Below, one piece after another: positions 1-55,020 of a DNA stretch of 55,020 nucleotides. The notes below the pieces were generated by a model. That model was given only the letters and a program-made list of their open reading frames with translations. It searched no databases and was not told where the DNA came from. The stretch lies in the NCBI GenBank assembly GCA_903891095.1, contig CAITDI010000129.1, forward strand, positions 1-55,020, given 5' to 3'. Each line of letters starts with the position of its first letter. Position 1 is the first letter of the stretch. The translations under genes and the position numbers were made by a program. Origin of the DNA: an uncultured bacterium (lineage in GTDB: Bacteria; Planctomycetota; Phycisphaerae; Phycisphaerales; SM1A02).

Positions 1-1
1 C

Positions 2-340
2 GCACGCAACGCGCCCGCCGCGCGCGCCGCCGCGGCCCGCGCCGCGCTCGTCGCCTTCCGCCCGCGTCTCTCGCGCGCGATGCAGACGCAGCTTGCGCAC
101 GCGCGCCTCGCCGTCGCCAGCCTCGAGCGCCGCCTGCGTTCGGCAGGCCCCGAGGAAACGCTCAACCGCGGCTACGCGATCGTGACCGGCGCCGACGGCG
201 CGCTCGTCCGCAGCGTGGCCAACGCGCCCGCCGGCGCCAAGCTCGAAGTCCAGCTCGCCGACGGATCGATCCCCGTCCGCGTCGAGCCGTCCGCCACTTC
301 CGCCAATACTCCCACCAATCCGCCACGCCCCGCGAACTGA
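2..340 (+). CDS. xseA: Exodeoxyribonuclease VII large subunit, C-terminal fragment
   Basis: The reading frame is open from the window edge to the stop at 338-340, so only the last ~112 residues are visible. The tail carries the conserved end of XseA: a helical stretch (MQTQLAHARLAVASLERRL) followed by LNRGYAIV and a small beta domain ending in VRVE. XseA with XseB forms exonuclease VII, which degrades single-stranded DNA in the cytoplasm. xseB follows 24 nt downstream on the same strand, the usual operon pairing. The start and catalytic region lie outside the window. The identification rests on the RGYAIV motif and the neighbour. Confidence 0.88.
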   Translation, partial: ARNAPAARAAAARAALVAFRPRLSRAMQTQLAHARLAVASLERRLRSAGPEETLNRGYAIVTGADGALVRSVANAPAGAKLEVQLADGSIPVRVEPSATSANTPTNPPRPAN

Positions 341-364
341 CGCGCCCGCTCCCAGGAACACCCC

Positions 365-637
365 ATGGCCAAGAAGCCCGCATCCACCGACTCCACGCCG
401 AGCTCCACCGCAAGCGCCGGCCTCGACCCCGCCATCGCCGCCCTCGGCTACGAAGACGCCGTCCAGCAACTCGAACGCCTCGTCGAGTCGATCGAGTCGG
501 GCGATGTCAGCCTCGAAGCGAGCCTCGCCGCCTACAAGAAGGGCGAGCAGCTGCTCCGCCACTGCAAGGGTCTGCTCGATCGCGCCGAACTCTCGGTGCG
601 CGAGCTCTCGCTCGCCGACGCCGAGCAGGGCGGCTGA
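365..637 (+). CDS. xseB: Exodeoxyribonuclease VII small subunit
   Basis: The 90-residue protein has an Ala/Ser/Thr-rich N-terminal extension of about 25 residues, then the XseB helical hairpin: GYEDAVQQLERLVESIESG (about 29-47), then LEASLAAYKKGEQLL and a closing helix. This is the complete family signature. XseB binds XseA to form exonuclease VII. The start at 365 is preceded by CAGGA, a reasonable ribosome site. The typical family length is 60-80 residues, so the N-terminal extension accounts for the extra length. Confidence 0.92.
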   Translation: MAKKPASTDSTPSSTASAGLDPAIAALGYEDAVQQLERLVESIESGDVSLEASLAAYKKGEQLLRHCKGLLDRAELSVRELSLADAEQGG

Positions 638-729
638 ATCGCGCAGCACGCGCGCGCTCATCCTCCCCACGCCAAAACGCCGAAACAGCCCGGCCCCGAC
701 TCTGAAACCGAGCCCGACCCCCGAACGCG

Positions 730-2049
730 ATGCAGTCGTCCGACCTGAACTTCCAGCTCATCCAATGGGCGCCGACCTTGATCGGCGCGGTGTTCGTGTT
801 CCTGTTCGGCGCGTGCGTCGGTAGCTTCCTCAACGTGCTCGCGTGGCGCCTGCCGACCGGTCAATCGGTCGTCACGCCGCCGTCGCGCTGCCCGCTCTGC
901 GGCCACGGCCTGCGCTGGCAGGAGAACTTCCCGATCATCGGATGGTTCCTCCTCGGCGGTCGCTGCAAGGCGTGCAGGTCGAAGATCAGCTTCCAGTACC
1001 CCGCGATCGAACTCCTCGTCGCCGTGATCTTTGCGGCGGCGTACCTCATGTTCTACGGGCCGATCGACCGCATGGAAGGGCACATCTTCCACGACGCCGC
1101 CAGCCCATGGTGGCACCTGCAGGGGTTCTCGCGATCGTGGCCTGCGTTCGCGCTCGTTCTCCTGTCGATGGCCGGGCTGATCGCCATGACCATCGTCGAC
1201 GCCAAGACCATGCTCATCCCGGTCGAGATCCCGACCGGCGTCACGATCATCGCGTTCACGGGTTGGCTGGTGCAGGGCTTCATGCCCGAGTCGCGCGCGC
1301 TCCGCGAGGATGTGCCGATCCCGGTCGCGAGCTGGACCGTGACCTTCGCCTGCATCGGCATGCTGCTCGGTCTCGGCGTCTCGCGCTGGCTCGTCGCGAC
1401 GGGCCGCCTGCGCCAGAGCTTCTCCGACTGGAACGACTATGTGAAGGACGGCGACGACGGCAGCGCGTATCCCCACGCGCGCCGCGAGATGCTCGCCGAG
1501 ATCGCGTTCCTGCTGCCGGGCCTTGCGGGAGCGGGAGTTGCGTGCGTGATCGCGGGCGCGCTCGGCTACACGTCGACCGAAACCGTCTGCCAGCCGATGA
1601 CGCTCCTCGGTGGCTCGATGCTCGGCTGGATCGTCGGCGGCGCGCTCGTCTGGGGCGTGCGCATCTTCGGATCACTCGGCTTTGGTCGCGAGGCGATGGG
1701 CCTCGGCGATGTCCACCTGCAGGCCGCCGTCGGCGCCGCGTTCGGGTGGAAGGTCGCCGTGCTCGCGTTCTTCGTCGCGGTGTTCATCGCGATCATCTGG
1801 GCGGCGCTCGCGTTTGTCTTCCGTCGCTTCTCGTCGGTGTTCAGCCGCGAGCTCCCGTTCGGTCCGCACCTCGCGGCGGCGGCGATCCTCTTCGTGATCG
1901 CGCGCGGTCCGCTCGTCGAGGTGATCGACGCGTTCGCGCGCACCATCGAGCACACCGTCGGCAGCGTCGCGGGACCGCTTCCCGGCGACGGCGAAAATCG
2001 CGCGCACATGCCGCCCGCGCAACTTGCACGTCCGCGCGATCGGCGTTGA
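730..2049 (+). CDS. Prepilin peptidase (A24 family, type IV leader peptidase)
   Basis: The 439-residue polytopic membrane protein would cleave and may N-methylate type IV pilin or type II secretion pseudopilin leaders. The N-terminal domain has CVGSFLNVLAWRLP (about 31-44) and two zinc-type pairs, CPLC (C54, C57) and CKAC (C79, C82). The two catalytic aspartates of A24 enzymes are visible as D157 (IVDAKTMLIP) and D327 in GLGDVHLQ. They are about 170 residues apart, compared with about 65 in classical PilD/PppA, because of a soluble-looking insert near residues 215-255 and extra membrane segments. No pilin gene is adjacent. No good Shine-Dalgarno precedes the start. Confidence 0.85.
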   Translation: MQSSDLNFQLIQWAPTLIGAVFVFLFGACVGSFLNVLAWRLPTGQSVVTPPSRCPLCGHGLRWQENFPIIGWFLLGGRCKACRSKISFQYPAIELLVAVIFAAAYLMFYGPIDRMEGHIFHDAASPWWHLQGFSRSWPAFALVLLSMAGLIAMTIVDAKTMLIPVEIPTGVTIIAFTGWLVQGFMPESRALREDVPIPVASWTVTFACIGMLLGLGVSRWLVATGRLRQSFSDWNDYVKDGDDGSAYPHARREMLAEIAFLLPGLAGAGVACVIAGALGYTSTETVCQPMTLLGGSMLGWIVGGALVWGVRIFGSLGFGREAMGLGDVHLQAAVGAAFGWKVAVLAFFVAVFIAIIWAALAFVFRRFSSVFSRELPFGPHLAAAAILFVIARGPLVEVIDAFARTIEHTVGSVAGPLPGDGENRAHMPPAQLARPRDRR

Positions 2050-2128
2050 AATGCGCCCGCGCTGTTCGCCACGCTGGAGACGGATCTCCGGTCGACTGCG
2101 CCGCCTCTCTTGGAAGGGATGCCCGTTA

Positions 2129-2818
2129 ATGCAAGGCAAGATGCAAGGCAAGATGAATGTGTCCGTTGTTTCGTGCGCCGCGATGCTCGCGGTTGGTTCC
2201 ATGCTCGTCGGCTGCAACACCGCGAAGAAGTCCGAAGTCGCGCTCCTCAAGGAGGAGAACTCGCAGCTGACCATGAAGCTCGAGGAGACCAACACCGCGC
2301 TCGAAGGCGCGCAGCAGGATCGCCGCCGCCTCGAGGAAGAGAACGCCAAGCTCAAGGCCGCCGCCAACGAGAAGCCCGTTGTCGCCACCACCGAGACCGC
2401 GCCCGCCGCGAAGCCCGAGCCCGTCGTCGACATGGGTCCTGACGTCACCGTCGAGCACCGCGATGGCGCGCTCGTCCTCACCATCGCGAGCGACGTGCTC
2501 TTCGACTCCGGCAAGGCCGCGCTCAAGCCGAACGCGAAGAAGACCCTCGACCGCGTCGTCTCCGAGATCAAGAAGAAGTACCCGACCAAGCCGCTGCGCT
2601 TCGCGGGCTTCACCGATCAGGATCCGATCAAGAGCAGCGACTTCAAGACGAACTACCACCTCGGCTTCGAGCGCGCGTTCAACGTCGGCCAGTATGTCGT
2701 GACGCACGGCATCGACAAGTCGCTCATCGAGTACTCGTCGTACGGCCCCGAGCAGCTCAAGAGCTCGAAGAAGCAGTCGCGCCGCGTCGAGATCGCGATC
2801 GTGAACGCCGACAACTGA
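2129..2818 (+). CDS. OmpA-family outer-membrane lipoprotein with coiled coil
   Basis: The start at 2129 is chosen because GGAAGGG lies 11 nt upstream and a lipoprotein signal follows at once; ATGs at 2141 and 2153 are also in frame. The lipobox is LVGC with C29. Residues ~38-80 are a charged heptad-rich coil (LLKEENSQLTMKLEETN...), then a Pro/Ala linker, then a C-terminal OmpA/MotB peptidoglycan-binding domain (FDSGKAALKPNAKKTLD, ending in SRRVEIAIV). Such proteins tether the outer membrane to peptidoglycan. The domain is somewhat divergent at the usual NxxLSxxRA position (NYHLGFERA). A strong terminator follows the stop. Confidence 0.85.
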   Translation: MQGKMQGKMNVSVVSCAAMLAVGSMLVGCNTAKKSEVALLKEENSQLTMKLEETNTALEGAQQDRRRLEEENAKLKAAANEKPVVATTETAPAAKPEPVVDMGPDVTVEHRDGALVLTIASDVLFDSGKAALKPNAKKTLDRVVSEIKKKYPTKPLRFAGFTDQDPIKSSDFKTNYHLGFERAFNVGQYVVTHGIDKSLIEYSSYGPEQLKSSKKQSRRVEIAIVNADN

Positions 2819-2860
2819 TCGCCGCTCCTCGCGCGACAGGCATCCGCAATCTGCATCAAG

Positions 2861-2890
2861 AACACGGCCCCGCGCAAGCGGGGCCGTGTT
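2861..2890 (+). terminator. Rho-independent terminator after the OmpA-type lipoprotein gene
   Basis: A perfect 13-bp stem (AACACGGCCCCGC pairing with its complement at 2878-2890) is closed by a GCAA tetraloop and followed on the plus strand by a T-rich tract (TCTTTCGTTTCG). It lies 42 nt after the stop at 2818, and the converging minus-strand MlaD gene ends at 2936. The T tract is only on the plus-strand side. Confidence 0.85.
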
Positions 2891-2935
2891 TCTTTCGTTT
2901 CGTTTCGTTCGTCGATCAAGCGCTTGCGCGCCGGG

Positions 2936-3943
2936 TCACTTCGAGAAGAGCTCGACTCCCAGGCCTTCCGCGCGAATCTTGTCGAGCAGCAGGTTGAGCT
3001 TGGCGAGCGCCTCGTCGAGCCGCTTAGCGGAATCGGCGAGACCTTCATACAGCGCGGGATCCTGCATCATGCGGCCGACCGTGCCCTTGCCGGTGCGCGC
3101 GGCGGCGACCGTCAGCTCGAGCTCCTGCAGCGTCGCGCTCGCGCGGTCAAGCACGGGCAGCGCGCTCGCGCGCAGGCTTGCGGCATCGCTCGCGAGCGAA
3201 TCGGCGAGCGTGCCGATCTTGTTCGCAGTCACGTTCGCGTCGCGCATCAGTTCGCTCGCGCCGTGCGCCGCGTCGCGGATGTCGGTGCGCATCTGCTCGT
3301 CGTCGAGCCAGGTCTTGGCGCTCTTGAGCGTCGCGTCGGCCGACGCAAGCGTGTCATTGAGGCGCTTGACCGCGGTGCGGATGCTGTCGGGGCTCGGCTG
3401 CTGCCCATCCGGCGGAGCCTGCACGAGTTCGTTGAGGTTGTGCGCGAGCTTCTGGATCTCGGCAAAGCCTTCCATCAGCGGCGTCATCTTCTGGTCGAGC
3501 GACTCCATCAGGCGCGCCTCGATCGGCTGGACCCGTCCGCGCAGGATCGTCTCCTTGTCGCGCGGATACGTGCGCGGCGGAACCGCAAGCGGCAGGGCCG
3601 CCGTCAGCTCGAGCCGTGCGCCGCTGCCGAGCAGCGAGGCCTGGATCGTCGGCGTGCTCGGATCGGGTACGCGCACTTCCTGGTTGATCGCCGCGGTCAC
3701 GAGCACCGGCTGCGACGCGTCGCCCCAGAACTCCACGCGCTCGATCGCGCCGATCGGCACGCCGTTGAGCGTGACGAGGCTGCCGCGGCGAAGTCCGCCC
3801 GCGTCGTTGAACGCGACCTTCATCTGCCAGCGCTGCGCGAACATCGGCTCGAACTCGCCGAACAGGAACAGCAGCGCCGCCAGCGAGCCCAATGCTCCGA
3901 TGGTGCAGAGTCCGACCATGACATTGCGCACTCGTTCTCTCAT
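2936..3943 (-). CDS. mlaD: MCE/MlaD-family lipid-transport substrate-binding protein
   Basis: The 335-residue protein has a single N-terminal membrane anchor (about 9-29, VGLCTIGALGSLAALLFLF) and an MCE domain (about 37-115) with FNDAGGLRRGSLVTLNGVPIG and later LLGSGARLEL. A long, mostly helical C-terminal region follows (about 150-335). MCE proteins form periplasmic rings or tubes that carry phospholipids between the inner and outer membranes and work with an MlaE permease and MlaF ATPase. The MlaF-type ATPase lies directly upstream on the same strand (gap 88 nt). The matching permease is 14.7 kb away at 18664-19500. Confidence 0.88.
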   Translation of the reverse strand: MRERVRNVMVGLCTIGALGSLAALLFLFGEFEPMFAQRWQMKVAFNDAGGLRRGSLVTLNGVPIGAIERVEFWGDASQPVLVTAAINQEVRVPDPSTPTIQASLLGSGARLELTAALPLAVPPRTYPRDKETILRGRVQPIEARLMESLDQKMTPLMEGFAEIQKLAHNLNELVQAPPDGQQPSPDSIRTAVKRLNDTLASADATLKSAKTWLDDEQMRTDIRDAAHGASELMRDANVTANKIGTLADSLASDAASLRASALPVLDRASATLQELELTVAAARTGKGTVGRMMQDPALYEGLADSAKRLDEALAKLNLLLDKIRAEGLGVELFSK

Positions 3944-4031
3944 CGCGTTCCTCTCGCTGACTTGTTGACGCGGCTCGCGCCGCGCACGCCTGTCGTGTCC
4001 GACTGGATCCTCTCCGACGGGATACTGGCCT

Positions 4032-4874
4032 TCACTCCCAGCCTCGCATCCCGCCGTCGGTGTCGCGCATGCCGGTACCGACCGCGCGGATCGCCTGCAG
4101 TTCCTCTTCGCTCGCCTCGCCGCGGAGGAACCGCTTGACCACCGGGTCGGTGGCGTTGCGGAACTCCTCGGGAGAGCCCTCGAGGACGACCTTGCCCTCG
4201 TGCAGCATCACCATGTGATCGGCGACCTTGAACGCGCTGGCGAGATCGTGGGTCACCACGATACTCGTCACATCGAGCTGCTGCTTGAGCTTGAGGATGA
4301 GTTCGTTGATCACGTCCGAGCGAATGGGGTCGAGTCCCGTGGTCGGCTCGTCGTACAGCACGACCTTCGGCCGCAGCACGACGGCGCGCGCGAGTGCGAC
4401 GCGCTTCTGCTGGCCACCGGAAAGTTCCGCGGGGTAGCGGTGGTAGGTGTGCTCGAGGCCCACGAGCCGGAGCACGAGCCGCACGCGCGCTTCCTCGTCG
4501 TAGGCCTTGCCGCGGCGCATCTCGCGCAGCGGGAACGCGATGTTCTCCGCAACGGTCATCGAGTCGAACAGGGCGCCGTGCTGGAACAGCACGCCGAACT
4601 CGCGGCGGATCGGCCCGAGCTTGCGCTCCGAAAGCAGGTCGATCTGCTCGCCTTCGTAGAACACGCGGCCCTTGTCGGGCCGCAGCAGTCCGATGAGATG
4701 CTTGAGCATCACGCTCTTGCCGCAGCCCGACGGACCGAGCACGACCGTGGTCTTGCCGCGCGGGAACGAGAGCGTCACTCCGCGCAGCACGCGCTGGCGG
4801 CCGAAGCCCTTCACGAGCTGCTCGATCCGCACTGGCGCGTCGGTCTTGGAAGTTGGTCCCTCGGTCTCGGGCAT
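4032..4874 (-). CDS. mlaF: ABC transporter ATPase, MlaF type
   Basis: This 280-residue cytoplasmic ATPase is predicted to power the MCE lipid-transport system. Visible motifs are Walker A GPSGCGKS (47-54), signature LSGGQQKRVALARAV, Walker B VVLYDEPTTGLDP, and the H-loop VTHDL. The start at 4874 (MPETEGPTSK) is chosen because the ATPase fold begins shortly after it; the frame stays open far upstream but over the divergent Nudix gene. It is transcribed ahead of the MCE gene, consistent with a two-gene mla operon. Its promoter must share the short divergent gap with the Nudix gene. Confidence 0.87.
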   Translation of the reverse strand: MPETEGPTSKTDAPVRIEQLVKGFGRQRVLRGVTLSFPRGKTTVVLGPSGCGKSVMLKHLIGLLRPDKGRVFYEGEQIDLLSERKLGPIRREFGVLFQHGALFDSMTVAENIAFPLREMRRGKAYDEEARVRLVLRLVGLEHTYHRYPAELSGGQQKRVALARAVVLRPKVVLYDEPTTGLDPIRSDVINELILKLKQQLDVTSIVVTHDLASAFKVADHMVMLHEGKVVLEGSPEEFRNATDPVVKRFLRGEASEEELQAIRAVGTGMRDTDGGMRGWE

Positions 4875-4879
4875 CCCCG

Positions 4880-4885
4880 TATGAT
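4880..4885 (+). promoter_or_regulatory. Putative -10 hexamer TATGAT for the Nudix gene
   Basis: TATGAT, one mismatch from the TATAAT consensus, lies 16 nt before the ATG at 4896. Transcription from it would start only about four bases before that ATG. It overlaps the alternative ATG at 4881, which argues for 4896 as the true start. No convincing -35 is visible. Confidence 0.45.
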
Positions 4886-4895
4886 CGGCGCACCT

Positions 4896-5546
4896 ATGGG
4901 TGCTCCGCAAGTCAGCAATTCCCTCACATCGACCGAGGCGCGTCCCGACCCTTGTCCCGAGCGTTGGCCTGCCGACTGGCCCGAGCGCTCCGCAGCCGTC
5001 TCCGTCACGCATGTCGGTCGCGTCTTTCAGGTCGAACGCCTGCAGCTGCCGCCCGAGGCCGACGGCACGCCAGGCATGGTGAGGGATGTTGTCCGCCACC
5101 CAGGGGCGGTGACCGTGATCGCCGTTCGCGAGGATGGCGCCGGCCGAACACCCACTCTTGTGCTCGTGCGGAACCGCCGCGTCGCCGTCGCCCGCTGGCT
5201 GCTCGAGTTCTGCGCCGGCAAGCTCGAGCGCGGCGAGGATCCCGCCCTCGCCGCCGCCCGCGAGCTCGAGGAAGAGACCGGCTACACCGCCAGCCACATC
5301 GAGAAGGTGGGGGAGTTCTTCACTTCCCCGGGCTTTGCCGACGAGATCATGCACGTGTTCGTCGCCACGGGCCTTCGCCCCGTGCCGCAGCGGCTCGAGC
5401 CAGGCGAGGTGCTCGAAGTGGTGGAGATGCCCGAGGAATCGCTTGTCTCTGCCATCGCCAGGGGCGAAATTCTCGACGGAAAGACGCTGGGGGCCTACCT
5501 GCTCTGGTCGATGAAGCGGGGAATCGCTAGCGGAGGATCTCGATGA
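4896..5546 (+). CDS. Nudix hydrolase, ADP-ribose pyrophosphatase-like
   Basis: The 216-residue protein contains a complete Nudix box GX5EX7REUXEEXGU at residues 108-130 (GKLERGED...RELEEETGY). This box binds the metal and diphosphate in enzymes that hydrolyse nucleoside-diphosphate-X compounds. FTSPGFADEIMHVFVAT downstream of the box resembles ADP-sugar pyrophosphatases, which infers ADP-ribose as a likely substrate. The start at 4896 is preferred over 4881 because a TATGAT hexamer covers the latter. The stop overlaps the next gene's start by 4 nt (ATGA), so the two are translationally coupled. Confidence 0.85.
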   Translation: MGAPQVSNSLTSTEARPDPCPERWPADWPERSAAVSVTHVGRVFQVERLQLPPEADGTPGMVRDVVRHPGAVTVIAVREDGAGRTPTLVLVRNRRVAVARWLLEFCAGKLERGEDPALAAARELEEETGYTASHIEKVGEFFTSPGFADEIMHVFVATGLRPVPQRLEPGEVLEVVEMPEESLVSAIARGEILDGKTLGAYLLWSMKRGIASGGSR

Positions 5547-6676
5547 GCGCGTGGGACGATGCAGACGAACGCTCCCGTCCCGCCGGCTTCGGCGGCGACT
5601 GGCGAGGCGCCAAGCCAACCTTTGACGACCCCATGTCGTGGGCCTTTCCGGTCCTGCGCGTGGCGGGCATCACGGTGCGCCTGCATGTCTTCTTCCTCGC
5701 GTTCGTTCTCGTGGTGCTCGCCCGGGCGGCCAGCAAGGCGCCAAGCGGGAGCGTCGGCGTGCTGCCCGCGCTGCTCGGTCTGGTCGCGCTCTTCTCCGTC
5801 ATCCTGCTGCATGAGTTCGGCCACTGCATCGCCTGTCGCGCGCGCGGCGGCACGGCCGACGAGATTCTGATCTGGCCGCTCGGCGGACTCGCCACCTGCA
5901 CGCCTCCCGAACGCGCCGATGCGCACTTCTGGACGGCGGTCGGCGGTCCGCTGGTGAATGTCGGCATCATCGCCGTGCTCACGCCCTACCTGGCCTGGCA
6001 GTCGGGTCACTGGTGGGGGCTCGCGATCCCGAATCCGTTCGACCTCGCGGGCATGATCCAGGGCGCCGACTTTGGCGAGGACCTCGCGGGCTGGGCCAAG
6101 ATGTTCTTGGTGCTCACGAACTTCGTCGCGTGGGTGCTGCTGCTCTTCAACTTGATCCCGATGTTCCCCCTCGACGGCGGGCGCATCCTGCAGGCGGTCC
6201 TTTGGGGGCGCATCGGATACGCCAAGTCGATGCGCTTCGCCTGCCGCGCGGGACTGATGGGCGCAGTCCTCATCGGAATCGTCGCGCTGGTCTACGACAG
6301 CACCACGCTGCTGGGAATCGCGCTCTTCGGCGGAATCGTGTGCTTCTCGACCGCTCGGCACCTCGAGTACGAGCGCGACTTCCTCGGCTTCGAGCCCGAT
6401 CCCGCGGAGCTCGCGGCGATGGAGGAGGAGATCGACGAGCCGTCTCCGCGCGCGATCAGGCAGTCCGCCGCGACCAAGCAGTCCGCCGCCAAAGATCGAG
6501 AGAAGGATCGAGAGAAGGATCGAGAGAAGGGCCGCGCGGACGAAAACGAGGCGGAGATCGACCGCATCCTCGACAAGATCGCCCGCTCCGGCATCGAGAG
6601 CCTGAGCGACGCCGAGCGCGTCGCGCTCAAGCGCGCGACCGATGAGAAGCGCGACCGAGAGAACGGCAAGCGTTGA
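5543..6676 (+). CDS. Site-2-type intramembrane metalloprotease (M50)
   Basis: The 377-residue multi-spanning membrane protein has the zinc motif HEFGH (H90, E91, H94) and the third ligand motif NLIPMFPLDGGRIL with D211, the hallmarks of M50 site-2 proteases such as SpoIVFB and Rip. Such enzymes cut transmembrane anchors of regulators. There is no PDZ domain. After the last membrane segment comes a charged linker with three in-frame DREK units and a C-terminal tail AEIDRILDK...LSDAERVAL. The neighbouring rhomboid protease ends in the same tail. The start overlaps the Nudix stop by 4 nt. Confidence 0.88.
   Translation: MSAWDDADERSRPAGFGGDWRGAKPTFDDPMSWAFPVLRVAGITVRLHVFFLAFVLVVLARAASKAPSGSVGVLPALLGLVALFSVILLHEFGHCIACRARGGTADEILIWPLGGLATCTPPERADAHFWTAVGGPLVNVGIIAVLTPYLAWQSGHWWGLAIPNPFDLAGMIQGADFGEDLAGWAKMFLVLTNFVAWVLLLFNLIPMFPLDGGRILQAVLWGRIGYAKSMRFACRAGLMGAVLIGIVALVYDSTTLLGIALFGGIVCFSTARHLEYERDFLGFEPDPAELAAMEEEIDEPSPRAIRQSAATKQSAAKDREKDREKDREKGRADENEAEIDRILDKIARSGIESLSDAERVALKRATDEKRDRENGKR
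6494..6529. repeat. Three tandem 12-bp units inside the M50 protease gene
   Basis: GATCGAGAGAAG occurs three times in a row (6494-6505, 6506-6517, 6518-6529), encoding DREK three times in the charged linker between membrane and tail domains. Being a multiple of three, copy-number change would alter linker length without shifting the frame. Confidence 0.9.
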
Positions 6677-6709
6677 TGCGCGCGCGCTGAACGCCGCTGC
6701 CAAACTCCC

Positions 6710-6715
6710 TACACT
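6710..6715 (+). promoter_or_regulatory. Putative -10 TACACT placed for leaderless start of the rhomboid gene
   Basis: TACACT begins 12 nt before the ATG at 6722, which has no Shine-Dalgarno. Transcription starting 6-7 nt after the hexamer would begin at the ATG itself. CTGAAC at 6687-6692 with 17-nt spacing is a weak -35 candidate. Confidence 0.45.
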
Positions 6716-6721
6716 CCGCGA

Positions 6722-8050
6722 ATGGGTCTTGCAGATCGCGACTACACGCGCGTCAACAGCGCAGCGCCAGCCGGAAGGCGAGGCGGCTTTCTCCGAGGGG
6801 GCTTTCTCACCGGACGACTTCGTTCGCTCTCACCGCGCGGAGGTCCGTCGGCGAGCATCGTGATCATCGCGGTCTGCACGCTGGTGTTCTTCCTCGACAT
6901 GCTGCTGCCCAGGCAGTTCGTGCAGAGCGGACCGTGGCGCGCCGCGCCCGCGGTGCATGCGCGCATCCGCGCGATCGACGCGCTGACCCCGCCGGCCGAC
7001 CGCGAGATCGAGCGTCTCATCGCAATGGGCGATTCCGCGCGGGCCGACCAGCTCCGCGCCGAGCGCGCGCAGGCGCAGACCGAACGGCTCCGGCTCCTCC
7101 GCATGGAAGAAGACGCCGAGGCCGCCTGGATGACCCGGCTCGCGCGGCGCGACTTTGTTCTCAACTTCGTGCGCGGCTCCGACGGCGACATGGTCGTGGC
7201 GCTGGACCCGAAGCTCGGCGCGAGCGTGGACCCGCTCGCCGTCGCGTCGGCCGACTCGGTCGGCCCCATCCGCAAGTGGCTGCAGTTCACCACCGCGCAG
7301 GCGCTCTGGGTGCCCGCGCGCTGGGGACTCGCGCAAGGGCTCGAAGTGTGGCGTTTCGTCGGCTACGGCCTGCTGCATGTGAACTTCACGCACTTGTTCT
7401 TCAACATGGCGGGCCTGTTGGTCTTCGGCCCGATCGTCGAGGCTGCGTTCGGACGGCTGCGCTTCTTCGCGGTGTTCCTGCTCGCGGTCGTGATGGGCGC
7501 GCTGACGTACTTCATCCTCAATGTGCTCGGGCTTGTCGTGCTCGGCGCGAGCGGCGGCGAGTTCGTTGTGCCCGGGCTGCTGTTCAACAACGCGTACCTC
7601 CCGCTGATCGGGGCGAGCGGTGGCGTGTACGGCGTGATCCTCGCCGCGGCGTGGCTGCGGCCCGAGGAGGACATCATGCTGTTCTTCTTCTTCCCGATCC
7701 CGATCCGCTACTTCGCGCTCGCGCTGATCGGCATCGCCGTGCTCGCGCTGATCCAGAACGGCCACAACGCCGGCGGCGAGGCCGCGCACCTCGGCGGCGC
7801 CATCGCGGGCTGGTGGATCGCGCAGCGGCCGCATCTGCTCGACGACTTCTTCCCGGTGTTCCAGCGCTTCAGCGGTACGCGCGTGCCGCGTCCACGCCCG
7901 CGCGGCGCAGCGGGCAACGCCGATGACATCGCCGAGATCGACCGCATCCTCGACAAGGTCCGCGACAACGGACTCGCAAGCCTGAACGAGCGCGAGCGCG
8001 ACACGCTCCGCAACGCCACCGACGAGCGCAGGAAGCGCGATGGCAAGTAG
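6722..8050 (+). CDS. Rhomboid-family intramembrane serine protease
   Basis: The 442-residue protein has a membrane segment near the N-terminus (IVIIAVCTLVFFLDMLL) and then a ~130-residue extramembrane insert. The rhomboid core follows: HVNFTHLFFNM, the nucleophile motif GASGG (S299) and the His motif AAHLGG (H356). Ser-His dyads of this kind cleave transmembrane substrates inside the bilayer. The C-terminus, AEIDRILDK...LNERERDTL, matches the tail of the preceding M50 protease. The end overlaps tgt by 11 nt. The N-terminal insert has no recognised fold. A leaderless start is suggested by TACACT at 6710. Confidence 0.9.
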   Translation: MGLADRDYTRVNSAAPAGRRGGFLRGGFLTGRLRSLSPRGGPSASIVIIAVCTLVFFLDMLLPRQFVQSGPWRAAPAVHARIRAIDALTPPADREIERLIAMGDSARADQLRAERAQAQTERLRLLRMEEDAEAAWMTRLARRDFVLNFVRGSDGDMVVALDPKLGASVDPLAVASADSVGPIRKWLQFTTAQALWVPARWGLAQGLEVWRFVGYGLLHVNFTHLFFNMAGLLVFGPIVEAAFGRLRFFAVFLLAVVMGALTYFILNVLGLVVLGASGGEFVVPGLLFNNAYLPLIGASGGVYGVILAAAWLRPEEDIMLFFFFPIPIRYFALALIGIAVLALIQNGHNAGGEAAHLGGAIAGWWIAQRPHLLDDFFPVFQRFSGTRVPRPRPRGAAGNADDIAEIDRILDKVRDNGLASLNERERDTLRNATDERRKRDGK

Positions 8051-9284
8051 CGCGCGTTCGCCCATCACTTTCGAGATCAGCGCGCGATCGCAATCGACGC
8101 GCGCGCGCCTCGGCCGCGTGACCACTCCGCACGGCTCGTACGACACGCCCGCGTTCATGCCCGTCGCGACCGCGGCGACCATGAAGGGCCTCACGCCCGC
8201 GCAGATCGAGTCGACGGGCTCGCAGATCATCCTCAACAACGCGTACCACCTGATGCTGCGCCCCGGCGCCGAGCGCGTCGCGCACTTCGGCGGCTCGCAC
8301 AGCTTCATGCGCTGGAACAAGCCGATCCTGACCGACTCCGGCGGCTTCCAGGCCTGGTCGATGACCGAGGGCACGAAGCTCACCGAGGAGGGCGTCGAGT
8401 TCCGCTCGTTCGTCGACGGCTCCAAGATCATGCTCTCGCCCGAGCGCTCGATCGACGTGCAGAACAAGATCGGCGCCGACATCATCATGGCGTTCGACGA
8501 CTGCCCGCCCGCGCTGCGGCCGGAGAAGGACCTCGCCGACCCGCAGCTCTCCCGCAAGCGCCGCTCGAAGCCCGAGGATCACCGCAAGCGTCTCGAAGAG
8601 GCGATCGACCGCACGGCGCGCTGGCTCGCCCGCTGCATCGCGGCGCACGCGCGCAAGGACGAGCAGGGGCTCTTCGGCATCGTGCAGGGCGGCACCGACC
8701 TCGAGCTCCGCCGGCGCTCGGTCGAGCAGATCTGTTCGTTCGACCTGCCAGGATTCGCCATCGGCGGCGTGGCTGTCGGCGAGAGCCCCGACGAGATCCA
8801 CCGCACCGTCGCCGAGGTCGCCCCGATGCTGCCCGACGCCAAGCCGCGGTACCTGATGGGCGTCGGCTACGAGCGCGACATCGTCGCGGCCGTCAAGGCA
8901 GGCGTCGACATGTTCGACTGCGTGCTCCCCACCCGAAACGGGCGCAAGGGCTACGCCTTCACCCCGACGGGCGCGCTCCGCATCCGAAACGCCCGCCATA
9001 CCCTCGATCCGACCCCGATCGACCCGACCTGCGACTGCCTCGCCTGCGGGGGCGGCTTCTCGCGGGGGTACATCCGGCACCTCTTCATGGCCGACGAGAT
9101 GCTGGGGCCAACCCTCCTAAGTATCCATAACATCCGACACTTCCAACGCCTGATGGTGGACATCCGCGCGATTATTCGGCATGATGCGTGGCTTGACCTC
9201 GAGGCGCGCTGGCCGGTGCTCCGTGCGACCAGCAGCTCCGAGGACAAACCCGAAGACGCCGAGCCGACCCAGTCGCCCGGCTGA
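8040..9284 (+). CDS. tgt: Queuine tRNA-ribosyltransferase (TGT)
   Basis: The 414-residue enzyme exchanges guanine 34 for preQ1 in GUN-anticodon tRNAs, leading to queuosine. Visible features are DTPAFMPVATAATMKG near residue 37, catalytic LTDSGGFQ (D99), the nucleophile in FDCVLPTRNGRKG (D293), and the zinc site CDCLAC with a following His in YIRHLF. A Lys/Arg-rich stretch (about 160-182, LADPQLSRKRRSKPEDHRKR) is an extra loop relative to short bacterial TGTs. It overlaps the rhomboid gene by 11 nt and is followed by yajC-secDF, a common tgt-yajC-secD order in bacteria. Confidence 0.95.
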   Translation: MASSARSPITFEISARSQSTRARLGRVTTPHGSYDTPAFMPVATAATMKGLTPAQIESTGSQIILNNAYHLMLRPGAERVAHFGGSHSFMRWNKPILTDSGGFQAWSMTEGTKLTEEGVEFRSFVDGSKIMLSPERSIDVQNKIGADIIMAFDDCPPALRPEKDLADPQLSRKRRSKPEDHRKRLEEAIDRTARWLARCIAAHARKDEQGLFGIVQGGTDLELRRRSVEQICSFDLPGFAIGGVAVGESPDEIHRTVAEVAPMLPDAKPRYLMGVGYERDIVAAVKAGVDMFDCVLPTRNGRKGYAFTPTGALRIRNARHTLDPTPIDPTCDCLACGGGFSRGYIRHLFMADEMLGPTLLSIHNIRHFQRLMVDIRAIIRHDAWLDLEARWPVLRATSSSEDKPEDAEPTQSPG

Positions 9285-9391
9285 AGATCCCCGCAGTGTT
9301 GGCGGATCGCGACGGGCGATCGAGTCGTGACCAGTACATCCGGGCCGGCGCAAGCAGTGAAGCCGATCCGACCACATCAAACCGAGGACAG

Positions 9392-9814
9392 ATGAACATG
9401 AACAATTTCATGAACCAGTTCACCATCGCGCAGAACGACGGCCCCGGACTCCCGGGCCAGGCAGCGGCTCCCGCAGCCGGCGCGACCACCGGTGCTCCTT
9501 CGACCGCGCAGGGCGCGCAGCAGCAGCCCGCCGGCAGCAACATGATCATGCTCGTGATGTTCGGCGTGCTCGCCGCGCTGATCATTTCCTCCATGCTCAG
9601 CGGCCGCAAGGAGAAGAAGAAGTTCGAGGAAATGCTCTCGAACATCAAGAAGCACGATCAGGTCCGCACCACCGGCGGCATCATCGGCAGCGTCGTCGAG
9701 GTCAAGCCCGACGTCGTCGTCCTCAAGGTGGACGAGAACTCCAACACCAAGATCACGGTCGTCCGTGCATCGATCGCTGCAGTCATGAAGGAAACGACCA
9801 CAGGCGTCGCCTGA
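9392..9814 (+). CDS. yajC: Preprotein translocase accessory subunit YajC
   Basis: The 140-residue protein has an N-terminal Asn/Met/Gln- and Ala/Pro-rich region (about 1-45), one membrane helix (about 50-69, MIMLVMFGVLAALIISSML) and the YajC core with RKEKKKFEEMLSNIKKHDQV, TTGGIIGSVVEV and DENSNTKITVVRASI. YajC associates with SecDF-YidC in the inner membrane. The ATG at 9392 is preferred over the more upstream frame opening because GAGGACA precedes it. The N-terminal extension is unusual, since most YajC proteins begin almost directly with the helix. Confidence 0.92.
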   Translation: MNMNNFMNQFTIAQNDGPGLPGQAAAPAAGATTGAPSTAQGAQQQPAGSNMIMLVMFGVLAALIISSMLSGRKEKKKFEEMLSNIKKHDQVRTTGGIIGSVVEVKPDVVVLKVDENSNTKITVVRASIAAVMKETTTGVA

Positions 9815-9895
9815 ATCGTCCGATCAATCGCAGCCCCTTAAGCCGCGCCAGCAGGATGCAAGCGCGTTGTCAGCGACCGAGAACTGGAATAGCAC

Positions 9896-12800
9896 ATGAA
9901 GAATCACTGGATCAAGCTCCTCTTTGTCGTCGCGATCACCGCGCTCTGCGCATGGGTAGTGAACGTGAAGGGCACCCGTCTGGGCAAGGACCTCAAGGGT
10001 GGCGTCAGCCTCGTCTATTCGGTCAAGACGATGTCGACGCAGCCGGCCGATCAGGTGATCGCGCAGGTCATCGAGGTGCTCAAGCAGCGCGTGAACCCGC
10101 AGGGCGTGCTCGACATCAGCATGCAGCCGCAGGGCACCGACCGCATCGAAGTGGTGATGCCGCTTCCGTCGGACGAAGTCCGCGCGCTCCAGCTCGAGGC
10201 CAAGAAGCGCGTCGAGGACTTCCTCGCCAAGACGCAGCTCTCCGCGGCTGATCTCGACGCAGCGCTTGCGTCGGGCACCGCAGCCTCGCGCTTTGCCAAG
10301 CAGAACCCCGCCGTCGCGGATCTCGAGTCCGCATGGCAGGCGCTCGGCGCCGCGCGCGCGGAGCTCAGTGGTCTCCAGTCGTCCAACGCCGCCGCCGACA
10401 AGATCGGCACCGCCGAGGACAAGCTCGTCGCAGCCGAACTCCGCTACGAGAACCTCCGCGGCAGCGTGCTCTCGCGCACGCTCGCTCCGGCCCGCCTCGT
10501 CAAGGCGCTCGAACTCTCGAACATCCCGATCCAGGTCCGCAACGCCGAAGGCGTGGTCATCATGGGCGCCGATGGCAAGCCCGAGCTCGGGCCGAGCCAG
10601 CGCGAAAAGGAACTCGCGGCGATCAAGAAGGACTTCCCGACGCTCGCTTCCGAGCTCGATGAACTCGTCGGCGCGAACGACAAGTACCTGTCCAAGCGCA
10701 CCGGCCTCGATGACCCGCAGGACCTCATCCGCCTCATGCGCGGCGCAGGCGTGCTCGACTTCCGCATCGCGGTGAGCGCGAGCAATCCGCAGGGCGTCAA
10801 CCCCGAGCAGATGCGCCGCGACTTCGCGGTCAAGGGCCCGCGCTCCGGCGAGACCGGCACCGCGCGTTGGTTCCCGATCAACGATCTCAAGCAGTGGTAC
10901 GAGAAGCCCGCCGAACTCGAGCGCCTCCGCGCCGACCCCGCTGGCTTCTTCGCCGCGCGCAACCTCGTCGCCGCTGAGTTTGCCGGCGAGATCTACGTGC
11001 TCCTCTACGACTCGCCCGCGAACGCGATGACGCATCGTGACGGCGCGAACTGGGGTCTTACGAATGCCTACCGCACCGTCGACCAGCGCCTCGGCGCCGC
11101 GGCCGTCGGCTTCCAGCTCGATCAGAACGGCGGCCAGCGCATGGCCGCGCTCACTGGCGCGCACGTGGGCGAGCCGATGGCGATCGTGCTCGACGACCAG
11201 GTTTACAGCGCTCCGCGCCTCAACAGCACCATCTCCGACTCGGGCGTCATCACCGGCCAGTTCAGCGACGCCGAGATCGCGTACCTGATCCGCGTGCTCA
11301 CCGCGGGCAGCCTCGAGGCCAAGGTCTCGAGCGACCCGATCTCCGTCAGCATCCTCGGCCCGTCCATCGGCGCTGAGAACCTCGGCAAGGGCTTCCAGGC
11401 GATGCTCCTGTCGGTCACGCTCGTCAGCCTGGTGATGCTCTGCTACTACTTCATCACCGGCTTCTTCGCCGACATCGCGGTGGCGATCAACACGCTCATG
11501 ATCTTCGCGATCATGGCCATGATCGACGGCACCTTCACGCTGCCGGGTCTTGCAGGCATCGCGCTCAACGTCGGCATGGCCGTCGACGCGAACGTGCTCA
11601 TCAACGAACGCATCCGCGAAGAGCTTGAAGCGGGGCACCCGATCAAGGTCGCGGTCGACCACGCGTACAAGCGCGCGCTCCGCGCCATCATCGACGGCAA
11701 CGTCACCCACCTCATCGCCTGCATCGTGCTCTACAAGGTCGGCGCGACCGAAGTGAAGGGCTTCGCCCTCACCGTCTCGATCGGCGTTCTCACCACGCTG
11801 TTCACCGCCATCTGGGTGACCCGCGCGATGATCGACACCGCGCTCGCGCTCGGTCTCAAGCACCTCCCGATGCTCCCGACGACCGTTCCGGCCGTGGCCC
11901 GCGCGCTGCGTCCGAACGTCGACTGGATCCGCATCCGCACCGCGCTCTGGACGTTCAGCGGCGTGCTTGTGCTGGCCTCGATCGGCATCGTGTTCTATCG
12001 CGGCAACGACATGTTCGAGACCGAGTTCCGCGGCGGCGTTGCCATGACGCTGTCCACGCGCGAAGCCAAGGCCGGCGAGGCCGCGGCCCCTGACAATCAC
12101 CGCGGGTTCACCCGCGTCGAGGTCGAGGAGCGCGTCCGCAAGATCGGTGAAGCCGCCAAGGACGACCTCGTCGTCGCGCAGCTCGCCAACGCCAACGTCC
12201 TCACCGTCGGCGAAGAGACCAAGGACGGCCTCGCGTCCAAGTTCCAGATTCGCGTCGGCAACCCGCCGAACATCCCTGCGGACTTTGACGAGACCCGCAT
12301 CTCCCGCGACGTCGTCTCGGCGATCGTGAAGGACTTCGCCACCGACCTCGACGTCCGCCTGCCGCTTGAGTTCAAGGGCGCGGACGCCAAGGAACACGCC
12401 GCCTTCACCCATCCGCTCGAGAAGGCCCTCGTCGGCGCGTCCGTTGGCCGCACCGAGGCCTCCAAGGAGCCGGTCGGCGAGTTCCGCGGTGGCGTCGCCA
12501 TCGTGATCGACAACATCAAGACCCCGGTCACCGCGACCGACGTGCTTGAGCGCGTGGCCCGCATGCGCGCCCAGCCCGACTGGACGGCGACGGCCAGCCG
12601 CAAGACCCGCGTCGTCGGGCTGTCGCCGGTCGACCCCGCACGCCCCGAGGGCCCGCAGACGGCTCTCGCGGTGCTCGTGAGCGACCCCGACATCAGCAGC
12701 TTCGAGGTCGACCTCGAGTCCTGGGACCGTGAACTGGCCTCGACCGAATGGAACCTCGTCCAGCAGGCGCTCACCCAGCAGGCGAGCCTCGACCAGGTGT

Positions 12801-13417
12801 CGGTGTTCAGCCCGGTCGTGGCGGAAAACCTCGCCGCTTCGGCGCTCGTGGCGGTCATCCTCGCGATGATCGGCATGCTCGCCTACATCTGGGTGCGCTT
12901 CGGTAGCTTCCGCTTCTCGACCGCGACCATCGTCGGCGTCGCCTTCAACGTGATCGTCAGCCTTGGCTTCCTCGCGCTGTCGATCTCGCTGGCCGGCACC
13001 TCGGTTGGCAAGGCGCTCTACATCGAGCAGTACCGCATCGACCTCAACGTCGTGTCGGGCATCCTGACGATCGTCGGCTACTCGCTCAACGACACCGTCG
13101 TCATCCTCGACCGCATCCGCGAGAACCGCGGCAAGCGCGCTTGGATCAGCCGCGACACCGTGAACCTGTCGATCAACCAGACCTTCAGCCGAACCATCCT
13201 CACCGGCGGCACCGTGCTCGTCACCGTGCTCGTCCTGATCGTGGTCGGTGGTACGGGCATCAGGCCGTTCGCCTACACCTTCCTCATCGGTCTGCTTGCA
13301 GGTACGTACAGCTCGGTGGCAATTGCTGCGCCCTTGGTGTACAGTCGCCGACAGGAAGAGGCAGAGCGCGCGAAGATGGCCATCGCGCCAGTCAGCGCAA
13401 TGCCTCAGCCAGTGTGA
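9896..13417 (+). CDS. secDF: Fused protein translocase subunit SecDF
   Basis: At 1173 residues this is a single-chain SecD+SecF, the RND-type membrane factor that uses proton flow to help pull secreted proteins outward. The SecD half has DLKGGVSLVY near the N-terminus, a large periplasmic region, and MAVDANVLINERIREE with D564 in a membrane helix. The SecF half has SLNDTVVILDRIREN with D1066. Classical SecD plus SecF totals about 940 residues. The excess is in helical insertions of the SecD periplasmic domain and in the SecF periplasmic region, where an FRGGVA unit appears twice (F711 and F863). It follows yajC by 81 nt; GAACTGGAAT precedes the ATG. Confidence 0.95.
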   Translation: MKNHWIKLLFVVAITALCAWVVNVKGTRLGKDLKGGVSLVYSVKTMSTQPADQVIAQVIEVLKQRVNPQGVLDISMQPQGTDRIEVVMPLPSDEVRALQLEAKKRVEDFLAKTQLSAADLDAALASGTAASRFAKQNPAVADLESAWQALGAARAELSGLQSSNAAADKIGTAEDKLVAAELRYENLRGSVLSRTLAPARLVKALELSNIPIQVRNAEGVVIMGADGKPELGPSQREKELAAIKKDFPTLASELDELVGANDKYLSKRTGLDDPQDLIRLMRGAGVLDFRIAVSASNPQGVNPEQMRRDFAVKGPRSGETGTARWFPINDLKQWYEKPAELERLRADPAGFFAARNLVAAEFAGEIYVLLYDSPANAMTHRDGANWGLTNAYRTVDQRLGAAAVGFQLDQNGGQRMAALTGAHVGEPMAIVLDDQVYSAPRLNSTISDSGVITGQFSDAEIAYLIRVLTAGSLEAKVSSDPISVSILGPSIGAENLGKGFQAMLLSVTLVSLVMLCYYFITGFFADIAVAINTLMIFAIMAMIDGTFTLPGLAGIALNVGMAVDANVLINERIREELEAGHPIKVAVDHAYKRALRAIIDGNVTHLIACIVLYKVGATEVKGFALTVSIGVLTTLFTAIWVTRAMIDTALALGLKHLPMLPTTVPAVARALRPNVDWIRIRTALWTFSGVLVLASIGIVFYRGNDMFETEFRGGVAMTLSTREAKAGEAAAPDNHRGFTRVEVEERVRKIGEAAKDDLVVAQLANANVLTVGEETKDGLASKFQIRVGNPPNIPADFDETRISRDVVSAIVKDFATDLDVRLPLEFKGADAKEHAAFTHPLEKALVGASVGRTEASKEPVGEFRGGVAIVIDNIKTPVTATDVLERVARMRAQPDWTATASRKTRVVGLSPVDPARPEGPQTALAVLVSDPDISSFEVDLESWDRELASTEWNLVQQALTQQASLDQVSVFSPVVAENLAASALVAVILAMIGMLAYIWVRFGSFRFSTATIVGVAFNVIVSLGFLALSISLAGTSVGKALYIEQYRIDLNVVSGILTIVGYSLNDTVVILDRIRENRGKRAWISRDTVNLSINQTFSRTILTGGTVLVTVLVLIVVGGTGIRPFAYTFLIGLLAGTYSSVAIAAPLVYSRRQEEAERAKMAIAPVSAMPQPV

Positions 13418-13590
13418 TCGATGTCGAGATGAACTTCGTCAAGAAGTGGATCAAGAGGTAGATCACGCGTCGCAGCTCACGTCGTTCGAGCGCGAGTTCA
13501 CACACATTTCCACGAGTCATCGCCGGAACGGATGCCGGAGCACGAGACTCGTTCGCACTTGCGATACCGTCGCACTCAATCGAGCACCCC

Positions 13591-14748
13591 ATGCCGACCG
13601 GTACCAAGATCGCTGCAATCGTTCTCGTCGTTCTCCTCGGAGCTGCAGGCCTCTACTTTGCCTTTGTTGCTCCGTCCACCCCTCACGCGACTGATGACCA
13701 CAAGGAGAGTGGTCCTTCTTCGCTCAACGATTCGTCGAATCCGCTCACGCTGCCGCCCTCGGGTGCCAACGCGAACGGACTCGGAACCGGCACGACGCCG
13801 GGTGCTACGAATCCAACCGGCACTGCGACTGGCATGTCGAACCTCGAGCAGCTCGCGCGCAACAACGCGAACGCTGGCGCGGGCGTCGGCACGACCACTG
13901 GTGGCGTGAACACTGGCGTGCACACTGGCACGACGACTGGAACGGGATCGACCGTCTTCCCGCCGTCGACCACTCCGAACACGACCACTCCGAACACGAG
14001 CACTCCGAACACGGGCAACGGCGCGACCGCGCCCGCTGGCTCGACGGTCGGTAGCGGTGGAACGCCGGCAACCTTCAACGGCATGACGCGTTCTGGTTCG
14101 TCCATTCCCGGCGGCTCGCTCGCTGCGGGCGGCACGAACACGGGTGTCAACGGTGGAGCCACCACCGGCAACAAGAGCACTCCGGCCACCGGCTCGTCGA
14201 CTGACACGGCCAGCAAGCCCGTCGTCGCCAAGAGCAACAGCGACGCGACCAAGACCACCGGCGAGCACACGCACATCGTGACCAAGGGCGAGACGTTCGC
14301 CTCGATCGCGAAGAGCGAGCTCGGCTCCGCTGGTAAGTGGGAGATGATCGCCAAGGCGAATCCCAACGTGAAGGCGGACGCGCTCAAGATCGGCACCAAG
14401 CTCCGTATTCCGAGCGCCGCCAGCGGCACGCTCGCTGCGGGCGACGGCAAGATCGAGCGCAGCTCGGGCAGCACGAGCGCGCCGGGCAAGGCGCTCGCTT
14501 CGAACGCTTCCACGAGCGGCACGACGAGCAGCACGACGAGCGGCACGACGTCCCACGTCGTCGCCAGCGGCGAGACCATGTCGTCGATCGCCAAGGCGAT
14601 CTACGGCAACTCCAAGTTCTGGAAGGCGATCGCCAAGGCCAACCCCACGGTTGACCCCGACGCGATGAAGGCCGGTCAGAAGCTCAACATTCCGTCGAAG
14701 ACCACCGTGGTCGGCGCCGAGAACGTCGAGCCTGCGTCGTCGCGCTGA
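13591..14748 (+). CDS. Membrane-anchored LysM protein with low-complexity linker
   Basis: The 385-residue protein begins with an N-terminal membrane segment (about 6-27, IAAIVLVVLLGAAGLYFAFV) that may be an uncleaved anchor. A Thr/Gly/Asn-rich linker follows (about 30-220), including repeated TTPNT units. Two LysM domains end the protein: HIVTKGETFASIAK... to LRIPS (about 227-275) and HVVASGETMSSIAK... to LNIPS (about 320-370). LysM domains bind peptidoglycan glycans, so a cell-wall-bound periplasmic role is inferred. No catalytic domain is present. A terminator follows at 14793. Confidence 0.88.
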   Translation: MPTGTKIAAIVLVVLLGAAGLYFAFVAPSTPHATDDHKESGPSSLNDSSNPLTLPPSGANANGLGTGTTPGATNPTGTATGMSNLEQLARNNANAGAGVGTTTGGVNTGVHTGTTTGTGSTVFPPSTTPNTTTPNTSTPNTGNGATAPAGSTVGSGGTPATFNGMTRSGSSIPGGSLAAGGTNTGVNGGATTGNKSTPATGSSTDTASKPVVAKSNSDATKTTGEHTHIVTKGETFASIAKSELGSAGKWEMIAKANPNVKADALKIGTKLRIPSAASGTLAAGDGKIERSSGSTSAPGKALASNASTSGTTSSTTSGTTSHVVASGETMSSIAKAIYGNSKFWKAIAKANPTVDPDAMKAGQKLNIPSKTTVVGAENVEPASSR

Positions 14749-14792
14749 TTGGTTGCGACAAGCATCCAGTCTTTGCCCATGATGAACTCACC

Positions 14793-14825
14793 AAGGATGG
14801 CGCCTCACGGCGCCATCCTTGCTTT
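14793..14825 (+). terminator. Rho-independent terminator after the LysM gene
   Basis: A perfect 12-bp stem (AAGGATGGCGCC, 14793-14804) with a TCAC loop and its complement at 14809-14820 is followed by GCTTTTG. It lies 44 nt after the LysM stop and before the isocitrate dehydrogenase promoter region. Confidence 0.85.
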
Positions 14826-14832
14826 TGTCCGC

Positions 14833-14838
14833 TATCCT
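14833..14838 (+). promoter_or_regulatory. Putative -10 TATCCT for the isocitrate dehydrogenase gene
   Basis: GCTATCCT lies 58 nt before the ATG at 14891, immediately after the terminator. It matches the GCTAnnnT form seen before several other genes here, but would give a leader of about 45 nt rather than a leaderless mRNA. Confidence 0.3.
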
Positions 14839-14890
14839 TCGCGGCTCATTTCCCGCCCAGATCCCGCAACTTTCGCAAAGAAGCACGCTC

Positions 14891-15913
14891 ATGTCGATCA
14901 ATGTCGTCCTCATCCCCGGTGATGGAATCGGTCCCGAAGTCGCGCAGGCAGCGCAGCGCGTGATCGACGCCTCCGGCGCCGACATCAAGTGGACCACCCG
15001 TCATGCAGGCGAGGCCGCGCTCGCCGCCGGCGAGAAGCAGCTCCTCCCGCAGTCGACGCTCGACCTCATCGCCGAGTACGGCGTTGCGCTCAAGGGGCCG
15101 TGCACGACGCCGGTCGGGACGGGCTTCCGCTCGGTCAACGTGCTGCTCCGCAAGACGCTCGACCTCTACGCGGCCGTCCGCCCGATCCGCAGCATGGCCG
15201 GCGTGAAGTCGCGCTACGAGAACGTCGACCTCGTGATCGTGCGCGAGAACACCGAAGGCCTCTACGCGGGCATCGAGAGCGAGATCGCCAAGGGCGTCTG
15301 CACGAGCACCAAGGTCGCGACCGAAGCCGCGTCGCGCCGCATCGCCGACTACGCCTTCCGCTACGCGCGCGAGCGCGGCCGCAAGAAGGTCAGCGTCTTC
15401 CACAAGGCGAACATCATGAAGCTGACCGACGGTCTCTTCATCCGCTGCGCGCGCGAGGTGCACGACGCGAGCTACCAGGACATCGCGTACGAGGAAGTGA
15501 TCATCGACGCCGCCTGCATGAAGATGGTGCAGGACCCGACCAAGTACGACGTGATCCTCGCGGAGAACCTCTACGGCGACATCATGAGCGATCTCTGCGC
15601 CGGCCTCGTCGGCGGCCTCGGCGTGACGCCGGGCTCCAACATCGGCGAGAAGGGCGCGGTCTTCGAGGCCGTGCACGGTTCCGCCCCGGACATCGCAGGC
15701 AAGGGCCTGGCGAATCCGCTCGCGCTCATCATGTCGGGCGTGATGATGCTCAACTGGCTCTCCACGCAGCGCGGCGAACCGAAGTACCGCGACTGCGCGA
15801 CGCGCATCCGCAACGCCTACGACCGCGCGCTGGCCGAAGGCACGACCACGCGCGATCTCGGCGGCAAGCTGAGCACGATGGAGTTCGCCGACGCGCTGGC
15901 CGCTCGGCTCTGA
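14891..15913 (+). CDS. icd: NAD-type isocitrate dehydrogenase
   Basis: The 340-residue enzyme belongs to the isocitrate/isopropylmalate dehydrogenase family. It shows IPGDGIGPEV at the N-terminus, the substrate-binding VRENTEGLYAGIE, KANIMKLTDGLF with the catalytic Lys, DAACMKMVQDP, and GDIMSDLCAGLVGGLG. The short length and ENTEGLYAG motif fit the mitochondrial-like NAD-dependent isocitrate dehydrogenase group better than LeuB or NADP-Icd; isopropylmalate or homoisocitrate dehydrogenase remain alternatives. It would convert isocitrate to 2-oxoglutarate in the TCA cycle. The ATG at 14891 is the first that fits the conserved N-terminus. The next gene begins 6 nt after its stop. Confidence 0.88.
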   Translation: MSINVVLIPGDGIGPEVAQAAQRVIDASGADIKWTTRHAGEAALAAGEKQLLPQSTLDLIAEYGVALKGPCTTPVGTGFRSVNVLLRKTLDLYAAVRPIRSMAGVKSRYENVDLVIVRENTEGLYAGIESEIAKGVCTSTKVATEAASRRIADYAFRYARERGRKKVSVFHKANIMKLTDGLFIRCAREVHDASYQDIAYEEVIIDAACMKMVQDPTKYDVILAENLYGDIMSDLCAGLVGGLGVTPGSNIGEKGAVFEAVHGSAPDIAGKGLANPLALIMSGVMMLNWLSTQRGEPKYRDCATRIRNAYDRALAEGTTTRDLGGKLSTMEFADALAARL

Positions 15914-15919
15914 CGCGAC

Positions 15920-16840
15920 GTGCACGTCTCGTACCACCCGGACTACGTGATCCCGCTGCCGGAAGGCCACGCCTTTCCGATGCGCAAGTATCCGATCCTC
16001 CGCGAGAGGCTTCTCGCGGAGGGTCTGCTTTTTGAGGACGAGCTCCATGTACCCGGCGAAGTGGAGTGGGACACCGTCGCACTCGCGCACGACGCGTCGT
16101 ATCTCGACAAGCTCCGCGATGGCACGCTGAGCGAGGCCGAGCAGCGCCGCATCGGGATGCCGTGGTCGCCCGCGCTCGTGCGACGCGCGCGGCTCGCGGT
16201 GCAGGGCACGATCGACGCCGCGCTCGCCGCGCTGGATTCGCCCGAGCGCATCGCCGCGAACCTCGCGGGCGGCACCCATCACGCACTCCCCGACGCAGGC
16301 GAGGGCTACTGCACGCTCAACGACGTCGCCATCGCCACGCGCTGGCTGCAGCGGGAGGGCTTCGTGTCGCGCGTCCTCGTGTGCGATCTCGACGTGCACC
16401 ACGGCAACGGCACGGCGCAGATCTTCGCGGGCGACGAGCGCGTGTTCACGTTCTCGATGCACGGCGCGAAGAACTTCCCGATGAAGAAGCCGCCGTCCTC
16501 GCTCGATGTCCCGCTCGCCGATGGCGTTGGCGATGCGGAGTATCTCGCGTTGCTCGCGGAGCATCTCCCGCAGGCCATCGCGCGTGCGGAGCCCGAACTG
16601 GTGTTCTTCCTCGGCGGCGTCGACGTGGTCGCAGGCGATCGCTTTGGCCGGCTCGCGCTGACCGAAGGCGGACTCGCTGCCCGCGACAGCCTCGTGATCG
16701 AGACCGTCGCGGGCATGGCCATCCCGCTGTGCCTGGTGCTCTCCGGCGGCTACGCGCGCACGGCCGAGCGAACTGCCGAGCTGCACGCCTCGGCACATCG
16801 CGAGGCGCGGCGTTGGCTGCGCGCGCGCGGATTCCGCTGA
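15920..16840 (+). CDS. Histone deacetylase-family (AcuC-like) amidohydrolase
   Basis: The 306-residue protein starts at GTG 15920. Active-site residues of the zinc deacetylase family are all visible: GGTHHA (H120, H121), DLDVHHGNG (D156, D158, H160), the second metal Asp in GGVDVVAGD (D235, D240) and SGGY with Y278. Bacterial members deacetylate acetyl-lysine in proteins (such as AcuC on acetyl-CoA synthetase) or polyamines. The substrate cannot be read here. The 6-nt gap places it in an operon with isocitrate dehydrogenase, so regulation of a TCA enzyme by deacetylation is possible but is only inference. Confidence 0.88.
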   Translation: MHVSYHPDYVIPLPEGHAFPMRKYPILRERLLAEGLLFEDELHVPGEVEWDTVALAHDASYLDKLRDGTLSEAEQRRIGMPWSPALVRRARLAVQGTIDAALAALDSPERIAANLAGGTHHALPDAGEGYCTLNDVAIATRWLQREGFVSRVLVCDLDVHHGNGTAQIFAGDERVFTFSMHGAKNFPMKKPPSSLDVPLADGVGDAEYLALLAEHLPQAIARAEPELVFFLGGVDVVAGDRFGRLALTEGGLAARDSLVIETVAGMAIPLCLVLSGGYARTAERTAELHASAHREARRWLRARGFR

Positions 16841-16845
16841 GCGCA

Positions 16846-16861
16846 CGCGCGTCGACGCGCG
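16846..16861. other. 16-bp perfect palindrome between convergent genes
   Basis: CGCGCGTCGACGCGCG lies between the stop of the deacetylase-family gene and the stop of the converging small gene. It could fold as a stem but has no T tract, so a terminator role is unproven. Confidence 0.3.
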
Positions 16862-16880
16862 GCGAGGTCCGGGTCCGGCA

Positions 16881-17156
16881 TCAACGCAGGTTCTCGATGT
16901 CCTTCAGCCGGTCGAGCGCGGTGCGCTGCGTCGGCGTGAGGGCGATGTCGTCGAGCCTCCGCGAACGCACGCGATCCGCAGCGGCCGCCGCAAGCAGCTG
17001 CGGCTCGCAGGAAAACCACGGGCAATCGGCCTCGCCCACCAGATCGCGCGCTTCCTGGATCAGTTCGGCGAGGACGTCCGTTTCCTCGTCGGAGCGCCCG
17101 TGCGCGTGGCCATTCCCGCCAGTGACCCATGTGGGTACTTGATGTGTGTGCTTCAT
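16881..17156 (-). CDS. Hypothetical protein, 91 residues
   Basis: I do not recognise this protein. From the ATG at 17156 it reads MKHTHQVPTW..., with an acidic helical middle (DEETDVLAELIQEARDLVGE), a short Cys pair region (DCPWFSC), and a C-terminal helix ending LDRLKDIENLR. The frame is open further upstream, but that extension is Arg/Ala-rich and looks non-coding. It looks soluble and cytoplasmic. It converges on the deacetylase-family gene. The 196 nt upstream, up to 17352, contain no gene that I can support. Confidence 0.5.
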   Translation of the reverse strand: MKHTHQVPTWVTGGNGHAHGRSDEETDVLAELIQEARDLVGEADCPWFSCEPQLLAAAAADRVRSRRLDDIALTPTQRTALDRLKDIENLR

Positions 17157-17352
17157 CCGACAAGAGTCGCATTCAGCCGCGGGGATGCAAGCACGCCGAC
17201 GCGGCTGGCGCGCCGCCGTCGCAGCGTCGCATCGCGAGGGCGCGTCATCCGTGAAAGGCGGAACCGCGCGCGACTGAGAACGCCTCCTGCGCGTGCCCCG
17301 CGTTGCAGCGGCGCAACATGCGCGCAACGCTGCATCCGACTTTCGCGTGCGA

Positions 17353-18603
17353 TTACGGCGCTTCGTCGCTCACGGGCGCAGGCATCGTCGGCGTCTTGCC
17401 GTTGCCGCGGCCCGAATCGCTGAAGCCGATGCGCGTCGCAGCGCGGTCGGTGTCGACTTGCGCGCGCGTGCCGGGCCCTTGCGTCCAGCCCCAGGCCGAG
17501 TAGCGGTCGGCCATCTCGTAGCCGGTGGGGACCGCAAGCAGCGCGAGCGGCAGCGCGTCCTTGATGTCGGGGATGTTCGCGAAGCCCTTGATGCTCGTCG
17601 TGCTCGGATCCTTGACGGGCGCCTGCTGGCGCATGATCAGCGGATCAAACGGGATCCAGCCCATGTCGGGAAGGAAGAACTCGCACACAAAGCGGAACTG
17701 CACCGGCTCGCGGTCGCGGCGGCGCTGCTGGCCTTCCTGCAGGCAGTACACAATGCGCGACGGAATGCCGATCGATCGCAGCGCCGTCACGCAGGTCGCC
17801 GCGAGCTCGACGGGCGTGCCGCCTCCGGCGTCGATGCCGTACTGCCCGTTCTGCGAGAACGCCATGCCGCGCAGCGTGCCTTTCTGGCCGAAGACGCTTG
17901 TGGTCGAGCTGAACGACTTCCACTTGGGCAGGATCGCGAGCACCGCGTTCTTTGCCGCGAGGAACGGCGAGACCGAGCGCGGTCCGCCCTTGGTCGCGCC
18001 TTCTGCCAGCGCCTTGAGCGACGGATTGGCGGGATTGATGCCGACCTCCTGGTCGAGGAAGCGCTGCATGCCCTTCGGCCACTCGCGCGGCCATGTGGAG
18101 GTCATCGCCGCAGGCTCGTCGACATCGAGGTCCCAGCGCTGCACCTGGTAGTTCGTCTGCATCACCGCATCGCTAAAGGCGCCGTTGGCCACGGGGAAGT
18201 CGTACTTGAGGATGCCCTCCGCCGAGCCTCCGAGCTTGGTCAGCACGCGCGCGGGATCGACCGCGACAGTCTGTCCATCGAGCGTGACGCGCGTCGTGTA
18301 GTTGGAGAAGTCGGTGTCGCACCAGCTCGTGCGGATCATCACGGGGATGCCGATCGACGCGCGCGTCATCGTGTAGGCGGGACCGACGCCGTTGTTGGTG
18401 TTGGTACCGGCCGGGCGCGGCGTGTTGCCTTGCACGTTGAGCGCCTGCTGCTGGAAGAGCTCGACCTCGAGCCGGATGTCGTGGATCGCGGGATTGCGCC
18501 GCAGCAGGACGGGGCGCTTGGTCGAGACGGACTGCGCGAACGCGCCGGCTGCCAGGAGACCCGCGGTGGCGACGAGGAGGATGTTCGATGCGATGCGCTT
18601 CAT
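17353..18603 (-). CDS. Exported protein with degenerate transglutaminase-like fold
   Basis: The 416-residue protein has a signal peptide (MKRIASNILLVATAGLLAAG, cleavage likely after AFA). The start at 18603 is chosen for this signal and a preceding GGAGC. The C-terminal half matches the transglutaminase-core layout: GGGTPVELAATCVTALR, then GIPSRIVY, then CEFFLPDMGWIPFDP. Aligned by eye to the family, the catalytic Cys position holds P264 and the His position R304, while the Asp (D320) is kept. It is therefore probably a non-catalytic periplasmic relative. Its partner is unknown. It is followed upstream, on the same strand, by the MlaE permease gene. Confidence 0.65.
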   Translation of the reverse strand: MKRIASNILLVATAGLLAAGAFAQSVSTKRPVLLRRNPAIHDIRLEVELFQQQALNVQGNTPRPAGTNTNNGVGPAYTMTRASIGIPVMIRTSWCDTDFSNYTTRVTLDGQTVAVDPARVLTKLGGSAEGILKYDFPVANGAFSDAVMQTNYQVQRWDLDVDEPAAMTSTWPREWPKGMQRFLDQEVGINPANPSLKALAEGATKGGPRSVSPFLAAKNAVLAILPKWKSFSSTTSVFGQKGTLRGMAFSQNGQYGIDAGGGTPVELAATCVTALRSIGIPSRIVYCLQEGQQRRRDREPVQFRFVCEFFLPDMGWIPFDPLIMRQQAPVKDPSTTSIKGFANIPDIKDALPLALLAVPTGYEMADRYSAWGWTQGPGTRAQVDTDRAATRIGFSDSGRGNGKTPTMPAPVSDEAP

Positions 18604-18663
18604 GGTGCTCCGTAGATGGCGCGTGTCGACGCTTCTATTCCCGCGAAATCGCACGATCGTGCA

Positions 18664-19500
18664 TCACGAGATCAGCGTCTTCATGCTGGCGGGGTCGAAC
18701 CAGTGTTGCAGCGATCCGATGAACTGCGCCAGGATCAGGTTGATCATGATGATCGCGAGAAAGCTGACGACGAAGCTCTCCGTCGCCGCACGGCCGACGC
18801 CCGATGCGCCCGCGCCGCAGTTGAATCCCTTGTAGCAGCTGACCAGGCCGATCGCGAGGCCGAACGCGACGCTCTTGGCGACGCCGGTCATCGGATCCCA
18901 CGCCGACACGAACTGCGCGGTGAAGTGCCAGTAGTCGGCGTTGGTCACGCCCCAGTAGCCCGTCACCACGAGCCACGCGCCGAGCGAACCGACGATGTCC
19001 GAGTAGATCGTGAGCAGCGGCGTCATGAGCACGCACGCCACGACGCGCGGCACGACCAGCGTGCGCACGGGGTCGGCGGCCATCGCGCGCATCGCGTCGA
19101 GTTGCTCGGTCACGCGCATCGAGCCGAGCTCGGCCGCGAGCGAACCACCGACGCGGCCCGCGAGCATGACGGCCGCGAGCACGGGGCCGATCTGCTTGGT
19201 GACGGACGCATTGATGATGCCGCCCATCTGCTGTTCCTGGCCGAGTGCCGCGAACTGGTCGTAGCTCTCGAGCGCGAGGATCATTCCGATGAACGCGCCG
19301 GTGATGGCCACGACCATCACGCTCGCCGCGCCGACCGCGTAGAGCGACGGTCCGATCTGCCGCCAGCGCAGCCAGCTCATGGGCTCGGTGATCGCGATGC
19401 GAAACGCAATCAGGCAGAACGACGCGAACCGTCCAAGCCCATCCAGGACAAGGACCGTCGATAGACCGAACTGCGTGACCACGTGCGCTGCGCGACTCAT
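18664..19500 (-). CDS. mlaE: MlaE-family ABC lipid-transport permease
   Basis: The 278-residue inner-membrane protein has five to six hydrophobic helices. It shows family features: TGAFIGMILALESYDQF, QIGPVLAAVMLAGRVGG, MRVTEQLDAMRAMAADP and PRVVACVLMTPLL. MlaE permeases couple an MlaF ATPase to MCE proteins to move phospholipids between membranes. The matching ATPase and MCE genes lie at 2936-4874 rather than next to it, so the system is split or there are several copies. The mRNA may be leaderless: TATAAC lies 12 nt before the start. Confidence 0.9.
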   Translation of the reverse strand: MSRAAHVVTQFGLSTVLVLDGLGRFASFCLIAFRIAITEPMSWLRWRQIGPSLYAVGAASVMVVAITGAFIGMILALESYDQFAALGQEQQMGGIINASVTKQIGPVLAAVMLAGRVGGSLAAELGSMRVTEQLDAMRAMAADPVRTLVVPRVVACVLMTPLLTIYSDIVGSLGAWLVVTGYWGVTNADYWHFTAQFVSAWDPMTGVAKSVAFGLAIGLVSCYKGFNCGAGASGVGRAATESFVVSFLAIIMINLILAQFIGSLQHWFDPASMKTLIS

Positions 19501-19506
19501 CGGAGT

Positions 19507-19512
19507 GTTATA
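19507..19512 (-). promoter_or_regulatory. Putative -10 TATAAC placed for leaderless start of mlaE
   Basis: Read on the minus strand, TATAAC begins 12 nt before the ATG at 19500, and no Shine-Dalgarno lies between. The spacing predicts transcription starting at the ATG. Confidence 0.45.
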
Positions 19513-19572
19513 CGCGGGTCGCTCGCCGCCATGAGAAGCAGGGGTTCGGAATCGCCCGAACAGACGGTCGCG

Positions 19573-19609
19573 CCAAAAAGACCGGCGGCGGACCGAAGTC
19601 CGCCGCCGG
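19573..19609 (-). terminator. Rho-independent terminator after the dockerin-protein gene
   Basis: A perfect 12-bp GC-rich stem (19582-19593 with 19598-19609, loop CGAA) is followed on the minus strand by TCTTTTTGG. It lies 27 nt past the stop of the minus-strand gene ending at 19637. Confidence 0.85.
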
Positions 19610-19636
19610 GAAACTCACTTGACCAATCGGGTCGCC

Positions 19637-22621
19637 TTACGGGCAGGCGCCCCAGGCGCCGAGCAGCGCCGCGAGGTCGGCGGCATTGGTGGTGCCGTCG
19701 CCGTTGATGTCGCCACCAGCGCCGCCCCACGCGCCCAGGAGGGCCGCGAGGTCAGACGCGCTGACGAGGCCGTCGCCGTTGATGTCGGCGGGGCACGACG
19801 ACGCGTACACGCAGTTGGTGTTCGCCGCGCTCGGGGTGTCCGCAGCCGGGTCGGTCAGCATGTCCTCGGGTCCGATCGTCCACGCGTTGGTGGACGGGCA
19901 GTACGCGAGCTGGCGCGGCGACTTCGGCGTCGTGCCGCTCGTATCGGGACCGACGCGGGTCGAGCTGTAGGCCCACTCCTGACCAGTCACCGGCGGGATG
20001 GTCGGATCCTTGATCACCGACACGCTGCTGACGATGCTCGTCCACGGGGTGATGTCGAGCACGCCGTCATCGTTGGTGTCGAGGTCTTGCTGCGCCGTGC
20101 CGGTGAAGCCGAACACGAGCATGTGGGTCACGTTGTCGTCGTTCTCGAAGCTGAAGGCGGGGTTGACCAGCCAATCAGCAGCGCCGCCGTTGAGCGTGAA
20201 GCCCGTGTGCGCCATCACGAAGAAGCCATCGGCCGCGACGCGGTGACCGCGCAGGTCGATGATCGTCTCGACGACGCCCGAGCCGCCCACGCCGTCGCCG
20301 ATGACGATGTAGGTGAGGCCGTTGAGCAGCGTGTTGGGCGCTGCCACGAGCTCCGCGTATTCATCGTTGTCGATGCCGGGCTGATCGATGCGGATCTCGC
20401 TGAGCTTGACCGCCGGCGGGGCGCCGGGGGTGTAGCACTGCAGGGTGGCCGCCTCGGCGCAGGTCGCGTCCCAAGTCACTTCGCAGCAGGTGGGGTCGAC
20501 GTTGCAGATCGAGTTGCAGCAGACGGCGTCCACGCAGCCGGGGTTGCCGTGCGCGATGAAGCAGCTGCCCGACTTCGGCTGACCGCAGGTGTTGGCAGCG
20601 GGGCAGGTCGTGTTGGCCGTGCCCGGGGTGCCGTATCCAGTCGGATCGGCCGGGTCGACGCGACCGACGCGCCAGTTGCCGTCGAGGCACTTGACCATGT
20701 GCGCGGGGAAGCCCGCGTACGCCGGTCCAACCGTGCTCGCGCTGTACACGCAGCGTCCGTCACCGGAGATCACGCCGAGGCTGTCGATCGTCGCGTCCCA
20801 GGGGGTCGAGTCGAGCGTGCAGTCGTCGTTGGCGTCGATGTCGGTGTTGAGGAGCCCCGTGAAGTTCCACACGAGGAAGTAGGTGACCGAGTCGCCGTTC
20901 TCGAGGTTCATCGAGCGGACGGCGTCCGGGGTTGCGAGCGTGAAGGTCGACTCGGCGATCAGGCAGATGCCGTCCTTCGGAATCGACACGCCGTTGAGCG
21001 AGATGATCGCCTCGATGTTGCCGTTGAGGCTGAGGCCGTCGCCGACGACGACGATCGAGACGCCGTTCAGGCTGGTGCCCGGGACGCCATTGATCTCGAT
21101 GTACTCGTTCGGGTCGGTGGTCGAAGGCTCGTCCGCGCGGATCTCGTTGAACGAGAGGACCGGCGGCGTGCCAGCGGTGAGGCACGAAGTACGGGCCTGG
21201 TTCACGCAGGTCTGGTCCCACGCGGCCGTGCAGCAGATCGGGTCGACGACGCACACCGCGGTGCAGCAGGTGGTGTCAACGCAGCCCGGGGTGCTGTGGA
21301 CCGTGTGGCAGTTCGCGCCGCCTGGACCGCAAGCGGTGCAAGCGTCGTTCGGGTCGCTGGGCGAGTCGGCAGCAGTGGCCGAGAGCGGATCGAACGCGCC
21401 GATCTGCCAAGTGCCAGACGGCGAGCAGCGGTAGACATGACCAGGAGCGAACGTGCCGTCGGGTCCGATGCGGACGCCGGTCGGCGCGTAGACGTACTCG
21501 TCGCCGGTCAGCGGCGGACGGTTGTCGTTCTCCACGATGGCGACGGCATCGGAGATGCTCGCCCACGGGGTGATGTCGAGGACGCCGTCCTCGTTGGTAT
21601 CGAGGTCCTGGCTGAGCGTGCCGGTAAAGCCCTGCACGATCATGTGGGTGACGTTGTCGCTGTTCTCAAAGAAGCCAGCCGTGTTGACAGGCGTAATGAG
21701 GTTGTCGACCGTGCCGCCGACGTTGGGGAGCGTCGCAAACTGCGCGAACGACGCGAGGCCGTCCGAGCCGAGCGAGATGCCGGTGAGCGGCTTGACGAAC
21801 TCGATCACGCCGTTGCGGGTCGCAGCCGTGGAGCCGTCGCCGATGACGATGTAGGTGTAGCCGTCGAGCGACTGGCCCGGGGCGCCCTTGATCTCGAAGT
21901 ACTCGTCGGTGTCGGTACCCGTCTGGTCGATGCGGATTTCGTTGATGATGATGCCCTGCGGAACGCAGGTCTGGTTCGCAGCGCCCGGCGAGTCGACGCC
22001 GCCGAACGGATCGACGGTGCCGATCTGCCACTGCGACGTGTTCGCGCACAGCCAGGCCGCGGCGGGCTGCTGACCCGCGTCGGGGCCGACGGTGCTCGTC
22101 GAGTAGTAGTAGTCGGAGTTCACGCCATCGGGAGTCGCGGTCTGGATGACCGAAACGCTGCCGACGATCGAGGTCCACGGCGTGACGTCGAGGACGCCAT
22201 CGTCGTTGGTGTCGAGCTTCTGACCGTTCGTGCCGGTGAAGCCGCGCACAAGCAGGAAGGTCACGTTGTCCGCGCCTTCGAGGTTGAGCGCGCGCGCCAG
22301 GTTCGGCACGCCGATCGACATCGTCGGCTCGCCGACGACAAAGAAGCCGCTCGACGCGATCGAGTAACCGGTGAGGTCGATGACCTCTTCGATGACGCCG
22401 TTCTGCTGGCCCGGCAGAGCGAAGTTGTCATCGCCGATCACAATGATCGAGACGCCCGAGAGCGATTCGCCCGCGGTGCCTGCGATCTCGATGTACTCAT
22501 CGAGGTCGGCGCCCGGTTGTTCGAGGCGGATCTCATTCAGACGGAGTGGGGCGTCGGCCATCGCCATCGCTGCGCACAGCGAAGGAAGACAGAGAACGCT
22601 GGTAAGGGCCAGTCGGCGCAT
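19637..22621 (-). CDS. Secreted four-module repeat protein with C-terminal GC-type dockerin
   Basis: The 994-residue protein has a signal peptide (MRRLALTSVLCLPSLCAAMAM). Four repeated modules of ~200-260 residues open with [LS][NS]EIR.[DE][QE]P or similar (near residues 27, 224, 489, 737), each with FTGT or related, D.NDDG.LD.TPW and TS or S.VGP elements; the fold resembles lamin-tail-like beta domains. Between modules sit Cys-rich blocks (GCVDTTCCTAVC...WDQTC). The C-terminus (about 943-994) has two DINGDG repeats with AALLGAWG, the dockerin-like type found in Phycisphaerae exported proteins. The start is chosen for the signal peptide and AGGAG upstream. Ligand unknown; likely cell-surface. 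Confidence 0.82.
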   Translation of the reverse strand: MRRLALTSVLCLPSLCAAMAMADAPLRLNEIRLEQPGADLDEYIEIAGTAGESLSGVSIIVIGDDNFALPGQQNGVIEEVIDLTGYSIASSGFFVVGEPTMSIGVPNLARALNLEGADNVTFLLVRGFTGTNGQKLDTNDDGVLDVTPWTSIVGSVSVIQTATPDGVNSDYYYSTSTVGPDAGQQPAAAWLCANTSQWQIGTVDPFGGVDSPGAANQTCVPQGIIINEIRIDQTGTDTDEYFEIKGAPGQSLDGYTYIVIGDGSTAATRNGVIEFVKPLTGISLGSDGLASFAQFATLPNVGGTVDNLITPVNTAGFFENSDNVTHMIVQGFTGTLSQDLDTNEDGVLDITPWASISDAVAIVENDNRPPLTGDEYVYAPTGVRIGPDGTFAPGHVYRCSPSGTWQIGAFDPLSATAADSPSDPNDACTACGPGGANCHTVHSTPGCVDTTCCTAVCVVDPICCTAAWDQTCVNQARTSCLTAGTPPVLSFNEIRADEPSTTDPNEYIEINGVPGTSLNGVSIVVVGDGLSLNGNIEAIISLNGVSIPKDGICLIAESTFTLATPDAVRSMNLENGDSVTYFLVWNFTGLLNTDIDANDDCTLDSTPWDATIDSLGVISGDGRCVYSASTVGPAYAGFPAHMVKCLDGNWRVGRVDPADPTGYGTPGTANTTCPAANTCGQPKSGSCFIAHGNPGCVDAVCCNSICNVDPTCCEVTWDATCAEAATLQCYTPGAPPAVKLSEIRIDQPGIDNDEYAELVAAPNTLLNGLTYIVIGDGVGGSGVVETIIDLRGHRVAADGFFVMAHTGFTLNGGAADWLVNPAFSFENDDNVTHMLVFGFTGTAQQDLDTNDDGVLDITPWTSIVSSVSVIKDPTIPPVTGQEWAYSSTRVGPDTSGTTPKSPRQLAYCPSTNAWTIGPEDMLTDPAADTPSAANTNCVYASSCPADINGDGLVSASDLAALLGAWGGAGGDINGDGTTNAADLAALLGAWGACP

Positions 22622-22864
22622 CGGGGCTTTGCTCCTGAACTTCGAATTGTGAAGGGGTGCGCTTCGCTGCTCTGGGCCGAGGGTCACGGGTTTTCCCAGC
22701 GACGCGCGTCGCGGGGAATCGGCCTGAACTCACGATCGCTGCCATCAACACACCCTGAGGGGCGGGGCGAGTCTAAGGGGTGCTTACCTGATGGCGAAGA
22801 GATTCGTCGGCAGAAGCCTTGTTTTGACCATCCCTGAACGTTCTTATTCGTTGCCTCGGCTTTC

Positions 22865-22878
22865 TTATCGTCCGATAA
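22865..22878. promoter_or_regulatory. Dyad TTATCG-TC-CGATAA, possible operator
   Basis: A 6-bp perfect inverted repeat with a 2-nt centre sits about 245 nt upstream of the dockerin-protein start, in an AT-richer patch of an otherwise GC-rich sequence. It could be an operator or part of an RNA hairpin. Nothing identifies a binding protein. Confidence 0.25.
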
Positions 22879-22914
22879 AACGGACGCATCTCAGGACCGC
22901 GCTGATTCAAGCCA

Positions 22915-22950
22915 AAAACAAGCCAGCGGGACCGAGTGGTCCCGCTGGCT
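22915..22950 (-). terminator. Rho-independent terminator after the Pal-like lipoprotein gene
   Basis: A perfect 12-bp stem (GCCAGCGGGACC at 22923-22934 with 22939-22950, loop GAGT) is followed on the minus strand by a TTGTTTTTGG-type tract. It lies 60 nt past the stop of the gene ending at 23011. Confidence 0.85.
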
Positions 22951-22972
22951 CTCTTGCGTTCGTTCACCAGTT

Positions 22973-23014
22973 GGTGAGCTGATTACGGTGAGCTGATCAC
23001 GGTGAGCTGATTAC
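22973..23014. repeat. Three tandem 14-bp units overlapping a stop codon
   Basis: GGTGAGCTGATTAC, GGTGAGCTGATCAC and GGTGAGCTGATTAC lie head to tail (22973-22986, 22987-23000, 23001-23014). The minus-strand TAA stop of the Pal-like gene (23011-23013) is inside the last unit. The period is not a multiple of three. Confidence 0.95.
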
Positions 23015-23862
23015 TTGGTGTTCTCGTCGGACGAGTTCGTCGACTTCGTCTCGATCGGAGTCGCGACGGTCGGCGCGGTCTGCGCCGCATCGGCCTCGTG
23101 CAGCGCGTTCTTCGGCATCGCGACGAGGTAGACCTCGACGCGGCGGTTCTGCGCGTTGCCGTTCTTCGCGTTCTCCGCGATCGGACGGTACTCGCCGTAG
23201 CCCGCGACCATGAAGCGGTTCTTCGCGACCTGGTCCTTCACGAGCTCGTCGCGCACGGAGATCGCGCGGTGAGCCGAGAGGTGCGTGTTGGTCGGGTGCA
23301 GCTTGAGCGTCTCGGGCTTGCTGATGCGCACGTTGTCGGTGTGGCCGACGACGCGGATCTCGAGGTCCTGAGCCGAAGCCTTGTTGAGGATCGCCGCGAA
23401 CTGCGAGAGAACGGAGCTTGCTTCGCTCTTGAGCTTGGCGCTGCCGCTGTCGAAGGTCACGTCGCTCTTGAAGCGAACGAGGCCGGTCTCGGGATCGAAC
23501 GAGAGGAGCTCGGAGTGCTCGGACGCGAGCGTCTGCAGCGCGCTGGTGACGTCGGCCGGCAGAGCGGTGGTGCCGATCTGCTTGATGAGGCCGTCGATCA
23601 TCGCCTGCATCTTGGCGATTTCAGCCTCGTTTCCGCCGGTCTTCATCTGCGCGAGACGAGCCATCGCTTCGCCGAGCTGCTTGCGGAGCATGTCTTCGTT
23701 GGCGCGCGAGGTGTCCCACTCGTTCTGCATCTGAAGGAGCTGCTGCTCCTTCGCGCGGTACGCGGTCATGAGATCGTCGTACTGGTTCTGCGGAACGCAA
23801 CCAGCGAGGGAGATGAGGGCGACACCGGAGAGAGCGATTTTTGCGAGGGGTGCAAGGCGCAT
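23011..23862 (-). CDS. OmpA/Pal-like outer-membrane lipoprotein
   Basis: The 283-residue lipoprotein has a signal and lipobox LAGC with C22. An acidic/basic coiled coil follows (about 30-80, YRAKEQQLLQMQNEWDTSR and on), then a C-terminal OmpA domain (about 125-250) with FDSGSAKLKSEA, VVGHTDN, HLSAHRAISV and NRRVEVYLV. The last motifs are the peptidoglycan-binding signature. A disordered Thr/Ser-rich tail of about 30 residues ends the protein. The start at 23862 is fixed by TAAGGAAAGCC upstream and the lipoprotein signal. It probably links outer membrane and peptidoglycan. It is a closer match to Pal/OmpA than the lipoprotein at 2129. Confidence 0.88.
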   Translation of the reverse strand: MRLAPLAKIALSGVALISLAGCVPQNQYDDLMTAYRAKEQQLLQMQNEWDTSRANEDMLRKQLGEAMARLAQMKTGGNEAEIAKMQAMIDGLIKQIGTTALPADVTSALQTLASEHSELLSFDPETGLVRFKSDVTFDSGSAKLKSEASSVLSQFAAILNKASAQDLEIRVVGHTDNVRISKPETLKLHPTNTHLSAHRAISVRDELVKDQVAKNRFMVAGYGEYRPIAENAKNGNAQNRRVEVYLVAMPKNALHEADAAQTAPTVATPIETKSTNSSDENTK

Positions 23863-24065
23863 GGCTTTCCTTACTTTGATTCGAGTACCTGAGTGGTCGA
23901 GGTGTTGACCGCGTATTAGAAATCGTCGCGCGCGTCCAATGCGGCGACGAACTTTCTCTTTGCAGGGGGTCCTGCGTGCGGCGGATTGTAATGATCCTGC
24001 AGCGGCGCGTGAGCATTGCCGCGGAATTCCCGCAGGCGGAGCCGAAGCGAGCTTGCGACTCGCCC

Positions 24066-24482
24066 TCAGCTCACGGCGATTCGGGCGGCCAACGCCTTGG
24101 GCGCGAACGCCTCGTCGAAGTCGAACACGGAGTTGAAGTCCTCGATCGAGTCGTCGGGCGACTTGTGGAGGCGGCCTTCCTGGATCAGCGCGTAGACGAT
24201 CCGGCCGAAGTCCTCGGTGCGCACGATGTTCCAATGGCGGAGGACGCAGGGGGCGAGCATGCCAAAGCGGTCGATGGCGAACTCGCGCAGCCCGATGCTC
24301 AGCTGCTGGCCAGTGACATGACTCGTCTCGGCGGAGGGCAGGTCGGCGGCAAACTGCTGTCCGGCGGCGCGACCCGCCGTGTAGCTCAGCCCGTCCGCGA
24401 CGAACTGGAACGCCGCCGGGGGGTAGCAACTCGACTGATCTGCGATCAGGAGCAGCGGGGAGTTGGACTGGGTCGTCGCCAT
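24066..24482 (-). CDS. Minf_1886-family protein of unknown function
   Basis: The 138-residue protein resembles the conserved Minf_1886 family of Planctomycetes, Verrucomicrobia and relatives. It shows AFQFVADGLSYT near the start, HVTGQQLSIGLREFAIDRFG, and RHWNIVRTEDFGRIVYALI...DSIEDFNSVFDFDEAF at the end. No catalytic motif is evident and no function is established for the family as far as I know. The start at 24482 (MATTQ) is the last ATG before the conserved part. No Shine-Dalgarno is seen, but TACACT lies 18 nt upstream on the same strand. Confidence 0.72.
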   Translation of the reverse strand: MATTQSNSPLLLIADQSSCYPPAAFQFVADGLSYTAGRAAGQQFAADLPSAETSHVTGQQLSIGLREFAIDRFGMLAPCVLRHWNIVRTEDFGRIVYALIQEGRLHKSPDDSIEDFNSVFDFDEAFAPKALAARIAVS

Positions 24483-24601
24483 GAGGAGAGAGCGAGTGTA
24501 TCGGCTGACCCGCTGATTTCCTTCAAACGACGCGAATTTGCGGGCGGGTCGCGAAGGGCGGAGTTCCGCCTTCTGCTTCCGCACAGCACTCGGGCTTTCG
24601 C

Positions 24602-24607
24602 TACCTT
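24602..24607 (+). promoter_or_regulatory. Putative -10 TACCTT placed for leaderless start of the AI-2E-family gene
   Basis: GCTACCTT: the hexamer begins 12 nt before the ATG at 24614 with no Shine-Dalgarno between. The sequence TACCTTCCGCGCATG closely parallels TACACTCCGCGAATG before the rhomboid gene. Confidence 0.45.
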
Positions 24608-24613
24608 CCGCGC

Positions 24614-25984
24614 ATGGCACCAGACGGCACCAAGGACGCCCCGTCTTCGCAGCAGCGCCCGGCCCCGGCCGATCTGCGGTCGCTTCACCTCTGGCATCTC
24701 CAGCCTGTGCGCGATCTGCTTGTCATCGCTGCTGTTGCGGGCACGGTGTACGCCGGCTACGCGATGCGCACGGTGACCGTTCCGCTGCTGGTGGCGCTTG
24801 CGCTGGCGTATCTCTTCGAGCCGATCGTTTCGCGCGTCGCGAGCTGGCGGCGCATGAACCGTCCGCTCGCGGTGGGACTCATCCTCAGCGGACTCGGATT
24901 GGGAATGGCCATCGCACTGCTCGTGCTCGTGCCGCTCTCGGTTGGACAAGCGCTGTCGTTTGGCGAGAGCCTTCGCAGCGGCCGCTACGACACCGCGATT
25001 TCGCGCGTGGTCGCGCTGATGCCCGACGAGTACCGCGAGGATGTGCGCGCGTGGACCGACAAGGTCGTGCATCCGTCGTCCCGCAGCGAACCCCGCACTG
25101 AACCCCACACTGAATCACGCGACGCCGCTCCGCACGTCGAGCCCGACGGGCACAAGCCTGCGCCCGCCGAAGCCGCGCCGTCCACGCAGTCTCCCGCCGC
25201 GGAACCCGCGCCTTCGCGTGCAGCGACGGAGGAGCCGCCGACCATCCTCTCCGAGGTCACGCTCGACAATCCGCTGATCGCGCTGATCGGAACCGGCTCG
25301 CGCGAGGTCTATCTCTTCCTGCTCAAGGTGCTGCAGATCGGGCTCGTGATCTTCCTGATCCCGTTCTACTTCTACTACTTCAGCGTGTACTGGCCGTCGA
25401 TCCTCGGCTTCTTCAGCATGCTGATCCCCGACGATCGCCGCGAGAAAGTTCTGGGGATCGTGCAGGAGATGGATCGCGCCGTCGCAGGCTTCGTGCGTGG
25501 GCGCATCGTGATCGCGGTCATCATGGGCGTGCTCATGGCGATCGGTTGGCAGATCTGCGGCGTGCCGTACGGAATCGTGCTCGGCATCCTCGCGGGCGCG
25601 TTTTCGATCGTGCCGTACCTCGGCGGCATCGCGCTGCCGTGCGCGATCGGCCTGCTGGTCGCGGATCAGTTCAGCATGGAGGAGAGCGCGCGCATGTCGC
25701 TGTGGGCGATGCTGCTCTGGCCGTCGCTCGTGTTCGTGCTGGTGCAGACGCTCGAGGGCTACGTGCTTACGCCCGTGATCGCGGGCAAGGCGACCAACCT
25801 CGATCCCGTGACGATCGTCGTGGCGATTCTCGCAGGCGGCTCGGTGGCGGGCGTGTACGGAATGCTGCTCGCGATTCCGATCGCGGCATGCGGCAAGATC
25901 GCGGCAAAGCGGCTGCTGTTGCCGCGCATCACGGAGTGGGCGCGAGGACGCGCTTCCGATCCGTTGCCGCTCGACCGAAGGTGA
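24614..25984 (+). CDS. AI-2E/PerM-family membrane transporter
   Basis: The 456-residue polytopic protein has the family layout: paired N-terminal helices (LVIAAVAGTVYAGYAM, VPLLVALALAYLFEPI), RPLAVGLILSGLGLG, a periplasmic/cytoplasmic region, and a C-terminal helix bundle with VAGFVRGRIVIAVIMGVL, YLGGIALPCAIGLL and LDPVTIVVAILAGGSVAG. Some members export autoinducer-2 and others move ions; substrate is not readable. A Pro/Ala/Glu-rich stretch (about 155-205) is inserted in the soluble part. It precedes murE by 63 nt on the same strand, but the function is unlikely to be tied to cell-wall synthesis. Confidence 0.85.
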   Translation: MAPDGTKDAPSSQQRPAPADLRSLHLWHLQPVRDLLVIAAVAGTVYAGYAMRTVTVPLLVALALAYLFEPIVSRVASWRRMNRPLAVGLILSGLGLGMAIALLVLVPLSVGQALSFGESLRSGRYDTAISRVVALMPDEYREDVRAWTDKVVHPSSRSEPRTEPHTESRDAAPHVEPDGHKPAPAEAAPSTQSPAAEPAPSRAATEEPPTILSEVTLDNPLIALIGTGSREVYLFLLKVLQIGLVIFLIPFYFYYFSVYWPSILGFFSMLIPDDRREKVLGIVQEMDRAVAGFVRGRIVIAVIMGVLMAIGWQICGVPYGIVLGILAGAFSIVPYLGGIALPCAIGLLVADQFSMEESARMSLWAMLLWPSLVFVLVQTLEGYVLTPVIAGKATNLDPVTIVVAILAGGSVAGVYGMLLAIPIAACGKIAAKRLLLPRITEWARGRASDPLPLDRR

Positions 25985-26047
25985 ACGGACTTGACTGGAC
26001 TGCATGGGCCGACCGCATGGCCGGCTTTGATTCGAACGGATGCGAAC

Positions 26048-27532
26048 ATGAAACTGAGCACACTTCTCGCTGGCTTTCCCCTCGACCGCCGCGATGGCAA
26101 CGACCCCGACATCTGGAGCCTCTCCGAGGACTCGCGCAAGGTAAAGAACGGCGCGCTGTTCTTCGCGCGCGCGGGCACGAAGTCCGATGGACGCGCGTTC
26201 ATCGCCGACGCCGTGTCGCGCGGCGCGGTCGCGGTGCTTGCGCCGAGCGGCAGCGGCCGGCCTGACGGCGTGCCTGCGAGCATCGCGTGGATCGAGGCGC
26301 AGGATCCCGCGCTCGCCGCGGCGCTCGTTGCGGAGCGGTTCTTTGGCAATGCGTCGCGCGCGCTCGACCTGATCGGCGTGACCGGCACCAACGGCAAGAC
26401 CACGATCGCGTACCTCGTGCAGCAGCTCTTCGCGGGCGCGGGGATGCGGTGCGGACTCGTCGGCACGGTCGAGATCGACGACGGCCGCGAGCGCGTGCCG
26501 AGCCAGCTCACGACGCCGCCGGCGCTCGAGCTTTCCGAGCTCTTCGCGCGCATGCTCGAGAACGGCTGCCGCGCGGCGGCGATGGAAGTCTCGAGCCACT
26601 CGCTCGACCAGAAGCGCGTCGCGGGCCTTGCGTTCCGCACGGGCATCTTCACCAACCTCACGGGTGATCACCTCGACTACCACGGGACGATGGAGCGCTA
26701 CGCGGATGCGAAGGCTGCGCTGTTCCGCATGCTCGACGAAGGCGGCACCGCGATCGTGAACGCCGACGATCCGTGGCACAAGTCGATGCTCTCGACGCGC
26801 GCGAAGGTGCTGCGCACGAGCATCGTCGATCCGAGCGCGGAGTGCCACGCGACCGTGCACCGCATGGGCCTCGAGGCGATGGACGTGACCTTCCGCGGTC
26901 CGTGGGGACTCATGGAGCTGCACCTGCCGCTCGTCGGCCGCCACAACGCGATGAATGCGCTGCAGGCAGCGGCCGCTGCGTGGTCGCGCGGCATCGACGG
27001 CGAGCGCATCGCCCGCGCTCTCACGACCTGCCACGCGCCGCCGGGACGCCTCGAGCCTGTGCAGGTCGGCGGCGCGGGGTTCAGCGTGCTGGTCGACTAC
27101 GCGCACTCCGACGACGCGCTCGCGAACGTGCTGCGCGCGCTTCGCCCGACCGTGCCCGATGGCGGACGCCTGCGCGTCGTGTTCGGCTGCGGCGGCGATC
27201 GTGACCGCACCAAGCGCCCGCGCATGGCGAAGGTCGCATGCGACGGCGCCGACGAGATCATCGTGACCAGCGACAACCCGCGCACCGAGAATCCCTCGAC
27301 GATCATCGACGAGATCCTCGCGGGCGTTCCTGATGGTGCGCGCGGTCGCGTGGCCGTCGAGAGCGACCGTGCGCGCGCGATCGCGCACGCCGTGTCCACC
27401 GCGCGCAAGGGCGACATCATCCTGATCGCGGGCAAGGGCCACGAGGACTACCAGATCATCGGCACCGAGAAGCGCAGCTTCGACGATCGCCGCGAGGCGG
27501 AAGCCGCGCTGCGCCAGCGTGTCGGTTCGTGA
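26048..27532 (+). CDS. murE: UDP-MurNAc-tripeptide synthetase
   Basis: The 494-residue cytoplasmic ligase adds the third amino acid to the peptidoglycan stem peptide. Features are the Mur ATP loop TGTNGKTT (112-119), the carbamylated-lysine region and central domain (SSHSLDQKRVAGLAFRTG), GDHLDYHGTMERYADAK, and the specificity motif DNPRTEN (409-415). DNPR at this place marks meso-diaminopimelate-adding enzymes, so this organism probably has mDAP peptidoglycan. The start at 26048 is the ATG nearest the conserved N-terminus. murF begins 37 nt downstream. Confidence 0.95.
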   Translation: MKLSTLLAGFPLDRRDGNDPDIWSLSEDSRKVKNGALFFARAGTKSDGRAFIADAVSRGAVAVLAPSGSGRPDGVPASIAWIEAQDPALAAALVAERFFGNASRALDLIGVTGTNGKTTIAYLVQQLFAGAGMRCGLVGTVEIDDGRERVPSQLTTPPALELSELFARMLENGCRAAAMEVSSHSLDQKRVAGLAFRTGIFTNLTGDHLDYHGTMERYADAKAALFRMLDEGGTAIVNADDPWHKSMLSTRAKVLRTSIVDPSAECHATVHRMGLEAMDVTFRGPWGLMELHLPLVGRHNAMNALQAAAAAWSRGIDGERIARALTTCHAPPGRLEPVQVGGAGFSVLVDYAHSDDALANVLRALRPTVPDGGRLRVVFGCGGDRDRTKRPRMAKVACDGADEIIVTSDNPRTENPSTIIDEILAGVPDGARGRVAVESDRARAIAHAVSTARKGDIILIAGKGHEDYQIIGTEKRSFDDRREAEAALRQRVGS

Positions 27533-27569
27533 GTTTGCTTTCAATCCCGAGATTTCCGCGGAGTCCCGC

Positions 27570-29048
27570 ATGGCCAGCGTCTATCGCGTGCATTGTCCGT
27601 CGTTCCAGTCGATCGTCCTCGCCACGCGTTGCCAGGTGATCGCGCGGCCCTCGGCCGATCCCTCGTCGCTCACCACCGACACGCGCGACGAGCTGCGCGG
27701 CGCGTGCTTTGTCGCGCTCCGCGGCGAGACGTTCGACGGCCACGCGTTTGTCGCCAAGGCCGCGCAGGCGGGGGCCGTGCTCGCGATCATCGAGCGCGAG
27801 CTCACGGGCGAGGAGCGCGCGGGCATTCCCGCCGACTTCGGCATCGTGCGCGTCGCCTCGACGCGCAAGGCGCTCGGCGCGATCGCGCACGCGTGGCGCC
27901 GCAGCCTGCTCAAGCTGCGCGTCGTCGCGATCACGGGCAGCGCGGGCAAGACCACCACGCGCCGGCTGATGGAGGGCATCCTCGCCGAGGCCGGCGTCGC
28001 GCACGCGAGCCCGAAGAGCTTCAACAACGACATCGGCGTGCCGCTCACGCTGCTGTCGACGCCCGACGCCGCGCGCTTTCTCGCGGCCGAGATCGGCATG
28101 AACCATCCTGGCGAGATCCTGCCGCTCACCGAGATCGCCGAGCCAGAGGGCGCGATCATCACGCTCGCGGGCCGCGCGCATCTCGAGGGCATGGGCTCGA
28201 TCGAGGCGGTCGCGACGGAGAAGGCGTCGATCCTCGAGGCAGTTCCCCCGCACGGCTGGGGCGTGGTGAACGGCGACAATCCGCCGCTGATCGAGGCGGT
28301 CGAGCGGCTCGCCGAGTCGGGGCGCGGACCGACGCGCATCGTGACATTCGGCACGGGACCTGCTTCGGACTACCGCCTCGTCTCGCGCAAGCCGACCGAC
28401 GGCGGGCAGGAGATCGAGGTGGCCTTCCCGATCGGCGCAGGTGGCTTTGAGGACGGCGAGCGCCGCACGCGCACCTACGCACTCCGCATGCCCGGCGAGC
28501 ACAACGCGCGCAACGCCGTCGCCGCGATCGCCGCCGCCTGCGAGATGCGCCTCGACAACCGCTGCATCCGCGATGGCCTCGCCAAGGTTGCCGCCAGCGA
28601 CATGCGCCTCGAGCGCCTCGAGATCGCCGACCGCGCCGTCTACAACGACGCCTACAACGCCAATCCCGACGCGATGATCGCCTCGCTGGGAGCCTTCGCC
28701 GAGATCGCCGCCGCCGCGCCTCGCCGCGTGGCGATCCTCGGCGAGATGCGCGAGCTCGGACCCGACGCCCGCGCCCTCCACGAGGAGGTCGGCCGCCACG
28801 CCGCCGCGAACCTCCGTCCCGCCGACGGCCTGGTCGCGGTCGGGCCGTTCGCCGACGCGCTCACCTCCGCCGCCCGCAAGGCGGGATTCGCCGGCGATTC
28901 GCTGCACGCGGTCGGCTACAGCGACGCGTTCGCCCTCGAGGCCGCGGCCCTGATTCCAAAGGGCACGGCCGTGCTCCTGAAGGGCAGCCGCGGCGCCCGC
29001 ATGGAGCGTTTCGTCGAGCCGCTCAAGGCGGCATTTGCAGGCGCCTGA
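27570..29048 (+). CDS. murF: UDP-MurNAc-tripeptide-D-Ala-D-Ala ligase
   Basis: The 492-residue ligase attaches D-Ala-D-Ala, completing the UDP-MurNAc-pentapeptide. It shows TDTRDELRGACFVALRGETFDGHAF at the N-terminus, the ATP loop TGSAGKTTT (122-130), KSFNNDIGVPLTLL and MNHPGEI, GRAHLEGMGS, MPGEHNARNAVAAIA, and YNDAYNANPDAM, all canonical MurF motifs. The start at 27570 follows GCGGAG; an upstream in-frame ATG at 27519 would overlap murE by 14 nt and is less likely. mraY follows 57 nt downstream. Confidence 0.95.
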   Translation: MASVYRVHCPSFQSIVLATRCQVIARPSADPSSLTTDTRDELRGACFVALRGETFDGHAFVAKAAQAGAVLAIIERELTGEERAGIPADFGIVRVASTRKALGAIAHAWRRSLLKLRVVAITGSAGKTTTRRLMEGILAEAGVAHASPKSFNNDIGVPLTLLSTPDAARFLAAEIGMNHPGEILPLTEIAEPEGAIITLAGRAHLEGMGSIEAVATEKASILEAVPPHGWGVVNGDNPPLIEAVERLAESGRGPTRIVTFGTGPASDYRLVSRKPTDGGQEIEVAFPIGAGGFEDGERRTRTYALRMPGEHNARNAVAAIAAACEMRLDNRCIRDGLAKVAASDMRLERLEIADRAVYNDAYNANPDAMIASLGAFAEIAAAAPRRVAILGEMRELGPDARALHEEVGRHAAANLRPADGLVAVGPFADALTSAARKAGFAGDSLHAVGYSDAFALEAAALIPKGTAVLLKGSRGARMERFVEPLKAAFAGA

Positions 29049-29105
29049 CCGCAGGCTGAATGTGCAGTGGGCGGCAGGCATTTTCCGATACAGCGCGTTA
29101 CGCGA

Positions 29106-30302
29106 ATGCTCTATTACCTGACGAAAAGTTTCGAGGAATGGCTGTCGTCTGCAGGATGGCTCTCCGTGATCAAGGTGTTCACGCAGTTCCACTTCCGCGC
29201 GTTCGCGGCGCTCCTCTTCTCGTTCTTCTTCGTGATCCTGCTGGGACCGCGCACGATCGACCGTCTGCGTCGGCTCAAGGTCGGCGATCAGCCTGAGTTC
29301 TACAACGCCCAGCTCAACGAGATCAACGGCAAGAAGAAGGACACGCCCACCATGGGCGGCATCCTGATCGTCGGCGCGATCTGCGTCTCGACGATGCTCT
29401 TCGCCGACATCGTCTACTCGCAGTACGTCAAGCTCTCGCTGCTGGTCCTCGTGTGGCTCGCGGTCGTGGGCAGCTTTGACGACTGGCTCAAGCTCACCGC
29501 GGCGCGCCGCGCGGCCGGCACCCGCGAGGGTCTCTTCGCGTGGGAGAAGCTGCTCTTCCAGCTCGGCTGCGGCCTGCTGGTTTCGTTCTTCCTCTACCAG
29601 GCGGCGAACGGCAGCGAGAATCCCGCGGCCATCTCCCTCAACCTCCCGTTCCAGAAGACCTACCTGTCGGAGAAGCTCTCCGCCATCAAGCAGACCGGTC
29701 CTGACCTCAATCCGTCGGTGATCCTGCTCGGCGTGTGGATCTTCGTGCTGTTTGGCGGGCTGATGATCGCCGGCACCTCCAACGCGGTGAACATCGCCGA
29801 CGGCATGGACGGCCTCGCCGCGGGAACCATGTCGATCTGCAGCATCGTGGTGATGGTGCTGTGCTACCTCGCCAGCAGCAGCGAGTTCGCGGGACTTCTG
29901 CTGGTTCCGTGGGTGCCTGGCGCGACCGAGCTGATCATCGTCAGCGGCGCGATGGCGGGCGCGTGCCTCGGCTTCCTCTGGTTCAACTGCAATCCGGCGC
30001 GCGTCTTCATGGGCGACACCGGTTCGCTGGCGCTGGGCGGTTTGCTTTCCTTCATCGCGGTGGCGATCCGGCAGGAGTTCCTGCTGTTCCTGATCGCGGG
30101 CATCTTCTACATGGAGCTCGCGAGCACGGCGCTGCAGGTCGGCTACTTCAAGTGGTCGGGCGGCAAGCGCATCTTCCGGTGCGCGCCGATCCATCACCAC
30201 TTCCAGCTGGGCGGCTGGAGCGAGAGCCAGGTGGTCGTGCGCTTCTGGCTGATCACGGCGATCCTCGGCGCGCTGGCGATGGCGACCATCAAGATGCGTT
30301 GA
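29106..30302 (+). CDS. mraY: Phospho-N-acetylmuramoyl-pentapeptide transferase
   Basis: The 398-residue membrane enzyme transfers phospho-MurNAc-pentapeptide to undecaprenyl phosphate, giving lipid I. Clear family motifs are KKDTPTMGGILI, SFDDWLKL with the catalytic DD, TSNAVNIADGMDGLAAG, GDTGSLALGG, and the C-terminal HHHFQLGGWSESQVVVRFW. A loop with NGSENPAAISLNLPF (about 170-190) is long for MraY, as in some other planctomycetes and chlamydiae. The ATG at 29106 is chosen over a GTG at 29067. Confidence 0.95.
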   Translation: MLYYLTKSFEEWLSSAGWLSVIKVFTQFHFRAFAALLFSFFFVILLGPRTIDRLRRLKVGDQPEFYNAQLNEINGKKKDTPTMGGILIVGAICVSTMLFADIVYSQYVKLSLLVLVWLAVVGSFDDWLKLTAARRAAGTREGLFAWEKLLFQLGCGLLVSFFLYQAANGSENPAAISLNLPFQKTYLSEKLSAIKQTGPDLNPSVILLGVWIFVLFGGLMIAGTSNAVNIADGMDGLAAGTMSICSIVVMVLCYLASSSEFAGLLLVPWVPGATELIIVSGAMAGACLGFLWFNCNPARVFMGDTGSLALGGLLSFIAVAIRQEFLLFLIAGIFYMELASTALQVGYFKWSGGKRIFRCAPIHHHFQLGGWSESQVVVRFWLITAILGALAMATIKMR

Positions 30303-30357
30303 TGCGAATGGCTTGATTCCTGCGCTGGGATTCCTCGCCAGTCCGCGCGTGCTCGCA

Positions 30358-30363
30358 TACCCT
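30358..30363 (+). promoter_or_regulatory. Putative -10 TACCCT placed for leaderless start of the PBP gene
   Basis: The hexamer begins 13 nt before the ATG at 30371; the intervening CCTGCGGCGA has no Shine-Dalgarno. It suggests the penicillin-binding protein and SEDS genes can be transcribed separately from murE-murF-mraY. Confidence 0.4.
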
Positions 30364-30370
30364 GCGGCGA

Positions 30371-32800
30371 ATGCTTGGCACTGGCGCCAAATCATCATCA
30401 CGATCCCGTGCTGCAAATCACGGCGGCTCGGTCGCGCGGTCGGATCGGCGCACCGTATGGCTCGGCTTGACCGCGCTTGCGATGCTGCTGGTGCTCTTCG
30501 CGCAGGTCGCGCGACTCGCGGTCGCCGAGCATCAGAAGCACTTGGCCAACGTCGAGCGGTTTCTCGTCGAGAGCACCTGGCTGCCTGCGAGCAGAGGACG
30601 CATCCTTGATCGCAACGGACAGGTGCTCGCGCAGGACCAGACCTCGTGGGACGTGCTGCTGCAGTACGACGCGATCTACGGCAGCTGGGCGCGCGTGCAA
30701 GGCCGCAAGGCTGCGCTGAAGGAAGTTGGTCGCACCGCCTGGCTCGAGCTTTCGCCATCGGCGCGCGATGCCGCGATCGACGATCACGAGCGTGACTTCC
30801 AGGATGTGCTCGACGGGATCTACGCCGAGATCGTCGCGGAAGGGCATCTCACGCCCGATGAGCTCGCTGCGCGGCTCGACGCGATCATGACGCGCGTGGA
30901 GAAGCAGGCCACGTCGTACCGCGAGAACCGCAAGGACGTGATGCGCAAGAAGTACGGCGGCGACGCGCCGATCGCGCTCATCGAGAAGGAGCGTGCGCCG
31001 TCGCAGCTCGACGCGCACGTCGTGCTCGAGAACGTCGGCCCCGAGGTCGCGTTCAAGTTCCAGAAGTTCGGCGACGCGCACCCCGGCACGGTCAGCGTCG
31101 AGCCATCGATGAAGCGCGTGCGCCTGTTCGACGAGACCAAGGTGACCGTCTCGCGCGCGGAGTTTCCCACGCCGATCCGCTCGAGCAAGCCGATGGAGCT
31201 CACGATCGATGGCGTCGCCGATCACATCGTCGGCTACATGCGCAACGTGTACGCGGAGGATGTCGAGCAGCGGCCGTTCCGCACCGCCGACGGCAGCGAG
31301 GACCTCAAGGGATACCGCGAGGGACGCGACCACATCGGTTCGCGCGGCGTCGAGCGCACCGCCGAGCCGGTGTTGCGCGGGACGCGCGGAAGTTCCACGC
31401 TCAACCTCAAGACCGGCGAGGAACTTCGCGTCGATCCCGTGCAGGGTCTCGACATCGAGCTCACCATCGACATCGAGCTGCAGAAGCGCCTGCACGCGCT
31501 GCTGATGCCCGAGGTCGGGCTCGCGCGCCTCGAGCAGTTCCACATCGGTTGGGAAGACGACGGCACGCCGAAGAAGGGCCCGCTCCCCGTCGGCACCGAG
31601 CTCAAGGGCGCGATCGTCGTGATCGACGTCGAGACCGGCGGCATCCTCGCCGCGGTCAGTTCGCCCACGCTCGCCGACGGCCGCGCGATGTCGAAGGAAG
31701 ACCGCGTGCGCGAGGTGCCGACGATGTTCCGCCCGTTCGAGGGCGTGTATCCGCCGGGCTCGATCCTCAAGCCGCTCGTGCACTGCGCAGCGGCAGCGGA
31801 GGGCGTGATCGCGGCCGGCGATCGCATCACCTGCGACGGGCACTTCTTCAAGGACCGCAACGACATCCTGCGCTGCCACCTGTACCGCCTGGCCGAGGGG
31901 CGCACGGGCACGCATGGCAGCGAGGACGCGCGCGGCGCGCTGTCGCAGAGCTGCAACATCTTCTTCTACACGCTGGCCGACCGGCTTGGCGCGGAGCGTC
32001 TCGTGTCGTGGCTCCGCAAGTTCGGTCTCGGCGAGCGCGTCGACGGCGGTCTCGCGTACGAGCGGCGGGCGACCGCCGCGCCTGATTCGACCGAACCGCC
32101 CAAGACCGTGATCGTGGGCGAGGCGACAGGCAGCGTGCCGAGCGACACCGAGCTCGCGCAGATGAAGGCCGCGCGCGACCGCGTTGGTTCGGTGCTCCTC
32201 GGCATCGGCCAGGGCGACATGACATGGACGCCGCTGCAGGCCGCGAACGCCTACGCGACGCTTGCGCGCGGCGGCGTGATCGTGCCGCCCACCATCTACC
32301 GCCTGATGATCGACCAGCGCCCGCGCGTCGACCTGCACATCCCCAAGTGGGCGATCGACGAGTGCTGGGAGGGACTGCACGGCTCGCTGTACGACGGCGG
32401 CGACGCCGAGCACCATGCGGGCACGGGGCATCACCTGACGCTGCAGGGCAAGCGCAAGGAGAACCTCTTCGCGGGGCGCTTTCCTGGAATTGATGTGTGG
32501 GGCAAGACGGGCACCGCGACGGCGCCGCCGTACCAGATCGACCTCGACGGCGACGGCGAGCTCGAGCGCGTGCAGACCGACCATGCGTGGTTCGCGGGTT
32601 TCGTCGGGCCGAGCGGAGACAAGCCGCGCTTTGCGCTGGCGGTGATCCTCGAGCACGGCGGGTCGGGCGGCAAGGTCGCAGGACCGGTCGCCGCCGAGGT
32701 CGTGCGCGCGTTGGCCGCGGAGGGATATCTCAGCGGGCGAAGCGGTGCCGAACAGCGCAGCAAGGCCAACGCGGGCAAGCGGGGGACGAGCGCGCGATGA
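30371..32800 (+). CDS. mrdA: Class B penicillin-binding protein (PBP2-type transpeptidase)
   Basis: The 809-residue protein has one N-terminal membrane helix (about 28-50, RTVWLGLTALAMLLVLFAQV), then PASRGRILDRNGQVLA opening the PBP dimerisation domain. The C-terminal transpeptidase has S464-x-x-K467 (PPGSILKP), SCN (S527-N529) and KTG at 712-714 (WGKTGTA). The domain cross-links peptidoglycan in the periplasm. It is longer than usual PBP2 (about 630) because of helical inserts near residues 130-215 and 640-700. Pairing with a SEDS protein directly downstream (4-nt overlap) supports a PBP2-RodA unit. FtsI is an alternative, but the SEDS partner looks RodA-like. Confidence 0.88.
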   Translation: MLGTGAKSSSRSRAANHGGSVARSDRRTVWLGLTALAMLLVLFAQVARLAVAEHQKHLANVERFLVESTWLPASRGRILDRNGQVLAQDQTSWDVLLQYDAIYGSWARVQGRKAALKEVGRTAWLELSPSARDAAIDDHERDFQDVLDGIYAEIVAEGHLTPDELAARLDAIMTRVEKQATSYRENRKDVMRKKYGGDAPIALIEKERAPSQLDAHVVLENVGPEVAFKFQKFGDAHPGTVSVEPSMKRVRLFDETKVTVSRAEFPTPIRSSKPMELTIDGVADHIVGYMRNVYAEDVEQRPFRTADGSEDLKGYREGRDHIGSRGVERTAEPVLRGTRGSSTLNLKTGEELRVDPVQGLDIELTIDIELQKRLHALLMPEVGLARLEQFHIGWEDDGTPKKGPLPVGTELKGAIVVIDVETGGILAAVSSPTLADGRAMSKEDRVREVPTMFRPFEGVYPPGSILKPLVHCAAAAEGVIAAGDRITCDGHFFKDRNDILRCHLYRLAEGRTGTHGSEDARGALSQSCNIFFYTLADRLGAERLVSWLRKFGLGERVDGGLAYERRATAAPDSTEPPKTVIVGEATGSVPSDTELAQMKAARDRVGSVLLGIGQGDMTWTPLQAANAYATLARGGVIVPPTIYRLMIDQRPRVDLHIPKWAIDECWEGLHGSLYDGGDAEHHAGTGHHLTLQGKRKENLFAGRFPGIDVWGKTGTATAPPYQIDLDGDGELERVQTDHAWFAGFVGPSGDKPRFALAVILEHGGSGGKVAGPVAAEVVRALAAEGYLSGRSGAEQRSKANAGKRGTSAR

Positions 32801-33981
32801 GTCCGTCGAGATACACCGCGACGCGCCTCTACAGCGGTACAGACGCGGGCTTCCGCTTGAAGCTGCGCGTGGTCACGCCGGCGTGGCTGTGCGTGGGCGC
32901 GGCGCTGGTGCTGTCCGTCATCGGCATCCTCGCGATCGGTACGACGCGGCCCGAGCTCGCGGCGCGGCAGTCGATCTTTCTCATGGTGGGCCTTGCCGCA
33001 TCGGCGATGGTCGCGCTCGTGCCGCCGCGCGTGCTGCGCGTGACGTGCTGGCTCGTGCTCGCGGTCGCGGTGGCGCTGCTGATCTTCGTGCTGATCCCGT
33101 TCGTGCCCAAGTCGCTGGTCACGCCGCGCAACGGTTCGCGCGCGTGGATCAACATGGGCGCGGCGGACTTCCAGCCATCGGAGCTCGCGAAGATCGCGTT
33201 CATCCTCTGCTCCGCGCAGTGGTACGCGCTGCAGGGAAGCCCGCGGAGCATCGCCGCGCTGCTTCCGCCGATCGCGATCTTCGGCGGTGTCGTCGGGCTG
33301 ATCGCGCTCGAGCCCGATCTCGGCAGCGCGCTGCTCTTCGCGCCGACGATCCTGGCGATGACCGTGGTGGCAGGCGTCAGGCTGCGCTACGTGTGGCTGG
33401 CGATTGCGGCGGGCGCGATCGCGGCGCCGCTCGCGTACTTCGTGGCGTTCAAGCCGTACCAGCGCGCGCGCATCGATGCGATCGTCGCGCAGATCAAGGG
33501 CGACGACCGCTACGAGTCGACGATCGGCTTCCAAGGCTGGCGCGCGATGCGGCTTGTGGGCGCGGGTGGCGTGTTCGGCAACGACAAGGAGCACGCGAGG
33601 GAACTCATCGAGCGGAACCGCCTGCCCGAGGAGCACAACGACATGGTGTTCGCCGTGGTCTGCTGCCGATTCGGGCTTGCGGGCGCGGCGGTGGCGCTCG
33701 GCTGCTACGCGATGTTCGCCTTTGGCGCGTTCGCCATCGCGATCTCGTCGCGGGACGGGTTCTGCAAGCTGGTCGCAGTCGGGATCGGCGCGCTTCTGTT
33801 CGCGCAGATGACGGTGAACATTGGCATGACCATCGGGCTTCTGCCGATCACTGGCGTCACGCTCCCGTTTACGAGCTACGGTGGAAGCTCGCTCCTGTCA
33901 TGCTGGGTGCTGACCGGCTTGCTCTTTGGTATTGGCATACGCCCGCCTGCTGGCGGCGAGAAGGATCCGTTCGATGGCTGA
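32797..33981 (+). CDS. rodA: RodA/FtsW SEDS-family peptidoglycan glycosyltransferase
   Basis: The 394-residue, about ten-helix membrane protein polymerises lipid II glycans. Motifs are WINMGAADFQPSELAKIA, ALEPDLGSALLF with the essential Asp, LPEEHNDMVFAVV, and NIGMTIGLLPITGVTLPFTSYGGSS. NIGM and PITG are RodA-like, while LTLPF-type residues also occur in FtsW, so the RodA assignment is probable rather than certain. The expected acidic residue after FAVV is replaced in CCRFGLAG. Start ATG overlaps the PBP stop (ATGA), and the end overlaps rsmG by 8 nt. Confidence 0.88.
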   Translation: MSPSRYTATRLYSGTDAGFRLKLRVVTPAWLCVGAALVLSVIGILAIGTTRPELAARQSIFLMVGLAASAMVALVPPRVLRVTCWLVLAVAVALLIFVLIPFVPKSLVTPRNGSRAWINMGAADFQPSELAKIAFILCSAQWYALQGSPRSIAALLPPIAIFGGVVGLIALEPDLGSALLFAPTILAMTVVAGVRLRYVWLAIAAGAIAAPLAYFVAFKPYQRARIDAIVAQIKGDDRYESTIGFQGWRAMRLVGAGGVFGNDKEHARELIERNRLPEEHNDMVFAVVCCRFGLAGAAVALGCYAMFAFGAFAIAISSRDGFCKLVAVGIGALLFAQMTVNIGMTIGLLPITGVTLPFTSYGGSSLLSCWVLTGLLFGIGIRPPAGGEKDPFDG

Positions 33982-34756
33982 TCAGAGACCACCCCGGAAG
34001 CACGACGCAAAGCCCCGCGCAACGCCGCCCGATCCCGTGGCGCGCGAGGCGGAGCTCGCGGAGTGGCTGCGCTTTGAGCCCGAGCCGCCGGCGATTCCGT
34101 GCGACCCCGACGCGCGCGCGCTGCTCGGGCGGCTTGGCATCGAGATCAGCGCCGAAGAAGAGCAGCTGCTCGCGCGCTACCTCGGCATGCTGTTCGCGGC
34201 GAACGAGCGATTCAATCTCACCCGCATCGAGCGCGACAGCGCGTGGAGCCGCCACGTGGTCGACAGCCTCACGCTGCTTGCGCCGATGGCGGAGATGGCG
34301 CAGCTGACGCACGGCGTCGATGTCGGCTCGGGTGGCGGGCTTCCGGCGATTCCACTGGCGATCGCGCGCCGCGACATCGGCTGGACGCTGATCGAGGCGA
34401 CGGGCAAGAAGGCGCGGTTTCTCGACGCGGTCGCGCGCAAGCTCGGGCTGCAGAACGTCGCGGTCGTCCAGGAGCGCGCCGAGAAGGCCGCGCGCACCTC
34501 GCTGCGCGAGTCGTTCGACGTCGCGACATCGCGCGCGGTCGGCGGGCTCTCGGAGCTCGTGGTCTACAGCATTCCGTTCCTCAAGGTCGGCGGGCTGATG
34601 CTTGCGATCAAGGGAGAGCGCGCGGCCGAAGAGATCGCGATCGCCAAGCAGCCGCTGTACGAACTGCACGCGGCCGTCGTTGGTGAGATCCGCACCGAGA
34701 CCAACACCATCGTCGCGATCGAAAAGCAGCGGAAGACGCCGTCGAAGTTTCCGTGA
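33974..34756 (+). CDS. rsmG: 16S rRNA (guanine-527-N7)-methyltransferase
   Basis: The 260-residue SAM-dependent enzyme methylates G527 of 16S rRNA. It has NERFNLTRIER, HVVDSLTLL, the SAM motif DVGSGGGLPAIPLAI, EATGKKARFLDAVA, and TSRAVGGLSELV, in the usual order. The N-terminal ~35 residues are a Pro/Lys/Arg-rich extension, which is atypical. It overlaps the SEDS gene by 8 nt, so the two are probably cotranslated. In many genomes rsmG sits near parAB at the origin; here it ends a cell-wall operon. Confidence 0.92.
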   Translation: MADQRPPRKHDAKPRATPPDPVAREAELAEWLRFEPEPPAIPCDPDARALLGRLGIEISAEEEQLLARYLGMLFAANERFNLTRIERDSAWSRHVVDSLTLLAPMAEMAQLTHGVDVGSGGGLPAIPLAIARRDIGWTLIEATGKKARFLDAVARKLGLQNVAVVQERAEKAARTSLRESFDVATSRAVGGLSELVVYSIPFLKVGGLMLAIKGERAAEEIAIAKQPLYELHAAVVGEIRTETNTIVAIEKQRKTPSKFP

Positions 34757-34787
34757 TGCTGGGTTCCCGTGACGCTGGCCCGCGATC

Positions 34788-35291
34788 TCAGATCGCGTCA
34801 GGCGTGACGACGAGTGACTCGAGCACGTAGGTGCCGCCTTGCAGGCCGAGCGCCTCGGGGAGGTCGGTGACGAGCAGAGGGGCCGAGTCCAGGCTGGATG
34901 CGCGAACCAGCGCTGCCCGCGCGGAGATCGGCGAGCCTTCGCTGATGGAGGTCAGCGTCCACCGCACCTCGGCGCCGCCACATTCGGTCGCATCCAGCTG
35001 CGCGCGCAGCTCAACCACACGCGCGCCCGTGTCGCGGGAGCGGGCGATCGACGCCGTCGCGCGCGCCACGCCGTCGCGGCCGACGTCATGAACTTCCAGC
35101 GTGAGCGTCCCACGCAGGCCGAGCCGCCAGCGCGCCGACACGACGTGCGTGCCCGTGCGGAGCTCGACCGCGGCGGTGCGTGAGGTTGCCGTGGTGGCTG
35201 AGGCCATGGTTCCCGAAGCCATGGTTCCCGAAGCCATGGTTCCCGAGGCGAGGGACCCTGACGTGCGGTGCATCGGAGCCATGCGCGTCAT
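34788..35291 (-). CDS. Hypothetical protein, 167 residues, partner of a GbsR-type regulator
   Basis: I do not recognise this protein. Residues ~12-30 are a low-complexity run of ASGTM units produced by a 15-bp DNA repeat. The rest (about 40-167) alternates beta-like strands: RTGTHVVSARWRLG, GTLTLEVHDVG, VVELRAQLD, GGTYVLESLVV. There is no signal peptide. The start codon overlaps the stop of the upstream regulator gene by 4 nt (35288-35291), so the two are coupled. It converges on rsmG. Confidence 0.55.
   Translation of the reverse strand: MTRMAPMHRTSGSLASGTMASGTMASGTMASATTATSRTAAVELRTGTHVVSARWRLGLRGTLTLEVHDVGRDGVARATASIARSRDTGARVVELRAQLDATECGGAEVRWTLTSISEGSPISARAALVRASSLDSAPLLVTDLPEALGLQGGTYVLESLVVTPDAI
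35203..35247. repeat. Three tandem 15-bp units in the start region of the 167-residue gene
   Basis: GCCATGGTTCCCGAA occurs three times head to tail (35203-35217, 35218-35232, and 35233-35247 with the last base changed). On the minus strand it encodes the repeated SGTMA pentapeptide. Multiples of three, so copy changes would keep the frame. Confidence 0.93.
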
Positions 35292-35905
35292 CGCGCGCCT
35301 CCGAGGACCTTCGAGAGGATCTTGGTCGCGCGCTCGATGCCCTTGCCCGACTTGGAGATGGTGTTCGCGAGGCCGTCGAAGAACTGGCACAGCTCGAGCA
35401 GCTCGTCGATCTTCTGATCGTGCACACGCTGGCGGTCGGACTTGCGGCCGGACTTCTGCGCCACGCGGCAACCGCCGAGTTCCTCGACGAGCGGATCGAA
35501 CTCGCGGCGCTTGCGGGCGCGGAGGATCGTGTAGAAGAGCTTCCAGACGTCCTGCTCGGCCTGGTGGTACTCGCGGCGGTCGACGCGCCCCTTCGGGCGT
35601 ACGCGCTGCACGAGGCCCCATTCGACGAGCTGCTTGAGCGTGGTCGAAACGCTGCCGCGCGAGATCGACAGGCGCTCCATGATCTCCTCGGCCGGGAGCG
35701 GCTCGCCCGCGATGAACAGCAGGGCATGGACTTCAGCCATGCTGCGCTGCACTCCCCAGCGGGTACCCATCTCACCCCAGAACTCGATGAAGCGGTCCTG
35801 CGCCGAGCGGATCTCGTCGATCGCCGGCAGCTGGTCGGCCGCCGCGCTGGGCGAAGAGGCAAGCGCAGGTGCGATTGCGGATGTGGTGGTCGGACGAGAG
35901 GCCAT
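35288..35905 (-). CDS. GbsR/MarR-type winged-helix transcriptional regulator
   Basis: The 205-residue protein has a low-complexity N-terminus (about 1-25), then a winged-helix domain (about 30-120): RFIEFWGEMGTRWGVQRSMAEVHALLFI, EEIMERLSISRGSVSTTLKQLVEWGLV, RRYEYHQ-type wing (VDRREYHQAEQDVW). The FIEFWGEMGTRWG opening and the position of the recognition helix fit the GbsR branch of MarR regulators. A helical C-terminus with LCQFFDGLANTISKSGKGIERATKI may form the dimer. Effector unknown. The start at 35905 is supported by TACTGT 12 nt upstream. Confidence 0.8.
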   Translation of the reverse strand: MASRPTTTSAIAPALASSPSAAADQLPAIDEIRSAQDRFIEFWGEMGTRWGVQRSMAEVHALLFIAGEPLPAEEIMERLSISRGSVSTTLKQLVEWGLVQRVRPKGRVDRREYHQAEQDVWKLFYTILRARKRREFDPLVEELGGCRVAQKSGRKSDRQRVHDQKIDELLELCQFFDGLANTISKSGKGIERATKILSKVLGGAR

Positions 35906-35911
35906 CCTCGG

Positions 35912-35917
35912 ACAGTA
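35912..35917 (-). promoter_or_regulatory. Putative -10 TACTGT placed for leaderless start of the GbsR-type gene
   Basis: Read on the minus strand, TACTGT begins 12 nt before the ATG at 35905 and no Shine-Dalgarno intervenes. Confidence 0.4.
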
Positions 35918-36008
35918 ACGCTGCAATGCTGTGACGGCAACCGAACTTTCAGAAACTTCTGAAAGCAGCGGCGCTCGGAGCCAGCGTGCTTCGGGCGCAA
36001 AACGCCCG

Positions 36009-36047
36009 CGCAAAAACACAGCGGCCCCGGAAGAACCGGGGCCGCTG
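36009..36047 (-). terminator. Rho-independent terminator after the subtilase gene
   Basis: A perfect 12-bp stem (36019-36030 with 36036-36047, loop AAGAA) is followed on the minus strand by TGTTTTTGCG. It lies 23 nt past the stop of the subtilase gene ending at 36070. Confidence 0.85.
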
Positions 36048-36069
36048 GAAGTTGCCAGTCAGTCACAGA

Positions 36070-39027
36070 TCACAGCGGATTCAGCGGGTCGTTGACGCCG
36101 ATCTGGATCATGTCGTACGAGATCTGGTGCGAGCCAGTCGCGCCAAGACCGACCGTCCAAAGGCGGACGTCGATGTTGTTGTTGGCGGGATTGAGGTACG
36201 CCGTGTATCCGCCCTGCGCCGGGAGGGCGAAGCCCTGCGGAGCAAGCGGGTACAGCGTCGTCAGGAAGCGCGCTCCGAAGTACTCGTAGCGTCCGGTCTG
36301 GAAGTTCTTGATGAACGCGTTGATCAGCACGAAGTTGCGCGACGCCTTGGCGGTGTAGCGCAGCGAGATGTCGCTCAGGTTCTGAGCGGGCGACTCGATC
36401 GGCGGATCGAGCAGGCAGTTGACGTCGGTGATGTTGCCGGTGGCAACGTACGACAGACCCTCAACCTTGGCGCCAGCGCGGCCGCGCACCGTGTTGATGC
36501 GGAAGGCCTGCAGGTCCACCGCGCGGATCAGGTACGGCGCCCAGGGGTATCCCTCGGGCTGCGTGCCAGCGACGACGCGGATGTTGGTCTGGTTGCCGTC
36601 CCAGCCAGTTCCCGTAAAGACCGCAACGCCAGCATCGCGCATCTTCGGGAAGCCGCCGATCGCCTTGAAGATGCCGTCGCAATCCGGATCCGGGGGCAGC
36701 AGCACGCAGCAGTCCGAGGCGGAGCTGCCGCACTGCTCGGGCGAGCCAGCGCGGTCGCACTGGGCTTCGGCCTGACCGGTGAGGATGGAGCGCGCGTCGA
36801 TCGGTCCCAGCGGCGTGCCGTAGACCTGCTTGGCGAAGGCCTGCACGAGGGCAACCGAGCCCGCGATGATCGGCGATGCCGAGCTGGTGCCGTTGAAGCG
36901 GCCAGAGTACGTGCGGAGCTGATTGAGCTGCGCGGGATCGCTGTCGTTGGCGGGAATGCCATTCTCGCCGAGGAAGAGATCGCCGTAGCCGGTCGTGCAG
37001 ACATTCTCACCCCACGCCATGACATGCACGGTGGTCAGGTCGTCGTCGCCGGTGTAGTTCGAGAACGGAGCGCGGATGTAGCGCGCGCCGCACGCGTTGT
37101 AGCCCGGGCAGAGACCGATGCCGCCCTGGATCGGGAGCACCTTGCGACCCGAGTGTCCTGCACCCACGACGATGGCGCCGCAGTCGACTTCGCCAGCCTG
37201 GGGCTGGATCGGGCAGTCGGAGTTGCCTGCAGAGCAGCAGGTCGTAATGCCGAGGTCCGTACCCATCGCGATCAGCACGTAGTACTGACCGATCGAGGGG
37301 AGCGGGAAGTCCGGCGGCGAGCCCCACGAGTGGTTGACAACGTCACCAGCGCGGAACTTGAGCATGCAGTTGGTGATCGCGTTCTGAGCGCGCGAGCCTT
37401 CTTCGATCGAGACGATCGGGAAGAAGTAGCCCTGGGCCTCGCTGGCGATGCCCGTGACACCGAAGCCGTTGTCGCCCGACACGACTTCGCCGAGGGTGGC
37501 GGTGCCGTGCTGCGGGGCGTTGTTGGCGCCTTCGATGAGGAGGATCGTCTGGCCCGGCTCCTGGATGACGCGCGGCTGCGCGAGCAGGTTGCCGTTGGCG
37601 TCCTTGGTGAACTCTTCGTGGTTCACGAAGGCGGAGAACTCGATGATGGCAACGCGGATCGACTTGCCGTTCGGCAGGGGAGCAGCGCCGCCCTGGTAGG
37701 CGGTCGAGACTTCCTGCTGGAGCGCGGTGAAGCCAGCGATGTCGAGGCCTTCGCCACCGAAGAGCTGGGCGCCGGGGAAGCCACCCGGGTTCTCCGGGTT
37801 CACGCGGCCGGCCTGCGTGTACAGCTGGGCGCCAGCAACCGCCAGCGGGTTCGAGACGACCGGCGGGGTCGCGGTGAACGGCTCAGCGAAGTAGGTGAAG
37901 TCCGGCGTCGGTCCGTTGACGGGAGTCGAGGCGCAGCTGTTGGCGAGGTTCGGGCTCAGCGCGAGGTTGACGCAGCTCTGGTCCCACTCTTCGCTGCAGC
38001 ACAGCGAGTCAAAGGTGCAGACGGCGTAGCAGCATGCGGGAGCCGCGCAACCACGGCCGACGTGCGGCTCGAAGCAGCCAGCCTGAAGTCCGCCGACGTA
38101 CGGTTCGAACACCGGGTTGATCGCCGGCGGATTCGCGGGATCGGTGAAGCAGGGGTCGTAGCGATCGGGCGGCTGAAGCGAGGGGTTCTCTGCGTCGTAG
38201 ATGGTGCCGTCGCAGAGGAGGTTCGCGTAGGCGGCGCAGATGACGTCCCAGCCGTTCGGGCTGTCTTCGTTGTTGCAGTACGGGATCTGCGTCGCGATGA
38301 GCGTGCAGCAGTTCGCGTCCTTGCAGCCGTACTCGGCAGCATTGTTTTGGTTGCCCGGGTCGGGATTGCAGTCGAAGCCCGCGGGGTCGGCGCAGTTCGG
38401 GCTCGGCACGTTGCAGGTGGCAACGGCGTCCGGGCCGCACTGGTCGAGCTGCGCGATGCGCTCGATGTCGACGAACTCGATCTCGGGGAGATCGTTGATC
38501 GCGCGAGCGATGCGAACGAGCTCGTTCGGATTCACGTCCTGGATGATCATCATGCCCGCGAGGTCGGGCTGCGCGCGGCCGGAGTTGACGCGTGCGCGCT
38601 CCTCGAGGTTGGCGAGCGTGCCCGGGGTCTGATTGATCCACTGACGCACGGTCAGCTTGTTGTCGCCGAGGATCTGCGAGAAGGACGCGATGTTCGCGCC
38701 CGTCATGCTGATCGGAGCGGGCGAATCGGTCATCGTCGCGCGCGCACCGACCCAGTCATGGAACTTGAGCACGATGTTGCCCGTGTACCACGGCTCGCCG
38801 TTCGCGGGATTGACCGGCAGATAGAAGCTGCGCGAGTCCTTCTTGCGGACCATCTTGCGGGGCAGCAGCGAACCGTCGCTCTCGACGCGTCCGCCGGCCG
38901 CAGTGGTCGACGCCAGCTTGGCGGGGCCAGCAGGTGCGATCGCGCTTGCGGTGTTCTGGGTTTCGACGACGAAACCGGTGAACACGACTGCGCCAAGGAT
39001 CGATGCGAGGAAGGCTCGCGACTTCAT
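36070..39027 (-). CDS. Secreted subtilase-like (S8) serine protease with Cys-rich inserts
   Basis: The 985-residue protein has a signal-like N-terminus (MKSRAFLASILGAVVFTGFV), a putative propeptide/inhibitor region (about 80-195), Cys-rich blocks (about 197-365, including GCKDANCC and CYAVCTFDSLCC...WDQSC) and an S8 domain (about 455-760). Catalytic His is H507 (QHGTATLGEVVSG), the oxyanion Asn N602 (CCSAGNSD), and Ser S715 (FNGTSSASPIIAG). The strand that should carry the Asp reads VAIIEF, with E463. It may be weakly active or inactive. A C-terminal beta domain (about 830-985) follows. Start is preceded by GGAG. Confidence 0.82.
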   Translation of the reverse strand: MKSRAFLASILGAVVFTGFVVETQNTASAIAPAGPAKLASTTAAGGRVESDGSLLPRKMVRKKDSRSFYLPVNPANGEPWYTGNIVLKFHDWVGARATMTDSPAPISMTGANIASFSQILGDNKLTVRQWINQTPGTLANLEERARVNSGRAQPDLAGMMIIQDVNPNELVRIARAINDLPEIEFVDIERIAQLDQCGPDAVATCNVPSPNCADPAGFDCNPDPGNQNNAAEYGCKDANCCTLIATQIPYCNNEDSPNGWDVICAAYANLLCDGTIYDAENPSLQPPDRYDPCFTDPANPPAINPVFEPYVGGLQAGCFEPHVGRGCAAPACCYAVCTFDSLCCSEEWDQSCVNLALSPNLANSCASTPVNGPTPDFTYFAEPFTATPPVVSNPLAVAGAQLYTQAGRVNPENPGGFPGAQLFGGEGLDIAGFTALQQEVSTAYQGGAAPLPNGKSIRVAIIEFSAFVNHEEFTKDANGNLLAQPRVIQEPGQTILLIEGANNAPQHGTATLGEVVSGDNGFGVTGIASEAQGYFFPIVSIEEGSRAQNAITNCMLKFRAGDVVNHSWGSPPDFPLPSIGQYYVLIAMGTDLGITTCCSAGNSDCPIQPQAGEVDCGAIVVGAGHSGRKVLPIQGGIGLCPGYNACGARYIRAPFSNYTGDDDLTTVHVMAWGENVCTTGYGDLFLGENGIPANDSDPAQLNQLRTYSGRFNGTSSASPIIAGSVALVQAFAKQVYGTPLGPIDARSILTGQAEAQCDRAGSPEQCGSSASDCCVLLPPDPDCDGIFKAIGGFPKMRDAGVAVFTGTGWDGNQTNIRVVAGTQPEGYPWAPYLIRAVDLQAFRINTVRGRAGAKVEGLSYVATGNITDVNCLLDPPIESPAQNLSDISLRYTAKASRNFVLINAFIKNFQTGRYEYFGARFLTTLYPLAPQGFALPAQGGYTAYLNPANNNIDVRLWTVGLGATGSHQISYDMIQIGVNDPLNPL

Positions 39028-39213
39028 GATTCAGGACTCCAGTGCTTGCTCGGTGCTGCGCGAGGATTCGGAGGGAACTCGCGGAGACGCCGTGTTGGGA
39101 TCAAACTGTTGTGATCAAACGTTGTGATCGAACTCGATGACTGCCTGCCGGACTCCGCGCAAGCGGAATCAGACCAACGCCACCACGCGCAATGGCCGCG
39201 GAGTGGCGAGTAA

Positions 39214-39223
39214 CGGAATATAC
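39214..39223 (-). promoter_or_regulatory. Putative -10 region GTATATTCCG upstream of the subtilase gene
   Basis: TATATT within GTATATTCCG on the minus strand lies about 190 nt before the subtilase ATG. The same ten bases occur at 48022-48031 before the liv operon. No clear -35 is seen. Confidence 0.35.
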
Positions 39224-39409
39224 GCGAACTTGGAAAAGAGATGCGAGCACCTCAAGAGGTTCGCCCAAAAACTCGGACCACGATTGTTGGGGGCGATCCC
39301 GGCTGCGCGCGGACGAGCGGTGATGGGACGAAGCGCCGTTCGACGGCGGCTCCAAAGTCGGAGGCGGGCAGGAGCCAGACCGAAGTCCAGACATGAAGCC
39401 CAGACCGAG

Positions 39410-39447
39410 GCCCAGAGCGAAGCCCAAAGCCCAGAGCGAAGCCCAAA
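39410..39447. repeat. Two tandem 19-bp units between purD and the subtilase gene
   Basis: GCCCAGAGCGAAGCCCAAA occurs at 39410-39428 and again at 39429-39447 without mismatch. Shorter related words (CCAGACCGAAG, GCCCAGACCGAGG) precede it, suggesting repeated slippage. Confidence 0.92.
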
Positions 39448-39525
39448 CCATAAGAATCGGCTGCAGCACCCGACGGGCAGGTGGTCTCCGCCTGGAGGTT
39501 CCGGTGGTGGCGATCAGCGCGCGGG

Positions 39526-40842
39526 TCAGGGCTTGAGATTCGCCCCGATATCGCGGCGGAAGAACGCACCCTCGAACTTGATGCAAGCCGCCGCCTTGGT
39601 GGCCAGTTCGCTCGCGCGAGCGCTGGTCTTGGCCAAGGCCGTGACGCCGAGGACCCGACCGCCGTTGGTCACGAGCCGGCCGTTCTTCCGCGTAGTTCCC
39701 GCGTGGAAGATGACGATTTCCTCGTCGGGGGCGTGATCGACCGCCTTGGCCTCCTCGAGACCGGTGATCTCGAGACCCTTGGCGTAGTTGTTCGGGTAGC
39801 CCTTGGCGCAGACCACCACGCAGCACGCGGCGCGCGGGTCGAACGAGAGCTCGGCCTCGCCCAGTTGGCCGGTCGCAGTCGCCCAGCAGAGCTCGACGAG
39901 GTCGCCCTTGAGGCGCGCCATGATCGGCTGCGTCTCGGGGTCGCCGAAACGCGTGTTGAACTCGAGGACCTTCGGGCCCGCGGGCGTGATCATCATGCCT
40001 GCGTAGAGCACGCCGCGGAACGGGATGTCCATGCGCTTGAGCGCATCAATCGTCGGCACGAGCACGTCGCGCTCGACGATGCGCAGCAGCTCGGGCGTCG
40101 CCTTGGGCGTCGGGCTGAACGCGCCCATGCCGCCGGTGTTCGGCCCCGTGTCGCCTTCGCCGACGCGCTTGTGATCCTGCGCGGGATCGAGCATCCAGAA
40201 CGACTGTCCGTCGCACAGCGCGAGCACGCTGACCTCGGGACCGCTCAGCAGTTCCTCGATCAGGATCGTGCTGCCCGCATCGCCAAACACCTTGCGAACA
40301 AGGCAATCCTCGACGGCGCGGCGCGCTTCGTCGATCGTCTTGCACACGACCACGCCCTTGCCGGCGCAGAGGCCGGTGGCCTTGACCACGCAGCCGTCGA
40401 TGCGCGTGGCGACGTACGCAAGCGCCTGCTCGGCGTCGGTGAACGTGCGGCTGTCGCCCGTCGGCACGCTCGCGGCGCGCATGACCTGCTTGGCGAACGC
40501 CTTGTCCCATTCGAGCTGCGCGCCGGCCTTGGTCGGACCAAAGACAAACCGGCGCGGCGGATCGGCGAGCTTGGTCGCGTAGTCGGCGGCCAGCGGCACT
40601 TCGGGACCGATGACGATGAGCGAAACATTCTCACGCTCGCACCAACGCGAGATGCGGAACGCGTCGTCGATCGGCTCAGGGCAGGCGCGGCCGATCTCGA
40701 GGATGCCCGCGTTCGCGCCTGGCTCGACCCAGAGGGTGCCGAGGCGGCGGCTCTTCTTCAGCCTCCACGCGAGTGCGTGTTCGCGCCCTCCGGTACCGAG
40801 GAGGAGGACGTTCACAGTGTCGGGGCAGCGAAGTTTGGCCAT
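39526..40842 (-). CDS. purD: Phosphoribosylamine-glycine ligase (GARS)
   Basis: The 438-residue ATP-grasp enzyme joins glycine to phosphoribosylamine in purine synthesis. It shows NVLLLGTGGREHALAWRL at the start, VIGPEVPLAA, FGPTKAGAQLEWDKAFAKQVM, KATGLCAGKGVVVC, the ATP-grasp LIEELLSGPEVSVLALCDG, TGGMGAFSPTP, and EFNTRFGDPETQP. Length and order are standard for PurD. It is monocistronic as far as seen and divergent from the secreted unknown gene at 40918. TACAGT lies 17 nt before its start on the minus strand, giving at most a very short leader. Confidence 0.96.
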   Translation of the reverse strand: MAKLRCPDTVNVLLLGTGGREHALAWRLKKSRRLGTLWVEPGANAGILEIGRACPEPIDDAFRISRWCERENVSLIVIGPEVPLAADYATKLADPPRRFVFGPTKAGAQLEWDKAFAKQVMRAASVPTGDSRTFTDAEQALAYVATRIDGCVVKATGLCAGKGVVVCKTIDEARRAVEDCLVRKVFGDAGSTILIEELLSGPEVSVLALCDGQSFWMLDPAQDHKRVGEGDTGPNTGGMGAFSPTPKATPELLRIVERDVLVPTIDALKRMDIPFRGVLYAGMMITPAGPKVLEFNTRFGDPETQPIMARLKGDLVELCWATATGQLGEAELSFDPRAACCVVVCAKGYPNNYAKGLEITGLEEAKAVDHAPDEEIVIFHAGTTRKNGRLVTNGGRVLGVTALAKTSARASELATKAAACIKFEGAFFRRDIGANLKP

Positions 40843-40853
40843 TGGGGGCGGAC

Positions 40854-40859
40854 ACTGTA
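40854..40859 (-). promoter_or_regulatory. Putative -10 TACAGT for purD
   Basis: On the minus strand GCTACAGT places the hexamer 17 nt before the purD ATG, so the mRNA leader would be about five bases. The divergent gene's candidate -10 (TAGATT, 40874-40879) lies about 15 nt away, so the two promoters are very close. Confidence 0.35.
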
Positions 40860-40873
40860 GCGGGGAGTCGTGC

Positions 40874-40879
40874 TAGATT
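40874..40879 (+). promoter_or_regulatory. Putative -10 TAGATT for the secreted unknown gene
   Basis: GCTAGATT fits the GCTAnnnT form seen elsewhere in the window. It would give a leader of about 30 nt before the ATG at 40918. Confidence 0.3.
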
Positions 40880-40917
40880 GCGCGGCCCGTTTCGCCAACG
40901 GGACCTGGAACGCACTC

Positions 40918-42390
40918 ATGCCAATGAACCGCTCTCTCGTCGTCCGCTCGCTCACCAGCGTCCTCCCGCTCGCAGTCTTCGGACTGGTGGCAATCACGCC
41001 GACCTCGGCGCACGCCCAGAGCGCGGACCTGCTCAAGAAGCTCAACGCGCCCGCTGGCCGCGTGGCCGACAACGCCAAGAGCGCCACGAAGTTGTTCACC
41101 GCCTACCTCGACGTCACCAAGGCGCCGAAGGAGGTCGGTCCCGACTTCAACCAGACCACGATCTATCCCGGCATGGACGGATGGGCGGACGTCGCCAAGT
41201 GGGCCGAGGCGAACTCGGCGATGGGCAAGACGCTGATCGACGTCCAGAACTGCCAGATCCTCGGCGTGCCCTACGGCGCCGCGGGCGCGGACCCCAAGTT
41301 CGTCGAGCGCGGACTGGTCGCGGAGATCGGCGTCGGCGGCGACCTCACCAAGGTTCGCTTTCCGTATCTCAAGGCGCTCGAGACCGTCAGCGCGCTCGTG
41401 ACGGCGGACATGTACCGCCTGTGCGAAGCCGGCAAGTTCGACGAGGCGTTCAAGGAGGGCATCGCCCACCTGCGCGTGATGCGCCAGGCCTGCGACGCGC
41501 AGATGTACGAGGAGAAGCTCGCGGCGATGACCATGCTCGCCGACGCGTTCTCCGTGCACCGCGATCTGCTCTACGTCTACGGACCGAAGATGACCCTGGC
41601 GCAGCTCCAGGATCTCTCGATCAAGGGCTACCCGTTTCTCAAGACCAGCGACACCGAGCGCATGAAGCGCATCGAGATGCCCGAGGGCGACCTCGCGGTT
41701 TGCGCGGAGCTGATCTCGTCGGTGTTCGGCGGCGACGGCATGATTTCCGACGAGAACTTCGCCAAGACGTTCTCCGGCGTGCAGTCGACGGCTGAGCCGC
41801 TCACGACCTTCGGCGCGACCAAGCGCTGGACCAAGATCGCCGGCGTGCACGGCAGCCGCGACGCGAGCCTCGCGCGCCTCAACGCGATCTACGACGACTG
41901 GTGGCGCCGCTGGCGTCTGCCCGCGTACGGCCCGATGATCTCGATGCCGACCGTGCTTTCCAAGACGAATCCCGTCAAGTACGCGGCTGTCGTGCTCACG
42001 GTCAAGGACATCGATCGGCTCTTCGAGATGCGCCGCCGCGTGATCGCCGAGTTCGACGGCACCGTCGTGGCCGCTGGTCTCGAGGGCTACCTCAAGCAGT
42101 ACGGCTCGTGGCCGAGCACGATCGAGAAGGCGTACACGCAGTTCTTCCCCAAGCGCTTCGACTTCGACGCGTACGACAAGGACTACGGTCGCCTGCAGTA
42201 CGAGTCGTTCTCGACCGAGCGTGGCGTGGACAGCGAGTACGGACGGCAGCAGATCACGGGCTGCGTGCTCTTCGCGCGCAACGATGACAACGAGCCGAAC
42301 GGCGCTGCGCGTCACGCGGCGGGCGGCAAGTCCGACGACTTCGTGCTTTGGCCGGCGATCCGCGCGATCTCGCGCGGGCAAGCCAAGTGA
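40918..42390 (+). CDS. Secreted protein of unknown function, 490 residues
   Basis: I do not recognise the family. A signal peptide (about 1-33, with LTSVLPLAVFGLVAITPTS and cleavage likely after AHA) is followed by a largely helical protein without repeats. Notable stretches are TTIYPGMDGWADVAKWAE, NCQILGVPYG, DMYRLCEAGKFDEAFKEG, WWRRWRLPAYGPMISMP and, near the end, NDDNEPNGAARHAAGGKSDDFVLWP. Only about six Cys residues are present. An in-frame ATG at 40924 could also serve. It precedes trxB on the same strand; a tandem repeat overlaps its stop codon. Confidence 0.7.
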   Translation: MPMNRSLVVRSLTSVLPLAVFGLVAITPTSAHAQSADLLKKLNAPAGRVADNAKSATKLFTAYLDVTKAPKEVGPDFNQTTIYPGMDGWADVAKWAEANSAMGKTLIDVQNCQILGVPYGAAGADPKFVERGLVAEIGVGGDLTKVRFPYLKALETVSALVTADMYRLCEAGKFDEAFKEGIAHLRVMRQACDAQMYEEKLAAMTMLADAFSVHRDLLYVYGPKMTLAQLQDLSIKGYPFLKTSDTERMKRIEMPEGDLAVCAELISSVFGGDGMISDENFAKTFSGVQSTAEPLTTFGATKRWTKIAGVHGSRDASLARLNAIYDDWWRRWRLPAYGPMISMPTVLSKTNPVKYAAVVLTVKDIDRLFEMRRRVIAEFDGTVVAAGLEGYLKQYGSWPSTIEKAYTQFFPKRFDFDAYDKDYGRLQYESFSTERGVDSEYGRQQITGCVLFARNDDNEPNGAARHAAGGKSDDFVLWPAIRAISRGQAK

Positions 42391-42452
42391 GGTCGGCCGC
42401 CTGAAGTCAGCCACGTAAGGTCGGCCACCTGAAGTCAGCCAAGCAAGCTCGG
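42381..42452. repeat. Tandem 28-bp repeat, about 2.5 copies, across a stop codon
   Basis: Units begin at 42381, 42409 and 42437 (AGCCAAGTGAGGTCGGCC..., AGCCACGTAAGGTCGGCC..., AGCCAAGCAAGCTCGGC...). The first two share 23 of the central bases with one change. The TGA stop of the secreted unknown gene lies inside the first unit and the trxB ribosome site (GGAGAAGG) follows the last. Confidence 0.9.
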
Positions 42453-42472
42453 CAACGAGAACTGGAGAAGGC

Positions 42473-43468
42473 ATGAGCACGCACACCCCCGCGGACAACG
42501 CGGTCGAGAAACTCGTCATCATCGGTTCCGGCCCCGCGGGCTGGACCGCGTGCATCTACGGCGCGCGCGCCAACCTCGCGCCGCGCGCGATCATCGGCGT
42601 GCCTGCGGCCAATCCCGCGCCGGTGCTTCCGGGTGGTCAGCTCATGCTCACCACCGAAGTCGAGAACTACCCGGGCTTCCCGCACGGCGTCAGCGGCCCC
42701 GAGATGATGTCGCTCTTCCAGCAGCAGGCCGAGCGATTCGGCACGCGCATCACCAACGCGGATGTCGTCAAGTGCGACTTCACGCAGCGTCCGTTCGTCC
42801 TCGAGACGAGCGAGGGCGAGACGATCCGCGCGCACGCGGTGATCATCGCGACCGGCGCGACGGCGAACTGGATCGGTCTCCCGAACGAGCTGCGTCTCGC
42901 GATGAACGGCGGCGGCGTCAGCGCCTGCGCCGTGTGCGATGGCGCGCTGCCCGCGTACCGCAACCAGCCGCTCGCAGTCGTCGGCGGCGGCGACACCGCG
43001 ATGGAAGAGGCGAGCTACCTCACCAAGTTCGCTTCGAAGGTCTACGTCATCCACCGTCGCGACTCGTTCCGCGCGTCGAAGGCGATGCAGGCGCGCATCC
43101 TCGAGAACCCCAAGGCGGAAGCCGTGTGGAACTCGGTGGTCGTCGATGTGGTCGGCGAGAACTTCATCGAGGCGGTCGTGCTCGAGAACGTCGTCACCAA
43201 GCAGCGTTCGACGCTGCCTGTGAAGGGTCTCTTCATCGCGATCGGCCACTCGCCCGCGACCAAGTTCCTGCAGGGCACCGGCATCGAGTTCGACGAGAAG
43301 GGCTACGTGCTTCTCCGCACGCGCTCGAGCAAGACGAACATCGACGGCGTGTTTGCCGCAGGTGACGTGGCCGATGCGAACTACCGCCAGGCGATCACCG
43401 CGAGCGGCATGGGCTGCCAGGCGGCGATCGATGCGGAGCGGTGGTTGGCGGACCACGGCGTGCATTGA
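42473..43468 (+). CDS. trxB: Thioredoxin-disulfide reductase
   Basis: The 331-residue flavoenzyme reduces thioredoxin with NADPH. It shows the FAD-binding GSGPAGWTACIYGARA, GGQLMLTTEVENYPGFP, the redox pair CAVC (C152, C155) followed by DGALP, the NADPH-binding VVGGGDTAMEEA, and the C-terminal FAAGDVADANYRQAITASGMGCQAA. All are standard TrxB motifs. GGAGAAGG precedes the ATG. It lies downstream of the secreted unknown gene and may be cotranscribed. Confidence 0.95.
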   Translation: MSTHTPADNAVEKLVIIGSGPAGWTACIYGARANLAPRAIIGVPAANPAPVLPGGQLMLTTEVENYPGFPHGVSGPEMMSLFQQQAERFGTRITNADVVKCDFTQRPFVLETSEGETIRAHAVIIATGATANWIGLPNELRLAMNGGGVSACAVCDGALPAYRNQPLAVVGGGDTAMEEASYLTKFASKVYVIHRRDSFRASKAMQARILENPKAEAVWNSVVVDVVGENFIEAVVLENVVTKQRSTLPVKGLFIAIGHSPATKFLQGTGIEFDEKGYVLLRTRSSKTNIDGVFAAGDVADANYRQAITASGMGCQAAIDAERWLADHGVH

Positions 43469-43472
43469 TTTT

Positions 43473-43521
43473 CAGCTGCGACTGTCGTTGAGGCCTGGCG
43501 GCCTCAACTTCTTCGCAGCTG
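43473..43521. other. Nested hairpin between convergent trxB and symporter genes
   Basis: An outer 9-bp stem (CAGCTGCGA 43473-43481 with TCGCAGCTG 43513-43521) encloses an inner 9-bp stem (GTTGAGGCC 43487-43495 with GGCCTCAAC 43500-43508, loop TGGC). It lies between two converging stop codons and probably ends transcription from one or both sides, although neither side has a strong T tract. A (GTC)5 run follows before 43541. Confidence 0.55.
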
Positions 43522-43540
43522 GGTGTCGTCGTCGTCGTCG

Positions 43541-44869
43541 TCAGTCTGCGTCCGGCGCGACACGCGTAATGATCTTCGCCACCACGCAGTCGCCCCAGAC
43601 GTTCACGGTGGTGCGCGACATGTCGACGATGCGGTCGACGCCCATGATGATGCCGACGGCGGCGACGGGCAGCGGTGCGACGCCGCGTGATGCAAGCGCG
43701 GCGTTGACGGCGGAGATCACGATCACAAGCGTGACGAGGCCCGAGCTCGGGATGCCCGCGGTTCCGACTGCGGCCAGCACGCTGGTCGCCACGACGAGCA
43801 CGATCTCGGAGAAGCCGAGTTGCACGCCGAACAGCTGGAAGAGGAACAACGCGACCACCGCTTCGTAGAGCGCGGTGCCGTCCATGTTCATCGTCGCGCC
43901 GAGCGGGATCACGAAGTTGGTCGAGCGCCGCGAGCAGCCGCCGTCGGTCACGCAGGATTCGATCGCGACGGGAATCGTCGCGTTGGAGCTGCTCGTCGAG
44001 AACGCCGTCAGCAGCGCGCGGCGCACGCTCCACATGAACTTCCAGCCGTTTCCGCCGCCAAACGCGCGGCAGAACAGCGGCAGCACGATGAACGCGTGCA
44101 CGCAGAGTCCGAGGATCGCCACGCCGATGTAGCCGAGCACGGGTGCCGCGACGTTCTGCAGGCCGATGCGCGCGACCACGCCGGTCACGAAGAAGAACAA
44201 CCCGACCGGCATCACCCATAGGATCCAGCTGATCACGCGCATCACGCCTGCGAGCAGCGCCGAGAGCACGTCAAGCGCCGCGCGCCCGCGTTCGCCGACG
44301 CTCGCCAGGCCGAGCCCGAGCAGGAGCGCGCAGAAGATCGTGCCGATCGTGTTGCCTTCGACCGCGTCCTTGAGCGGGTTCTTCGGCACGACCTGCGAGA
44401 GGATCGAGAGCCATGCGCCGCCGACGCCGGTCGATGTCGCGGACTGCATGCGTTCGGCGCGCGCAGCGTCGGCTGCGAACGTCTGCTGGCCTTGCGCGAC
44501 CAGCGCCGCGCGCGCTTGATCGCTCACGCCTGCGCCCGGCGCGAACCACTCGATCAGCGCGGCGCCGAGCACCGCGGCCATGAGCATCGAGAGCACATAG
44601 AGCACGGCGGTCGCGCCGCCGATCCTGCCGAGCTGCGACGGCGTTCCCACCGACGCGATGCCGCAGCACACGCTGAGGAACACGACGGGAATCACCAGCA
44701 TCTGCAGCGGACGAACGAGCAGGTACTCGCCCGCGATGCTCCAGAAGCCCGCGACATCGCCACCCTGTGCGTGCAGCATCTGGCCCGTCAGGATCGCAGC
44801 AAACAGCGCCCCGAAAAGCAGGGCGGTTTGCAGTTTGGTTCCGCGGAATGCAGTGCCAGGAGTCGCCAT
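43541..44869 (-). CDS. Dicarboxylate/amino acid:cation symporter (DAACS family)
   Basis: The 442-residue polytopic membrane protein resembles GltP/DctA glutamate and dicarboxylate carriers. It has the Ser-rich reentrant loop STSSSNATIPVAIES, the cation/substrate motif VIPLGATMNMDGTALYE, and the second reentrant region GTAGIPSSGLVTLVIVI. An extra soluble stretch (about 112-165, QQTFAADAARAERMQ) is inserted early. Substrate is not resolvable by eye, but glutamate, aspartate or C4-dicarboxylates are likely. It lies downstream of aspS on the same strand. TAGGAT 12 nt before the ATG suggests its own leaderless promoter. Confidence 0.9.
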   Translation of the reverse strand: MATPGTAFRGTKLQTALLFGALFAAILTGQMLHAQGGDVAGFWSIAGEYLLVRPLQMLVIPVVFLSVCCGIASVGTPSQLGRIGGATAVLYVLSMLMAAVLGAALIEWFAPGAGVSDQARAALVAQGQQTFAADAARAERMQSATSTGVGGAWLSILSQVVPKNPLKDAVEGNTIGTIFCALLLGLGLASVGERGRAALDVLSALLAGVMRVISWILWVMPVGLFFFVTGVVARIGLQNVAAPVLGYIGVAILGLCVHAFIVLPLFCRAFGGGNGWKFMWSVRRALLTAFSTSSSNATIPVAIESCVTDGGCSRRSTNFVIPLGATMNMDGTALYEAVVALFLFQLFGVQLGFSEIVLVVATSVLAAVGTAGIPSSGLVTLVIVISAVNAALASRGVAPLPVAAVGIIMGVDRIVDMSRTTVNVWGDCVVAKIITRVAPDAD

Positions 44870-44875
44870 GCGGCG

Positions 44876-44881
44876 ATCCTA
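44876..44881 (-). promoter_or_regulatory. Putative -10 TAGGAT placed for leaderless start of the symporter gene
   Basis: Read on the minus strand, TAGGAT begins 12 nt before the ATG at 44869, with no Shine-Dalgarno between. It lies in the 29-nt gap after aspS. Confidence 0.45.
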
Positions 44882-44898
44882 CCGAAAGCGACGGCGGG

Positions 44899-46701
44899 TT
44901 ACGCCTTCGCGGGTTCGACCGGCGCCGTGCTGCGCACGTGCGTCTCGACCAGCTGGTGCGCGTCGACCGGGCCCGGCGCATCCGTCATGAGATCCGCGCC
45001 CGACTGCGTCTTCGGGAACGCGATCACGTCGCGGATGTTGTCGGTGCCGACGATGTGCATGACGAGGCGGTCGAGGCCGAAGGCGATGCCGCCGTGCGGC
45101 GGGGCGCCGTGCTTGAGCGCGTCGAGCAGGAAGCCGAACTTGACCTTCGCGTCATCCTGCGTGAGGCCGATGAGCTCGAAGACCTTGGCCTGGACCTTCT
45201 GGTCGTGGATGCGGATCGAGCCGCCCGCGATCTCGCTGCCGTTGAGCACGAGGTCGTAGCCGGCCGACAGGCAGCCGCCCGGATCGGTGCCGAGGATGCC
45301 GAACTGATCGGGATTCGGGCTGGTGAACGGATGGTGCAGCGCAACCCAGCGCTTGCCGTCGTCGTCCCACTCGAACATCGGGAAGTCGACGACCCAGAGG
45401 AAGTTCCACTTGCCCTCGGGCACGATGCCGAGGTCGCGCGCCATCTTCTGGCGGAGTTCGCCGAGCGTCTTGGTCGCGATGTCGTAGTGGTCCGCGGCAA
45501 AGATCACGATGTCGCCTTGCTGCAGGCCGAGCTTGGCGATGAGCTCCGCCTTGACCGGCTCGCAGAACTTGGCGACGCCCGTCTCGAAGCCGTTGGCGCC
45601 GAGCTTGGTGTACGGAATGCCACCGGCCCTGAAGGTCTTCGCGAACTCGCTGTAGCCGTCGAGCACCTTGCGGGTGAGCTTCTCGTTCGGAGTCGGCACG
45701 CGGATCGCCTTGACGACGCCCTTGCGGCCGTTCTTCGACTTCTCGAGCGCTTCCTTGAACACGACGAACTCGGTCTTGGCCGCGATGTCGGAGACGTCGC
45801 AGGTCTCGAGGCCGTAGCGCGTGTCGGGACGGTCGATGCCGAAGCGCTCCATCGCATCCCAATAGGTGATGCGCGGCACTTCGCCGATGTCGTAGTTGAA
45901 CAGCTCGGTCCACAGGCCGCGCGCGAAGCCCGTCATCATGTTCATGACGTCCTCGCGCTCGACGAAGCTCATCTCGAGGTCGATCTGCGTGAACTCGGCC
46001 TGGCGGTCGGCGCGCGGATCCTCGTCGCGCATGCACTTGCAGATCTGCAGGTAGCGGTCGCAGCCCGCGACCATCAGGATCTGCTTGAAGAGCTGCGGGC
46101 TCTGCGGCAGCGCGTACCACTTGCCCGGGTGCAGGCGGGCCGGCACGATGAAGTCGCGCGCGCCCTCGGGCGTGGTCTTGATGAGCAGCGGCGTCTCGAT
46201 CTCGAGGAAGCCGTTCTGGCTGAAGTAGTCGCGCGCGAACTTGGTGATGCGCGAACGCGTGCGCAGGATGTGCTGCATGCGCGGACGGCGCAGGTCGATG
46301 TAGCGGTACTTGAGGCGCGTCTCTTCGCCGATCTTGTCGGCGTCGCGGTCGTCGGGCAGGATCGGCGGCGGCTCGGCGGCGTTGAGCAGCTCGAGCTTGT
46401 CGGCGACGATCTCGATCTCGCCCGAGGCGAGGTTCGGATTCGCGCCGCCAGCGCGCACGCGCACCTTGCCGGTCACGCCGATCACGTACTCGCGGCGCAG
46501 CGTGCGCGAGAGTTCGATGAGGTCGGCGCGGGACTGCTCGAGGTCGAACACGACCTGGCAGAGACCCTCGCGGTCGCGGATGTCGGCAAAGATCAGACCC
46601 TTGCCTTGGTCGCGGTACGTGTTGACCCATCCGCAGATGGTGACGGTCTGTCCGACGTGGCTCGCGCGAAGCGAACCGCACATGTGAGAGCGCTTGAGCA
46701 T
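44899..46701 (-). CDS. aspS: Aspartyl-tRNA synthetase, bacterial type
   Basis: The 600-residue class II synthetase has an N-terminal OB-fold anticodon domain (MLKRSHMCGSLRASHVGQTV... to RVRAGG), motif 2 CMRDEDPRADRQAEFTQID, an inserted GAD domain (about 290-420) and motif 3 GIAFGLDRLVM. It charges tRNA-Asp. Whether it also misacylates tRNA-Asn cannot be told by eye, and no gatCAB is in the window. TACCAT lies 16 nt before the ATG on the minus strand (46717 down to 46712), so the leader would be only a few bases. Confidence 0.96.
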   Translation of the reverse strand: MLKRSHMCGSLRASHVGQTVTICGWVNTYRDQGKGLIFADIRDREGLCQVVFDLEQSRADLIELSRTLRREYVIGVTGKVRVRAGGANPNLASGEIEIVADKLELLNAAEPPPILPDDRDADKIGEETRLKYRYIDLRRPRMQHILRTRSRITKFARDYFSQNGFLEIETPLLIKTTPEGARDFIVPARLHPGKWYALPQSPQLFKQILMVAGCDRYLQICKCMRDEDPRADRQAEFTQIDLEMSFVEREDVMNMMTGFARGLWTELFNYDIGEVPRITYWDAMERFGIDRPDTRYGLETCDVSDIAAKTEFVVFKEALEKSKNGRKGVVKAIRVPTPNEKLTRKVLDGYSEFAKTFRAGGIPYTKLGANGFETGVAKFCEPVKAELIAKLGLQQGDIVIFAADHYDIATKTLGELRQKMARDLGIVPEGKWNFLWVVDFPMFEWDDDGKRWVALHHPFTSPNPDQFGILGTDPGGCLSAGYDLVLNGSEIAGGSIRIHDQKVQAKVFELIGLTQDDAKVKFGFLLDALKHGAPPHGGIAFGLDRLVMHIVGTDNIRDVIAFPKTQSGADLMTDAPGPVDAHQLVETHVRSTAPVEPAKA

Positions 46702-46711
46702 TGAGGGCGGG

Positions 46712-46717
46712 ATGGTA
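46712..46717 (-). promoter_or_regulatory. Putative -10 TACCAT for aspS
   Basis: GCTACCAT on the minus strand, 16 nt before the aspS start, again of GCTAnnnT form. No T-box or other leader RNA structure fits the short gap. Confidence 0.35.
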
Positions 46718-46794
46718 GCGATTTCCCGCGTGGACGAGGCACGATCACGATGTCTTCATCCGCAGGTTCATGTGCGGGAATCGCCTGCATTCGC

Positions 46795-46800
46795 TAGGCT
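46795..46800 (+). promoter_or_regulatory. Putative -10 TAGGCT placed for leaderless start of lpxB
   Basis: GCTAGGCT: the hexamer begins 13 nt before the ATG at 46808; the spacer CCCGACC has no Shine-Dalgarno. Confidence 0.45.
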
Positions 46801-46807
46801 CCCGACC

Positions 46808-47983
46808 ATGTCGGCCGATCGCAAGGTCATCCTCTTCACGGCGCTGGAGCCATCGGGCGACGCACACGCGGCGCCCGTGATCGCGCGCCTGCGCGCCGAG
46901 TACCCCGACATCGAGCCCGTCGCCTGGGGCGGACCCAAGATGGAGGCCGCCGGCGCCACCATGCTCGGCCGCACCGCCGACGACGGCGTGATGGGCATCA
47001 AGGGCGTCTCGCGCGCCCTCGAAGTGCGTGCGCTCCACAACACGATCGTCGAGTGGGCAAGCAAGAATCCCGTCGCCGTGCACATGCCGGTCGACAGCCC
47101 GAGCGCGAACTACCCGCTCTGCGCGCGGCTCAAGCCGATGGGCGTCAAGATCGTCAACCTCGTCGCGCCGCAGCTCTGGGCGTGGGCGCCGTGGCGCATC
47201 AAGAAGGTGCGTCGGCTGAGCGACGTGCTGCTGTGCCTCCTGCCGTTCGAGGAGCAGTGGTTCCGAGTCCGCGGCGTGACCGCGAAGTTCGTCGGCCATC
47301 CGCTGCTCTCGAAGTCGCTCGAGGAGTCGGGCTTCGTTCCGAACACCGATGCGTTCCCCGCGGGCGCGCCGCACATCCTGCTGCTTGCAGGCTCGCGCTC
47401 GAGCGAGGTGCGCGCCAACGCGCGGCTGCTGCTCGACGCGTTCCTGCTCGTGCGATCGCGGACGCCGGGCGCGGTGGCGGTGGTCCTGGCGTCGAACGAA
47501 GCCAACGCGGGGCATTTCCGCAAGGCGATCGGCGGCGAGCCGCCCGCGGGCGTGCACATCGCCGTGAGCGACATCGAGAGTGCGGTCTACTGGTCCGATC
47601 TCGCGCTCGCGGTGTCGGGCACGGTCAGCCTCGACTGCGCGCGCCAGGCCAAGCCCATGATCGGCGTCTACCGGCTGAGCCGGCTTGAGGTCTGGGGCGC
47701 GAAGCTCCTCGTCCGAGCGCCGCATCTGCTGCTGCCGAACATCCTCGCGGGCCGCCGAATCGTCCCCGAGTTCGTCCCATACGCGGGCGGCCCCGAGCTC
47801 ATCGCGGCGAGCGCGCTCGAACTTCTGCAAAACGGCGTGCGAATGCAGCGAACGAGGGAAGACCTCAGGCAGGTCGCGGCGTCGTTCCGCGGCTTCGATC
47901 CAGCCCGCATCTGCGCGGAGGTCGCGGCAAGGGTCGCTCGCGGTCAACCGATGACCAACGAAATCCTCGACGGGATCTCGTAA
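46808..47983 (+). CDS. lpxB: Lipid-A-disaccharide synthase
   Basis: The 391-residue glycosyltransferase (GT19) joins two acylated glucosamines to make the lipid A disaccharide. It shows TALEPSGDAHAAPVIARL at the N-terminus, WGGPKMEAAGATML, MGIKGVSRALEV, the family region HMPVDSPSANYPLCARLK, VAPQLWAWAPWRIKKV, FVGHPLL, LLAGSRSSEVRAN and the UDP-binding VSGTVSLDCARQAKPMIGVYR. Its presence implies an LPS-bearing outer membrane. The start at 46808 follows a candidate leaderless promoter; the frame opens further upstream but would overlap the aspS promoter. Confidence 0.93.
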   Translation: MSADRKVILFTALEPSGDAHAAPVIARLRAEYPDIEPVAWGGPKMEAAGATMLGRTADDGVMGIKGVSRALEVRALHNTIVEWASKNPVAVHMPVDSPSANYPLCARLKPMGVKIVNLVAPQLWAWAPWRIKKVRRLSDVLLCLLPFEEQWFRVRGVTAKFVGHPLLSKSLEESGFVPNTDAFPAGAPHILLLAGSRSSEVRANARLLLDAFLLVRSRTPGAVAVVLASNEANAGHFRKAIGGEPPAGVHIAVSDIESAVYWSDLALAVSGTVSLDCARQAKPMIGVYRLSRLEVWGAKLLVRAPHLLLPNILAGRRIVPEFVPYAGGPELIAASALELLQNGVRMQRTREDLRQVAASFRGFDPARICAEVAARVARGQPMTNEILDGIS

Positions 47984-48021
47984 GCGGTCGTTCGCGTGCG
48001 CTTCATCGACTCCCTGAACGG

Positions 48022-48031
48022 GTATATTCCG
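48022..48031 (+). promoter_or_regulatory. Putative -10 region GTATATTCCG of the liv-type operon
   Basis: TATATT (48023-48028) lies about 73 nt before the ATG of the substrate-binding protein gene. The ten bases are identical to those upstream of the subtilase gene (minus strand, 39223-39214). The leader ends in a good ribosome site (CGAAGGAACC). Confidence 0.4.
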
Positions 48032-48100
48032 CCCCCTCGGATCGGATCCCTCGCGGTTCCGTCCGACGTCCCTGCAAGCAACTTTCCGAAGGAACCGAAC

Positions 48101-49297
48101 ATGCTCCAGTTTGCTCGCCTGACCACTGTGCTTGGATCGCTCGCCATCGCCGCGACTGCGTTCGCCGCCGATTCGATCAAGATCATCTCGAGCCTGCCGC
48201 GCACCGGCAGCGCCAACGCGCAGACGACCAGCATGGTCAACGGCATCAAGATGGCCATCGCCGAGGTCGGCACGATCAACGGCGCGACCATCCTGTACGA
48301 AGACTGGGACGACGCCAGCGCGCAGCGCGGCAACTGGGATCCCGCCGTCGAGGCCGCGAACGCCGACAAGGCGATCGCCGACAAGTCGATCCTCGCGTAC
48401 ATCGGGACCTACAACTCGGGCGCGAGCAAGATCTCGATGCCCAAGCTCAACGCCGCCGGCCTCGTGATGGTCAGCCCCGCGAACACCGCGCCGAACCTCA
48501 CCAAGCCCGGCTTCGGCGAGCCGAACGAGCCCGCCGTCTACCGCCCGAGCGGCAAGATCAGCTACTTCCGCGTCGTCCCGACCGACGACGTGCAGGGCGC
48601 CGTCGCCGCCGACTTCGCCAAGGAAACCGGCGCGAAGAAGGTCTTCGTCCTCAACGACCGCGAGGTCTACGGCAAGGGCGTGGCCGGCGTGTTCGAGAAG
48701 CACGCGAAGGAAATCGGCCTCGAGGTCGTCGGCACCGACGGCATCGACGCCAAGGCCTCGAACTACAAGAGCGTCGTCACCAAGATCAAGCAGGCGGGCG
48801 CGGACCTCGTCTACTTCGGCGGCACCACGCAGACCAACGCGGGCCAGCTCGCGAAGGACATCGTGACCGTCGGCCTCAAGGCGCGCCTGATCGTGCCGGA
48901 CGGCTGCTACGAGCAGGCGTTCATCGAGGCCGCTGGCGCCAAGGCCCTCGAAGGCCGCGCCTTCATCACCTTCGGCGGCAAGGAGCCCAAGGCGCTCACC
49001 GGCAAGGGCAAGGACTTCTACGAGAACTACAAGAAGGCCTACGGCGGCGAGCCCGAGGGCTACGCGGTCTACGGCTACGAGTCGGCCAAGGTCGTCCTCA
49101 CCGCGATGCAGAACATCGCCAAGGCCGGCGGCAAGCTGACGCGCGAGAGCGTGCTTGCGGAGGTCGCCAAGACGAAGAACTTCTCCGGCGCGCTCGGCAC
49201 GTGGAGCTTCGACGCCAACGGCGACACGACCAACCGCACGATGAGCGTGAACACCGTCAAGGACGGCAAGTTCGAGACCGTCAAGGTCGTCGAGTAA
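48101..49297 (+). CDS. Branched-chain amino-acid-type ABC transporter substrate-binding protein
   Basis: The 398-residue periplasmic binding protein (type I, LivJ-like) has a signal peptide (MLQFARLTTVLGSLAIAATA, cleavage after AFA). The binding-protein fold shows ISSLPRTGSANAQTTSMVNGIKMAI, YIGTYNSGASKISMPKLNAAGLVMVSPANT, YFRVVPTDDVQGAVAADF and later VYGYESAKVVLTAM. The two-lobed LivJ layout suggests leucine, isoleucine, valine or a related amino acid or amide as ligand; the ligand cannot be fixed by eye. GAAGGAACC precedes the ATG. It heads an operon with two permeases and two ATPases. Confidence 0.9.
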   Translation: MLQFARLTTVLGSLAIAATAFAADSIKIISSLPRTGSANAQTTSMVNGIKMAIAEVGTINGATILYEDWDDASAQRGNWDPAVEAANADKAIADKSILAYIGTYNSGASKISMPKLNAAGLVMVSPANTAPNLTKPGFGEPNEPAVYRPSGKISYFRVVPTDDVQGAVAADFAKETGAKKVFVLNDREVYGKGVAGVFEKHAKEIGLEVVGTDGIDAKASNYKSVVTKIKQAGADLVYFGGTTQTNAGQLAKDIVTVGLKARLIVPDGCYEQAFIEAAGAKALEGRAFITFGGKEPKALTGKGKDFYENYKKAYGGEPEGYAVYGYESAKVVLTAMQNIAKAGGKLTRESVLAEVAKTKNFSGALGTWSFDANGDTTNRTMSVNTVKDGKFETVKVVE

Positions 49298-49335
49298 GCG
49301 GCGGCAGGACCGATTCGCGAGTCGTACGCACCAGA

Positions 49336-49400
49336 AGTTCTGGACAAAAAGTTCTAGACGAAAAGCTCTAGACAACGAGTCCTAGACAACGAGTCCCCGA
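49336..49400. repeat. Four to five degenerate tandem 14-bp units before livH
   Basis: AGTTCTGGACAAAA, AGTTCTAGACGAAA, AGCTCTAGACAACG and AGTCCTAGACAACG follow one another from 49336 to 49391, and a partial fifth unit (AGTCCCCGA) ends at 49400. They lie between the substrate-binding protein stop (49297) and the permease start (49412). Confidence 0.9.
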
Positions 49401-49411
49401 GGCGCCGCCGG

Positions 49412-50389
49412 ATGACACCAACCGAAGTCTTCATGCAACAGGTCATCTACGGCCTGTCCAACGGCATGATCATCGCCCTCGTGGCGCTCGGTTACACGAT
49501 GGTGTACGGCATCGTCGAGCTGATCAACTTCGCGCACGGCGATCTGTTCATGCTCGGCGGGTTCTTCGCGCTCACGATCGTGGGCGCGCTGGGCGCGGCG
49601 GGGGTGCTCGACATCGCGCACATGGGCGATCACTCGAACTGGCTGCTGCTCTTCGGGCTGGTGATCGCGGCGGGCGTCTTCTGCGGCGGACTCAACGTCG
49701 CGATCGACCGCGTCGTCTACAAGCCGATGCGCAAGTCGCCCAAGCTCACGCAGCTGGTCGCGGCGATCGGCGTGAGCTTCATCATCGTCAACCTCGGCCT
49801 CTTCTGGGGCGGCGCTCCGATGGAGGTCTTCGGCGGCGGCAACGCGGCGGCGGCGAGCAAGGATTTTCCCGAGATCCTCGAGGGCTCCAACCTCCTCGGC
49901 GAGGACTCGAACATCGTGCTGCGCCTTGAGGATCTCGCGATCTTCATCGTGACGATCCCGCTGATGATCGCGCTGACGATCTTCGTCAAGAAGACGCGCC
50001 TCGGCCGCGGCATGCGCGCGACCGCGCAGAATCCCGTGGCCGCGAAGCTGATGGGCATCGACACCGACCGCGTCATCTCGGCGACCTTCCTCATCGGCGG
50101 GTTCCTCGGCGGCGCGGCCAGCGTGATGTGGTCGCTCTACAACAACACGATCTCGTTCCAGATGGGTTTCCGCGCGGGCATGGATGCGTTCACCGCGGCC
50201 GTGCTCGGCGGCATCGGCAGCATGCCTGGCGCGATGCTCGGCGGCGTCCTGATCGGTCTCATCCGCGCGATGAGCGACCAGTACATCGAGACGCGCTGGA
50301 CCAACGTCGTCGTGTTCGGCGTGTTGATCCTGATCCTGGTGTTCCGTCCGAGCGGCCTGCTCGGGCTCAAGCAGCGGGAGAAGGTCTGA
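49412..50389 (+). CDS. livH: Branched-chain amino-acid-type ABC permease, LivH
   Basis: The 325-residue permease has about eight helices and family motifs: YGLSNGMIIALVALGYTMVYG, LINFAHGDLFMLGGFFAL, ARATAQNPVAAKLMGID-like sequence (MRATAQNPVAAKLMGID), and AFTAAVLGGIGSMPGAMLGG. An insert with GGGNAAAASKDFPEILEGSN (about 143-165) is a periplasmic loop longer than in E. coli LivH. livM starts 1 nt after its stop. Confidence 0.93.
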   Translation: MTPTEVFMQQVIYGLSNGMIIALVALGYTMVYGIVELINFAHGDLFMLGGFFALTIVGALGAAGVLDIAHMGDHSNWLLLFGLVIAAGVFCGGLNVAIDRVVYKPMRKSPKLTQLVAAIGVSFIIVNLGLFWGGAPMEVFGGGNAAAASKDFPEILEGSNLLGEDSNIVLRLEDLAIFIVTIPLMIALTIFVKKTRLGRGMRATAQNPVAAKLMGIDTDRVISATFLIGGFLGGAASVMWSLYNNTISFQMGFRAGMDAFTAAVLGGIGSMPGAMLGGVLIGLIRAMSDQYIETRWTNVVVFGVLILILVFRPSGLLGLKQREKV

Positions 50390-50390
50390 C

Positions 50391-51419
50391 ATGTCGGCGC
50401 TGCAGCGGTTCTCGCTCTTCTCGCGCGGCCAGCTGGTGGTCCTCGGACTGCTGGCGATGGTGCCGCTCGTCGATCTGTTCGTCCCCGGCGTGCAGCTTGC
50501 TGCGCCGATGCGCAACGTGATCGTGTTCGCGATCCTCGCGCTCGGGCTCAACATCGTCGTAGGATGGACGGGCCTGCTGCATCTCGGCATCGCGGCGTTC
50601 ATGGCGATCGGCGCGTATGCGTTCGGCATCCTGACGTGCGAGATCTACCCGTTCCAGGTGGGCTTCTGGTGGGGCGTGATCCTCGCGGGTCTCATCGGGG
50701 CGTTCGCGGGCTGGCTGCTCGGCGCGCCGACGCTGCGCCTGCGCGGCGACTACCTCGCGATCGTCACGCTCGGCTTTGGCGAGATCGTGCAGGACGCGCT
50801 CAAGAACCTCGAGATCATCACCAAGGGCACGCAGGGCATCAATCCGCTGCCCGCGCCGACGTTCCCCGGCTTCGTGATGTCGGCGGAGCATCCGTTCCCG
50901 TGGTTCTACCTGTACCTCGGGATCCTCGCGGTGATCGTGTTCCTCTGCCGCAACCTCGAGTTCAGCCGGCTTGGTCGGCAGCTCTTCGCGGTGCGTGAGG
51001 ATGAACTCGCTGCGCGCTGCATGGCGATCAGCCCCGACAAGGCGAAGCTCAAGGCGTTTGCCTTCGGTGCGGCGCTCGCGGCGGTGGCGGGGGCGCTCAG
51101 CGCGAGCCTGCTCTCGTCGACCGGCGAGCCGAGCAACTACGACTTCCAGATCTCGATCCTCGCGCTGTGCATCGTGATCGTCGGCGGCATCGGCTCGATC
51201 ACGGGCGTGCTCGTCGGCGCGATCGTGATGGTCGGCCTCAACAACGTCGTGCTGCCGCAGGCCACGCAGGCGCTGCAGCGCCACGGCGTCGACTCGACGG
51301 CCAACGTGCTCTCGTCGCCCGACAACTACAAGTACATGCTCTTCGGCCTCGCGCTCGTCCTGATGATGCGCTACCGCCCCGACGGCATCGTGTATTCGCG
51401 GAAGGCGGCCCGCAAGTGA
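50391..51419 (+). CDS. livM: Branched-chain amino-acid-type ABC permease, LivM
   Basis: The 342-residue permease shows NVIVFAILALGLNIVVGWTGLLHLGIAAFMAIGAYAFGI, LRLRGDYLAIVTLGFGEIV, AVREDELAARCMAISPDKAKLKAFAFGAALAAVAGAL, and GGIGSITGVLVGAIVM. These are diagnostic of LivM. A polar loop follows near the C-terminus with YRPDGIV. Its stop overlaps the next gene's GTG start by 4 nt (GTGA). Confidence 0.94.
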   Translation: MSALQRFSLFSRGQLVVLGLLAMVPLVDLFVPGVQLAAPMRNVIVFAILALGLNIVVGWTGLLHLGIAAFMAIGAYAFGILTCEIYPFQVGFWWGVILAGLIGAFAGWLLGAPTLRLRGDYLAIVTLGFGEIVQDALKNLEIITKGTQGINPLPAPTFPGFVMSAEHPFPWFYLYLGILAVIVFLCRNLEFSRLGRQLFAVREDELAARCMAISPDKAKLKAFAFGAALAAVAGALSASLLSSTGEPSNYDFQISILALCIVIVGGIGSITGVLVGAIVMVGLNNVVLPQATQALQRHGVDSTANVLSSPDNYKYMLFGLALVLMMRYRPDGIVYSRKAARK

Positions 51420-52465
51420 GTGCGGACGCGACTTCACTGCTCTCGGTGCAGAAGGTCACCATGCGCTTCGGCGGCCTGACGGCCGTCAAGGACGTGTCGG
51501 TCGACGTCGCGCGGGGCTCGATCACCGCGGTGATCGGTCCGAACGGCGCGGGCAAGACCACGCTGTTCAACGCGATCACCGGGGTCTACGAGCCGACCGA
51601 GGGCACCGTGCTGGTCTCGGGCCGCGATCCGAGTCGGCAGCTGACGCCCGCGGTGATCGCGGGCGCGGCGACGACAGGCGTGGCGACGGCGGTCTTTCTC
51701 GCGATCCTCGTGCGCGTCGAGGCGCTGTGGAAGGCGTCGGTCATCGACCTCTACGTCTATCAGCAGGCGTTCCCGTGGGGCAAGGCGATCGCTGCGTTCT
51801 TCGCCACGCTGTTTGGCGGCGGATTCGTCGGCACTTGGCTGCCGATGCTGCTCGGGCTTGTGCTCGGCGCGAGCGGACGCATGGTCATCTGGTCGCGCAC
51901 GCGACGCACGCCCGACGTCGTCGCGGGCGCAGGCGTCGCGCGCACGTTCCAGAACATCCGGCTCTTCCCCGACCTCTCGCTCGTCGAGAACGTGACCGTC
52001 GGCATGGACCGCCGCCTCTCGAGCGGCATGGTCGCGGCGGTGCTCGCGCTGCCGTCCGCACTCCGCGAGCGCATGACCGCGCGTGCCGAGGCGATGAAGT
52101 TGCTCGAGTTCGTCGGCCTCGCCGACAAGGCCGAGGAGGCCGCGGGCAACCTGCCGTACGGCCATCAGCGCCGACTCGAGATCGCGCGCGCGCTTGCCTC
52201 GCGCCCCGACGTGATCCTGCTCGACGAACCCGCCGCGGGCATGAACCCGACCGAAGCCGTCGACCTCATGCGCCTCATCAAGGCGATCCGCGACGCAGGC
52301 ACCACGGTCGTCCTGATCGAGCACCACATGCGCGTCGTGATGGGCATCTCCGATCGCATCAACGTCCTGCAGTACGGCGAGAAGATCGCCGAAGGCACGC
52401 CGATCGAGATCAAGAACGACCCGCGCTGCATCGAGGCCTACCTCGGCAAGGAGGAACTCGGATGA
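51416..52465 (+). CDS. livG: LivG-type ABC ATPase carrying a membrane-like insert
   Basis: The 349-residue ATPase is about 95 residues longer than typical LivG (about 255). Walker A GPNGAGKT (41-48), Q-loop TFQNIRLFP (177-185), signature LPYGHQRRLEIARAL (246-260), Walker B DVILLDEPAAGMNP (265-278) and H-loop IEHH are present. In the normal LivG, only ~20 residues separate GRD (after Walker A) from GIARTFQN. Here ~90 extra residues (about 75-167) intervene, with two hydrophobic runs: IAGAATTGVATAVFLAILV (81-99) and AIAAFFATLFGGGFVGTWLP plus MLLGLVLGA (124-152). GTG start, overlapping livM. The usual Q after YG is H. Confidence 0.9.
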   Translation: MSADATSLLSVQKVTMRFGGLTAVKDVSVDVARGSITAVIGPNGAGKTTLFNAITGVYEPTEGTVLVSGRDPSRQLTPAVIAGAATTGVATAVFLAILVRVEALWKASVIDLYVYQQAFPWGKAIAAFFATLFGGGFVGTWLPMLLGLVLGASGRMVIWSRTRRTPDVVAGAGVARTFQNIRLFPDLSLVENVTVGMDRRLSSGMVAAVLALPSALRERMTARAEAMKLLEFVGLADKAEEAAGNLPYGHQRRLEIARALASRPDVILLDEPAAGMNPTEAVDLMRLIKAIRDAGTTVVLIEHHMRVVMGISDRINVLQYGEKIAEGTPIEIKNDPRCIEAYLGKEELG

Positions 52466-53190
52466 GCGCGCTGCTCGAGATCAAGGGGATCGTCGCCGGC
52501 TACGGTTCCGTCGAGGTGCTGCACGAGGTTTCGCTCACGGTCAACGAGGGCGAGATCGTCACGCTCATCGGCGGCAACGGCGCGGGCAAGTCGACCACGC
52601 TCATGTGCACCTCGGGCATCGTGCCGCTGCGCGGCGGCGAGATCCACTTCGCGGGCGAGCGCATCAGCGCAGCCGGCGGTGGCGTGCGCGCCGACAAGCT
52701 GGTCGGCCGCGGCCTCGTGCAGGTCCCTGAAGGCCGCCGCATCTTTCCGCGCATGACCGTGCTCGAGAACCTGATGATGGGCGCCTACGGCCGCGACGAC
52801 AAGGCCGGCATCGCCGCCGATCTCGAGAAGGTCTACGCGCTCTTCGACATCCTCAAGCAGCGCTCGGCGCAGCTCGGCGGAACGCTCTCGGGCGGCGAGC
52901 AGCAGATGCTCGCGATCGGCCGCGCGATCCTCTCCAAGCCGCGCCTGCTGATGATGGACGAGCCCTCGATGGGCATCGCGCCGATCCTGGTCGCGAACAT
53001 CTTCCGCGCCGTCGCGCAGCTCAACCGCGAGGGCCTCACGATCCTGCTCGTCGAGCAGAACGCGAACGCCGCGCTCAGGCTCGCCCGCCGCGGATACGTG
53101 CTCGAGACCGGCCGCGTGACGCTCACCGACGATGCGGGCAAGCTCCTCGTCGACCCGCGCGTCCGCGAGGCGTATCTCGGCGATTCGTGA
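52462..53190 (+). CDS. livF: LivF-type ABC ATPase
   Basis: The 242-residue ATPase has Walker A GGNGAGKS (about 38-45), VQVPEGRRIFPRMTVLENLMMGAY, signature LSGGEQQMLAIGRAI, Walker B LLMMDEPSMGIAP and the LivF end motif VEQNANAALRLARRGYVLETGR. It pairs with LivG to drive uptake. It starts with ATG overlapping the livG stop by 4 nt. It has no insert, unlike its partner. Confidence 0.94.
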   Translation: MSALLEIKGIVAGYGSVEVLHEVSLTVNEGEIVTLIGGNGAGKSTTLMCTSGIVPLRGGEIHFAGERISAAGGGVRADKLVGRGLVQVPEGRRIFPRMTVLENLMMGAYGRDDKAGIAADLEKVYALFDILKQRSAQLGGTLSGGEQQMLAIGRAILSKPRLLMMDEPSMGIAPILVANIFRAVAQLNREGLTILLVEQNANAALRLARRGYVLETGRVTLTDDAGKLLVDPRVREAYLGDS

Positions 53191-53211
53191 CGCGATGCGC
53201 GGCGTGCTCGC

Positions 53212-53217
53212 TAGGAT
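53212..53217 (+). promoter_or_regulatory. Putative -10 TAGGAT placed for leaderless start of the acidic unknown gene
   Basis: GCTAGGAT: the hexamer begins 12 nt before the ATG at 53224, with no Shine-Dalgarno between. Confidence 0.45.
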
Positions 53218-53223
53218 GCGCGC

Positions 53224-54255
53224 ATGCCCGATGATTTTCGCCTGCGGCAGGATCTCCAGCGCCTGACTCTCGGCGACTACCAGCTGCCGCTCGGTGTCCG
53301 CGAGACCAAGCTCAAGCCGCCCGTGCAGGGCTACACCGTGCGCTTTACCGAGGGCGTCGGCGACGATCCCGATACGTATCTGTTCCACGCCGTGGTCAGC
53401 CACGACAAGCTGCGCCCGCTGGTCGACGCCGCGTTCAACCTGCTCCCGCGCGAGGTCACGCCCGTCATCGAGATCGGCTCGCGCGACGCGTACCGCATGA
53501 CCGACGTCTACCTCGGCGAAGAGCCGCTGCCGCTCGTCGAGTTCCTGCGCTCGTGGTACGAGTTCGAGGAGATCCTCCTCGAGGACGTGACCATCGGCGT
53601 CGGCGCGAACGCGGAGGACCCGTGGGTCGACGTGTTCATCGACACATGGAAGGGCGTCGTGATCTCCGTGCCGGTCGAGCTTCGCGACGAGGTCGAGCGG
53701 ATGCTCTCGGGCCTCGGGCTGTCCGAGGTCGAGGCGACCTGGGACGAGCAGGAGACGCTTGCCGATGAAGAGGAGCTCGTCTCGGAGAGCGTGCTCGATC
53801 TGTCGGAGAACGGACCCGATCTCGAGGAGCTCCTGCTCGAGCTTCGCGAGCGCTGGCTGCTCGAGCTCAACATCGACCGCGAGACGAACGTCGACGAGGC
53901 AGGGCGGCATCTCGGCATGACGCTCTGGCACGCGGTGGTCTTTGCGACCAGCTCCGATGGCGACGAGGCGCGCGGCGCGAACATCGTGATCTGGATGACG
54001 GCCGGAAGTCTCGCGCAGGCCGAGGAGCTGATCGAGGACGCGCTGCTCGATCGCCCTGAGTTCGTGTTCGAGTCGATCTACACCATGGATCGCGTCGCCT
54101 ACGACGATCGCCCGCAGAGCCTGTCGCACCTGCCGCATTCGCGCCGCCGTGCCGCGGTGCACGAGATGATCATCGAGCAGTGGGGCGACCGCGTTGGCGA
54201 AGGCGGCAAGCCCCCTGAGGCGCCTGGTGGTGGAGGCGGCGTTGGCGACAACTGA
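53224..54255 (+). CDS. Acidic hypothetical protein, 343 residues
   Basis: I do not recognise the family. The protein is soluble-looking and strongly acidic. The N-terminal half alternates strands (GYTVRFTEG, YLFHAVVSHDKLRPLVDAAFNL) with DDPDT and similar; a middle region is Glu-rich (ETLADEEELVSESVLDLSE, EELLLELRERW); the C-terminal half resembles the N-terminal half in outline (GMTLWHAVVFATSS... AQAEELIEDALLDR). A Gly/Pro-rich tail (EAPGGGGGVGDN) ends it. Two copies of one small domain are possible, by eye only. It overlaps the YkgJ-type gene downstream. Confidence 0.7.
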   Translation: MPDDFRLRQDLQRLTLGDYQLPLGVRETKLKPPVQGYTVRFTEGVGDDPDTYLFHAVVSHDKLRPLVDAAFNLLPREVTPVIEIGSRDAYRMTDVYLGEEPLPLVEFLRSWYEFEEILLEDVTIGVGANAEDPWVDVFIDTWKGVVISVPVELRDEVERMLSGLGLSEVEATWDEQETLADEEELVSESVLDLSENGPDLEELLLELRERWLLELNIDRETNVDEAGRHLGMTLWHAVVFATSSDGDEARGANIVIWMTAGSLAQAEELIEDALLDRPEFVFESIYTMDRVAYDDRPQSLSHLPHSRRRAAVHEMIIEQWGDRVGEGGKPPEAPGGGGGVGDN

Positions 54256-54706
54256 CGGTGTCCCCAGCGGCGAGCAGCCGTGGTACGCCGAGGGACTGCG
54301 CTTCGAGTGCACCCAGTGCGGGAACTGCTGCTCAGGCGGCCCCGGCGCGGTGTGGTTCACGCCCGACGAGGCAGTCGTCATGGCGCGCGCGGTCGGCGTG
54401 ACGCTCGAGGTGTTCATGGACCGCTACACGCGGCGCATGGGCGGCCGGCGTTCGCTCAAGGAACTGGTCCGCGACGGGAAGCACGACTGCGTGTTCCTCG
54501 ACCGCGACTCGCGGCCAGGCAAGGCGATTTGCCAGCTGTACAAGGCGCGCCCGACGCAGTGCCGCACATGGCCGTGGTGGCCGGAGAACATCGAGAGCCC
54601 CGAGGCGTGGGAAGGCACGAAGAAGCGCACGCCGTGCCCGGGCATGGGCAATGGGCCGGTGCATGGTTTGGTGGAGATCACGATTGGGTTGAGCGCGGGT
54701 TCGTAG
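54242..54706 (+). CDS. YkgJ-family cysteine-cluster protein
   Basis: The protein of about 154 residues has the family cluster CTQCGNCC (C23, C26, C29, C30), then further cysteines in HDCVF, ICQLYKARPTQCRTWPWWP and TPCPG. These are arranged as in YkgJ/UPF0153 proteins, proposed zinc or Fe-S binders of unknown role. The TTG at 54242 is preferred because GGAGG lies 5 nt upstream; the frame is also open to TTG 54194. Overlap with the previous gene is 14 nt, or 62 nt with the upstream start. Confidence 0.78.
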   Translation: MATTDGVPSGEQPWYAEGLRFECTQCGNCCSGGPGAVWFTPDEAVVMARAVGVTLEVFMDRYTRRMGGRRSLKELVRDGKHDCVFLDRDSRPGKAICQLYKARPTQCRTWPWWPENIESPEAWEGTKKRTPCPGMGNGPVHGLVEITIGLSAGS

Positions 54707-54722
54707 CCCCCCGAGTCCCCGC

Positions 54723-54920
54723 CGGTGCCTGGCACCAACCAGGCACCACCCGCAGACCAACCGTGCGAACCAGGACGGTGCACGGCACCAGCCTCAAGAC
54801 GCGGTTGGGTCGTTGCGATCTGGTCATAGGAGCCGACTTGGCGGTGCACGGTTGGTGACTGGTGGGCATGGTTGGTGCCAGGTTGGTGCCAGGTTGGTGC
54901 ACGGTTGGTGCCAGGCACCG
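54723..54920. repeat. Inverted-repeat cluster built from GGTTGGTGCC / GGTGCCAGGCACC words
   Basis: An 18-bp perfect inverted repeat (CGGTGCCTGGCACCAACC at 54723-54740 with its complement at 54903-54920) bounds the region. Between the arms GGTTGGTGCCA recurs in tandem with 11-nt steps near 54870-54915 (variant GGTTGGTGCAC), and complementary ACCAACC words occur near 54733 and 54763. GGTGCCTGGCACC is itself nearly palindromic. It resembles REP/BIME-type extragenic elements. Confidence 0.7.
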
Positions 54921-54953
54921 TCGGCCTGCTTGCACGCGAGACGGTTCCGCGGC

Positions 54954-54959
54954 TATCTC
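54954..54959 (+). promoter_or_regulatory. Putative -10 TATCTC placed for leaderless start of the last gene
   Basis: GCTATCTC places the hexamer 12 nt before the GTG at 54966, the same spacing as at other genes here. The final base is C rather than T. Confidence 0.35.
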
Positions 54960-54965
54960 ACCACC

Positions 54966-55020
54966 GTGTCCAACATCGATCACTTTCCCACCACGCAGCA
55001 GACCTGGATCCTCGACAAGA
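54966..55020 (+). CDS. Start of an unidentified gene (truncated by window end)
   Basis: Only 18 codons are visible from GTG 54966 (MSNIDHFPTTQQTWILDK). HFPTTQ is loosely reminiscent of the N-termini of planctomycete sigma-70/ECF factors, which often begin with FP.T..T, but this is too short to assign. The start is supported by the hexamer 12 nt upstream. Confidence 0.4.
   Translation, partial: MSNIDHFPTTQQTWILDK

Follow-up and report, generated by a model that had tools for sequence, protein, structure and literature searches.

Importer nucleotide-binding domains (NBDs) are regarded as soluble engines that touch the permease at its cytoplasmic loops and nowhere else. A livG gene in a 55,020-nucleotide stretch of DNA from an uncultured planctomycete (the window, by which we mean the whole stretch analysed) raises the question of whether such an ATPase can itself be built into the membrane. 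A first-pass annotation of this DNA had read the gene as an unbroken frame encoding 349 residues in place of about 255, and had proposed that the ATPase may be membrane-tethered by itself. We confirmed the length and the frame, which is open throughout and begins at a GTG codon. Here we ask what the extra residues are, how widely they are shared, and whether they are likely to cross the membrane.

We found that livG belongs to a five-gene operon, SBP-livH-livM-livG-livF, in which Pfam matches and open reading frames place all genes on the forward strand (Table 1). The start of the gene for the substrate-binding protein (SBP) was picked by eye at MLQFARL; the open reading frame itself opens at 47996. 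The first codon of livG, GTG, belongs to four bases (GTGA) that it shares with the livM stop, and the livF ATG in turn overlaps the livG stop. LivF had been described as normal, and Pfam agrees: it is an uninterrupted ABC ATPase. The livG product is the sole LivG of its genome, the next ABC ATPase match being at 1.3e-30. Upstream of the operon lie three genes that, from their translations, we take to encode a dicarboxylate symporter-like protein (43541-44869, complement strand), an aspartyl-tRNA synthetase-like protein (44899-46701, complement strand) and a lipid-A-disaccharide-synthase-like protein (46694-47983, forward strand). Downstream of the operon, at 54870-54915, an 11-base unit, GGTTGGTGCCA, is repeated in 4.2 copies.

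Table 1. Features of the liv operon and of the LivG insert, in window coordinates.
Feature	Position	Strand	Basis
Substrate-binding protein (Peripla_BP_6)	48101..49297	+	Pfam PF13458, 6.1e-45
livH permease (BPD_transp_2)	49412..50389	+	Pfam; NCBIfam LivH 6.8e-66, under that model's cutoff
livM permease (BPD_transp_2)	50391..51419	+	Pfam; NCBIfam LivM 1.9e-57, under that model's cutoff
livG with intramolecular membrane hairpin (predicted), 349 aa	51416..52465	+	sequence, Pfam, NCBIfam, alignment, AlphaFold2
Insert, about residues 73-167	51632..51916	+	family LivG alignment; gap relative to 16 insert-free LivGs
TM1 (predicted), residues 78-99	51647..51712	+	AlphaFold2 helix; hydropathy maximum 2.10 at 80-98
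Short helix 101-110 with invariant W105	51716..51745	+	AlphaFold2, alignment
Amphipathic helix 121-133, invariant F119 just before	51776..51814	+	AlphaFold2, alignment, moment
TM2 (predicted), residues 136-161, then basic stretch containing R163	51821..51898	+	AlphaFold2, alignment
livF, ordinary ABC ATPase	52462..53190	+	ABC_tran 2.3e-29, one stretch; start from ORF list

As the first-pass annotation had held, the nucleotide-binding motifs outside the insert are intact: we read Walker A (GPNGAGKT), the Q-loop (TFQNIR), the signature (LPYGHQRRLEIARA), Walker B (VILLDEP) and EHH. The protein matches the ABC ATPase family (PF00005) at E 3e-30 with all motifs present, including the switch histidine, and carries the BCA_ABC_TP_C tail (PF12399; 36.2 bits against a cutoff of 25.5). 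ABC_tran matches in two stretches, the better of which stops at residue 74. Similarly, the best NCBIfam model, the LivG equivalog NF008449, matches in two stretches, and its 274.9 bits miss the curated cutoff of 362. The insert is not the reason for this shortfall, because three insert-free planctomycete LivGs that match in one stretch also score under the cutoff (286.2, 297.2 and 305.5 bits).

In the window LivG, 132 residues separate the Walker A glycine and the Q-loop strand, compared with 43-48 in 16 insert-free LivGs; the approximately 89 extra residues fall between these two motifs. In the sequence and the model, the insertion point follows the antiparallel beta subdomain and precedes the short helix that leads to the Q-loop. 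When the insert was searched alone, no Pfam or NCBIfam family matched at E 0.001.

We modelled the window LivG alone with AlphaFold2 from a 21-row alignment (mean pLDDT 88.4, pTM 0.79). The insert is confidently modelled, 10-residue blocks over residues 71-160 having pLDDT values of 89-96, and contains four helices (Table 1), of which the two long ones, TM1 and TM2, span 22 and 26 residues. A prediction of LivG alone had been proposed along with the original reading, which placed hydrophobic runs at 81-99 and 124-152. Two segments are indeed present, but their boundaries had to be moved, to 78-99 and 136-161: the run at 124-152 is not one unit, since it blends the amphipathic helix 121-133 with the first part of TM2. 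The amphipathic moment of helix 121-133 was equalled in 12 of 2000 shuffles. An amphipathic character for helix 101-110 is unsupported, as 1293 of 2000 shuffles reach the same moment. Fold searches with the whole model returned solely NBD matches among the 50 listed per search.

We found the insert throughout the window's family. A protein search of the window's genome and 100 relatives recovered an insert-bearing LivG in 22 of 101 genomes. Of these, 14 (the window's own included) belong to its genus, and the remaining 8 represent other genera of the family. Every LivG found in the family carries the insert (22/22), so that the search of Phycisphaerae homologs suggested by the first-pass annotation bore out a shared trait. 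The best matches in the remaining family genomes (7e-15 to 1e-23) are far weaker than the 1.3e-45 of an insert-free LivG from another family of the order (L023, genome G089), and hence we count no insert-free LivG as found in the window's family. In all 21 aligned family LivGs, the stretch matching residues 71-172 is 98-103 residues long, and W105, F119, G147, G151, W159 and R163 are invariant in the insert. The best 19-residue hydropathy means for the two insert segments are 1.73-2.49 and 1.28-2.18, compared with at most 1.33 outside; both segments top all outside values in 20 of 21 sequences, the exception being L013 (second segment 1.28, outside 1.30). In one locus, L014 (G003:C18), livM runs straight into livG at about 1490-1510 and the N-terminal 41 residues of LivG are missing, as they also are in L043; in L014 this is either a deletion or an assembly join in an otherwise intact operon. 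Compared with the window LivG, L014 has about 18 additional residues in its hairpin loop.

Within the genus (13 sequences, 78 pairs), the median dN/dS is 0.293 for the insert (76 usable pairs) and 0.107 for the NBD, figures that are rough because the median dS exceeds 1. The insert thus changes at roughly three times the rate of the NBD and, judged from these codon comparisons, is under purifying selection.

The trait extends beyond this family, to at least two classes of Planctomycetota. Of 397 genomes from the window's class, 15 gave a match to the insert alignment, and every one of the 15 belongs to the window's family. A scan with the same alignment of one genome per species (84,980 species) yielded 41 loci from 104 pattern-matching stretches; because it relied on one exact peptide pattern, it passes over most of the divergent members and is a weak test of other phyla. 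The titles of these loci name Planctomycetota, planctomycete groups or an uncultured bacterium, except for two 'Kuenenia', itself a planctomycete, and two 'Bacteroid' entries, L061 and L070. The L061 protein is almost identical to L018, a member of the window's family, and the L070 genome shares its class with the genome that carries the Gemmataceae locus L071. A LivG model matched 97 of 392 genomes of a phylum sample at E 1e-60; among the best 30 of those loci, 14 have a long insert, including L100 with four segments, and 16 lack it, one of them with a gap of 71. At E 1e-89, the class that includes the Gemmataceae genome G797 gave matches in 61 of 397 genomes; this count takes in matching genomes only, and the other 336 may include insert-free LivGs. 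Further searches at this threshold matched 1 of 23 genomes in the class of G703, 6 of 23 in the order of G607, 1 of 2 in the class of G478 and 0 of 12 in the class of G611. Insert-free LivGs exist in the same phylum (L023, L101-L116).

To follow the history of the insert, we used an NBD tree from which the insert was left out (113 rows; quick search, unrooted, modest support). Thirteen near-copies were omitted from the trees; the clade tests additionally excluded L023. The hairpin LivGs cluster on this tree, with short and long loops intermixed, indicating that loop length is labile. The hairpin rows have no insert-free row among them; since hairpin-bearing models were used to gather the rows, most losses of the hairpin would have gone unseen. 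On the free tree without L023, three changes are needed to explain insert versus no insert. A tree constrained to keep the 93 hairpin rows together had a p-AU of 0.88 and a likelihood above that of the quick free search, and the clade with L096 and L098 added (95 rows) gave a p-AU of 0.877; neither constraint is rejected. Adding L100, which groups with insert-free LivGs on the tree, lowered the likelihood by 30.9 log units, though this clade too escapes rejection (p-AU 0.151). The simplest account of these sequence comparisons is a single origin of the hairpin, followed by growth or loss of loop domains; the four-segment insert of L100 is probably of separate origin. Transfer of the hairpin livG between lineages may also have occurred.

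These data bear on whether the insert does anything at all. It could be a neutral, tolerated insertion, a hairpin that crosses the membrane and does nothing beyond leaving the ATPase undisturbed. Its fast evolution relative to the NBD, the labile loop length and the presence of ordinary LivGs in the same phylum would all suit such a history. The purifying selection on the insert argues against it, as do the six residues held invariant across 21 family sequences and, with the caveat that the rows came from hairpin-bearing models, the lack of insert-free rows among the hairpin LivGs. On balance, we consider a neutral insertion unlikely.

We then compared the inserts themselves. Among 126 distinct LivG cores, the gap between Walker A and the Q-loop is 43-48 residues in 16, 71 in one (L105) and 125-369 in 109; the core-collecting pattern gave none for 19 loci, which include L014, L043, L052, L057, L061, L063, L082, L097, L160, L165 and L177. 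The 109 insert-bearing cores comprise 70 short (125-137) and 39 long forms. Two segments exceed the hydropathy threshold in 94 of them, one in 13, three in one and four in one, the last being L100 (G478:C120; gap 183), whose insert has the same insertion point. The loop between the helices ranges from about 30 to about 280 residues: it is about 30-45 in the short form and, where both segments pass the threshold, 80-278 in the long forms. In a long-loop Gemmataceae LivG, L071, AlphaFold2 (27-row alignment A4; mean pLDDT 88.9, pTM 0.72) modelled TM1 at 72-94, helices at 96-105 and 117-128, a beta-beta-beta-alpha unit at 133-172, and a single continuous helix at 196-241, the end of which is TM2. 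Two further members, L175 (G996) and L176 (G955), carry two EF-hand loops between the hairpin helices, with the residue spacing canonical for EF-hands. The L175 loop alone matches PF13202 (EF-hand_5; 28.6 bits against 25.9) and PF00036 (EF-hand_1; 27.2 against 25.4). EF-hand matches at E 0.01 or better were found in 2 of 30 members scanned whole; EF-hands excepted, the long loops gave no Pfam match above cutoff. The topology of L175 and L176 is less sure than that of other members because both are among the 13 cores with a single segment above threshold.

Do the helices cross the membrane? Walker A and the Q-loop both have to be cytoplasmic, and therefore two full crossings would place the loop outside the cell. 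Loops that range from about 30 to about 280 residues, some with domains or EF-hands, thus fit a true crossing with an exposed outside loop. The distribution of charge points the same way: in equal 8-residue flanks, the mean number of K+R is 1.76 before TM1 and 2.56 after TM2, and 0.58 and 1.44 on the loop side. The NBD side is the richer in 89 of 108 sequences (6 equal, 13 opposite), and with unequal flanks in 95 (4 equal, 9 opposite). For the window LivG, prediction gives two hydrophobic helices, an even number, with basic flanks inside. Hydropathy is not a membrane test and AlphaFold2 does not model membranes, both LivGs having been modelled as single chains, so that the topology rests on hydropathy and prediction. 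With this basis, we consider it likely that the LivG hairpin crosses the membrane.

A different arrangement would have the helices stop short of crossing, either as a re-entrant or monotopic hairpin or as a greasy brace on the cytoplasmic ends of LivH/LivM. The short-form loop, at just 30-45 residues or so and with one clearly amphipathic helix, could accommodate this, and the 13 of 109 cores with a single segment past the hydropathy threshold lean in the same direction. The modelled helices of 22 and 26 residues argue against it. So do the 80-278 residues, in two cases with EF-hands, that relatives place between the same helices, and the concentration of K+R on the NBD side. We therefore judge a non-crossing insert to be quite improbable. 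The structural half of the original proposal, an ATPase tethered to the membrane by itself, is supported by prediction and comparison: the length and even number of the helices, the K+R bias and the expansion of the loop into domains.

An assembly or frame artefact, or a pseudogene, is scarcely credible and was rejected: the window's genome is a 131-contig assembly, but livG is an open frame with low dN/dS, and dozens of assemblies made independently share the insert, several of them containing multi-megabase contigs. In the class of G797, all 62 matches were fetched, one of them, in G1030, cut by a contig end; some lie on contigs of 6.6-10.1 Mb, which makes chimeric assembly unlikely. The first-pass annotation had named two outcomes that would count against its reading, a prediction lacking membrane helices and an insert confined to a single sequence with signs of assembly error. 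We looked for both and found neither.

The first-pass annotation had proposed to check whether the insert tracks with this operon. The gene order SBP, livH, livM, livG, livF, with all five on one strand, is found in 63 of 75 livG loci of at least 6 kb; the remaining 12 comprise 11 that are cut short by the end of the locus or contig, and L147, which has its SBP gene on the opposite strand. In complete genes of hairpin operons, LivH has about 8 hydrophobic segments (7-9) and LivM 7-10, and LivM of insert-free operons likewise has 7-10. Since LivH and LivM keep their hydrophobic segments, the hairpin comes on top of an ordinary permease. Only 4 hydrophobic segments appear in the frame that we took to be LivH in the four-segment lineage (L186). 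LivM of the insert-free operon L023 (LivM at 2259-3512, G089) carries two additional hydrophobic segments close to its C-terminus, neither of them present in the window's LivM, which makes it a case of membrane insertion in a different subunit of this system. This had raised the idea that the hairpin compensates for helices lost from LivH/LivM; we rejected it as a rule because the segment counts overlap. In two loci, livG and livF share one open frame: L136 (G835), with the hairpin, and L101 (G561), without it.

From these results, the reading that we favour, with somewhat better than even confidence, is that the window LivG is the NBD of a branched-chain-amino-acid-type importer that was turned into an integral membrane protein by insertion, and whose hairpin serves as a brace between the ATPase and LivH/LivM. 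Two membrane-length helices would exit the NBD after the antiparallel beta subdomain and re-enter just before the Q-loop. The hairpin may pack beside LivH/LivM as extra helices and keep the ATPase docked, in which case LivG would assemble as a membrane protein. In the short form, the helices of the loop would lie near the outer membrane surface, where the loop could contact the outer face of the permease or the binding protein; long loops may present a small docking or sensor domain to the SBP or to ions. TM2 would then link the loop domain mechanically to the strand whose last residue is the glutamine of the Q-loop. The 13 of 109 cores that show a single clear segment lower the odds for this reading a little. 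Tethering is the main role that we would assign to the hairpin, and we think this rather likely; a sensing role is possible though doubtful. As to the other half of the original proposal, the hairpin may change assembly or regulation.

A bolder version of the sensing role, which we consider tentative and on the whole unlikely, holds that the ATPase itself reads the cell exterior: the loop, which in L175 and L176 would be a calcium-type EF-hand pair, would sense the SBP or ions and pass a signal via TM2 into the Q-loop, parallel to the route from permease to ATPase. It also treats the insertion point as a repeated entry site for membrane segments, because L100 has four hydrophobic segments there. 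If the hairpin reading is correct, a clade of membrane-spanning ATPases would be a natural experiment on the rewiring of NBD-permease coupling next to the Q-loop, through which ATP hydrolysis is coupled to transport, and signals from outside would gain a direct route to the ATPase. The variety of loops (helices, a small domain, EF-hands) would offer ready-made variants for tests of this coupling.

How does this protein compare with known systems? Its fold is that of LivG MJ1267 and of LptB; the NBD aligns with LivG/BraF of the HAAT (LIV-I) importers, as represented by MJ1267 (PDB 1g6h, 1g9x, 1gaj), at Z 28.2-28.8. The window LivG shares with the HAAT LivGs the best NCBIfam model, the BCA_ABC_TP_C tail and the operon. 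Known HAAT LivGs are soluble proteins of about 255 residues, the length of the model; in contrast, the window LivG carries 89 additional residues within its NBD, and two TM helices are predicted in them. Closer to hand are the insert-free planctomycete LivGs of the same phylum (L023, L101-L116), with LivM detected beside 15 of 17, which have a gap of 43-48 residues in 16 cases and 71 in L105, and no hydrophobic segment there. An abstract-level literature search, which covered few subscription journals and no preprints, found no description of a membrane hairpin inside LivG or another NBD. Fusions of liv subunits follow a different design: the LivG-LivF fusions in L101 and L136 join subunits end to end, as LivM-LivG fusions also do, whereas the hairpin is inserted within the NBD. 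Extra NBD elements are also known from the regulatory insertion of CFTR and the C-terminal domains of MalK and MetN, all of them cytoplasmic, and most placed at an end of the chain or in a different loop. Like these elements, the hairpin could regulate transport, but unlike them it is predicted to cross the membrane.
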